From the NCBI RefSeq assembly GCF_017353455.1, contig NZ_JAFMPZ010000477.1:1-37052 (forward strand): a DNA stretch of 37,052 nt, written 5' to 3'. Numbering within the stretch: the stretch's first letter is position 1; each line of letters opens with the position of its first letter. The stretch comes from Streptomyces laculatispora. GTDB taxonomy: Bacteria > Actinomycetota > Actinomycetes > Streptomycetales > Streptomycetaceae. The notes beneath the pieces were generated by a model that did no database searches, was not told where the DNA came from, and worked only from the letters and a program-made list of their open reading frames with translations. Both the position numbers and the translations under genes were made by a program. Shown piece after piece: positions 1 to 37,052 of this stretch.

Positions 1-1920
1 CACCCCACCGATCTGCTGCCCCGCGCCCCCCGCGGCTTCCAGGGCCGGGCGGCCGAGCTGGCCGCGCTCTCCCGGGCAGCGGCCGGCGAGGCGCCCGTCT
101 GCCTGCTCACCGGACCGGCCGGGGTGGGTAAGACCGCGCTGGCCCTGCACTGGGCCCGCCGCGCCCCCGCCGCGTTCCCGGACGGGCGGCTCTTCGCCGA
201 TCTGCGCGGGTTCGGCAACTCGGGGGAACCGACGCCGCTGGAGGTCCTGCGCGAGTTCCTGCTCGCGCTCGGCGTCGCGCCCCGCCGGGTCCCGGAGTCC
301 GCCCAGGCCGCCGCCGCGCTCTTCCGCTCGCTGACCGACCGGCGCAGCCTGCTCGTCGTCCTCGACAACGCCCGCGACTCGGCCCAGGTCAGGCCGCTGC
401 TGCCGGGCGGCACCGCCTGCGTCACGCTGGTCACCAGCAGGCACCGGCTGGACGGCCTCATCGCCTCGGACGCCGCCCGTCCGGTACCGCTGGACGTGCT
501 GGAGCCACCGGACGGCACCGCCCTGCTGGCCGGGGTGCTCGGCGAGGAGCGGGTGCTCGCCGAACCGGTGGCGGCCCGTCGGCTGGCCGAGCTGTGCGGC
601 GGACTGCCGCTCGCCCTGCGGGTCACGGCGGCCCGGCTGGCGGGCCGCCCGCACCGGACGCTCGCCGGGACGGCCGACGAACTGGCCGACGAGCGCAGCC
701 GACTGACGTATCTCGACGTGGAGGACACCGGGGTCTCCGCCGCGCTGCGGCTGACCGTGCAGCAACTGCCGCCGGACGCCGTCCACCACTTCGCCCGGCT
801 CGGCCACCACCCCGGCAGCCACTTCGACCCGTACACCGCCGCCGCGCTCGCCGGCAGCGACCCGGTCGTCGCCGCGGCGGCGCTGGAGCGGCTCGCCGCC
901 GCCCACCTCGTCAGCGAGACGGGTCCCGGGCGCTGGGTGCTGCACGATCTGGTGCGCCTCTACGCCCGCGGCCTCGATCCCGCGTCCGGGCCCGACGCCC
1001 TCGTCGGTGTGCTCGACCACTGCATCGCGACCGCGCTCGCCGCCGCCGACACGGCCGAACCGGGCGGCGAGCCCTGCTTCGTCCTGCCGGAGGACTACCG
1101 CCGGCCGACCGCCGTACGGGATTTCGCCGACCGGGCCGAGGCGATGAACTGGCTGGCCACCGAGCGCGAGGACCTGTCCCTGGCGGCCGCCGCCGCCCGC
1201 GGTGCCGGTCTCGACGACCGCGCCTGGCGGATCATCCTGCTCCAGTGGCCGTATGTGGTGTGGCGGGTCCGGGACGGCTGGGTCCCGATGCTGGAACTGG
1301 CGCTGGAGGCGGCGGTCGCACGGAGCGACCCGTACGCCGAGTCCCGGGTGCGCAATCTGCTGGGCTGGGTGCTGTCGGAGGAGGGCAGGACCGCGGAGGC
1401 CGAGGCGTTGCTGGAGCCCTCGCCCGGTCTGGCCCGGCGCGCAGGTGACCGGCTCGGCGAGGCGACGGCCCTGATCAACCTGGCGATCGTCCAGGCCGAA
1501 CGGGGCGGTCTCGACGAGGCGTTGGAGGGCTGCGGGCACGCCGTCGCGCTGGCCGGGAAGGAACGCGACGCGCACACCGAGATGCTCGCCCTCCAGCACC
1601 TCTCCCGGATGCAGCTCGCGGCCGGCCGCCCGCAGGACGCCCTGGACTCCGCCCGGACCGCGTTCGATCTGGGCCCCGAGCAGGAGGAGGCCGCCCGCCG
1701 CGTACTCCTGCTGACCGTCAGCGGCGAGGCGCACCTGGCCCTCGGCACGAAGCGCGAGGGCATCCGGCTGCTGGACCTTGCGGCCGCGGAGGCGGAGCGC
1801 GACGGGTACGACGAGGGCGCGGTGCGGTCGCTGGAGGCACTGCTGCGGGTGACCTCGGGGACGGAGTACGTACGGCGGTACGAACAGGCGGTCCGGCGGC
1901 TCACCGACGGCGGTCCCTGA
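1..1920 (+). CDS. AfsR/SARP-like NB-ARC and TPR regulator, 5' end missing
   Basis: The frame is open from base 1, so the start and probably an N-terminal DNA-binding/BTAD region lie outside the window. The visible part opens with the LPRAPRGFQGR linker typical of AfsR-type proteins. A Walker A motif GPAGVGKT follows at nt 112-135, then a hydrophobic LLVVLDNARD stretch (Walker B-like) and a GLPLA motif near nt 601. From about nt 1370 to 1850 the protein is helical, Ala/Leu/Glu-rich TPR-like repeat. This is the STAND ATPase layout of the AfsR/DnrI-REDD family, in which ATP binding controls activation of target promoters. It could instead be an NB-ARC/TPR protein without a SARP domain, because the N-terminus is not visible. 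The gene ends TGA at 1918-1920. Confidence 0.85.
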   Translation, partial: HPTDLLPRAPRGFQGRAAELAALSRAAAGEAPVCLLTGPAGVGKTALALHWARRAPAAFPDGRLFADLRGFGNSGEPTPLEVLREFLLALGVAPRRVPESAQAAAALFRSLTDRRSLLVVLDNARDSAQVRPLLPGGTACVTLVTSRHRLDGLIASDAARPVPLDVLEPPDGTALLAGVLGEERVLAEPVAARRLAELCGGLPLALRVTAARLAGRPHRTLAGTADELADERSRLTYLDVEDTGVSAALRLTVQQLPPDAVHHFARLGHHPGSHFDPYTAAALAGSDPVVAAAALERLAAAHLVSETGPGRWVLHDLVRLYARGLDPASGPDALVGVLDHCIATALAAADTAEPGGEPCFVLPEDYRRPTAVRDFADRAEAMNWLATEREDLSLAAAAARGAGLDDRAWRIILLQWPYVVWRVRDGWVPMLELALEAAVARSDPYAESRVRNLLGWVLSEEGRTAEAEALLEPSPGLARRAGDRLGEATALINLAIVQAERGGLDEALEGCGHAVALAGKERDAHTEMLALQHLSRMQLAAGRPQDALDSARTAFDLGPEQEEAARRVLLLTVSGEAHLALGTKREGIRLLDLAAAEAERDGYDEGAVRSLEALLRVTSGTEYVRRYEQAVRRLTDGGP

Positions 1921-1927
1921 CCCGTCC

Positions 1928-2014
1928 GGCGCCGAGGGCATCGCCGTCGACCCGGCGAAGTACAAGACCGGCTACTGGACCTACGAGCTGCGCAACGGCG
2001 CCGACGACTTCTGA
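1928..2014 (+). pseudogene. Orphan coding-like C-terminal tail
   Basis: Directly after the regulator's stop, in a different frame, about 28 codons read smoothly as protein (GAEGIAVDPAKYKTGY, then WTYELRNGADDF and TGA at 2012-2014). There is no start codon or ribosome site and codon bias is normal for the genome. It looks like the 3' end of a lost gene, or a tail shifted off the regulator by a frameshift. The family is not recognised. It could be chance. Confidence 0.3.
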
Positions 2015-2045
2015 GCCGCCCGTCCCCGTCCCCTCCGGACGGCTG

Positions 2046-3857
2046 TCAGCCCTGCTCGTCCATCCCCGCGAGCACGAGCGGCAGCCGGGGCGTCCCCTCC
2101 GCGACCACGCGGACGGGGACGCCCCAGTCCTGTTGGTGGACGTGGCAGGCCGGGTACTCGTTCGCGGGGTCGTCGTCGCAGGACGCGGCCATCGCCGAGA
2201 CGTGCAGGACGCCCTCGGTCACCCCGTCCGCGAGGACCAGATCGCGGAACAGATCGGTGCCCGCGCCGTCGCCCCCGGCCAGCAGCTCCGGCGGGGTCGA
2301 GGAGACCAGCAGCCGGGTCGAGGGCCCGTACCGGGTGTCCAGCTTCTGGCCTGCGGGCGCCTGGAAGACGATGTCGAGCCGGAGCGCGCCCGGGGCGATC
2401 TCGGTGGCGACGCGCTGGGTGCGGTGCGCGGAATCGGCGACGCGTACCGCCTCCTCGGGCAGCCGCAGCCTGGTCAGCCGGTGCCTGGCGGACTCGACGA
2501 CCACGAGATCGCCGTCCACCAGCACGGCGTCGCTGGGCTCGCGCAGATCCGTGGCGAGCGTGGTGACCTCACCGCTCGCCGGGTCGTAGCGGCGCAGGGC
2601 GTGGTTGTAGGTGTCGCAGACGGCGACGGACCCGTCGGGCAGCGCGGTGACACCCAGCGGGTGCTGGAGCAGAGCCTGATCAGCGGCCCCGTCGCGGTGG
2701 CCGAAGTCGAAGAGTCCGGTGCCGACCGCGGTGTGGACGGCTCCCTCCAGATCGACGTAGCGCAGCGCGGACGTCTCCGAGTCGGCGACCCAGAGCCGCT
2801 CCGCGGTGGCGGCGAGCCCGGACGGCTGGGCGAACCACGCCTCGTCGCCCGGACCGTCGACCAGGCCCTCGTTCGTGGTGCCGGCCGCGACCCGCACGGT
2901 GCCGTTCCCGGGGTCGTACGTCCACAGCTGGTGCACGCCCGCCATGGCGATCCAGAGCCTGCCGTCGAACCAGGCGACGTCCCACGGGGAGGAGAGGTCG
3001 ATCTCGCGGCCCGCGCCACTGGTAGGCGCCCCCTGCCACCACTGGCGGCCGCTGCCGGCGAGGGTGGTCGTCGTACCGGTCGTGAGGTCGAGCGCGCGGA
3101 TCGCGTGGTTCACCGTGTCGGCGACGGCGATCCGCCCGTCGGGCAGCACCGCCAGCCCCTGCGGCTCGCTGAACCGGACCTCCTCGGGCCCGCCGTCGGT
3201 GAACCCGCGGTCGCCGGTCCCGAAGTGGCGGCGGACGCTCTCGCCGTCCGCGTCCAGCTCGACCAGCCGGTGGCGGGTGGTGTCGGAGACCAGGAACCCG
3301 CCGTCGGCCAGCAGCAGCGCCTTCCCGGGGAACCGCAGATGCGTCGCCACCGGCTCGGGCGCCACGTACGGCCCGTCGCCGCGTCGCAGGGTGCCCTTCG
3401 CGGCGTGCTCGGCCTCCAGCTCCTCGACGAGCTTCTCGATGGCGTGGGCGTGGCCCTCGCCCGCGTGCTGGGCGACGACATATCCCTCGGGGTCGACGAC
3501 GACGAGCGTCGGCCAGGCGCGTACGGCGTACTGCTTCCAGGTCGCGAGCTCGGGGTCGTCCAGCACCGGGTGGTGCACCTCGTACCGCTCGACGGCGTCG
3601 GCCACGGCCTGGTGCTCCGCCTCATGGACGAACTTCGGCGAGTGCACGCCGATGATCACCACGGTGTCGCGGTGCTTCTCCTCCAGCTCGCGCAGCTCGT
3701 CGAGGACATGCAGGCAGTTCACACAGCAGAACGTCCAGAAATCCAAGATCACAATGCGTCCTCGCAGGTCAGCGAGGGCGTACTGCTGGTCGCCTGTATT
3801 GAGCCAGCCGCCCTTGCCGATCAGTTCGGGGGCCCTGACGCGCGCACGTGTTGCCAT
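2046..3857 (-). CDS. Thioredoxin-fold protein with NHL repeats
   Basis: A 603-residue protein with an N-terminal TlpA/thioredoxin-like domain (about 1-160) and an NHL-repeat propeller behind it (about 190-500). The redox site is WTFCCVNC, with the CxxC pair at Cys45 and Cys48. Repeats such as LPDGRIAVADTVNHAIRALDL and LPDGSVAVCDTYNHALRRYDP are classic NHL units, and a C-terminal domain follows. No signal peptide is seen, so it is probably cytosolic. The start MATRARVRAPEL at 3857 is chosen because upstream in-frame codons would run into the divergent gene at 3922. By family knowledge (NHLRC2-like) it may act in redox or scaffold roles; the substrate is unknown. It shares a 64-bp divergent promoter region with the next gene. 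Confidence 0.88.
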   Translation of the reverse strand: MATRARVRAPELIGKGGWLNTGDQQYALADLRGRIVILDFWTFCCVNCLHVLDELRELEEKHRDTVVIIGVHSPKFVHEAEHQAVADAVERYEVHHPVLDDPELATWKQYAVRAWPTLVVVDPEGYVVAQHAGEGHAHAIEKLVEELEAEHAAKGTLRRGDGPYVAPEPVATHLRFPGKALLLADGGFLVSDTTRHRLVELDADGESVRRHFGTGDRGFTDGGPEEVRFSEPQGLAVLPDGRIAVADTVNHAIRALDLTTGTTTTLAGSGRQWWQGAPTSGAGREIDLSSPWDVAWFDGRLWIAMAGVHQLWTYDPGNGTVRVAAGTTNEGLVDGPGDEAWFAQPSGLAATAERLWVADSETSALRYVDLEGAVHTAVGTGLFDFGHRDGAADQALLQHPLGVTALPDGSVAVCDTYNHALRRYDPASGEVTTLATDLREPSDAVLVDGDLVVVESARHRLTRLRLPEEAVRVADSAHRTQRVATEIAPGALRLDIVFQAPAGQKLDTRYGPSTRLLVSSTPPELLAGGDGAGTDLFRDLVLADGVTEGVLHVSAMAASCDDDPANEYPACHVHQQDWGVPVRVVAEGTPRLPLVLAGMDEQG

Positions 3858-3893
3858 GTGAACAGTCAACATCACCGTGGCGTCCACGCATTC

Positions 3894-3917
3894 CACAGGT
3901 ACCTCGGGGAACCTGTG
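3894..3917. promoter_or_regulatory. Inverted repeat in divergent promoter region
   Basis: CACAGGT at 3894-3900 is mirrored exactly by ACCTGTG at 3911-3917, ten bases apart. Inner bases also pair (CC/GG), so arms of ten match at nine positions. It lies 4 bases before the ATG at 3922 and 37 bases before the divergent start at 3857, a fitting place for an operator or a 5'-UTR hairpin. The protein that would bind it is unknown. Confidence 0.4.
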
Positions 3918-3921
3918 AGCC

Positions 3922-4413
3922 ATGAGACTTCTCGTGCGTGAGCGACTGTTCGGCATCGGCGACGACTACTGGATCGAGGACGCGGACGGCCGCAAGGTCT
4001 TCCTCGTCGACGGCAAGGCGATGCGGGTGCGTGACACCTTCGAGCTGAAGGACGCACAGGGCCGGATCGTCGCCGAGATCCGGCAGAAACTGATCAGCCT
4101 GCGCGACACGATGCTCATCGAGCGCGACGGCGAGCAGCTGGCCAAGGTCAAGCGGAAGCGGCTGTCGCTGCTGCGCAACCACTACCGGGTCACCCTGGTG
4201 GACGGCACCGAGCTCGACGTCAGCGGCAAGATCCTGGACCGCGAGTTCGCGGTGGAGTACGACGGGGAGCTGCTGGCCCAGATCTCGCGCCGCTGGCTGA
4301 CCGTCCGGGACACGTACGGGATCGATGTCGTGCGGGAGGACGCCGACACGGCGCTGCTGATCGCGGTGGCGGTGTGCGTCATCGTGCTCGCGGAGAAGGA
4401 GCACGAGGACTGA
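3922..4413 (+). CDS. LURP-one-related / tubby-like (DUF567) protein
   Basis: A 163-residue protein made of repeating beta-strand units (FLVDGKAMRVRDTFELKDAQGRIVAEIRQKLISLRDTMLIERDGEQLAKVKRKRL), the pattern of the LURP-one-related family, which shares the tubby C-terminal fold. It ends in a short hydrophobic segment (ALLIAVAVCVIVLA, about residues 144-157) before EKEHED. In tubby and scramblase relatives this buried C-terminal helix fills the barrel, so it need not be a membrane anchor. The biochemical role is unknown. It is transcribed away from the thioredoxin-NHL gene, and the 32-bp parS palindrome begins six bases after its stop. Confidence 0.85.
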   Translation: MRLLVRERLFGIGDDYWIEDADGRKVFLVDGKAMRVRDTFELKDAQGRIVAEIRQKLISLRDTMLIERDGEQLAKVKRKRLSLLRNHYRVTLVDGTELDVSGKILDREFAVEYDGELLAQISRRWLTVRDTYGIDVVREDADTALLIAVAVCVIVLAEKEHED

Positions 4414-4419
4414 GCGGCG

Positions 4420-4451
4420 GCGGTGCCTGTTTCACGTGAAACAGGCACCGC
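4420..4451. other. parS: parS partition site within a 32-bp perfect palindrome
   Basis: The core GTTTCACGTGAAAC at 4429-4442 is exactly the 14-bp parS consensus reported for Streptomyces, and TGTTTCACGTGAAACA (4428-4443) is the general 16-bp bacterial parS. Perfect symmetry runs further out, from 4420 to 4451, with outer arms GCGGTGCC/GGCACCGC. ParB binds such sites, which cluster around oriC, to organise the origin region for segregation. It sits between two convergent genes, so the outer stem may also act as a bidirectional terminator. I saw no second copy in the window. Confidence 0.88.
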
Positions 4452-4493
4452 GGAAGAACCCACGGTTGTACGCGACTGTCCGGTGGTACGTGA

Positions 4494-4507
4494 CTGTCCA
4501 AGGACAG
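4494..4507. repeat. Short inverted and direct repeats between parS and the amidase gene
   Basis: CTGTCC (4494-4499) and GGACAG (4502-4507) form a small inverted repeat. Just before it, TACGCGACTGTCC and TACGTGACTGTCC form a near-direct repeat, at 4469-4481 and 4487-4499. They lie downstream of the amidase stop, so they may be part of its terminator. No other function is evident. Confidence 0.3.
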
Positions 4508-4516
4508 CCGTCGGCA

Positions 4517-5317
4517 CTATCCGAGGACGGCAGGCGGCGCGAGCCCCAGCCGGCGGTCCTTGAGGGCCGGGAACTGCTCCCGGGTGGCGGCGACCCGGGA
4601 AGGATCGAACTCCACGCTCAGCACCTCCTCGCCCGCGCCCGCCTGCGCGAGCACCTCGCCCCAGGGGTCGACGACGATGCTGTGCCCGGCCTGCGGGACT
4701 CCGGCGTGGGTACCGGCGCATCCGACGGCCAGCACATACGCCTGGTTCTCCACCGCCCGCGCCTGGGCGAGCAGCGTCCAGTGGGCACGGCGGCGCTCGG
4801 GCCAGCCCGCCGCGACAACCAGGGTCTCGGCGCCCGCGTCGACCAGCCCGCGGAACATCTCCGGGAAGCGCAGGTCGTAGCAGGTGGCGAGCCCGATCGT
4901 GGTCTGCGGCAGGGCGACGGTGACCAGCTCGTCACCGGCGCCCATCATGACCGCCTCGCCCTTGTCGAAGCCGAAGCGGTGGATCTTGCGGTACGCGGCG
5001 GCCCGTTCGCCCTCGGGGGTGAAGACGAGCGTGGTGTTGTAGAGGGTGCCGTCGTCGGCCCGCTCGACGAAGGAGCCGGCGTACAGCCAGACCCCGGCAT
5101 CGGCGGCGGCCTTGGCCATCACCTCGTGCGTGGGACCGAGCAGCGGTTCGGCCTCGGCCTCGAACTCCTCGTAGGCGAAGGCTCCGACCGGCCAGAGCTC
5201 GGGCAGGACCACCAGATCCGCGCCCCGTTGGGTCGCGATCAGCGAAGCCACGCGCCCCCTACGGGCCTTGACGGATTCGTCCGGGTCTACTGCGATCTGG
5301 ATGAGAGAGGCGCGCAC
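4517..5317 (-). CDS. Nitrilase-superfamily carbon-nitrogen hydrolase
   Basis: A 266-residue protein with the complete nitrilase catalytic triad: Glu40 (VVLPELW), Lys111 (YRKIHRFGFD) and nucleophile Cys146 (LATCYDLRFPEMFR). Its length and these motifs match the YafV/Nit2-like omega-amidase branch, which hydrolyses small amide carbons such as 2-oxo-acid amides or deaminated metabolites. It is soluble and without a signal peptide. The start is GTG at 5317, and the first residues MRASLIQIAVD fit the family's N-terminal strand. It converges on the LURP-one gene across parS and diverges from the gene at 5496. The exact substrate cannot be read from sequence. Confidence 0.9.
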   Translation of the reverse strand: MRASLIQIAVDPDESVKARRGRVASLIATQRGADLVVLPELWPVGAFAYEEFEAEAEPLLGPTHEVMAKAAADAGVWLYAGSFVERADDGTLYNTTLVFTPEGERAAAYRKIHRFGFDKGEAVMMGAGDELVTVALPQTTIGLATCYDLRFPEMFRGLVDAGAETLVVAAGWPERRRAHWTLLAQARAVENQAYVLAVGCAGTHAGVPQAGHSIVVDPWGEVLAQAGAGEEVLSVEFDPSRVAATREQFPALKDRRLGLAPPAVLG

Positions 5318-5495
5318 ACTACCACCGTCCTGGCATATGAGCCGTCAACACGGGCCTACGATCGTCACACGAAAGCACTGCCGGGGTGCCTGCTCGCAGC
5401 GTAACTTGGACCGACCGAACCTCACTGCAGCTCGCAGCCCGCCGTCCGCGCCCAGTTCTCCAGCCCATGCACCGCAGAACCGCACGAGGGGTCCC

Positions 5496-6320
5496 GTGAC
5501 CGTCCATCCCAGCCTCCAGACCTACGCCGACGCCTGGACCCACTCCATCGAGTCGATAGCCGAGCTGGTGAGCCCGCTCACCGAGGGGGAGTGGAACGGC
5601 CGTACTCCATGTCCCAACTGGTCGGTGCGCGACATCGTGTCGCACATCATCGGCATGGAATGCGAGCAGCTCGGCGATCCGCGCCCCATCCACACACTGC
5701 CGCGCGATCTCTACCACGTGCAGAACGACTTCGCCCGCTACATGGAGATGCAGGTCGATGTGCGGCGCCACCACACCGCACCGGAGATGACCTCCGAGCT
5801 GGAGTACACCATCATCCGCCGGGCCCGTCAGCTGCGCAACGAGACGCGTGCCCCGGAGACCATGACGCGCGCGCCGCTCGGCGCCGAGCAGACCCTCGAA
5901 CTGGCGCTGCGGATGCGCGCCTTCGACGTATGGGTGCACGAGCAGGACCTGCGTACGACGCTGGGGAAGCCCGGCAATCTGGACTCCCCCGGTGCCACGA
6001 TCGTCCGGGACACGCTGCTGGCCGCACTGCCGAAGGTGGTCGCCAAGGACGCGGGCGCACCGCCCAACTCGGCGGTCGTGCTGGATGTCCACGGGCCGGT
6101 GGAGTTCCTGCGCACCGTCCGGGTCGACGCGGAGGGCCGCGGTTCGGTGGACGGCGCACCGTCGCTGGGCCCCGCGGTGACGCTGGCGATGGACTGGGAG
6201 ACGTACGTGCGGCTGGCCTGCGGCCGGGTGCGGGCGAGCTCGGTCGCGGACGACATCAAGGCCGAGGGCGACCAGGACCTGGCCGCCGCCATCCTGCAGA
6301 ACTTCGCCGTCACCCCGTAG
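5496..6320 (+). CDS. Maleylpyruvate isomerase family mycothiol-dependent enzyme
   Basis: A 274-residue member of the DinB/MDMPI superfamily. The N-terminal four-helix-bundle domain carries LTEGEWNGRTPCPNWSVRDIVSHIIGME, the usual opening of these proteins, with His of SHIIG the likely first metal ligand. RMRAFDVWVHEQDLRTTLG supplies the later conserved His. The C-terminal part resembles an SCP2-like domain. Family members use mycothiol, the actinobacterial thiol, as cofactor or substrate, but most are uncharacterised. The GTG start at 5496 is preferred over frames beginning farther upstream because GAGGGG lies at 5486-5491 and family homology begins just after it (VTVHPSLQTYADAW). Confidence 0.87.
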   Translation: MTVHPSLQTYADAWTHSIESIAELVSPLTEGEWNGRTPCPNWSVRDIVSHIIGMECEQLGDPRPIHTLPRDLYHVQNDFARYMEMQVDVRRHHTAPEMTSELEYTIIRRARQLRNETRAPETMTRAPLGAEQTLELALRMRAFDVWVHEQDLRTTLGKPGNLDSPGATIVRDTLLAALPKVVAKDAGAPPNSAVVLDVHGPVEFLRTVRVDAEGRGSVDGAPSLGPAVTLAMDWETYVRLACGRVRASSVADDIKAEGDQDLAAAILQNFAVTP

Positions 6321-6355
6321 TCACGGCAACCGGCGCCCCTTCACGGCAACCGGCG
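6321..6355. repeat. 15-bp direct repeat after a stop codon
   Basis: TCACGGCAACCGGCG occurs at 6321-6335 and again at 6341-6355, a 20-bp period beginning immediately after the upstream gene's stop. It lies in the short convergent space before the terminator hairpin. Probably a local duplication. Confidence 0.6.
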
Positions 6356-6356
6356 A

Positions 6357-6381
6357 CGCCCGCCCCGCAGGGGGACGGGCG
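6357..6381. terminator. Hairpin between convergent genes
   Basis: CGCCCG (6357-6362) plus CCCC pairs with GGGG plus CGGGCG (6376-6381), with one bulged A at 6375. It sits midway between the stop at 6320 (+) and the MFS gene's end at 6402 (-), so it can serve both. There is no T-run, as is common in Streptomyces. Confidence 0.55.
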
Positions 6382-6401
6382 CGCCGCCGCGTCCACGTCC
6401 C

Positions 6402-7712
6402 CTACGCGGGTACGTGTACGGCCTCCACCCGGCTGATCACATGGTGCTCGCGCTCCCGGTGCGCGGCCCTGGCCCGCAGCCGCAGGATCTGCACGACCCC
6501 GAGCGCCTCCAGGACGAAGACCGAGGCGAACGCGATGCGGTAGTTGTCGCCGGTCGCGTCCAGCAGCACGCCGACGGCGAACAGTGTGGTCATCGACGCG
6601 ACGAAGCCGCCCATGTTGACGATCCCCGAAGCGGTGCCCTGGCGCTCCGGCGGGTTGGCCGGGCGGGCGAAGTCGAAGCCGATCATCGACGCGGGCCCAC
6701 AGGCGCCGAGCACCACGCACAGCGTGACCAGCAGCCACATCGGCGCATGGTCCCCGGGGTACAGGATGGCCGACGCCCACAGCAGCGCCGTCATCGCGAC
6801 CGTGCCCAGCGCGAGCGGGACACGGGCCGCGTGGTGGCGGGCGATGATCTGCCCGTAGACGAGGCCGACGGCCATGTTGGAGAGCACCACCAGGGTGAGC
6901 AGCTCCCCCGCGGTCCCCCGGCTCAGCCCCTGCGCCTCGACCAGGAACGGCATCCCCCACAGCAGCAGGAACACCATGGCCGGGAACTGCGTGGTGAAGT
7001 GCACCCACATCCCGAGCCGGGTGCCCGGTTCCCGCCAGGCGGCGGCGATCTGCTTGCGCACGTACGTCCCGCCGGCGTGCTCGGCGGGCGGCGGCGCGTG
7101 CCCCTCGGGGTGGTCCTTCAGGAAGAGCAGCAGCAGGACCAGCACCACGACCCCGGCCAGCGAGCTGCCGACGAAGGTGGTGGTCCAGCCCAGGCCGTGC
7201 AGGGAGCGGGCGATCACCAGCGTCGAGACGAGGTTGCCCGCCATCCCGAAGAGGGCGGCGACCTGCCCGATCATCGGGCCGCGCCTGGCCGGGAACCAGC
7301 GCGCCCCCAGCCGCAGCACGCTGATGAACGTCATCGCGTCGCCGCAGCCCAGCAGGGCGCGGGAGGCCAGCGCGGCACCGTACGAGGGGGAGAGCGCGAA
7401 GCCGAGCTGCCCGAGGGTGAACAGGACGGCGCCGATGGTGAGCACCTTCTTGGTGCCCAGCCGGTCCACCATCAGGCCGACGGGTATCTGCATGCCCGCG
7501 TAGACCAGCAGCTGAAGGATGGAGAAGGTGGAGAGCGCCGAGGCGCTGACGTCGAACCGGTCGGCGGCGTCGAGCCCGGCGACGCCCAGGCTGGTGCGGA
7601 AGATGATGGCGACGAAGTAGACGGCGACCCCGACGCCCCAGACCATGGCGGCCCGCCGGCCGCCGGGCGGATCGCCGGGCAGGGACAGCGTGGGGGCGGC
7701 GGCGGAACTCAC
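6402..7712 (-). CDS. MFS transporter
   Basis: A 436-residue major facilitator protein with about twelve hydrophobic segments. The family signature between segments 2 and 3 is visible as GLMVDRLGTKKVL, and RALLGCGDAMTFISVLRLGARWFPARRGPMIG marks segments 4-5. A charged central loop (KDHPEGHAPPPAEHAGGTYVRKQ) splits the two halves. It acts in the cytoplasmic membrane; the substrate is unknown. Its GTG start overlaps the stop of the upstream GntR gene as GTGA (7709-7712), so the pair is translationally coupled, and the regulator probably controls this exporter or importer. Confidence 0.92.
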   Translation of the reverse strand: MSSAAAPTLSLPGDPPGGRRAAMVWGVGVAVYFVAIIFRTSLGVAGLDAADRFDVSASALSTFSILQLLVYAGMQIPVGLMVDRLGTKKVLTIGAVLFTLGQLGFALSPSYGAALASRALLGCGDAMTFISVLRLGARWFPARRGPMIGQVAALFGMAGNLVSTLVIARSLHGLGWTTTFVGSSLAGVVVLVLLLLFLKDHPEGHAPPPAEHAGGTYVRKQIAAAWREPGTRLGMWVHFTTQFPAMVFLLLWGMPFLVEAQGLSRGTAGELLTLVVLSNMAVGLVYGQIIARHHAARVPLALGTVAMTALLWASAILYPGDHAPMWLLVTLCVVLGACGPASMIGFDFARPANPPERQGTASGIVNMGGFVASMTTLFAVGVLLDATGDNYRIAFASVFVLEALGVVQILRLRARAAHREREHHVISRVEAVHVPA

Positions 7713-8383
7713 CGGTCCTCACCCCTGACCAGCACCTTGACCCGGCTCACATGACGGCGCACGACGTGCGCGGCACCGTCCGCGTCACCGGCCCTGATCG
7801 CCTCCAGCAGCTCGCCGTGCTCGGCGATGTTGGCGGCGATCCTGCCGGGGTGGGCCTCCATGACGGCGACGCCCATCCGCAGCTGGCGGTCGCGCAGCTG
7901 GTCGTAGAGGCGGGACAGGATCTCGTTGCCGGCGTGCCGGACGATCTCGGCGTGGAAGCAGCGGTCCTTGACCGAGACGGCGGCCAGGTCCCCCGCCTCC
8001 GACATCTGCCGCTGTTCCTCAAGCAGCTCCTCCAGCCGGGCGATCAGCTTCGCCGACGCGGGCACGGCCCGGCGCACGGCGAACTCCTCGACGAGCAGCC
8101 GGGTCTCCACGACGTCCGCGATCTCCTGTGCGGAGACGGCGAGCACCAGGGCGCCCTTCTTCGGATAGAGCTTGATCAGCCCCTCCACCTCCAGCCGCAG
8201 CAGCGCCTCGCGCACGGGCGTGCGGGAGACCCCCACAGCGTCCGCGAGATCACCCTCGGTGAGGAGCGTCCCGCCCTCGTACCGGCGGTCCAGGACCGCT
8301 TCCTTGATATGGGTGTAGACCCGCTCGGCGGCGGGGGGCCGCTTCACGGGCGGACGGACGGGGGACGAGGCTGGGGCAGGCAT
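7709..8383 (-). CDS. GntR-family regulator, FCD (FadR-type) subgroup
   Basis: A 224-residue regulator. The N-terminal winged helix (about 20-85) contains LLTEGDLADAVGVSRTPVREALLRLEVEGLI, the hallmark GntR recognition helix. The C-terminal FCD domain carries spaced histidines (FHAEIVRHAGN, AEHGELLEAI, HVVRRHVSRV) that bind metal and effector, usually a small organic acid, in this subgroup. The start MPAPASSPV at 8383 is chosen because upstream codons give an Arg/Cys-rich stretch unlike the family. A -10-like TATGCT ends seven bases before that ATG, so the message may be leaderless. The gene is coupled to the MFS gene downstream, which it likely represses; operator sites may lie at 8384-8420. 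Confidence 0.88.
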   Translation of the reverse strand: MPAPASSPVRPPVKRPPAAERVYTHIKEAVLDRRYEGGTLLTEGDLADAVGVSRTPVREALLRLEVEGLIKLYPKKGALVLAVSAQEIADVVETRLLVEEFAVRRAVPASAKLIARLEELLEEQRQMSEAGDLAAVSVKDRCFHAEIVRHAGNEILSRLYDQLRDRQLRMGVAVMEAHPGRIAANIAEHGELLEAIRAGDADGAAHVVRRHVSRVKVLVRGEDR

Positions 8384-8480
8384 GCGCACAGCATAGATAC
8401 AACATGCATGCGGGCATCGTCGCGTCCGGATCGTGGACCGCGCCGGGGCGCACCACCCGCGCCATCCGAGCCACCGCCGG

Positions 8481-8501
8481 CGCCGGGCGCCGGGCGCCGG
8501 G
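8481..8501. repeat. 7-bp tandem repeat (CGCCGGG x3)
   Basis: Three exact head-to-tail copies of CGCCGGG sit in the space between the divergent GntR and DD-peptidase genes. It is probably slippage-prone GC-rich sequence with no clear function. Confidence 0.6.
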
Positions 8502-8618
8502 GCCATCAGACGGGGAGATTCACCCTCAACTCCCTACAACCATGCATCCACCTCATACGTCTCACAACTCGCGGCACCCTCATGTGACCGCATTCCAGGG
8601 GCATTTGGAGCGTTTGAC

Positions 8619-9518
8619 TTGAATATCAAGATTCAGGGCATAAGCCGTGTATCGGCCACCGCCACGGTCGCCCTCACCGCGGGTGCCGTCATCGCGGGAG
8701 GCGCGTTCGCCTCCCAGGCTCAGGCCGCCGCACCGAAGCCGCCCACGATCGTCGCCAAGGGCGGCTTCGTGATGAACGACGGCACCGGGAAGACCCTCTT
8801 CACCAAGGCCGCGGACACCCGCCGTTCCACCGGCTCCACGACCAAGATCATGACCGCCCGGGTGGTGCTGGCCCAGAAGGGCCTCAACCTGGATTCCAAG
8901 GTCACGATCCAGAAGGCGTACAGCGACTACATCGTCTCCAAGGGCGCGTCCTCGGCCCGCCTCATCGTGGGCGACAAGGTCACGGTCCGCCAGCTGATGT
9001 ACGGGCTGATGCTGCCGTCCGGCTGCGACGCCGCGTACGCCCTGGCCGACAAGTTCGGCTCCGGCTCCACGCGCGCGGCCCGGGTGAAGTCGTTCATCGG
9101 CAAGATGAACAGCACCGCGAAGACGCTCGGGCTGAAGAACACCCACTTCGACTCGTTCGACGGCATAGGGAACGGGTCCAACTACTCGACCCCGCGCGAT
9201 CTGACGAAGCTCGCGAGCAGCGCGATGAAGTACTCCACCTTCCGCAGCGTCGTCAAGACCAAGTCGACGAAGCAGAAGGTCACGACGAAGAGCGGCGGCT
9301 ACCGCTACATGTCGTGGACCAACACCAACAAGCTGCTGGGCACCTACAGCGGCGCGATCGGCGTCAAGACCGGCTCCGGCCCGGCGGCCAAGTACTGCCT
9401 GGTCTTCGCCGCGACCCGCAGCGGCAAGACGGTCATCGGTACGGTCCTGACGGCCACGTCCGAGTCCACCCGGACCGCGGACGCGAAGAAGCTCATGGAC
9501 TACGGCTTCAAGAAGTAG
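8619..9518 (+). CDS. K15-type D-alanyl-D-alanine peptidase (S11)
   Basis: A 299-residue exported penicillin-binding enzyme that acts on the D-Ala-D-Ala ends of peptidoglycan stem peptides. The signal peptide (about 1-38, ending ASQAQAAA) precedes a single catalytic domain. Visible motifs are SxxK as Ser73-Thr-Thr-Lys76, the second motif as Ser134-Gly135-Cys136, and KTG at 250-252. Cysteine in place of the usual Asn of SxN is the feature known from the Streptomyces K15 DD-transpeptidase, whose size also matches. The TTG start at 8619 is chosen because GGAG lies eight bases upstream and it starts directly before the signal sequence. A longer frame from 8433 lacks these supports. No C-terminal anchoring domain is present. 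Confidence 0.9.
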   Translation: MNIKIQGISRVSATATVALTAGAVIAGGAFASQAQAAAPKPPTIVAKGGFVMNDGTGKTLFTKAADTRRSTGSTTKIMTARVVLAQKGLNLDSKVTIQKAYSDYIVSKGASSARLIVGDKVTVRQLMYGLMLPSGCDAAYALADKFGSGSTRAARVKSFIGKMNSTAKTLGLKNTHFDSFDGIGNGSNYSTPRDLTKLASSAMKYSTFRSVVKTKSTKQKVTTKSGGYRYMSWTNTNKLLGTYSGAIGVKTGSGPAAKYCLVFAATRSGKTVIGTVLTATSESTRTADAKKLMDYGFKK

Positions 9519-9565
9519 CCCGCTCGGCCGGCTTCAGGAAGCAGTACCGCCCGACGGCGGCCGAC

Positions 9566-9605
9566 GAGGGGCCCGGCGCACATCACCACGTGCGCCGGGC
9601 CCCTC
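9566..9605 (+). terminator. Strong 16-bp stem terminator
   Basis: Bases 9566-9581 pair perfectly with 9590-9605 around an 8-base loop, about 50 bases after the DD-peptidase stop. The G+C-rich stem without a T-run is the usual Streptomyces form. Confidence 0.8.
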
Positions 9606-9676
9606 GGCGTCCGGGGCGCCGGTCGCGGACGCCGCGTACGACCCCGACTGTCAGAGGCGCCCCGTACGGTCGTCCC

Positions 9677-10111
9677 ATGGCAGCCAAAATCGATCTGACG
9701 CTTGATTGTGCGGACGCACAAGTCCTCGCGGTCTTCTGGAAGACGGCCCTCGGCTATATCGACAAGCCGCCGCCGCCCCCCTTCACCACACGCGAGGAGT
9801 GGTTCGCCTCCTTCGACCTGCCGGAGGACGACCATGTCGACGACTCAGCGTGGCTCTGCGACCCCGACGGCGCCGGCCCCGGCCTGTCCATCCTCAAGGT
9901 CCCCGAGCCCAAGACGGCGAAGAACCGGCTCCACATGGACGTCCGAGTGCCGGGGCACGGCACTCCCGACGAGCGATGGGCACGGATCAAGGCGGAGTCC
10001 GAACGCCTGGTGCAGGCGGGCGGCGCCGCCCTGGAAGTGTTCGACGGGCACCACATTCTGATGGCCGACCCGGAGGGCAACGAGTTCTGCGTCGCGGCCG
10101 CCTCTGCGTGA
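9677..10111 (+). CDS. VOC-family (glyoxalase-like) protein
   Basis: A 144-residue protein of the vicinal oxygen chelate superfamily, Glyoxalase_6-like. It begins MAAKIDLTLDCADAQVLAVFWKTALGY, the standard first beta-alpha unit, and ends ILMADPEGNEFCVA, the conserved last strand. LHMDVRV provides a possible metal-ligand His. Members include dioxygenases, glyoxalases and antibiotic-binding proteins, and which applies here is unknown. The ATG at 9677 is chosen because homology starts there. A TACGGT box ends six bases upstream, suggesting a leaderless message. It converges on the acetyltransferase gene. Confidence 0.85.
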   Translation: MAAKIDLTLDCADAQVLAVFWKTALGYIDKPPPPPFTTREEWFASFDLPEDDHVDDSAWLCDPDGAGPGLSILKVPEPKTAKNRLHMDVRVPGHGTPDERWARIKAESERLVQAGGAALEVFDGHHILMADPEGNEFCVAAASA

Positions 10112-10143
10112 CGGACCGGCACGAGCTGCCCGGTCCCGCTGCG

Positions 10144-10173
10144 GACACACGCCTCGTGCGTGTGTCACGAGGC
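10144..10173. terminator. Two overlapping alternative hairpins between convergent genes
   Basis: Hairpin A pairs GACACACG (10144-10151) with CGTGTGTC (10159-10166). Hairpin B pairs GCCTCGTG (10151-10158) with CACGAGGC (10166-10173). Each stem uses the other's loop, so only one can form fully at a time. B overlaps the stop codon of the minus-strand gene (10165-10167). Together they look like a compact bidirectional terminator. Confidence 0.6.
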
Positions 10174-10662
10174 GCGCGGCAGCCCGAGCCAGTCCTGCCA
10201 CGTGATGTCCCGGCCCAGGTAACGGGGCTGTAGGAACGGCCAGTCGGCGGCGATCCACTGCGGCACGAGCGCGTCGAGCGCGCGTTCCGCCTCGCCACCG
10301 ACGAGGCCGTCCACCACCCACCAGGAGACCTCGCCGTCGGAGCCGGTGCGCTCGGGCGGGTCGATGTAGACACAGCCGAGGACCGCAGTCTCCTCCGCGT
10401 CCAGCAGCGCGTAGTTGAACGACTTGTGCGCGGCGATCTCCTGCTCGTGCCGCAACAGGTCGAGCCGGTCCTCCTCCTCGGTCATCGCCTCCGGGGGCCA
10501 GGCCCAGGCCGGGCCGAAGATCTCCCACAAGCGCTCCCGGGAGCCCATCACGGCGGGGTAGTCCAGCGGGGTGTCCGCCTCCCGGATCGGCCGCAGATGA
10601 AGCACGGTGCCGGGCACGGGTACGTGGACGGGGTGGACGAAGTCGTCGGGCAGCCAGCTCAT
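10165..10662 (-). CDS. GNAT-like acetyltransferase
   Basis: A 165-residue protein resembling GNAT N-acyltransferases: a beta-strand opening (VLHLRPIREADTPLDYPAVMGSR), a central strand pair (FNYALLDAEETAVLGCVYIDP) and EVSWWVVDGLVGGEAERALDALVPQWI where the acetyl-CoA-binding loop and helix would lie. The canonical R/Q-x-x-G-x-G/A loop is not obvious, so the activity is uncertain. The start MSWLPDDFVHP at 10662 is preferred; a TAGCGT box ends eight bases upstream, compatible with leaderless transcription. Upstream bases contain an inverted repeat (GAACG/CGTTC, 10692-10704) of unknown meaning. The gene converges on the VOC gene. Confidence 0.75.
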   Translation of the reverse strand: MSWLPDDFVHPVHVPVPGTVLHLRPIREADTPLDYPAVMGSRERLWEIFGPAWAWPPEAMTEEEDRLDLLRHEQEIAAHKSFNYALLDAEETAVLGCVYIDPPERTGSDGEVSWWVVDGLVGGEAERALDALVPQWIAADWPFLQPRYLGRDITWQDWLGLPRAS

Positions 10663-10706
10663 AAGTGCCGACGCTACCGCCATCGGACGCGGAACGATCC
10701 GTTCAG

Positions 10707-10916
10707 CCAACCACCTTGTTGCTCGCCGGGCACACCGGCGCGGCGGTGGCGGCTCGGCTCGGCGTCAGCCTGCGGACCGTACAGCGCCGGGTGCGGCATC
10801 TGATGGATCAGGCGGGCACCGTCTCGTGGATCTCGCGCGGCTGGTACCCACGCGACCGTGACCGGCTCCGAGTCGCCTCAGGCCGGCCACGGTCGCGGTC
10901 GGTACGCAAGGGCTAG
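10707..10916 (+). pseudogene. Remnant of a LuxR/TrmB-type HTH regulator
   Basis: The reading TTLLLAGHTGAAVAARLGVSLRTVQRRVRHLMDQAG (about 10713-10820) is a LuxR-like helix-turn-helix of the kind ending large Streptomyces TrmB/LuxR regulators, followed by WISRGWYPRDRD, matching their usual LGWYA..RGW tail. The rest of the protein is missing, and the last part has been converted into a terminator hairpin for the neighbouring protease gene. It is best read as a decayed 3' fragment. Confidence 0.6.
10851..10897 (-). terminator. Long hairpin terminating the S8 peptidase gene
   Basis: Bases 10851-10866 pair with 10882-10897 at 15 of 16 positions, with a 15-base loop. Outer bases GTACC (10844-10848) and GGTAC (10901-10905) can extend the stem. 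It begins 16 bases beyond the stop of the minus-strand protease gene. Confidence 0.7.
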
Positions 10917-13900
10917 TCGGAGATCTGATCCGGTATGTGCAGCAGGACAGTGCTCGACGAGGACCCGGCGGGCCCGCCTTCGCCGTAGACCATCAGATCG
11001 TGGTTCTCGTTGATGCCGAAGCTGTAGGTCGGCAGGAACCAGCCGTCCCCGGGGATCATCGCCGACAGATCCCAGAGCCGGCCCTGCGGATCCCACATCG
11101 CCGACACCTCGAAGTCGGGCTGCAGTTCCACGGTGCCGAGGATCCAGCCGTCGGTGGTGATCTTCTCCGCCTTGGCGTTGAACCCGTAGTCCGGCAAGCG
11201 CTTCATTCCGGCTTTCGGCGTCCAGACGAACGCGTCGTCCCCGCTGGCGCCGACCACCGAGCCGGTCGCGTTGACGCCCAGGGCAACCGAGTCGGACTGC
11301 CCGGGAAGGGTGCCGAGATCGGTGATCTTCCCGGTTGAGGTCTTCCAGGTGACGGCTCGCGACTGCCCCTCAGCGGTGAGCGACGACCCGACCGCCGTGC
11401 CTTGGGCGTTGATCGCTCTCGGCTGGGTTTCCGTGGTGTTGTCCGACAGGTGGGCCAGCTTCGCGTAACCGCCGCTTCTGGTCCAGCTGAACGGGTCCAC
11501 GTAGGTGTGTCCCTGATTGTTCTCCCGGTACTGAAGGTTCGCGAACCCGACGACGGTCCCGTTGTCGCTGACGCCGGTGGCGTACCCGCTGTTGTAGGCC
11601 TTTTCCCGCCAGTCCGGCAGCCCGAGATCCGTCACACTCCCGTCAGCCGCCCACGCGGCCGGCCGGGTGCTTCCCCCCGCACTGTAATAGAGCATTCCGG
11701 CCGATTCCTGGTGCTCATTCATGTCCAGTGCCGAGCCGCTCACCGCCTTCCCCATGGCCAGGTCGGTGAACCCGCTCTCCTTGGTCCAGGTTGTCGGCGT
11801 CGTTCGGGAGTTGAGCTGCCGATCACCCACGACGACGCCACTGTTGGTGAGTTTGGCGCCGACGAAGGGCTTTTCCCATTTCAGCGCATCCAGCTTCGGC
11901 GCGACAACGCTGTTGATGCTGACCTTCGCCGCGCCGACGACGGTGCCTTCCGTGTTGGCCACCCGGACCCGGCCGATCACCGGCTCGCTCGTCCGGGTGA
12001 TCGCGCTCAGGTCGATGTCGGCGGCCACCGGCATCGACTGTCCCGGCTTGAGCTGCATCGCCTTGTCGGACCGTGCCGTGATGGTCCCGATGCCGCGGGA
12101 GAACATCTCCTCGTGATAGTCGAAGGTCACCGGGCCGGACGGGACGTCGGCGCCGGTCACCACCACGTAGTAGGTGCCAGGTGCCGGATCGTCCATGACG
12201 ATGTGCTCCGCGCCCGGGCCGATGTCCATGCTGGTGGCTGCGATGCCGCGGGCTCCGACGATGTACATGTCGAGATCGGCATCGTCGGCGCGTGGGGTCA
12301 GCGTCACGTCCAGTCGCGTCGACTGCCGCGGCACGTCGACCCGGTTGGACGTGAGCTGTCCGTTGTCGACGGTGGAGAACAGGTTCCGGACAAACCCGAG
12401 CTCACCGTCGGTGGCCTTGAGCTTCGCCGTGCCCCAGGTGTTCGTCCCGGTGAACTCGACCGCCGCCTTCTGGTGCACGGTGGCCGACGGCAACGTCGTC
12501 ACGTCCGGCGCGAACGACATGCCCTGCAACGAAACCGATGCGGTGAAAGGGTTCTTGGCGGTCGTGGACGTCCGTCGGGCTTCCACGACGAACTCCCAGA
12601 TGCCCACCTTGGGCCGCTGCACGGCCCTGGATCGCGGATCGCATCCGGACGGATCGTCGTATCCGGTGTAGCAGTGATTGCTGGCGTTGGAGTCCGCCGG
12701 CATCCCGTCGGGACCGATGGGCAGGACTCGTAGCTGGCTGCCCTTGGCCAGTCCTCCAAGGTTCAGCTGCAGGGCTTCGACGCCCTCCGGCACCGCAACC
12801 AGGAACGAGGTCGCCTGGGCGCGGTCAAGGGTTCCGGTCCTGCTGACCTGATAGGCCGGGCCGCGCAACTGGTCCGCCGCCAGCACGGTAACCGCTACGA
12901 ACCGGTCGATGCCGGCCGTCGCCGGATCGTCGATCGTCATGATCGCGCTGTGCACACCGGTGGTCGCCGGAGTGGCGGTCACCGACACGGTGTTCGAGGT
13001 GCCGCGCGGCGTCGAGAGGGTCTTCGGTGCCCGGAACGTGCCGTCATTGCCGATCCAGCCGATCCGGCTGCCGGTGTTCCCGGCCTTCCCGTCGGTCCTG
13101 GTCACCTTCACCGGGTAGGTCTTGCTGGTCGCGACCGGCTGCCCACCCTTCCAGGGCAGGCACCGGTTGTAGATCCCGGCGCCGGTGTCCGGGGTGGCCA
13201 GATTGCCCGACAACGCCGTGCACACCGGGGCGGAGACGTCATAGTTGTCGACCTTCACGCCCTTCGAGAGCTGCTTCCAGGCGGCCGGGATGTCGACCAG
13301 TCCGGCGCCCTGGGCGGTGGTCGGCACTCCGTCGATGTGGGTCGCCGTTCCGGTCAGCACCGCGCGCAGCGCCGTGGGACCGGACTCGACGTTCCGGGAC
13401 TTCGCCGCCGACAGCAGCAGGGCAGCGGCTCCAGCCACCTGAGGTGCCGCCATCGAGGTGCCGTTCGCCATGCCGTAGCCGGCCGGCAGCGGGTAGCCCG
13501 CTTCCGGCACGCCCTCGCCTTCCAGCCAGCCGGGGATCGAGGAGACCGCCGATCCGGGGGCACTGACCGCGGGTGCGAGCGCACCGTCCTCGGACGGGCC
13601 GTGGGAGGAGAACCCGAACAGTCCCTGCCGTGCCTTGACCGCGGAACCGTAGTTGGCCCACCAGGTTTCCTTGCTCACCGACGCTGCGACAGCCAGCACC
13701 GACGAGGAGACCGCCGGAGCGCCGACGGTGTTGGTGCCCGCGCCCTCGTTACCGGCCGCCACCACGATCTGCACGCCGTAGCGGCTGGTCAGCGTGTTGT
13801 ACAGCTGGGAGATCACATCGGATCCGTCATTGAGCGCCGGCAGTCCGCCGATCGACAGGTTGACCACATCGACGCCGCGATTGACGACCAGGTCGATCAT

Positions 13901-15265
13901 GCCTTCGGTGAGCGCCGCCTCCGTACAACCGCCGCCCCAGGTGCAGGCCCGGGACGAGACGATCTGCGCGCCCGGAGCCACCCCGTGCATCGCGCCGCCG
14001 AGCAACGACGTGCCCGCGGTGATTCCCGCGACATGCGTGGCGTGCGACCCCGACGGCAACCCGATGTTCACGTAGTTCGCCACCTTGCCGACGTTGCTGC
14101 CGCCCAGCGGCGACAGGTCGACGTTGTCCCGGTAGTCCACGACGTACGGAATCCGCTCGGTGACAGCGGTTTGCGGATCTTCGGTGCCGAAGTGGCCGAT
14201 CTGCCGCTGCCGGCCGTACGGCAGCATCGCCGGCGCATCGGTGAAGTCGTGGTCGCCGTCGGAATCCACCCATACGCGGTGGGTCTGCGGGTCGTACAGC
14301 GCGCCGAACCTGTCGCTGGTGGTGCCGTTGTTGTTGAGATCGCCACCGAAATCGCTCTGGGTGGTTGTCATCTCGTAGAACAGGCCGAGCTGGAACGAAC
14401 CCTCCGGCGCCGTCCAGTCGGCCCCGGCGTAGGTGAACCGGGGACCGGTCACCTCCTTGCTCATCTTCACCCAGGTTCCGTCGCCGTCCGTCACCGGATC
14501 GGTGGCCGTCACCCAGTCGACCACCTTCGGCCGCCCGTCGCTGGTCTTCTGCAGGGCCGGATGATCGAGGTCGACGCCGGTGTCGAGCACACCGACGGTG
14601 ATCCCGCGCCCGTCCCACTTCTGATGCTCCGCAACGAAGTCGACGGCACCGATGTCGTTGACCGGCATATACGGATTGTCGGCCGGCGTGGTCGCGTTCG
14701 GCGCCGCCGGATGAGCAGCCCTCGCCTCGGCTCCGGCCGGGCTGACGGCGTTGCCCAGCCCCGGGCTCGGCACACGGAACGTCTTGTCCAGATCGACGGC
14801 CTTCACGACCGGGAGCGCGGCCAGGCTCTGGACCTTGCCCGTCGGGACAGTGGCCCGCACATAGCCGATCTCGGGCAGGACCTTGCCTACGGTGCCGCCG
14901 GCCTTGGCGACGGCCGCCGTCACCTCCTTGGTGTCGCCTGACGTGGCGAGCAGCATCACCGGGACGGTCTTGGTCTTGGTGGCCTGCGCCTGCTGCAGCA
15001 CCTGGGTGTCGTGGGCGCCGAGCTTCTCCGAACTTCTGCCGGCCGGCGCCGTGGCGTCCAGCGGCTGGAACCCCTTGTCGTCCGTGGGCGGCTGATACGG
15101 ATCGTCGGCCGCCGGCGACGGATCCGTAACGGGCGCCCGCGGGCCGCCCGCCCCCGGGCCGTCCGTCGCTGCCGCGGCGTTGGGCGGCTGGCCGATGATC
15201 AGGACCGCAGCGGCCAATACCGCTGCGCCGATCGTAGTGAGTGGTTTGGGTCGCTTACGTCTCAC
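10913..15265 (-). CDS. Large secreted subtilisin-like (S8) peptidase with HAF repeats
   Basis: A 1450-residue exported serine protease. A signal peptide (about 1-35, KPLTTIGAAVLAAAVLIIG) is followed by a propeptide region. The catalytic residues are Asp228 (VGVLDTGVDLDHP), His408 (GSHATHVAGITAG) and Ser604 (NGTSMAAPQVAG), with the oxyanion Asn506 (AAGNEG). About 180 residues lie between Asp and His, far more than in subtilisin, and include an acidic VDSDGDHDFTD stretch that may bind calcium. Behind the protease come beta domains, a PPC-like domain (about 980-1055, DLDMYIVG...GTYYVVVTG) and C-terminal HAF repeats (about 1140-1430, TDLGTLPG...GVNATGSVVGAS). The GTG at 15265 has GAGGGAG four bases upstream. 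Codon use seems less biased than in neighbours, which may point to acquisition. Confidence 0.9.
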   Translation of the reverse strand: MRRKRPKPLTTIGAAVLAAAVLIIGQPPNAAAATDGPGAGGPRAPVTDPSPAADDPYQPPTDDKGFQPLDATAPAGRSSEKLGAHDTQVLQQAQATKTKTVPVMLLATSGDTKEVTAAVAKAGGTVGKVLPEIGYVRATVPTGKVQSLAALPVVKAVDLDKTFRVPSPGLGNAVSPAGAEARAAHPAAPNATTPADNPYMPVNDIGAVDFVAEHQKWDGRGITVGVLDTGVDLDHPALQKTSDGRPKVVDWVTATDPVTDGDGTWVKMSKEVTGPRFTYAGADWTAPEGSFQLGLFYEMTTTQSDFGGDLNNNGTTSDRFGALYDPQTHRVWVDSDGDHDFTDAPAMLPYGRQRQIGHFGTEDPQTAVTERIPYVVDYRDNVDLSPLGGSNVGKVANYVNIGLPSGSHATHVAGITAGTSLLGGAMHGVAPGAQIVSSRACTWGGGCTEAALTEGMIDLVVNRGVDVVNLSIGGLPALNDGSDVISQLYNTLTSRYGVQIVVAAGNEGAGTNTVGAPAVSSSVLAVAASVSKETWWANYGSAVKARQGLFGFSSHGPSEDGALAPAVSAPGSAVSSIPGWLEGEGVPEAGYPLPAGYGMANGTSMAAPQVAGAAALLLSAAKSRNVESGPTALRAVLTGTATHIDGVPTTAQGAGLVDIPAAWKQLSKGVKVDNYDVSAPVCTALSGNLATPDTGAGIYNRCLPWKGGQPVATSKTYPVKVTRTDGKAGNTGSRIGWIGNDGTFRAPKTLSTPRGTSNTVSVTATPATTGVHSAIMTIDDPATAGIDRFVAVTVLAADQLRGPAYQVSRTGTLDRAQATSFLVAVPEGVEALQLNLGGLAKGSQLRVLPIGPDGMPADSNASNHCYTGYDDPSGCDPRSRAVQRPKVGIWEFVVEARRTSTTAKNPFTASVSLQGMSFAPDVTTLPSATVHQKAAVEFTGTNTWGTAKLKATDGELGFVRNLFSTVDNGQLTSNRVDVPRQSTRLDVTLTPRADDADLDMYIVGARGIAATSMDIGPGAEHIVMDDPAPGTYYVVVTGADVPSGPVTFDYHEEMFSRGIGTITARSDKAMQLKPGQSMPVAADIDLSAITRTSEPVIGRVRVANTEGTVVGAAKVSINSVVAPKLDALKWEKPFVGAKLTNSGVVVGDRQLNSRTTPTTWTKESGFTDLAMGKAVSGSALDMNEHQESAGMLYYSAGGSTRPAAWAADGSVTDLGLPDWREKAYNSGYATGVSDNGTVVGFANLQYRENNQGHTYVDPFSWTRSGGYAKLAHLSDNTTETQPRAINAQGTAVGSSLTAEGQSRAVTWKTSTGKITDLGTLPGQSDSVALGVNATGSVVGASGDDAFVWTPKAGMKRLPDYGFNAKAEKITTDGWILGTVELQPDFEVSAMWDPQGRLWDLSAMIPGDGWFLPTYSFGINENHDLMVYGEGGPAGSSSSTVLLHIPDQISD

Positions 15266-15593
15266 GCTGCTCCCTCTGGTGACGTGTCCCGGCTCGGTCG
15301 CGAGCCCGTCCCGGAATCTCGCAGCGGAACCAGCGCGCAGCAATGGGCCGGGTCCGGCGGATGTGTGACATGGCGGCATCCCGCCTGCGTCACCGCATCT
15401 GTTGTCGGCACCACAGCGGCACAGCAGGGCAACGAGTTTCAGTCACTGGGGAGTTGATCGGTGGCTTGGACGCGCTGGCGGCGAAGGTGCCGGGTATGCA
15501 TCGGACCCGGCCCCGGCATCCCGCGTACCCGGAGCGGCCGGGTCGGCCCACGGGCCGCCCACCGGGCCGAAGGGCGTGGCGGGGGGGCGGGGT
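15266..15593. other. Intergenic space, S41 gene end to S8 gene start
   Basis: No convincing gene. It must hold the promoter of the S8 protease near 15270-15330 on the minus strand and the 3' end of the upstream S41 gene. A short pairing TCGGCCC/GGGCCGA near 15544-15572 could be a weak terminator for the S41 gene. Confidence 0.5.
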
Positions 15594-16931
15594 CTAGCGC
15601 CGCAGCGCCGCGAGCGCCGCGTCGAAGGCCGAGTCGCGGTTCTTCGCGAACTCCTCGTCGGTGAAGACTGGTGTGCGGATGTGGGGCGGGATGCCCGCGC
15701 CGTCGAAGGTCTGCCCCGAGCGGGTCAGGAACTCCTCGTTCGGCAGCCAGACCGCCATGCCGTTGGGCAGCACGCGGTCCAGGGTGTCCGAGAAGACGCC
15801 CTGGGTGGGCTCCCCGATCCGGATGGTCCCGCCGGGCCGGTCGATGAGCGCCTGCGTGAAGGTCTCGCCCGCGCTGAACGTCGTCCCGGCCGTCAGCACC
15901 GCGACCGGACCGCCGTAGCGGGGCGTGCCCTCCGTGGGCCGTACGGGGACGGCCTGCGGCCGGGTGTACCGCGTGCGCTTCCGGTAGGCGGTGTACGGGG
16001 TGTCCGTCAGGCGCTCCGCGATGTGCACGCCGAGCGCGTCGGAGCCGCCGCCGTTGATCCGGACGTCGATGACGAGCCCGGTGAGCGAAGCCGTGCGCCC
16101 GGTGGTGAGGACCGCGTCCAGCGCCTGGTCCAATTCGGCCAGTTGGGCCGCGTACGAGGAGTCCTTCTTGTTGTAGCCGCCGAATCCGGAAATCCGCAGA
16201 TAGCCCAGCCCGTCCGGCAGATCCGCGTAGCTGATCCGCCCTCCCGCGAACTCCCGCGGCTTCTCGCCCTTGAGGTCGCGCGCCACGATGTGGTTCTTGA
16301 TCCTGGCGTCCAGCGTGCCACTGGGCATCGCCGTACCCGGGCGCACCCCGGCGAAGTGGCGCTCCCCGTCGAAGACGGCGACATGCGCGTCGTACAGCGG
16401 CTTCACCATGTCGCTGAAGAGGGAGAAGAGGACGTCACGGCTCGTGTCCGCGTGCACCTTCGGCCGGTAGGTGTCCCGTACGGCATGCCAGTCGATGCCC
16501 TTGGCGGCAAAGAAGGGGTAGTTCTCCTCGAAGGACTGCCAGAAGACGTCGAACGTCGTCACCGGGTCCGTGGCGGTCGGGCGCTCGCACGCCTGCGGCA
16601 GCGCCCTGATCCGCTGCAGTTCCCTGCGCCCCGTCGAACCGGACAGCTCCAGCAGCCCGGCGGCCGGCCGCACGGAGAGGATCGTCCCGTCACCGGCGCT
16701 GAACGTGCCCCTCCCCGTCTGCTTCGCCGACTCGCCCTTCAGGCAGCTCACCGAGGTCGTCTGATACTCCCGCAACCGTCCGTCCCCGATGCGCAGGACG
16801 GTGCCGTAGCCGTTCACCCGCCAGGTGCCGTCCACGGCCGGCGGTTGCGCCGCCGCGGCGGGCACGATCGCCCCGCCAGTGAGTGCCAGTGCCACAAGCG
16901 CCGTTGCGGCCTTGGAATTCCTGAGTCGCAC
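15594..16931 (-). CDS. Secreted S41-family (tail-specific protease-like) peptidase
   Basis: A 445-residue exported protein: signal peptide about 1-28 (ATALVALALTGGAIVPAAAAQ), an N-terminal beta domain (30-115), then a helical cap (WQSFEENYPFFAAKGIDWHAVRDTYRP) and the S41 core. The core shows LTGLVIDVRINGGGSDALG, VAVLTAGTTFSAGETFTQAL with the likely nucleophile Ser353, and IGEPTQGVFSDTLDRVLPNG. This domain order is the IRBP/tricorn-core-like S41 type without a clear PDZ domain. GTG at 16931 has GGGGAG three bases upstream and precedes the signal peptide directly. It probably trims or degrades peptides outside the membrane. It stands alone in orientation with the S8 gene downstream; co-transcription is possible but the gap is 328 bp. 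Confidence 0.88.
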   Translation of the reverse strand: MRLRNSKAATALVALALTGGAIVPAAAAQPPAVDGTWRVNGYGTVLRIGDGRLREYQTTSVSCLKGESAKQTGRGTFSAGDGTILSVRPAAGLLELSGSTGRRELQRIRALPQACERPTATDPVTTFDVFWQSFEENYPFFAAKGIDWHAVRDTYRPKVHADTSRDVLFSLFSDMVKPLYDAHVAVFDGERHFAGVRPGTAMPSGTLDARIKNHIVARDLKGEKPREFAGGRISYADLPDGLGYLRISGFGGYNKKDSSYAAQLAELDQALDAVLTTGRTASLTGLVIDVRINGGGSDALGVHIAERLTDTPYTAYRKRTRYTRPQAVPVRPTEGTPRYGGPVAVLTAGTTFSAGETFTQALIDRPGGTIRIGEPTQGVFSDTLDRVLPNGMAVWLPNEEFLTRSGQTFDGAGIPPHIRTPVFTDEEFAKNRDSAFDAALAALRR

Positions 16932-17060
16932 AGTCTCCCCATTTCCCCGTACGCGATCCGCGTCAGGGAACCGACGATCGCCGACCGTCGGCCGGGACGA
17001 CATCCGACGGGCAGGTGTATCGGCGGGGGGATATCCCCTGCACCCTGAGGGCGGACAGCG

Positions 17061-17531
17061 TCATGCTCCCGACGGAGCGGGGTCCGCGTCCGGGCCCTGG
17101 ACCTCGAATGCCTGAGCCACCGCGAGGCTGTCCTCGTAGACGTGGTGCCGGGTGACCAGACCGTGTTCGACCGTGAGGTGCAGGGCGAACCGTGCGCGGT
17201 AGGCACGTCCGGTGGACCGGGCGGTCTGCCGGATCTCGCCGATCACGACCGCGTCGTCGCCGTCCACGAGGATGCGCTCGATCTCGGTGGCCGCGGACCC
17301 GGGCACGTGGTGCTCGGCAAGCTCGCGGAAGTGGGCGGCGGCCTCGGCGCGGGTGGACCGGTGGCGGATCCACGGGGTGGCGGTGCGGCCGTGTTCGGCC
17401 TCCGGCCAGTCCAGCTTCCAGTCGACTCGCTCGGCATACACCTCGGCGATGCGCTCGGGGTCACCCTCGCCGATCCGGCGCAGCAACTCCTCAACGGCGG
17501 CGCGCGTGGTCGTGGGCGTGACAACTGCCAT
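17061..17531 (-). CDS. NTF2-like / SnoaL-like protein
   Basis: A 156-residue protein with the NTF2-like cone fold: helix TTRAAVEELLRRIGEGDPERIAEVYAERVDWKL, then strand pairs including ERILVDGDDAVVIGEIRQTARSTGRAYRARFALHLTVEHGLVTRHHVYEDSLAVAQAF. Such proteins are small-molecule binding domains, polyketide cyclases or limonene-epoxide-hydrolase relatives; the role here is not known. ATG at 17531 has GGAG five bases upstream. The 3' end and its flanking hairpin-like sequence recur as a decayed copy at 21769-21850. Confidence 0.85.
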   Translation of the reverse strand: MAVVTPTTTRAAVEELLRRIGEGDPERIAEVYAERVDWKLDWPEAEHGRTATPWIRHRSTRAEAAAHFRELAEHHVPGSAATEIERILVDGDDAVVIGEIRQTARSTGRAYRARFALHLTVEHGLVTRHHVYEDSLAVAQAFEVQGPDADPAPSGA

Positions 17532-17639
17532 GGCTGCTCCTCCAGTTCGCGACCCACGCCCTCCGACGTGGACGTCACCATTGTTGCCGGAACGGGCAGC
17601 CCAGGGCGATTACCTCACGGGTAAGCGCACACCCCAGCG

Positions 17640-18110
17640 TTACCGGCTCTCACCCACGCGAACTACGGTGGCAGGGGCCATTGCGTGATCGGTCTGCCCG
17701 GGTTCATCCGGGACCCTGGCGCGAGATCCCTGTCGCGCGGCCTCTGATTCGTTCACGCCCTCGGCCCGCAGACGGCCCACTTCGGCCGTGAGTTCTTCCA
17801 CCCGGCGGGTGAGCGCCTGGACGCACACCAGGAGGACGCCGTTGGCGTCGACCGGGTTGATGGTGGTGTCGTCCTGGTTGAAGCCGAAGGCGGCGTGCCA
17901 GTCCTGAGCCATCGGACCGATGTGCCGCACCTCTTCGGGCTCCCAGAGGTAGCGCCAGCTGCTGACGGGCAGCGCGGCCACGGTCTCCAGGACCGCATAG
18001 CCGTTGACGGCGCCGGCCGCAGCCACACCGCCGCTCTCCCGCGCCTCAGCCGAAAGCCGAGCCGGGGCACTGCGATCGGGGACCCGGGACCGCCGGCGGA
18101 AGACCCGCAC
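17640..18110 (-). pseudogene. C-terminal half of a tail-fibre S74 chaperone domain, out of frame with the upstream part
   Basis: A 156-codon frame containing VLETVAALPVSSWRYLWEPEEVRHIGPMAQDWHAAFGF and ANGVLLVCVQALTRRVEELTAEVGRLRAEG, which is the second part of the intramolecular chaperone (peptidase S74) domain of phage tail fibres, ending in a coiled coil. The first part (SDRELKRDV) is at the end of the upstream gene, which stops two bases before this frame's GTG. The first 37 codons (VRVFRRRSRVPDRSAPARL...) have no place in the domain. Alone it lacks a signal peptide, so it would stay in the cytosol. It is most likely the separated 3' part of one gene. Confidence 0.65.
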
Positions 18111-18112
18111 CG

Positions 18113-18628
18113 CTACCGGCTCCAGTCGATCAGGAGCACGTCCCGCTTGAGCTCGCGGTCACTGAAGAGCAGACTTCCGTCGTCTCCCACGGTGATCGCC
18201 CCGTGAGCGGAGGCCGGGGTGTGGATGCCGTCCCCGACCAGCACCGCGTTGTAGCCGGTCAGCAGTTCCTGGACCGTGCCGGGGCCGAGATTCTCCGATG
18301 CGCTGATCCCGGCGATGCCGTTGTAGTTCGTGTAGGCCGCCCCCAGCAGTCGACCGCCGGTGGTGTAGAACTGCACCTGCGCTCCGCGGATGGGCTGTCC
18401 GGTGACAGCGTCGACGGCGGTCGCGGCGAGGTTCTCCAGCTGCATCTGTGTGACGTTCAACGAGCCCTGACTGGCTGACAGGTTGACCGGCTGGAGACTG
18501 GGGCACTCCGCCCCGCTGCACGATGGTGCCGACGGGGTCTCCGCCGAAGCGATGGCACCGCTGCCCACGCCCACCGATGCCAACGCCGCGGCCATCACCG
18601 CGGCAGCCTTACGACCCAAAGAGGTCAT
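18113..18628 (-). CDS. Secreted fibre-like protein ending in the first part of an S74 domain
   Basis: A 171-residue protein with a signal peptide (about 1-29, AAAVMAAALASVGVGSGAIASA), a Cys pair (CSGAEC), an Ig-like domain (ATAVDAVTGQPIRGAQVQFYTTGGRLLGAAYTNYNGIAGISA), then FSDRELKRDVLLIDWSR and a stop. SDRxLK opens the S74 chaperone domain of tail spikes and fibres, which trimerises and then cleaves itself. The remainder follows in another frame at 17640-18110. A 116-nt insertion after DWSR would explain both the stop and the frame change. ATG at 18628 has GGGG five bases upstream. If functional, it would be a cell-surface or secreted trimeric fibre, unusual for a Gram-positive chromosome. 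Confidence 0.7.
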   Translation of the reverse strand: MTSLGRKAAAVMAAALASVGVGSGAIASAETPSAPSCSGAECPSLQPVNLSASQGSLNVTQMQLENLAATAVDAVTGQPIRGAQVQFYTTGGRLLGAAYTNYNGIAGISASENLGPGTVQELLTGYNAVLVGDGIHTPASAHGAITVGDDGSLLFSDRELKRDVLLIDWSR

Positions 18629-19132
18629 ATCTACCCCAAATTGAACTACCCCGCAGGGTCCGAACAGCGCACTGGGCCGGGACGAGCGGGGTGCGCGTGC
18701 AACACGCGACGGATGCCGCCCTCTTCCGGACGATGCGACGGATCCTATGGCGCCCAATTCGGTTCAACCGCACCAAAAATGGCAGTTCGCCCGATCTGAT
18801 GAAGGATGGGGTCCTCGCGCCGCGGGGTTGACCGCGGGGGCGGCGGCTCCGGGCACAGCTTGACGTTCAACGTCGCCGGCCAATCGACCTGCTGAGATAT
18901 CCGGGATCCGAGAGACCGGTCAGGCAACGGACCCTGCCTGCCGTGACGCGCTTCAAAACCATTGGAACAGCGCCACTGTGCGCGGTTACCGTGCTGCCGA
19001 ACCACGTCGTCCAGGCAAGGGCCTTCCGTTGTACACCGTTTGAGACCTCCCGAGTGCTGATCTGTCGCGCGTCGCACCTGTGTGCCGTGCTGCTTTTTGC
19101 TGCGGACTTCTCACTGAAACCGGTGTACCCCT
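18629..19132. other. 504-bp space without a recognised gene
   Basis: Divergent regulatory space between the fibre gene (-) and the DUF1062 gene (+). GACGTT/AACGTC (18862-18874) is a small inverted repeat. Several open frames cross it but none has a good start, ribosome site or familiar sequence. Base composition is lower in G+C than the surroundings, as in the rest of this accessory segment. Confidence 0.5.
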
Positions 19133-19681
19133 GTGCTCAACAACTGGGTCGTCATGCCCACTTGCCTTCCACTCGTCCTCCGCCGCTGCCATACGTGCGC
19201 GTCCGGGAGCTTCCGGGCGAACGGCAAGTTCCGCGTCAACGCCAACCACAAACTGCTCGATGCCTGGCTCCTCGCCCTCTGCACCACGTGCGGGGAGACC
19301 ACCAAACTCACGGTCCTGGAACGGGCGCATGTGCGCTCCATACGGCCCGAACTGCTGGACCGGATGCACGACAACGATCCCGGCCTGGCGGCCGAGCTGC
19401 TCCAGGACCCGGCCCTACGGCGCCGCAATCGCATCGCCCTCGACTGGGACGGCGCCTGGCGCCTCGACACCGGCGAACCGGATGACCCGGACCGCGAGGT
19501 GATCGACGTATCGGTCCGCTTCGCGGCGCGGATTCCGGTCCGTCCGGTGCGGCTGATCGCTGAAGGGTGCGGTCTTCCGCGGGCGGAGGTCGAAAGGCTG
19601 ATCACGGAGGGGAAGCTCGTTTCGGCTACCCGGCTGAGCGGCAAGACCTCCGGCGACTTCGCGTTCATGCTCAAGCGCTGA
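19133..19681 (+). CDS. DUF1062 protein with zinc-ribbon-like cysteines
   Basis: A 182-residue protein of the DUF1062 family. Two CxxC pairs, Cys19/Cys22 (RRCHTCASG) and Cys50/Cys53 (LALCTTCGE), suggest a zinc ribbon. Between them lies the typical FRVNANHKLLDAWLL. The C-terminal half has LLDRMHDNDPGLAAELLQDPALRRRNRIALDWD and an S4-like end (IAEGCGLPRAEVERLITEGKLVSA), which may bind RNA. Function is unknown. GTG at 19133 gives MLNNWVVMPTCLPLV, the expected N-terminus, although no clear ribosome site is visible; ATG at 19154 is an alternative. A decayed partial copy lies at 21930-22284. Confidence 0.85.
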   Translation: MLNNWVVMPTCLPLVLRRCHTCASGSFRANGKFRVNANHKLLDAWLLALCTTCGETTKLTVLERAHVRSIRPELLDRMHDNDPGLAAELLQDPALRRRNRIALDWDGAWRLDTGEPDDPDREVIDVSVRFAARIPVRPVRLIAEGCGLPRAEVERLITEGKLVSATRLSGKTSGDFAFMLKR

Positions 19682-19697
19682 GCTGTCCAGGGGAGTT

Positions 19698-19734
19698 CAG
19701 GGCCTGTCCGGCGAGATCCACCGGACAGGCCCTG
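19698..19734 (+). terminator. 14-bp stem terminator after the DUF1062 gene
   Basis: CAGGGCCTGTCCGG (19698-19711) pairs perfectly with CCGGACAGGCCCTG (19721-19734) around a 9-base loop, 17 bases after the stop. The same core stem follows the duplicated copy at 22302-22335. Confidence 0.85.
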
Positions 19735-19758
19735 GTGTCGGCTGACTGGACTTGCCGA

Positions 19759-20265
19759 CTACTGTTCGACTGTGAGAGCCCAACGGACGCCCGAAGGCGC
19801 CGACACTCGCACACTGCCCTCAGCGCGAGCTCCTTTGACCCTCATTTCGTTGTAGGTACTGCTGACTTCCCCCTCTACGCATTCCAGAGGGAAAGATGCG
19901 CCTACTGGCTCGATGAACACCTTGAGTGTTCCCTTGCCCTGGCAATTCACCTGAATCGCCAGCGGCTCGACTCCGCTTCCGGCCTCAAGCGGCATCTCGG
20001 CATTTCCGTGTTTCGACGCCACGGAGAGCAGGACTTTCCCGTCATTTACGGGCTTGGGCGCTACCGTGACTTTCTCTCCGTCAACATGACCAGCCCTGTC
20101 GCTGCTCCGGGAAGGAGTGGCGACTGCCGATTTCGAAGCTGACGGGTGCGTTGTTGCGGAGTCCCCATCGCCGCTGCATCCGCTTACCCCCAGAGCGACC
20201 GCGACGGTCAGCAGGGCGATGCCGCGGCTGGAACTGGCACCCCGAGAGGCGGTCAGCCTTCGCAC
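19759..20265 (-). CDS. Putative lipoprotein of unknown function
   Basis: A 168-residue exported protein with a lipobox: hydrophobic GIALLTVAVALG followed by VSGC, Cys30 being the lipidation site. A Ser/Thr-rich linker (about 31-60) leads to a small beta-rich domain with two cysteines (VNCQGKGTL and PLECVEGEV), probably disulfide-bonded. That domain, roughly 65-168, recalls small secreted actinobacterial domains but I do not recognise it. The GTG start at 20265 has GGAAGG twelve bases upstream, a little far. The 3' end faces the DUF1062 terminator. It should be held on the outer face of the membrane. Confidence 0.75.
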   Translation of the reverse strand: MRRLTASRGASSSRGIALLTVAVALGVSGCSGDGDSATTHPSASKSAVATPSRSSDRAGHVDGEKVTVAPKPVNDGKVLLSVASKHGNAEMPLEAGSGVEPLAIQVNCQGKGTLKVFIEPVGASFPLECVEGEVSSTYNEMRVKGARAEGSVRVSAPSGVRWALTVEQ

Positions 20266-20777
20266 GAGTACCAGCCCACCTTCCTCTCGGTCGGCGGCAC
20301 GGCGTTTACCGTCTCGGGATCTGATCCAGTCTCAATAATGCCCATAAGAACCTCCCCATTGTCCGCATCTCGCTGGAGCGGCCGTGGCCATCTTTACTCA
20401 CAGGCAAGACAGCGCACACAGTTTTTCGATGCTTATCTGAGCTTAATTTGAGGTCCTCCCTGAATCGCGATCACATCCATGAACCAGCAATAGGGCAAGG
20501 ATCGGATCCCGGCTCGACGCAGAGGCGGCACATGGCTGACCCAGGCGAGAATTCCCCCGCCTCGGATCGAGGCGCTGCGAAGGACGAGGACGGCTTTCAC
20601 CATGTCGGTGACCCGGTTGATGGTGCAGCGGAGCGCACGGAGTAATCGATGACGAGCTTTCCCCGTGCGGAGGGGGGCTGGCCCCAGCACCGACCGGCCG
20701 GTTGCCCGGATGGTCCAGCAGGACTCGAACAACGAAGCTGAATACATAAAGATCAATCGAACAAAAAGGACCCCTCT
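20266..20777. other. 512-bp space without a confident gene
   Basis: Divergent region between the lipoprotein (-) and the S1 protease (+). G+C is visibly lower at 20330-20460 and 20735-20777. A 37-codon frame (20532-20645, + strand, MADPGENSPASDRG...) has GAGGCGG three bases before its ATG but no recognisable content. The promoter of the protease gene probably lies at 20720-20770. Confidence 0.45.
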
Positions 20778-21743
20778 GTGTTCAGCTTCGCACCGCCCCG
20801 CCGCCGAGCCGCCCGCACCGCTGCCGTCGGCGCTCTCGCCGCCGCGGCCTGCGTCACCGTCATGGCCGGCAACGCGGGAGCCATCGTCAACGGGTCGGAC
20901 TCCACCGAGAGCTACCCGTTCATGGCGACCATCCCGGAGTCGGCCCCGACACTGGGTCTGCACGACGGGACCTGCGGGGCGTCACTGATCGATGAGCAGT
21001 GGGTGCTGACGGCGGCCCACTGCGTGAAGGGCGAAGGCCTTGAGCTGGACGGCATCGTGCGTGTCGGCAGCGACCAACGCAAGTCCGGTGGCACCGTCCG
21101 GAAGATCGACCGGACCTTCGTCCACCCCGACTATGTGAACGGCGACGGCAAGGCCGCCAACAAGAACGACATGGCTCTGGTACGCCTGGACCGGCCGGTC
21201 ACCGAAAAGCCCATCAAGATCGCCGAGCAGGCCGGGCAGCCCGGCACGCCGACCCGGCTCCTGGGCTTCGGCACCACCGCCGACACCGAGTTCAGGTTCC
21301 CGGACCGGCTCCAGGAACTGAACACCCGCAGGGCCGCCGAATCCGAGTGCGCGCCCGGCTACGCGGACCGGACCCGGCTGTGCACGATCACCACGGCGCC
21401 CAAGGCCATGGCGTGCTTCGGGGACTCCGGCGGACCACAGGTCCAAAAGGGCCGGGACGGCAGCTGGGAGCTGATCGGCGTCACCTCGGGGCCCGGCGCC
21501 CCTGAGGTGCCGTGCTCGCAGGGCCCTGGCCTCTACACCAGCGCGCCCGCCTACGCGGGCTGGATCGGCACGACCATGAAGACCCACAGTGCCCCGCCGG
21601 CCGCGGCCGAGGACTCCGGCCTCGCCGAGACCGGCACGAACGACAACACCGCGGCGATAGCCGGTGTGGCCGCCACGCTGATCGTCGCCGGTGGCGGCAC
21701 CGCCGTCGCGGTGCGCCGCCGCAGGACCCGCCGCGCCGCCTGA
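20778..21743 (+). CDS. Cell-wall-anchored S1 (chymotrypsin-fold) serine protease with LAETG sorting signal
   Basis: A 321-residue exported protease. The signal peptide (about 1-35) ends GNAGA and the next residues are IVNG, the usual mature N-terminus of this fold, so signal cleavage alone could give active enzyme. The triad is His81 (LTAAHC), Asp131 ([10 protein letters not shown]) and Ser217 (CFGDSGGP). The position equivalent to trypsin Asp189 (six before Ser) is Met211, so trypsin-like Arg/Lys specificity is doubtful. The C-terminus carries LAETG (282-286), a hydrophobic segment [17 protein letters not shown] and RRRRTRR, a complete sorting signal of the LAxTG type used by Streptomyces class E sortases. 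GTG at 20778 has AAAGGA seven bases upstream. No sortase gene is in the window. Confidence 0.9.
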
Positions 21744-21768
21744 CCGCGACCGGCACCGCCCAAGGGCG

Positions 21769-21850
21769 GCATCCCCTGCTACCCGAGGGCGGACGGCGTC
21801 AGGCCTCCGACGGAGCGAGGTCCGCCGCGCTCGGGCTTCCGCCTCGAAGG
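21769..21850 (-). pseudogene. Decayed copy of the 3' end of the NTF2-like gene
   Basis: This stretch aligns with 17035-17117 at roughly four in five bases, including ATCCCCTGC, GAGGGCGGAC, TCCGACGGAGCG and GGTCCGC. Read on the minus strand it ends ADLAPSEA plus stop, against ADPAPSGA plus stop in the intact gene, with the stop codons aligned. The rest of the gene is absent. Flanking GGCGGAC/GTCCGCC can form a stem around the stop in both copies. Confidence 0.6.
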
Positions 21851-21929
21851 AACAACCGGATCCAGCACGAGCACCCCGAAACGGGGTCACACCACCCCTG
21901 CTGACCAGCCACTTCAAGATGGCGCAGCC

Positions 21930-22284
21930 TTGCTGGACCGGATGCACGACAACGGCCCCGGCCCGACGGCCGAACTGCTCCGGGATCCGGTCGTGCGGCG
22001 CCGCAATCGCATCGCCCTCGACTGGGACAACGCCTGGCGCCTCGACACCGGCGGACCGGCTCACCCGGACCGCGAGGTGACCGACGTCATCGACGTCTCG
22101 GTCCGCTTCGCGGCACGGATTCCTGTCCGGCCGGCACGACTGATCGCTGAAGGGTGCGGTCTTCCGCGGGCGGAGGTCGGGAGACTGATCACGGAGGGGA
22201 AACTCGTTTCGGCTACCCGGCTACCCGGCTACCCGGCTGAGCGGCAAGCCATCCGGCGACTTCACCTTCATGCTCAAACGCTGA
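21930..22284 (+). pseudogene. 5'-truncated, frameshifted duplicate of the DUF1062 gene
   Basis: From LLDRMHDN onward this matches the C-terminal two-thirds of the gene at 19133 (LRRRNRIALDWD/VRRRNRIALDWD, VRFAARIPVRP, LIAEGCGLPRAEV, RLITEGKLVSATRL). The zinc-ribbon part is missing and similarity starts abruptly near 21930. A 9-nt duplication makes VTDVIDV from VIDV. A threefold GGCTACCC run then shifts the frame; beyond it the original ending LSGKPSGDFTFMLKR and TGA (22282-22284) is readable in another frame. It is not expected to make a working protein. Confidence 0.88.
22211..22234. repeat. 8-bp tandem repeat GGCTACCC x3 causing a frameshift
   Basis: The intact gene has one GGCTACCC at 19624-19631. 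The copy has three head to tail, an added 16 bases, which puts the last codons out of frame. This is a textbook slipped-strand expansion. Confidence 0.9.
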
Positions 22285-22301
22285 GCCCACCCCGGGACCA
22301 G

Positions 22302-22335
22302 GCGCCTGTCCGGCAGGATCCCGCCGGACAGGCGC
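22302..22335 (+). terminator. Terminator hairpin after the DUF1062 duplicate
   Basis: GCGCCTGTCCGGC (22302-22314) pairs with GCCGGACAGGCGC (22323-22335) over an 8-base loop. Its core is the same as the hairpin after the intact gene, so the terminator was part of the duplicated block. Confidence 0.8.
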
Positions 22336-22464
22336 ACCGCGGAATGCGGGCGGAGCACTACCCGGGTCCGTGGCCGGGCGGCCAGGGCCCCTGGATACGC
22401 AGCCTCGGCCCGGGCCGCGGAAGCGGCGCCCGATGGGCAGACCGGACGCCGCTACCGCTCACCT

Positions 22465-23229
22465 TCAGGCCGGCAAGGTGACCGTCCGGCCGAAGTGCCG
22501 GGCGAAGAACCGGACCGCGCTGTCGGCCTCGAACCTGGGCAGTTCCCCCTGCTTGCCCGCGTTGGCGTGCAACGTCTTCTCCTTGGAGGCGAAGGCGTCG
22601 AACAGTGCGAGAGCGGCCTCGCGCGGGATGTGCTCGTCGTCCCACTGCATGGCGAACTCGATGGGGACGGTGATCTGCTTCGCCTTCTCGGCCAGGTCGT
22701 CGGGCCAGTGCAGTCCGAAGGCCGCGGCCGTGATCCTGGGCTCGACCGCCACGAGCGGCACTCCGATCGCGGTGCCCATGCGGACGCCGAAGAAGCCGAC
22801 CGGCCCGTCGGTGCCGATCTCCGGGAGTTCCTGGAGCGCGTCCAGAGTCGCCCGCCACTCGGGCACGGCGAGCTCCGCCACATGTGCGTTGTGGCGCAGG
22901 ACGATCGGGCCCACCGGTTCGCCCGCGGCCCTCGCCTCGGACAGTGCGAGTTTCTCCCGCTCGTCGCGCGCGGTGCGCGGCCGGTCGCCGTGACCGGGCG
23001 CGTCGATGACGGCGACGTGGAAGCCGCAGCCGGTCACGAGACGGTGGGCGCGGCCCGTCATCGCCGGGTGCTTCTTGTGCTTGCCGCCGTCGTGGGCCAA
23101 CAGGATCAGAGGCGCGCGATCGGTGTCGGAGGCCGACGACCAGAGAACGCCGGGGACCTCGCCCACGGCGAAGTCTCGCTCGACCATGCCGTTCGATGAC
23201 GACTCGGCGGTGAAACGGAGAGAGTTCAT
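22465..23229 (-). CDS. Alpha/beta-hydrolase-fold protein lacking its nucleophile
   Basis: A 254-residue cytosolic protein with the fold of dienelactone-hydrolase-like enzymes: LILLAHDGGKHKKH (oxyanion loop region), FHVAVIDAPGHGDRP and VPIEFAMQWDDEHIPREAALALFDAF. At the nucleophile elbow, where GxSxG is expected, the sequence is GFFGVRMGTAIG, with Arg150 replacing Ser. Near the end, where such proteins usually carry the catalytic His, the sequence is GKQGELPRFEADSAVRFFARHFG with Gln. The acidic residue region remains. It is therefore probably a non-catalytic relative, perhaps a binding protein. ATG at 23229 has AAAGG about eight bases upstream. A 19-codon frame with an excellent ribosome site precedes it. 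Confidence 0.8.
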   Translation of the reverse strand: MNSLRFTAESSSNGMVERDFAVGEVPGVLWSSASDTDRAPLILLAHDGGKHKKHPAMTGRAHRLVTGCGFHVAVIDAPGHGDRPRTARDEREKLALSEARAAGEPVGPIVLRHNAHVAELAVPEWRATLDALQELPEIGTDGPVGFFGVRMGTAIGVPLVAVEPRITAAAFGLHWPDDLAEKAKQITVPIEFAMQWDDEHIPREAALALFDAFASKEKTLHANAGKQGELPRFEADSAVRFFARHFGRTVTLPA

Positions 23230-23279
23230 GGCTGTTGCCTTTCGGGAGTGCCTTGTTGTCGAGGCGCTCCCGGCGACGC

Positions 23280-23339
23280 TTACGTCAATCGCCCGACCGT
23301 GACGGCAAGGGGGAGCACCCACATCGCTACTGCGTTCAT
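23280..23339 (-). CDS. 19-residue hydrophobic peptide, possible leader
   Basis: On the minus strand an ideal AGGAGGTG (23346-23353) lies eight bases before ATG 23339, which opens MNAVAMWVLPLAVTVGRLT and a TAA stop at 23280-23282. It ends 51 bases before the start of the alpha/beta-hydrolase-like gene. It could be a translated leader affecting that gene, or a small membrane-active peptide. Its Shine-Dalgarno sequence is stronger than that of the gene behind it. Confidence 0.5.
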   Translation of the reverse strand: MNAVAMWVLPLAVTVGRLT

Positions 23340-23502
23340 GGGTCTCACCTCCTCGGGCGGTGTCGCGGTCAAGTGGAAGCTACCACCCCGACGCGATCCC
23401 GCCCACTTCTTTTCCCACCACGTGATCACGGCTCCGGACAGGCCCTGACCACGCGGGCGGCCGGCCGAGAGCCGCCGCCGGTCCTCCGTGCCCGGTCCGA
23501 CA

Positions 23503-23541
23503 GCAGGGCCCGGACCGCGCGCGTCGCGGTCCGGGCCCTGC
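23503..23541. terminator. 17-bp perfect hairpin
   Basis: Bases 23503-23519 pair perfectly with 23525-23541 around a 5-base loop. It lies 45 bases beyond the DUF6243 gene (-) and terminates it; it also shields the small peptide gene from readthrough. Confidence 0.85.
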
Positions 23542-23585
23542 CCCGTGCGGTGCCGCCCTGCGGCGGCGGTGGGTCAGCTGATGGG

Positions 23586-23801
23586 TCAGCTCTGTGCGGT
23601 GTCGTCGCCCGTCTGCCCGGCGTCCTCGGCCGCACCCGTCTTCTCGCGCATCTTGCGCACCAGCTCCGCCTTCTGGTCGGCGGCGCCCTGGCGGTCGAGG
23701 TTGCGGTGCGGACCGTTGTTCTGCCGCTCGGCGCGGGACAGCCTCTTGCGCTGGCCGCCGCCCATGCCCACGGGGTTGTTGATGTTCTTGCTGACGGTCA
23801 T
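23586..23801 (-). CDS. DUF6243 family protein
   Basis: A 71-residue basic, glycine-containing protein MTVSKNINNPVGMGGGQRKRLSRAERQNNGPHRNLDRQGAADQKAELVRKMREK, the recognisable DUF6243 sequence common in Streptomyces. It has no signal or membrane segment and is probably partly disordered and helical. Function unknown. GGGAG lies five bases before ATG 23801. It is followed by a strong terminator and is transcribed alone. Confidence 0.88.
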   Translation of the reverse strand: MTVSKNINNPVGMGGGQRKRLSRAERQNNGPHRNLDRQGAADQKAELVRKMREKTGAAEDAGQTGDDTAQS

Positions 23802-23981
23802 GGGTTCTCCCGGAATGATGTGAAGTGATCTACGGATTCATCGGTGGGGGACGGGCGCGGCGACGTCCAGGGACATCAGCAGGGGCCCATCACGCGCTCA
23901 CTCGTAGATCGGCGTCTGGAAGAACATGCTCACGACGTTACCCGGTTCCGTAAGCCCCGCACACCAAGATTTTCGCCGCCC

Positions 23982-24017
23982 CGGCGTCGGCCCCGGCTTC
24001 GGCCCCGGCTTCGGACG
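23982..24017. repeat. 12-bp tandem repeat in an intergenic region
   Basis: Three near-identical units of CGGCTTCGGCCC lie head to tail at 23982-23993, 23994-24005 and 24006-24017, with a partial fourth. They are in the 329-bp space (23802-24130) between DUF6243 and the DUF397 gene. Apart from this and the DUF6243 promoter (minus strand, near 23820-23870), I see nothing in that space. Confidence 0.65.
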
Positions 24018-24130
24018 GGCTTCGGAGAGCGCCCGGGGTCAGCCGTCACCGAGTCCGGGAGCGCGCGCCGTCTGCGACGCAGTGGGCGCGGGTGAGAGCC
24101 GCCCCCGAGGTGGCCGACTGCCGACGGGTC

Positions 24131-24319
24131 CTACGGCTGCCGCCCCAGGCTCTCCTGGAAGGCGTCCCACGCGGTGGGGGCGAGGAGGAGGACGGGACCG
24201 TCGGGCTGCTTGGAGTCGCGGACGGCGACGGTACGGGGGATGTTGCGGGCCACCTCGACGCACTCCTGGCCTGCGTTGCCGCCGCTGTAGCTGGACTTGA
24301 CGAACTTGTACCGAGGCAC
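24131..24319 (-). CDS. DUF397 protein
   Basis: A 62-residue DUF397 protein: FVKSSYSGGNAGQECVEVARNIPRTVAVRDSKQPDGPVLLLAPTAWDAFQESL. The WxKSSYSGGxxxxCVEVA opening and VAVRDSKxPxGPVL centre are diagnostic. Such proteins pair with XRE-DUF5753 regulators in dozens of Streptomyces loci, and experiments on whiJ-type loci tie the pair to development and antibiotic production. The start lies five bases after the stop of the regulator gene, so the two form one operon. A role as modulator or antagonist of the regulator is inferred from known loci. Confidence 0.92.
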   Translation of the reverse strand: MPRYKFVKSSYSGGNAGQECVEVARNIPRTVAVRDSKQPDGPVLLLAPTAWDAFQESLGRQP

Positions 24320-24324
24320 GTGGT

Positions 24325-25206
24325 CTACAGCTCCTTGAGCATTCCATCGATGAGCCTGGCCGAGTTGTGCTGAGCCAACGCCAGCCGCGCGATGCGGTCG
24401 AAGAGCCCGCTGTGCCGGGCCGCATCAGTGTCGCTCTCCAGCCAGAGAGTGGTCGAGGTGGTATCCATGTGGACCACGTCGAGCGCTCCCGGCTCCGCGA
24501 ACGACACAATGGTGAAGGCACTGGTCATGCCGGGATGCGCACCTGCGAGGTGCGGCACGACCTGCAGCTTCACGTTCGGCTGTCGTGCCGCGTCCAGCAG
24601 GTGGCCGAGCTGCTCCCTCATCACCTCGCGGCCTCCGACCAGTTGACGCAACGCGCTCTCATGCACCACCGCCCACAGCTCAATTGGGCGGTCACCCGTC
24701 AGCCGCGCTTGCCGGGCCATTCGTGATTCGACAAAGGGCTCGATCTCGCCGGGTTCCTCCCAAGACCCGTTTCCCACGGCAAGCGATCGTGCGTAGTCCG
24801 GGGTCTGAAGCAGACCGGGCACGATGGCCAGTTGCCATGTCCGGAGGCTGGTGGCGATGTCCTCCAGCGCCACGTACTCGACCATGGACTGGAGTGCGGG
24901 GTACTGGTTCCACCAGCCGCTGGCCTTGCGACGTTCGCGGTCGGTCTTCGCCAGAGCCAGCAGTCTTGCGACAACGGTGGCGTCATCCTCACCGTACAAG
25001 TGGCAGAGAGCCCTGATGTCGGGGTCCCTTATCGGCACGAGTCCACGTTCGATCTTCGCGACCTTTGCGACCGACGCCGTCAGCGCCTCCGCCGCATGTG
25101 ATTGCCGCAAGGAGCGCGCCTCTCGCAAGCGCAACAACTCACCACCGAGACGCCGTCCGAGCACGGTCGAAACCGTGCGCCCCCGGTCCGGGCTGTTTCC
25201 TGCCAC
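24325..25206 (-). CDS. XRE-family regulator with DUF5753 (WhiJ-like)
   Basis: A 293-residue WhiJ-type regulator. The N-terminal helix-turn-helix (about 15-75) reads LGGELLRLREARSLRQSHAAEALTASVAKVAKIERGLV. The DUF5753 domain (about 95-285) shows ATSLRTWQLAIVPGLLQTPDYARSL, ARQARLTGD and NVKLQVVPHLAGAHPGMTSAFTIVSF. The GTG start at 25206 is favoured by GGAGGGGAG six bases upstream; a longer frame from 25263 adds residues unlike the family and would overlap the palindrome at 25267. It is operonic with DUF397 and divergent from an anti-sigma-like ATPase, the usual three-gene arrangement. It likely binds the palindrome in the divergent space and controls its own operon. Confidence 0.9.
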   Translation of the reverse strand: MAGNSPDRGRTVSTVLGRRLGGELLRLREARSLRQSHAAEALTASVAKVAKIERGLVPIRDPDIRALCHLYGEDDATVVARLLALAKTDRERRKASGWWNQYPALQSMVEYVALEDIATSLRTWQLAIVPGLLQTPDYARSLAVGNGSWEEPGEIEPFVESRMARQARLTGDRPIELWAVVHESALRQLVGGREVMREQLGHLLDAARQPNVKLQVVPHLAGAHPGMTSAFTIVSFAEPGALDVVHMDTTSTTLWLESDTDAARHSGLFDRIARLALAQHNSARLIDGMLKEL

Positions 25207-25266
25207 AACGAACTCCCCTCCGCCTGTCGCATCAGTCTGGAACCCCGTCACATCGAACACCAACTA

Positions 25267-25286
25267 GGGCAGAGAATTTTCTGCCC
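25267..25286. promoter_or_regulatory. 20-bp operator-like palindrome in the whiJ-type divergent promoter
   Basis: GGGCAGA and TCTGCCC flank a central AATT, giving 18 of 20 symmetric positions, with a further half-site CTGCCC at 25299-25304. It lies 61 bases upstream of the regulator's start and in the 239-bp space before the ATPase gene. The adjacent XRE regulator is the obvious candidate ligand; this is inference. Confidence 0.55.
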
Positions 25287-25445
25287 GAATCACTTGCTGC
25301 CCGATGACCAAGGCCACTACCTTCGGTATCAGGTCGCTCACACAGCGGTACCACCCGGCGGAAGTGCACCGCCCTGCCCTGCGCCGCAACCGGCGCCCCG
25401 CAGGCGCGACATCGCCACCGCCCCCTCAGCGAGAGGCACGCGTCC

Positions 25446-25955
25446 ATGACCGCAGCCCAGGAGAAGGCCCCCGTACCCGAGCCCGTCCTCCAGGAGGACC
25501 GTCTCGACTACACCCCCACCGCTCGCAGCGTCACCCTCTGCCGGCGGCGAGCCGTGCGGCTGGTCTCCGAGTGGGGCTACCCCAACCACGTCGCGGAAGC
25601 CGCCTTGCTGGTCAGCGAGTTGGCGACCAACGCCTTACTGCACGGCTGCATGAGGGGACGGCTCTTCCGCGTCCACCTCATCCTCACGGCCACCACCCTC
25701 CGCATCGAGGTCAGCGACCCGCGCGGCGAGCGGCTGCCGACGGTGCGCGAGGCGGAGGACGACGACTGCTACGGGCGCGGGCTGCTGATCGTCACCCGGC
25801 TCGCCGACCGCTGGGGCATCGAGCCGCGCACCGTCGGCAAGACGGTCTTCGCCGAACTCAGCCTGCGCAGGCGGGCGGACATGACAGTGGGCCCGCGCAC
25901 ACGTCGCACGGGCCCACCTCACACACCTGCCGCCGGGGCGACTACGCCCAGGTGA
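25446..25955 (+). CDS. Anti-sigma-like ATP-binding protein (HATPase_c_2)
   Basis: A 169-residue GHKL-fold protein of the RsbW/SpoIIAB type. The N box is ALLVSELATNALLHG, G1 is IEVSDPRGERLP and G2 is GRGLLIVTRLADRWG. Streptomyces carry many such proteins next to whiJ-type pairs. Some are serine kinases or anti-sigma factors, but for most the partner is unknown. No sigma or anti-anti-sigma gene is adjacent. Its last four to five codons overlap the 3' end of bkdC on the opposite strand (25942-25955), and the bkd terminator hairpin lies within its coding sequence. ATG at 25446 has only a weak ribosome site. Confidence 0.88.
   Translation: MTAAQEKAPVPEPVLQEDRLDYTPTARSVTLCRRRAVRLVSEWGYPNHVAEAALLVSELATNALLHGCMRGRLFRVHLILTATTLRIEVSDPRGERLPTVREAEDDDCYGRGLLIVTRLADRWGIEPRTVGKTVFAELSLRRRADMTVGPRTRRTGPPHTPAAGATTPR
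25887..25917 (-). terminator. Hairpin ending the bkd operon, inside the convergent gene
   Basis: GTGGGCCCG (25887-25895) pairs with CGGGCCCAC (25909-25917) with a 13-base loop, 25 bases past the bkdC stop on the minus strand. It also encodes part of the ATPase gene's C-terminus on the plus strand. Confidence 0.6.
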
Positions 25956-27366
25956 TCAGGCGCTTGGGCTGTTCCAGGATCGCGGCGACATCCGCGAGGA
26001 CCTTGGAGCCGAGTTCGCCGTCGACCAGGCGGTGATCGAAGGAGAGCGCCAGGGTGGTGACCTGGCGGGGCTTCACCTTGCCCTTGTGGACCCACGGCTG
26101 GAGCTTGATCGCGCCGACCGCGAGGATCGCGGACTCGCCCGGGTTGAGGATCGGCGTACCCGTGTCGACGCCGAAGACGCCGACGTTGGTGATGGTCACC
26201 GTGCCGCCCGCCATCGCCGCCGGGGACGTCTTGCCCTCGCGGGCCGTCGATACCAACTCGCCCAGTGATGCGGCAAGTTGCGGGAGCGTCTGCTCGTGCG
26301 CGTCCTTGATGTTCGGCACGATCAGTCCGCGCGGGGTCGCGGCCGCGATGCCCAGGTTCACGTAGTGCTTCTGCACGATCTCCTGGTTCGCCTCGTCCCA
26401 GGCGGCGTTGACCTCCGGGTGCCGCTTGATCGCGACCAGGAGCGCCTTGGCGATGACCAGGAGCGGATTGACCCGCACCCCGGCCATCTCCTTGTCCTCC
26501 TTGAGCTCCGCGACCAGCTTCATCGTGCGGGTCACGTCGACCGTCACGAACTCGGTCACGTGCGGCGCCGTGAACGCGCTGCCGACCATCGCCTGTGCGA
26601 TGGCCTTCCGCACGCCCTTGACGGGGATACGCGTCTCCCGCACACCCATCGAGGCGACCACGGCCGGAGCCTGCGCCTGCGCCGGCGCCGGGGCCTCGGC
26701 CTGCACCGGCGCGGGGGCCGGGACCGGGGCCGGCGTCGCCGCCGCGTGCACGTCGTCGCGGGTGATGACGCCGCCCTCGCCGGTCGGGACGACCGTCGCC
26801 AGGTCGATGCCCAGGTCCTTCGCCAGCTTCCGTACCGGAGGCTTCGCGAGCGGCCGGGTCCCGGGTACGGCGGGTGCGGTGCCGTGCCCGTTCATCTCGC
26901 CCTGGATCGCGGCGGACGCGGCGGCCGGCGGGCCGGTCTCCGTTCCCTTGCGGGCGCGCCGCTTCGTGGAGGACTCGGCCACGCCGTAGCCGACCAGGAC
27001 GGGCGTACGGCCCTTCGGCGCCTCGGCCTCCGGCTCGGCGGCGGGCGCGGGGGCCGGCTCAGCCGGAGCCGGAACCGAAGCCGGAGCCTCGTCACCGCTG
27101 CCCGGCGCCACGTCCACCGCGATGATCACCTGGCCGACGTCGACGGTCGTGCCCTCGCCGAAGCGCAGCTCGTGCACCACCCCGTCGAACGGGATCGGCA
27201 GCTCGACGGCCGCCTTCGCCGTCTCGACCTCGCAGACGACCTGGCCGTCGGTGACGGTGTCGCCCGGCTGGACGAACCACTTGAGGATCTCGGCCTCGGT
27301 CAGTCCCTCGCCCACGTCGGGCATCTTGAACTCACGGAAGCGAGCGGCGTTGGAAGTTTCGGTCAT
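25942..27366 (-). CDS. bkdC: Dihydrolipoamide acyltransferase, E2 of a branched-chain 2-oxoacid dehydrogenase
   Basis: A 474-residue E2 core subunit that transfers branched acyl groups from a swinging lipoyl arm to CoA, supplying branched starter units for fatty acids and polyketides. One N-terminal lipoyl domain (about 10-85) has the lipoylation Lys51 in VCEVETAKAAVELP. An Ala/Pro-rich linker follows, then a peripheral-subunit-binding domain (about 200-240, KPPVRKLAKDLGIDLATVVPTGEGGVITRDDV), a second Ala/Pro linker and the catalytic domain ending FDHRLVDGELGSKVL with His445 and Asp449. ATG at 27366 starts the lipoyl domain; upstream codons lack homology. It is the third gene of the operon, 19 bases behind bkdB. 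Pyruvate specificity cannot be excluded from sequence alone. Confidence 0.92.
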   Translation of the reverse strand: MTETSNAARFREFKMPDVGEGLTEAEILKWFVQPGDTVTDGQVVCEVETAKAAVELPIPFDGVVHELRFGEGTTVDVGQVIIAVDVAPGSGDEAPASVPAPAEPAPAPAAEPEAEAPKGRTPVLVGYGVAESSTKRRARKGTETGPPAAASAAIQGEMNGHGTAPAVPGTRPLAKPPVRKLAKDLGIDLATVVPTGEGGVITRDDVHAAATPAPVPAPAPVQAEAPAPAQAQAPAVVASMGVRETRIPVKGVRKAIAQAMVGSAFTAPHVTEFVTVDVTRTMKLVAELKEDKEMAGVRVNPLLVIAKALLVAIKRHPEVNAAWDEANQEIVQKHYVNLGIAAATPRGLIVPNIKDAHEQTLPQLAASLGELVSTAREGKTSPAAMAGGTVTITNVGVFGVDTGTPILNPGESAILAVGAIKLQPWVHKGKVKPRQVTTLALSFDHRLVDGELGSKVLADVAAILEQPKRLITWA

Positions 27367-27385
27367 GGTTGTCACGCCCCAGTCC

Positions 27386-28366
27386 TCAGTACGCCAGCGA
27401 GCGGTCGACGGCGTCGAGCACACGGTCGAGACCTGGCAGGTACTCGTCCTCCAGCCGGGCCGGCGGGTACGGGACGTGGTAGCCGCCGACCCTCAGCACC
27501 GGTGCTTCCAGGTGGTAGAAGCACCGCTCCGTGATGCGAGCGGCGATCTCCGCGCCGGAGCCGTAGAACACCGGCGCCTCGTGCACCACGACCAGCCTGC
27601 GGGTCTTCTCGACCGAGGTCTGGATGGCGTCGAAGTCGATCGGGGACATCGAGCGCAGGTCCACGACCTCGATCGACTTGCCCTCCTCCTGGGCGGCCGC
27701 GGCGGCCTCCAGGCAGACCTTCACCATCGGGCCGTACGCGACCAGCGTGAGGTCCGTGCCGGTGCGGGCGACGGAGGCGCGGTGCAACTGGCCGGGGATC
27801 GACTCGGTGTCGAGCTCGCCCTTGTCCCAGTAGCGGCGCTTCGGCTCGAAGAAGATGACCGGGTCGTCGCTCAGCACGGCCTGCTGCATCATCCAGTAGG
27901 CGTCCGACGCGTTGGACGGGGAGACCACCTTCAGGCCCGCGACGTGCGCGAAGAGCGCCTCGGGCGACTCGCTGTGGTGCTCCACGGCGCCGATGCCGCC
28001 GCCGTACGGAATCCGCACGACGACCGGCAGCTTGATCTTGCCGAGCGAGCGGGCGTGCATCTTCGCGAGCTGCGTGACGATCTGGTCGTACGCGGGGAAG
28101 ACGAAGCCGTCGAACTGGATCTCCACGACCGGCCGGTAGCCGCGCAGCGCCAGACCGATCGCCGTACCGACGATGCCGGACTCGGCGAGCGGGGTGTCGA
28201 TGACCCGGCCCTCGCCGAAGTCCTTCTGGAGGCCGTCGGTGATCCGGAAGACCCCGCCCAGCTTTCCGACGTCCTCACCCATGATGAGGACCTTGGGGTC
28301 GGTGTCGAGGGCCTTGCGCAGCGACTCGTTGAGCGCCTTCGCGATGGACATCTTTTGCATGGCCAT
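27386..28366 (-). CDS. bkdB: 2-oxoacid dehydrogenase E1 beta subunit
   Basis: A 326-residue transketolase-like beta subunit of the thiamine-diphosphate E1 enzyme. Typical landmarks are LIMGEDVGKLGGVFRITDGL, RVIDTPLAESGIVGTAIGLALRGYRPVVEIQFDGFVFPAYDQI, and the C-terminal RRLVVVHEAPVFYGSGAEIAARITE. Glu35 region (GEDVG) provides the residue that activates the cofactor in this family. Three ATGs are possible (28366, 28360, 28351); the first is chosen because GGAGG in the end of bkdA is ten bases upstream. It starts two bases after the bkdA stop, so translation is coupled and subunits are made in equal amounts. Confidence 0.93.
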   Translation of the reverse strand: MAMQKMSIAKALNESLRKALDTDPKVLIMGEDVGKLGGVFRITDGLQKDFGEGRVIDTPLAESGIVGTAIGLALRGYRPVVEIQFDGFVFPAYDQIVTQLAKMHARSLGKIKLPVVVRIPYGGGIGAVEHHSESPEALFAHVAGLKVVSPSNASDAYWMMQQAVLSDDPVIFFEPKRRYWDKGELDTESIPGQLHRASVARTGTDLTLVAYGPMVKVCLEAAAAAQEEGKSIEVVDLRSMSPIDFDAIQTSVEKTRRLVVVHEAPVFYGSGAEIAARITERCFYHLEAPVLRVGGYHVPYPPARLEDEYLPGLDRVLDAVDRSLAY

Positions 28367-28368
28367 GG

Positions 28369-29532
28369 CTACTTGCCCTCCTCGGCGAACGATGCCTGGT
28401 AGGCGGCGAACTGGGCGCGCTCCTCGTCGACGAGGGCGCTCCCGTCGGCGTAGGCGTGGTCGAAGATCGCGAGGCGGTCCGGGTCGGGCATGGCCCGTAC
28501 CGCTTCCCGCACCCGCTTGCCGAGGACCTCGCTCTCCTCGTCGAGGCCGGTGAAGAACGCCTCGTCGGCTGCGCCCTGCTTCTCCAGGTACGTGCGCAGG
28601 CGCAGGATCGGGTCCTTCGCCTCCCAGGAGACGCGCTCCTCGTCGGCCCGGTACTTCGTCGGGTCGTCGGAGGTGGTGTGCGCGCCCATCCGGTAGGTGA
28701 ACGCCTCGACGAGGGTGGGCCCCTCGCCGCGCCGGGCCCGCTCCAGGGCGGACCGGGTGACGGCCAGGCAGGCCAGTACGTCGTTGCCGTCGACCCGGAC
28801 GCCGGGGAATCCGAAGCCCTGGGCACGCTGGTAGAGCGGCACCCGGGTCTGCTTCTCGGTCGGCTCGGAGATCGCCCACTGGTTGTTCTGGCAGAAGAAC
28901 ACGACCGGGGCGTTGTAGACCGCGGAGAAGGTGAACGACTCGGCGACATCGCCCTGGCTGGAGGCGCCGTCACCGAAGTACGCGATCACGGCCGAGTCCG
29001 CGCCGTCCTTGGCGACGCCCATGGCGTAGCCGGTGGCGTGCAGGGTCTGCGAGCCGATGACGATCGTGTACAGGTGGAAGTTGTTGGTGGTCGGGTCCCA
29101 GCCGCCGTGGTTCACGCCGCGGAACATCCCGAGCAGATTGGTCGGGTCGACGCCGCGGCACCAGGCCACGCCGTGCTCACGGTAGGTCGGGAAGACGTAG
29201 TCGTCGTCGCGCAGGGCCCGGCCGGAGCCGATCTGGGCGGCCTCCTGGCCCAGCAGCGAGGCCCACAGGCCCAGCTCGCCCTGACGCTGGAGGGCGGTGG
29301 CCTCGGCGTCGAAGCGGCGGGTCAGGACCATGTCCCGGTACAGGCCGCGCAGCTCTTCCGCGGTCAGGTCGATCGAGTAGTCCGGGTGCTCGACGCGCTC
29401 GCCCTCGGGCGTCAGCAGCTGTACGAGCTCGGGTCCGGAACTCTGTGGCGTCTTCGCGGGCGTCTTCGCGGCGCTGGTCCGCTTGCTGCTGCGTCGCGGT
29501 TTGCGCGCGGCAGCAGTGCTCTCCACGGTCAC
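28369..29532 (-). CDS. bkdA: 2-oxoacid dehydrogenase E1 alpha subunit
   Basis: A 387-residue alpha subunit of the E1 decarboxylase. The thiamine-diphosphate motif runs from GDG (187-189, YFGDGASSQGDVAESF) to NN (216-217, FFCQNNQWAIS). The phosphorylation-loop region YRMGAHTTSDDPTKYR is conserved. The first 33 residues are Lys/Ser/Thr/Pro-rich (KPRRSSKRTSAAKTPAKTPQSSG) and probably disordered. It leads the operon bkdA-bkdB-bkdC. From memory, S. coelicolor has two bkd sets, and this looks like the bkdA1B1C1 position. No lipoamide dehydrogenase (E3) gene is present, as expected since E3 is shared. Expression is probably controlled through the upstream palindrome at 29724-29752. Confidence 0.92.
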   Translation of the reverse strand: MTVESTAAARKPRRSSKRTSAAKTPAKTPQSSGPELVQLLTPEGERVEHPDYSIDLTAEELRGLYRDMVLTRRFDAEATALQRQGELGLWASLLGQEAAQIGSGRALRDDDYVFPTYREHGVAWCRGVDPTNLLGMFRGVNHGGWDPTTNNFHLYTIVIGSQTLHATGYAMGVAKDGADSAVIAYFGDGASSQGDVAESFTFSAVYNAPVVFFCQNNQWAISEPTEKQTRVPLYQRAQGFGFPGVRVDGNDVLACLAVTRSALERARRGEGPTLVEAFTYRMGAHTTSDDPTKYRADEERVSWEAKDPILRLRTYLEKQGAADEAFFTGLDEESEVLGKRVREAVRAMPDPDRLAIFDHAYADGSALVDEERAQFAAYQASFAEEGK

Positions 29533-29723
29533 GTGCGTGCTCCTCCGTCGGTCCGGCCCCCGGGGTCTGCCGGGAGACCAGTGCGGCTCGCCTGTGTCCG
29601 TACCCGTGCACGGGGTGGGTGCCGCTCGGTCCGGGAACAGGCGTGACAGGTGCCCCGGCGAGCGCCCTGCTATTAGGCACGTTACCCAGTGCTTCGTGTA
29701 ACTGCGAAACCCTATCTGACCTG

Positions 29724-29752
29724 CGATTTTGCTTGGATATCCAAGTAAATCG
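29724..29752. promoter_or_regulatory. 29-bp imperfect palindrome between bkdA and the response regulator gene
   Basis: A perfect 14-bp core CTTGGATATCCAAG (29732-29745) is extended by CGATTT on the left and AAATCG on the right with one unpaired base. It lies in an A+T-rich stretch of the 322-bp divergent space (29533-29854), which has no gene and must hold both promoters. Lrp/BkdR-type factors control bkd operons in other streptomycetes; whether this is their site is not known. Confidence 0.6.
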
Positions 29753-29854
29753 AAGAAATCGGGAACTCTCGCTGGTCACAGCACTGGGAACAGCCTTGCA
29801 GGCAGCCGGAACAACGGCACGTTATCCCGCCGGACAGCGGCAGGGAAGGGGTGA

Positions 29855-30532
29855 GTGTGTGAGACTGCGTTTGTGCGCAAAGAAGGAAAAATCACGGTTT
29901 TTCTGCTTGATGACCATGAAGTCGTCCGCCGCGGAGTCCACGAGCTCCTCTCGGTGGAGGACGATATCGAGGTGGTCGGCGAGGCCGGTACCGCGGAGGA
30001 CGCGCTGGTCCGCATCCCCGCGACCCGGCCCGATGTCGCCGTCCTGGACGTACGGCTGCCGGACGGCAGCGGTGTGGAGGTCTGCCGGGAGATCCGGTCG
30101 CAGGACGAGTCCATCAAATGCCTGATGCTGACCTCGTACGCCGATGACGAGGCACTTTTCGACGCGATCATGGCGGGCGCCTCCGGATACGTGCTCAAGG
30201 CGATCCGGGGCAGCGAGCTGCTGAACGCCGTACGGGACGTGGCGGCCGGAAAGTCGCTGCTCGACCCGGTGGCCACCGCGCGGGTGCTGGAGCGGCTGCG
30301 CGACGGCAAGAAGGGCCGCGGCGACGACAAACTCGCGGGTCTCACGGAACAGGAGCGCAAAATCCTGGACCTGATCGGTGAGGGGCTGACGAACCGGGTG
30401 ATCGGGGAGCGGCTCCATCTCGCCGAGAAGACGATCAAGAATTACGTCTCCAGCCTGCTCTCCAAACTCGGCATGGAGCGCCGCTCGCAGGCCGCCGCCT
30501 ATGTGGCGCGGCTCCAGGCCGAAAAGCGCTGA
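29855..30532 (+). CDS. Orphan NarL/LuxR-type response regulator
   Basis: A 225-residue regulator. The receiver domain (about 13-130) has the acidic pair Asp19-Asp20, phosphoacceptor Asp65 (VAVLDVRLPDG), Thr93 and Lys115. The C-terminal LuxR helix-turn-helix (about 160-222) reads LTEQERKILDLIGEGLTNRVIGERLHLAEKTIKNYVSSLLSKLGM. Overall it resembles DevR/DosR. No histidine kinase gene lies nearby, so it is orphan. GTG at 29855 has GGAAGGGG shortly upstream and is preferred to GTG at 29873. It may regulate the divergent bkd operon or the downstream flavin-fold gene, but no site for it can be named from sequence. Confidence 0.9.
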   Translation: MCETAFVRKEGKITVFLLDDHEVVRRGVHELLSVEDDIEVVGEAGTAEDALVRIPATRPDVAVLDVRLPDGSGVEVCREIRSQDESIKCLMLTSYADDEALFDAIMAGASGYVLKAIRGSELLNAVRDVAAGKSLLDPVATARVLERLRDGKKGRGDDKLAGLTEQERKILDLIGEGLTNRVIGERLHLAEKTIKNYVSSLLSKLGMERRSQAAAYVARLQAEKR

Positions 30533-30710
30533 ACGGTACGCGACCGGGAAGCCGGTCGTACGGAACGGGAAACCGCGAGCGGTACGCGCCCCTGTGCGCC
30601 GAATCCGCACGGAGGGGCCGCGGCCCCGGGCAGACTCGGGACTTTGGTCCCCCGACGCCCGGGGCTGCGGCCTCTTATTCCGTCCCTCTCGGTGACGCAC
30701 AGTGGAAGTC

Positions 30711-31148
30711 ATGTCCACCGAGGAAGAACTCCACGCAATCGACCTGCTCGGCCGGGTCCCCTACGGCAGGCTGGCGACGAGCATGAGGGCTCTTCCGTTC
30801 CTGACGGTGGCCCGCCACATCGTGATCGACGGCCGGGTCGTCCTGCGGATGCACAGCGGCCTCGGCTATCACGACGCCTGCAACGGCACGGTCGTCGCGT
30901 ACGGGGCGGACAACTTCAACGCGGCCACCTCGGCGGGCAGCCGGGACCTGTGGTCCGTGCAGTTCACCGGGCCCGCGGAGACCGTCGAGCCGACCTGCGT
31001 CCAGCGCGAACTCTTCGGTCCGGTCCCCGTCGAGGTGAACGGGGAGCCCTTCACCCCGGCCTATCTCCGGCTCGACCCGCACTTCGTCAGCGTGCACACT
31101 CTGGACTTCCACGCAACTCGTCACGGTGCGCAACACAGCGTGATCTAA
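30711..31148 (+). CDS. Pyridoxamine 5'-phosphate oxidase-fold flavin/F420-binding protein
   Basis: A 145-residue split-barrel protein: LHAIDLLGRVPYGRLATSMRALPFLTVARHIVIDGRVVLRMHSGLGYHDACNGTVVAYGADNFNAATSAG. The opening and GRLATS strand are typical of the Nim/PPOX group that binds FMN or F420. The actual reaction is unknown. ATG at 30711 (MSTEEELHAIDLL) fits homologues; GTG at 30702 is an alternative. The gene lies downstream of the DevR-like regulator, an association also known for flavin proteins in dormancy regulons of other actinobacteria, which is suggestive only. The APH-like gene begins ten bases after its stop. Confidence 0.82.
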   Translation: MSTEEELHAIDLLGRVPYGRLATSMRALPFLTVARHIVIDGRVVLRMHSGLGYHDACNGTVVAYGADNFNAATSAGSRDLWSVQFTGPAETVEPTCVQRELFGPVPVEVNGEPFTPAYLRLDPHFVSVHTLDFHATRHGAQHSVI

Positions 31149-31158
31149 CATCTGGCGA

Positions 31159-32199
31159 GTGTCGCGCTCATCTGTAACCCTCCCGCCTGTTCCCCCGGTC
31201 GGCGAGGTGCTCCGCCGCTACCCGCACGCAGGTGATCCACTCACCTGCAAACCCCTGGACCAGGGCCTGCTGAACCACGGATACCGGGTCTCCACCACCC
31301 GGGGTTCCTACTTCCTCAAGCACCATCTGGACGACTCCACCGGCGACCGCGCCACGATCGTCCGCCAGCACCGTGCCACCCAGCGGCTCCAGTCACTCGG
31401 AGTACCCGTCGCCCCGCCCATCGAGGACACCGAGGGTGGCACCGTCACCGAGATCGGCGGCCGCTGCTACGCCCTGCACCCCTGGGTCGACGGGCTGCAC
31501 CGGGCCGGCGCCCAGCTCACTGTCGCCCAGTCGGTGCGTCTCGGGGCGCTCCTCGGAGCCGTACACACCGGTCTTGAGCAGGTGATGGAGGCGGGCGCGG
31601 GGGCCACGGGCAGACCCCCCGGCCATGCGAGCCCGGACCCTGCCGACACCTTCGCGCTGATCGACGAGCTGCTGGCCGCGGCGCGCGGCCGGCGGCCCCG
31701 GGACGCCTTCGACGAACTGGCCGAGCACCGGCTCCTGGAGCGGCGCACCCTGCTGGACCAGCACGCGGACCGCCGGCCGCCCGCGCCCGGAGTTCCGGCG
31801 ACCGGCTGGGTGCACGGCGACTTCCACCCGCTGAACGTGCTCTACCGGGGCGCCGACCCGGTGGCGATCCTCGACTGGGACCGCCTCGGCGTGCAGCCCC
31901 GGGCGGAGGAGGCGGTACGGGCCGCGGCGATCTTCTTCGTCCAGCCGGCCGGTGAGCTGGAGCTGGTGAAGGTGCGGGCTTACGCGCGCGCCTACCGGCG
32001 GGCGGCCGGGGCCGGGGCCGCCGAGCTGGCCGCGGCGGTGCACCGGGTGTGGTGGGAGCGGCTCAACGACTTCTGGATACTGCGCTGGCGCTACTGCCTG
32101 AACGACCGCAGGGCCGACCCGCAGTTCCCTGCGGTGTCGGCCCTGGCGGTGTGGTGGACCCGTGAGTACGACGCGGTGCGCGAGGCCTTCACGGGCTGA
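31159..32199 (+). CDS. APH-family phosphotransferase (aminoglycoside/homoserine kinase-like)
   Basis: A 346-residue protein of the aminoglycoside-phosphotransferase/choline-kinase fold. The Brenner motif VHGDFHPLNVLY supplies catalytic Asp221 and Asn226, and AILDWDRLGV gives the metal-binding Asp239. The N-lobe LDQGLLNHGYRVSTTRGSYFLKHH holds the ATP-binding Lys54. Substrate is unknown; many such proteins phosphorylate small molecules rather than drugs. GTG at 31159 follows a TAACAT box by seven bases, which suggests leaderless transcription from its own promoter in addition to readthrough. The gene converges with the kinase gene ten bases away. Confidence 0.85.
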   Translation: MSRSSVTLPPVPPVGEVLRRYPHAGDPLTCKPLDQGLLNHGYRVSTTRGSYFLKHHLDDSTGDRATIVRQHRATQRLQSLGVPVAPPIEDTEGGTVTEIGGRCYALHPWVDGLHRAGAQLTVAQSVRLGALLGAVHTGLEQVMEAGAGATGRPPGHASPDPADTFALIDELLAAARGRRPRDAFDELAEHRLLERRTLLDQHADRRPPAPGVPATGWVHGDFHPLNVLYRGADPVAILDWDRLGVQPRAEEAVRAAAIFFVQPAGELELVKVRAYARAYRRAAGAGAAELAAAVHRVWWERLNDFWILRWRYCLNDRRADPQFPAVSALAVWWTREYDAVREAFTG

Positions 32200-32209
32200 G
32201 AGCGGCTGG

Positions 32210-33844
32210 CTACGGGGTGGTGCCCACCGTCCCCGTGGCGGTGCCGGTGCTGGCGCCCTCCGCGGCGCCGCCCGGCTCTCCGCCCGTTCCGCCGGCCGAC
32301 GCCGTGCCGCCCTGGTCGCCGTTGGCGCCGCCGTCGGTCGTCGTGCCGCCCGTGTCACTGCCCGTGCTGCTGCCGCCGTCCGTCGCCGTCCCGCCCGAGT
32401 CGGTGCTCGCGCCGCCGTCCGTCGTGGTGCCCGGTGCCGTGTCCGTCGGGCTGGGCGTGGGAGGCTCGGCGGTTTCGCTCGGTGTGGTCGAGGGGGAGTA
32501 CGTGGGCTTGTGCGGCGTCTGCTGCTGATCGCCGCTGGAACTCCCGGGCTGCTGGGTGTCCTGGGTCTGCTCCTCGGTCGGCGAGGGTGAACTCTTCTTC
32601 GGGGAGGGGGAGCTGGACGCCGGCGCCGGATCCTTCGCGGGCGGCCCGCCACCGCCCTTCGTCGCGTTGACCGCGATGGCGACGCCCGCACCGATCGCGA
32701 TCAGTGCCAGCACGACGAACAGCCACAGCTTGCCGCGGCCACCACCGCCCGGCCGGCGGCCGCTGCCGTCGTATCCGCCGTCGTCGGGGTTCATCGGCGG
32801 CAGGATCGGTCCCTGCGAGGTGTCCCCGTGCTGCGGGTGTCCCATCGCATAAGTGGCGCCGGTCATGCCCCCGGGCGGGGTGGCACCGCCCTCGTGCATC
32901 ACGACCGGGCCGGTGTTCCACGTACCGGTGTGGCCGCCCTGGACCTGGAGCATCTGGAGGCTGTACTGGACGAGCCCGCGCATCTCCTCGGCGCTCTGGA
33001 ACCGGTCGTCCGGGTCCTTCGCGAGCGAGCGCATGACAAGCCCGTCCAGCTCCGCGGGCACCGCGTCGGAGACCTCCGACGGCGGGACCGGAATGTCCTG
33101 AACGTGCTGGTACACAACGGAGAGCGGCGTCTCACCCGTGAACGGGGGCCGCAGTGCGAGGAGTTCGTACAGCAGACAGCCGGTGGCGTACAGGTCGGAG
33201 CGGTGATCGACGGCCTTGCCCAGCGCCTGCTCGGGGGAGAGGTACTGCGGCGTGCCCATGACCATGCCGGTCTGGGTCATCGTCGACTGGGCGCCGTGCA
33301 GCGCACGGGCGATGCCGAAGTCCATCACCTTGACCGCGCCGGAGTGCGTGATGATCACGTTGGCGGGCTTGATGTCCCGGTGCACGATCCCGTGCTGGTG
33401 CGAGTAGGCGAGCGCCTCAAGCACCCCGGAGACAATGATCAGCGCCTGCTCCGGAGGCGGGGCCTCGGCGTTGAGCAGCAGGTCACGGATGGTGTGGCCC
33501 TCGACGAGCTCCATCACGATGTACGGGACGGTCTGCCCGGCCACGGTGTCCTCGCCGGAGTCGTACACCGCCACGACCGCATGGTGGTTGAGCCCGGCGA
33601 CCGACTGGGCCTCGCGCGTGAACCGGGCCTTGGAGACCGGGTCCTCCGCGAGGTCGGAACGCAGCAGCTTCACCGCGACCGTGCGTCCGAGCCGGACGTC
33701 CTCGGCCGCGAAGACCTCGGCCATACCGCCCCGGCCGAGCCGGTGGGTCAGCCGGTAACGCCCGTCGCCGACAACACCGCCGATGCCCCAGGAGTCGGTG
33801 CCATCCGGAACTCCGCCGCCGTTTGCTTCGGGTTCGGGTGCCAT
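32210..33844 (-). CDS. Membrane Ser/Thr protein kinase with low-complexity extracellular tail
   Basis: A 544-residue Hanks-type kinase. The kinase domain (about 30-290) has the glycine loop LGRGGMAEVF, Lys59 (VAVKLL), catalytic Asp157 (HRDIKPAN), DFG (MDFGIA) and the activation loop STMTQTGMVMGTPQYLSPEQA. A Gly/Pro-rich juxtamembrane stretch leads to one membrane segment (about 372-392, LWLFVVLALIAIGAGVAIAV). The outer part (about 395-544) is Ser/Thr/Pro/Gly-rich, with TDGG repeats near the end and no PASTA domain. It diverges from a second kinase over 296 bp. The activation loop Thr/Ser residues suggest autophosphorylation. Substrates are unknown. Confidence 0.92.
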   Translation of the reverse strand: MAPEPEANGGGVPDGTDSWGIGGVVGDGRYRLTHRLGRGGMAEVFAAEDVRLGRTVAVKLLRSDLAEDPVSKARFTREAQSVAGLNHHAVVAVYDSGEDTVAGQTVPYIVMELVEGHTIRDLLLNAEAPPPEQALIIVSGVLEALAYSHQHGIVHRDIKPANVIITHSGAVKVMDFGIARALHGAQSTMTQTGMVMGTPQYLSPEQALGKAVDHRSDLYATGCLLYELLALRPPFTGETPLSVVYQHVQDIPVPPSEVSDAVPAELDGLVMRSLAKDPDDRFQSAEEMRGLVQYSLQMLQVQGGHTGTWNTGPVVMHEGGATPPGGMTGATYAMGHPQHGDTSQGPILPPMNPDDGGYDGSGRRPGGGGRGKLWLFVVLALIAIGAGVAIAVNATKGGGGPPAKDPAPASSSPSPKKSSPSPTEEQTQDTQQPGSSSGDQQQTPHKPTYSPSTTPSETAEPPTPSPTDTAPGTTTDGGASTDSGGTATDGGSSTGSDTGGTTTDGGANGDQGGTASAGGTGGEPGGAAEGASTGTATGTVGTTP

Positions 33845-34057
33845 CAGTCCTCGCCGTCGTATCTGTCCGCGCGTCCGCGGGTTCTCACGGTGCCTTGCTG
33901 CATTGCCACGTCACGCTACAGCCTTCGTCAGACACACCGATTTCGAGAGGGACCGGCCATCCAACCGGCTGGCAAGCCGCCCGCGCAAATTGCATGCGCT
34001 TCCTGTAACGCTTCCGAGACGCTTCTTGTGCGTAGGGTCACGGAACGGGCACCCGGC

Positions 34058-34086
34058 TTGACGTGTCGTACCCCTCGGGCAGACTT
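34058..34086 (+). promoter_or_regulatory. Possible promoter of the second kinase gene
   Basis: TTGACG (34058-34063) is a good -35 box; 17 bases on, AGACTT (34081-34086) is a poor -10. It lies 55 bases before the kinase start. The 296-bp divergent space has no gene. Confidence 0.3.
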
Positions 34087-34140
34087 GGCGCGTCATACGG
34101 ATCTTCGCGTGAGTCGCGCGCCCGAGGGGGAAGTCAAGTC

Positions 34141-35766
34141 ATGAGCCAGGACGGCGCACAAGGGGCCCACGGTCGCTACGCGGGCGGTTCGGTCGCCGGC
34201 GGCCGCTACCAGCTGCGTGACCTGCTCGGCGAAGGCGGGATGGCGTCCGTATACCTGGCGTACGACTCCGCGCTCGACCGGCAGGTCGCCATCAAGACGC
34301 TCCACACGGAACTCGGGCGCGAGCAGTCCTTCCGCGAGAGGTTCCGGCGCGAGGCCCAGGCGGTCGCCAAGCTCCAGCACACCAACATCGTCTCCGTCTT
34401 CGACACCGGCGAGGACGAGCTCGGCGGCGCGCTGATGCCGTACATCGTCATGGAGTACGTCGAGGGGCAGCCGCTCGGCTCCGTGCTCCAGTCGGACATC
34501 CGCAGTCACGGTGCGATGCCCGCCGACAAGGCGCTCAAGGTGACGGCCGATGTGCTGGCCGCCCTGGACACCAGCCACGAAATGGGCCTGGTCCACCGCG
34601 ACATCAAGCCCGGCAACGTCATGGTGACCAAGCGCGGCATCGTGAAGGTCATGGACTTCGGCATCGCCCGCGCCATGCAGTCCGGCGTCACGTCGATGAC
34701 ACAGACCGGCATGGTCGTCGGCACCCCGCAGTACCTCTCCCCCGAACAGGCCCTGGGCCGCGGGGTCGACGCGCGCTCCGACCTGTACTCGGTCGGCATC
34801 ATGCTCTTCCAGCTGCTGACCGGCCGCATCCCGTTCGACGCGGACTCGCCCCTGGCCATCGCGTACGCGCATGTACAGGAGGAGCCGGTCGCGCCGTCCA
34901 CCATCAACCGGTCGATCACCCCGGCGATGGACGCGCTGGTCGCCCGCGCGCTGAAGAAGAACCCGAACGAGCGCTTCCCGAGCGCCGCCGCGATGCAGGA
35001 CGAGATCACCCGGGTGCTGGGCGCGGGCGGCCAGACGGGCGCCCCGGTGATCGTCAGTGGCACCGGCGCACCGGCGAACAGCGGCTCGGGCGTCGGTTCG
35101 GCGGTCTTCCCGCCGGTCGACCAGTCCGCCCCGGCGCCGCAGAGCGTCCAGACGCCGTACCAGCCCGGCCCGTACCAGTCGCAGCAGCAGCCCGGCCCGT
35201 ACGGTCCGCCGACGCCCGCGCAGTCGTACGGCTACCCCCAGTCGGCCCCGGCGTACCAGAGCCAGGCGCCGATGTCGCCGATGCAGCAGCAGACCCCGCA
35301 GCCGTACTCGCTCTCGCCCACCCCTTCGGGCGGCGGGTCCAAGCGAAACGTTCCGGTGATCGTGGGCTCGATCGTGGTGGCCCTGATCGCGGTCGGCGGC
35401 CTGATCACGGTGCTCTCGATGAAGGACGACCCGGGCAAGGGCACCGACGCCTCGTCGAGCGAGTCCCCGGCCGGTGAGCACCGAGGTCCGGAACGGAACC
35501 GGACGATGGACCCCGAGAAGTGCACGGACGCGATAGAGGATTCCGACGACCCGAACAAAGTCGATGCCCCGAGGTTCATCTACAAGGACATCCTTTCGGC
35601 GAGGGCGTGCGCGGACGCGGCAGGCTGGACCATCAAGATCATCAAGGAGCCGGGGAACGCCTACGCCGAGGACCAGGTCGTCGACCAGTTCCCGACGTCC
35701 GGAACTGCCATCTCGAAGGTCGGAGCACACTTCGAGTTGAAGATTTCCACCGGCGATCCGGCCTGA
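34141..35766 (+). CDS. Membrane Ser/Thr protein kinase with single PASTA-like domain
   Basis: A 541-residue Hanks-type kinase. The kinase domain (about 23-285) shows LGEGGMASVYLAYD, Lys52 (VAIKTL), catalytic Asp154 (HRDIKPGN), MDFGIARAMQ and TSMTQTGMVVGTPQYLSPEQA, nearly the same activation loop as the divergent kinase, so the two are likely paralogues. A Gln/Pro/Tyr-rich linker (about 310-395) precedes one membrane helix (about 403-425). The outside C-terminus (about 479-541) ends GWTIKIIKEPGNAYAEDQVVDQFPTSGTAISKVGAHFELKIS, which resembles one degenerate PASTA repeat, a module that binds muropeptides. ATG at 34141 has GAGGGGGAAG upstream. A terminator hairpin overlaps the stop codon. Confidence 0.92.
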   Translation: MSQDGAQGAHGRYAGGSVAGGRYQLRDLLGEGGMASVYLAYDSALDRQVAIKTLHTELGREQSFRERFRREAQAVAKLQHTNIVSVFDTGEDELGGALMPYIVMEYVEGQPLGSVLQSDIRSHGAMPADKALKVTADVLAALDTSHEMGLVHRDIKPGNVMVTKRGIVKVMDFGIARAMQSGVTSMTQTGMVVGTPQYLSPEQALGRGVDARSDLYSVGIMLFQLLTGRIPFDADSPLAIAYAHVQEEPVAPSTINRSITPAMDALVARALKKNPNERFPSAAAMQDEITRVLGAGGQTGAPVIVSGTGAPANSGSGVGSAVFPPVDQSAPAPQSVQTPYQPGPYQSQQQPGPYGPPTPAQSYGYPQSAPAYQSQAPMSPMQQQTPQPYSLSPTPSGGGSKRNVPVIVGSIVVALIAVGGLITVLSMKDDPGKGTDASSSESPAGEHRGPERNRTMDPEKCTDAIEDSDDPNKVDAPRFIYKDILSARACADAAGWTIKIIKEPGNAYAEDQVVDQFPTSGTAISKVGAHFELKISTGDPA

Positions 35767-35792
35767 GAGGCTGTTGGTACCCAACAGCCTCT
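35766..35792 (+). terminator. 12-bp perfect stem terminator overlapping the stop codon
   Basis: AGAGGCTGTTGG (35766-35777) pairs with CCAACAGCCTCT (35781-35792) over a 3-base loop, starting at the last base of the kinase's stop codon. Confidence 0.85.
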
Positions 35793-35887
35793 TACTGTGG
35801 GGCTGCCCAAATGAGCCAATCGACAAACGAAGACTGACCAACGCAGTAAAATTCCCCCTGGATTCGAATATTTCCAGAGGGGGATCC

Positions 35888-36316
35888 ATGCGTCTTCGCG
35901 GTAAGTCCGTACTCTTCACAGCAGCCTCGGTCGCCTTTTTGTGCGCCGCCTCTACGACTTCAGCATGGGCCGCTCATGGCGCTGTGTTGTCAGCCGAAAC
36001 CACCGGCGCTTACGGCGATTCCACGATAACGTTCACAAGTCGCACCTACGCAAGCAACATCGAGTTCAGGTCTGTCGATCTCCTGGCCGACGGCCATAAC
36101 GCCCGCCTGCGCCTCATCACCAAGCGCAGTGACGGCACCGACGCGTACTGGGGATGGCGGAAGAATTACGGCGGCAAGGGTGCCCAGCCCACTTGGACCA
36201 CGACCCTGAAAGATCCCCAGGGCATCGCGCAAGTACGCCTCCAGGTGTGCCGGGCCGAGGGCGACACCCTGCTCAATTGCGCATACAGTGCGTGGAAGTC
36301 CAACTATTACGCGTAA
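35888..36316 (+). CDS. Small secreted protein of unknown function
   Basis: A 142-residue protein with a signal peptide (about 1-28, SVLFTAASVAFLCAASTTSAWA), a beta-rich mature part with many Ser/Thr/Tyr (AVLSAETTGAYGDSTITFTSRTYASNIEFRSVDLLADGHNARLRLITKRSDGTDAYWGWRKNYGG) and two late cysteines (QVCRAEGDTLLNCAYS) that could form a disulfide. I do not recognise the family. AGAGGGGG four bases before ATG 35888 is a strong ribosome site and excludes the longer upstream frame. A+T-rich codons distinguish it from its neighbours. Confidence 0.8.
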   Translation: MRLRGKSVLFTAASVAFLCAASTTSAWAAHGAVLSAETTGAYGDSTITFTSRTYASNIEFRSVDLLADGHNARLRLITKRSDGTDAYWGWRKNYGGKGAQPTWTTTLKDPQGIAQVRLQVCRAEGDTLLNCAYSAWKSNYYA

Positions 36317-36724
36317 TTGAGGCAGTGCATGGATGCCGGCCGGAAAGCGATCAGGAAACCGTCGGCATCCATTGCAGAACACGGACCAGAGATTTACGCC
36401 CCGGATGCCTGTAGCGCTCGACTGAATTTCTCGAGTCCAAGCCACTCGTGACCGTTCAGCCAGAAACCCGGAGCTGGGTACAGGGCAGCCATTCCATTGG
36501 CAGCGCCACCCAATCAGTCGCCAAGAAAGAATCGGACTCCGATCGTGCGCCCAACCGGCGATGTCCACGGCATCGACGGACAGCTGAAACGAATCATGGG
36601 GTACGCCGGACAAGCTGTCGAATCCGGGAAGCTGACGTCAGCCGGCGCAATGAGGCTCGCGATCCGGTAGCGAACGCCCATCACCCGAGATGCCGGACAC
36701 ACCGTCACATGTGACGCTGACCAC
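36317..36724. other. 408-bp space with a coding-like fragment but no intact gene
   Basis: One plus-strand frame from about 36460 to TAG at 36668-36670 reads plausibly as protein near its end (IVRPTGDVHGIDGQLKRIM, then GYAGQAVESGKLTSAGAMRLAIR), yet has no good start or ribosome site. It may be a gene remnant. Near 36704-36715 lies the palindrome GTCACATGTGAC, ten bases before the next start. Confidence 0.4.
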
Positions 36725-37052
36725 ATGGTTTCAGGACGCCGCCCCTCGCGGCCTTCAAAGTGCGTGGCCTGCCTCGTACTGACGGCAGCCGCGACCCTGG
36801 GGGCCATGACGGGCGGCGAGGCGCACGCGGCACCGCGCGCGGCAGCCGGAGGTCCGCGCACGGCAGCCACCGGGGGCCCACCGCCGGTCAGCACCTCCGT
36901 GGTGCCGCGTACGGCGGCAAGCACGGAGCCTTCCGCCACCACTCCCTCTTCCGGCGCCGCTTCCGCTTCCGCCACCGCTTCCCCTTCCGCCACCGCGTCC
37001 TCTTCCCTCGCCGCACCCAGTCCGGCGCCACTCCCCGTCCGGCTCCCCGGCC
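36725..37052 (+). CDS. N-terminal part of an exported Ser/Thr/Pro-rich protein, runs off the window
   Basis: An open frame from ATG 36725 to the end of the window with no stop, at least 109 codons. It starts with a signal-peptide-like segment (RRPSRPSKCVACLVLTAAATLGAMTGGEAHA, about 5-35). A long Ala/Ser/Thr/Pro-rich stretch follows, with repeated SATASP-like units (about 70-100), typical of linkers in cell-wall-associated proteins. The functional domain must lie beyond the window. No ribosome site is obvious. Third positions are strongly G/C, which supports coding. Confidence 0.65.
   Translation, partial: MVSGRRPSRPSKCVACLVLTAAATLGAMTGGEAHAAPRAAAGGPRTAATGGPPPVSTSVVPRTAASTEPSATTPSSGAASASATASPSATASSSLAAPSPAPLPVRLPG

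Follow-up and report, generated by a model that had tools for sequence, protein, structure and literature searches.

The 32-bp perfect palindrome described here lies in a stretch of 37,052 nucleotides of the Streptomyces laculatispora draft genome, which we call the window, and it probably serves at two levels. As DNA, it would be a genuine chromosomal parS and a candidate ParB loading site; as RNA, it would fold at the 3' ends of two convergent genes into a bidirectional terminator hairpin of the U-tract-less (I-shaped) kind, with parS at its apex, a reading in which we include the trimming of 3' ends at the same hairpin. We favor the terminator hairpin on the grounds of the covariation of the arms at orthologous sites, the persistence of off-centre stems, the gene context of extended parS sites, the like ranking of stems devoid of parS, and the folding energies. 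Counting against it are the missing U tract, the optional nature of the hairpin, the failures of a mismatch-tolerant measure, the weak contrast between locus families, the long stems in tandem and divergent gaps with parS, and the scarcity of strong hairpins in orthologous gaps devoid of parS. Loci are numbered with L and genomes with G throughout.

The parS palindrome and its surroundings

The palindrome (Table 1) reads GCGGTGCCTGTTTCACGTGAAACAGGCACCGC and is identical to its own reverse complement; the runner-up in the window reaches only 14 bp. Its core is the sole parS match in the window, even with up to two mismatches allowed. By composition (69.7% G+C), the nine extra pairs around the core have a probability of about 1.4e-5, and 9e-5 palindromes of 32 bp are expected anywhere in the window. 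For exact parS copies, the expectation is 2e-5 in the window and 0.004 in the whole draft genome of 7.3 Mb. In this draft, which is 84% complete, parS occurs five times without a mismatch and once with one mismatch. One of the five, on contig C357, is the center of another palindrome with 10 extra pairs, and the three remaining copies have no extra pairs at all.

Table 1. Features of the window around the palindrome
Feature	Position	Strand	Location or evidence
LURP-one-related (LOR, PF04525) gene	3922..4413	+	stop 6 nt before the palindrome
32-bp perfect palindrome, 9-bp arms on each side of parS	4420..4451	.	symmetry, folds, energies
parS core (exact 14-bp ParB site consensus, self-complementary)	4429..4442	.	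exact match and orthologue conservation
Carbon-nitrogen hydrolase (PF00795) gene, convergent	4517..5317	-	stop 65 nt from the palindrome

The site thus shows the 14-bp consensus core expected of a chromosomal parS and belongs to a set of several copies near oriC, the oriC part being taken from relatives. A search for DnaA in the draft genome itself gave no match, and the distance was therefore read from relatives only. dnaA was placed in six of them, and four of the six have the orthologous parS, at 87, 94, 87, and 82 kb from dnaA (L046, L018, L011, and L021, respectively), with both elements on one long contig of 6.6 to 7.9 Mb. In S. venezuelae, the passages on parS in PMC4852455 place 16 sites less than about 200 kb from oriC and nearly all ParB ChIP peaks on parS sites; the orthologous parS at 82-94 kb falls inside that zone. 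The first-pass annotation had proposed an exact Streptomyces parS consensus within a 32-bp perfect palindrome between convergent genes, near oriC. The core indeed has no mismatch and its exact copies far exceed the expectation for the genome, the extent of the palindrome and the convergence of its neighbors proved correct, and the nearness to oriC holds by way of the four relatives.

Elsewhere in the window, the first gene (1-1920) has no boundary before the contig edge, which has probably truncated it; it is similar to AfsR-type regulators in their NB-ARC/TPR part. A profile search with PF11760 found no match, a result without bearing on any claim made here.

The palindrome as a predicted RNA hairpin

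Folded as RNA, each strand of the palindrome forms a stem of 14 bp closed by a loop of 4 nt. The folds of 65 and 125 nt have z scores of -4.2 and -3.8, and none of 200 shuffled sequences was as good. The 40-nt stretches up to the base of the stem reach -29.4 and -29.5 kcal/mol at 30°C on the two strands, and the 8 nt behind the stem contain 0 and 1 T, respectively. A scan of positions 3000-6500 for the terminator consensus found no canonical terminator, since the scan demands a T run. In fact, the site has one half of a canonical intrinsic terminator, a stable GC-rich hairpin soon after a stop codon, and lacks the U tract on both strands; we therefore rejected the canonical hairpin-plus-U-tract type.

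A closer match is found among transcript ends mapped by Term-seq in S. clavuligerus. As described in the sections of PMC8269248 on 3' ends, highly structured ends were defined by a limit of -23 kcal/mol, 353 of 535 such ends had no U tract, bidirectional ends had longer stems and shorter loops, and the structured ends lacking U were linked to I-shaped terminators or to the ends of Rho-terminated transcripts. More generally, U tracts appear to be few and hairpins unusually long and stable in Streptomyces, according to the corresponding part of PMC12207403. On both strands, the 40-nt energy of the window site at 30°C passes the limit of -23 kcal/mol and fewer than three U occur in the 8 nt, as in the bidirectional class named HS-U-lack Bi-TEP. 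Judged from its letters, the site is predicted to belong to this class of 3' end and to work like a U-lack bidirectional terminator. The earlier suggestion that the palindrome may act as a terminator gains support from arm covariation, gene context, and energetics, for a type other than the canonical one with a U tract.

The lack of a U tract also suits a version of this explanation in which the hairpin stabilizes or marks the 3' ends of the mRNAs, as a stop for trimming or as an RNase III site, while Rho terminates transcription further on. Stem-bearing, U-poor 3' ends of Streptomyces may be the ends of Rho-terminated transcripts in the account of PMC8269248, and similar doubts about Streptomyces 3' ends are voiced in passages of PMC12207403. 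However, a position 6 nt after a stop codon and between convergent genes suits termination equally well, and we regard the trimming version as possible but rather doubtful.

Conservation and covariation at orthologous sites

A protein search with LOR confirmed 473 loci, the best 80 of which were taken; these nearest loci are labelled Streptomyces, apart from one '[Kitasatospora] papulosa'. Of the 44 nearest loci (L005-L048), 42 have an exact parS behind the LOR gene; the 36 more distant ones (L049-L084) have none there, and it thus appears that individual parS positions are gained and lost from one Streptomyces lineage to another. Together with the window, the 42 relatives provide 43 orthologous sites. 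At least seven of the ten arm positions are complementary in 17 of the 43, and at least eight in 12. The hairpin is thus optional at the orthologous parS, 26 of the 43 sites being without a well-paired centered stem.

The sequence of the arms is not conserved among the orthologues, yet their complementarity is kept: the 11 sites with at least eight arm pairs, the window aside, have eight different left arms. Over the ten arm positions of the 43 sites we counted 245 complementary pairs, against 164.6 +/- 9.3 when the right arms were re-dealt among the sites (0 of 2000 trials as high). In the 40 distinct rows, 63.3% of the cells are paired (49.6% after shuffling; 0/500), 83 cells are changed on both sides (49.5 after shuffling; 0/500), and the covariation of the 10-pair helix is 0.424 compared with 0.224 +/- 0.025 (0/500), falling to 0.194 or less when the helix is slid by one to three columns. 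The number of pairs with any change on both sides (10, against 9.8 in shuffles) is saturated and therefore uninformative. The arms accordingly change in pairs beyond chance, as expected of a conserved RNA hairpin; the shuffles ignore relatedness, and the slid controls are far lower. Between the sister species L005 and L012, two pairs are different, each with both of its sides changed.

On the tree of LOR proteins, the 12 rows of the window's clade, which is starred, comprise nine with a centered hairpin, two with an off-centre one (L016 and L017), and one with neither (L009). The clade from L043 to L027 has 17 rows bearing parS, of which only 2 show a centered hairpin. The state of the hairpin changes at least nine times on the tree, so that it seems to be gained and lost easily. 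The long, unreliable branches of L039, L047, L068, and L053 were kept in the tree, and our statements on clades concern starred branches elsewhere.

Some sites may preserve a trace of how the arms arose. In L048, compared with L028, L031, L035, and L042, one arm is like that of the relatives and the other has been rewritten as its complement, and the same pattern is seen in L018 compared with L009; possibly, this is the mark left when the parS palindrome seeds copying by template switching. Such cases, together with the position of L048 within a clade mostly devoid of the hairpin, are what one would expect if the site were a plain parS and the long palindrome a mutational by-product: a 14-bp palindrome would prompt the replication fork to switch template, and the copying of one arm from its partner would yield perfect palindromes in the absence of selection. 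Three sites bear on this possibility. In L016, L017, and L029, the symmetry of parS is broken by an extra stretch beside the core, and still the RNA stems have 17, 19, and 19 pairs, with z scores of -8.3, -7.8, and -8.0. The stems of L016 and L029 contain a bulge or mismatch, that of L017 includes two G-U pairs, and in all three parS is partly in the loop. The persistence of off-centre stems, G-U pairs included, speaks against a mere by-product.

The same three sites are relevant to the proposal that the arms serve ParB, with the extended symmetry strengthening or orienting its loading or permitting a cruciform. The extended sites are indeed symmetric about parS, which is partly a matter of definition given that only core-centered pairs were counted; however, the off-centre stems lose that symmetry and keep the hairpin, and the arm sequence is free to vary as long as complementarity is retained. 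The retention of off-centre stems thus suggests that pairing in the RNA, rather than symmetry of the DNA for ParB, is under selection.

Gaps at orthologous positions without parS were also folded (26 of 38 loci, the 12 gaps shorter than 20 bp being left out), and strong hairpins proved infrequent, with a z score above 3 in 3 of the 26, one of them due to a run of N (L078). In L040, from a group that otherwise has parS, the same gap contains a 14-bp stem, and the longer stretch folds with other stems.

Extended parS sites across the genus

We surveyed 226 parS sites from 16 Streptomyces genomes, with the gene context assigned by a home-made codon-usage gene finder. The first set consists of 151 sites from 11 genomes. 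Its lists of exact cores are complete for G061-G064 and G000; in G009, G013, G018, G022, G036, and G039, every exact core was counted within stretches round sites listed by a pattern that omits some flanks, the listed sites being 8 of 11 in G009. The second set consists of 75 sites from five further genomes, four complete and G010 with 17 of 28. Extension was scored either as at least five perfect extra pairs or by a tolerant measure, at least seven of ten pairs at positions 2-11 with mismatches allowed (Table 2). The tolerant measure is the one named before the second set was analysed, when the perfect one had already been computed; the latter was applied to nearness to gene ends only from the analysis of the second set on.

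Table 2. Extended parS sites, locus families, and long stems by gene context
Measure	Convergent	Tandem	Divergent	Intragenic
Perfect extension, both sets	39/83	10/74	2/15	1/54
Perfect extension, first set	28/57	7/46	2/11	1/37
Perfect extension, second set	11/26	3/28	0/4	0/17
Tolerant measure, first set	26/57	13/46	1/11	1/37
Tolerant measure, second set	6/26	4/28	0/4	0/17
Locus families with the hairpin in most members, first set	5/13	3/15	0/4	0/12
Gaps without parS, stem of at least 9 bp	8/25	26/204	3/44	
Gaps with parS, stem of at least 9 bp	43/53	17/33	3/7	

Perfect extension is found at 52 of the 226 sites, 34 of which have at least eight extra pairs. Convergent sites exceed the other intergenic ones in both sets (p 0.0003 in the first, 0.005 in the second). 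By the tolerant measure, which re-dealt arms of the first set reach in 3.3 to 4.9% of cases, the contrast has a p of 0.03 in the first set and was not replicated in the second (6/26 vs 4/32, p 0.32). A clear separation also appears for intergenic sites not more than 100 bp behind a gene end, 46 of 115 of which are perfectly extended, against 5 of 57 others (p 1.4e-5; 33/80 vs 4/34 in the first set, 13/35 vs 1/23 in the second). The tolerant measure in the first set did not separate the sites near gene ends from the rest (32/80 vs 8/34, p 0.13). We also rejected, on the same measure and set, a preference of tandem hairpins for the position directly after a stop codon, as the distance from the upstream stop made no difference (p 0.87), which is explained in part by a site in the leader of parA, described below. 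The clear contrasts therefore depend on the perfect-extension measure. The sites are related to one another; grouped into locus families, some of which merge neighboring sites, they show a weak contrast by context (Table 2), and one convergent family has the hairpin in none of its eight sites.

We also compared the gaps of 40-400 bp at the same loci for a perfect stem of at least 9 bp with a loop of 3-8 nt (Table 2). The parS core alone contributes five pairs of such a stem, and in 32 of the 53 convergent gaps with parS the best stem spans the core. The stems in gaps without parS rank alike by context; it seems, then, that long stems mark gene ends, convergent ones most of all, and that parS shares them. 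As for the energies, 36 of the 52 extended sites are below -23 kcal/mol on both strands and none of 173 non-extended ones is, in a fixed frame that biases the latter to weak values (one non-extended site, with N or at an edge, was dropped). Three or more T follow the stem on at least one strand in 23 of the 52, and on both strands in two.

These results also weigh on the two proposals set out above. Arm-onto-arm copying without selection would be expected in every non-coding context, yet perfect extensions cluster next to the 3' ends of genes, few were seen where the neighboring genes diverge (a small sample), and ordinary stems without parS follow the same ranking; the by-product explanation is in our opinion unlikely. 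For arms that serve ParB, the gene context should be irrelevant, and 174 of the 226 parS sites have fewer than five extra pairs, which together make this role for the arms highly improbable.

Recurrence at other loci

The first-pass annotation had called the dual role of parS and terminator stem unusual. That judgment does not stand, as extended palindromes recur at several loci in the genus, and the site, at first taken for an isolated peculiarity, belongs to a combination that recurs and evolves in Streptomyces. The survey suggests, at the level of sequence, that parS within a U-tract-less bidirectional terminator hairpin may be a recurrent design of these bacteria.

In one family, two adjacent parS sites lie between convergent genes, next to a gene with the PolyA_pol and HD domains of CCA-adding enzymes (Pfam domains checked on L153 only), the product of which we take to be the CCA-adding enzyme. 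At least five extra pairs are present in 17 of its 20 sites, and at both sites in eight of ten genomes. The paired sites have hairpins of their own with different arms, as seen in L153 and L163 (both at 2001/2045), L143, L136, L174, L182, L184, and L201. In a tandem family, parS follows a phosphoribosyltransferase gene, presumably pyrE, and precedes that of a class-II fructose-bisphosphate aldolase, presumably fbaA (domains checked on L169, and on L131 too for the former). Here the hairpin is present at six of six sites by the tolerant measure, and four of the six are 26 bp after the upstream stop. These hairpinned sites (L213, L186, L131, L160, L169, and L148) are outlying, at about 200-310 kb from dnaA in the four genomes with both placed.

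A parS with an imperfect palindrome also occurs in the gap between gidB (rsmG) and parA (L164:7053, L154:7040, L135:2299, L200:2353, and orthologues; domains checked on L164), 10 bp before the predicted parA start in several genomes. This site is not at a gene 3' end, and its hairpin may consequently have another role, for example in the control of the parA leader. Exact parS copies only 4-5 bp apart, tight duplications of the centromere site, were observed at four places in G007 and G049 (L219:2001/2019, L219:8594/8613, L238:2001/2020, and L239:2001/2019).

Beyond the genus, we examined a sample of 100 genomes of the phylum, 49 of which had no match to the parS pattern. Among the matches listed, 59 parS sites from 31 genomes are outside Streptomyces, and six of these have at least five extra pairs and one at least eight. 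In this sample, the fusion of parS with a hairpin is mainly, not only, a Streptomyces feature.

Proposed mechanism and implications

In the terminator-hairpin model, RNA polymerase coming from either gene would read through the palindrome, and the nascent RNA would fold into the GC-rich stem, the parS core forming the upper stem and the loop and the flanking arms the lower stem. The hairpin, in all likelihood by terminating transcription, would then define the transcript's 3' end, and would do likewise on the other strand, while at the DNA level the 14-bp core would act as the ParB loading site. The gain, we infer, would be that a palindrome mandatory for ParB is re-used as the tip of a hairpin, and that read-through past parS is limited from both sides.

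A more elaborate possibility is that parS acted as a seed in Streptomyces: copied on its own template, the palindrome would have grown time and again into terminator hairpins where genes end, and in the resulting composite elements ParB occupancy and termination would affect each other. ParB might aid termination as a roadblock, the hairpin might protect ParB at its loading site from being swept away by RNA polymerase, and the pair might perhaps act as a switch during sporulation, when ParB complexes assemble. We hold this scenario to be improbable.

Streptomycetes carry a mean of 22.8 parS per chromosome in 20 closed genomes, a count far above that of most bacteria, as stated in the parS passages of PMC8743542. 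If the terminator-hairpin model is true for a share of these sites, their number and placement would be set in part by transcription, deletion of a parS would also alter where transcripts end, and published Term-seq and ParB ChIP-seq data could be used to test, at defined sites, how RNA polymerase and ParB conflict.

Comparison with known systems

Within the titles and abstract openings of the open-licence literature, a scope outside which the original S. coelicolor parS papers fall, we did not find parS described within terminator hairpins. The parS passages of PMC7022226, PMC4852455, and PMC8743542 are silent on such hairpins, and the string 'terminat' is absent from their main texts.

The window site resembles the chromosomal parS of the Streptomyces ParABS system in its exact GTTTCACGTGAAAC core, its several copies, and its proximity to oriC. 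The known element is described as a site of 14-16 bp, whereas that of the window is the center of a 32-bp palindrome with arms that vary freely between species. With the HS-U-lack, I-shaped Bi-TEPs of S. clavuligerus, as characterized in the sections of PMC8269248 on bidirectional ends, it shares a GC-rich stem with a short loop, convergent genes, fewer than three U after the stem, and, on each strand, a 40-nt folding energy at 30°C under the limit of -23 kcal/mol. Unlike those Bi-TEPs, which are mapped 3' ends of the two strands that overlap within less than 60 bp, the hairpin of the window is predicted from its sequence, and the tip of its stem is an intact centromere site. An effect of parS on the expression of neighboring genes has a precedent in parS3 and parS4 of Pseudomonas aeruginosa, which, in the relevant passages of PMC7022226, lie upstream of genes and repress neighboring promoters through ParB; the parS of the window, in contrast, lies at gene 3' ends and would act, if at all, through RNA.
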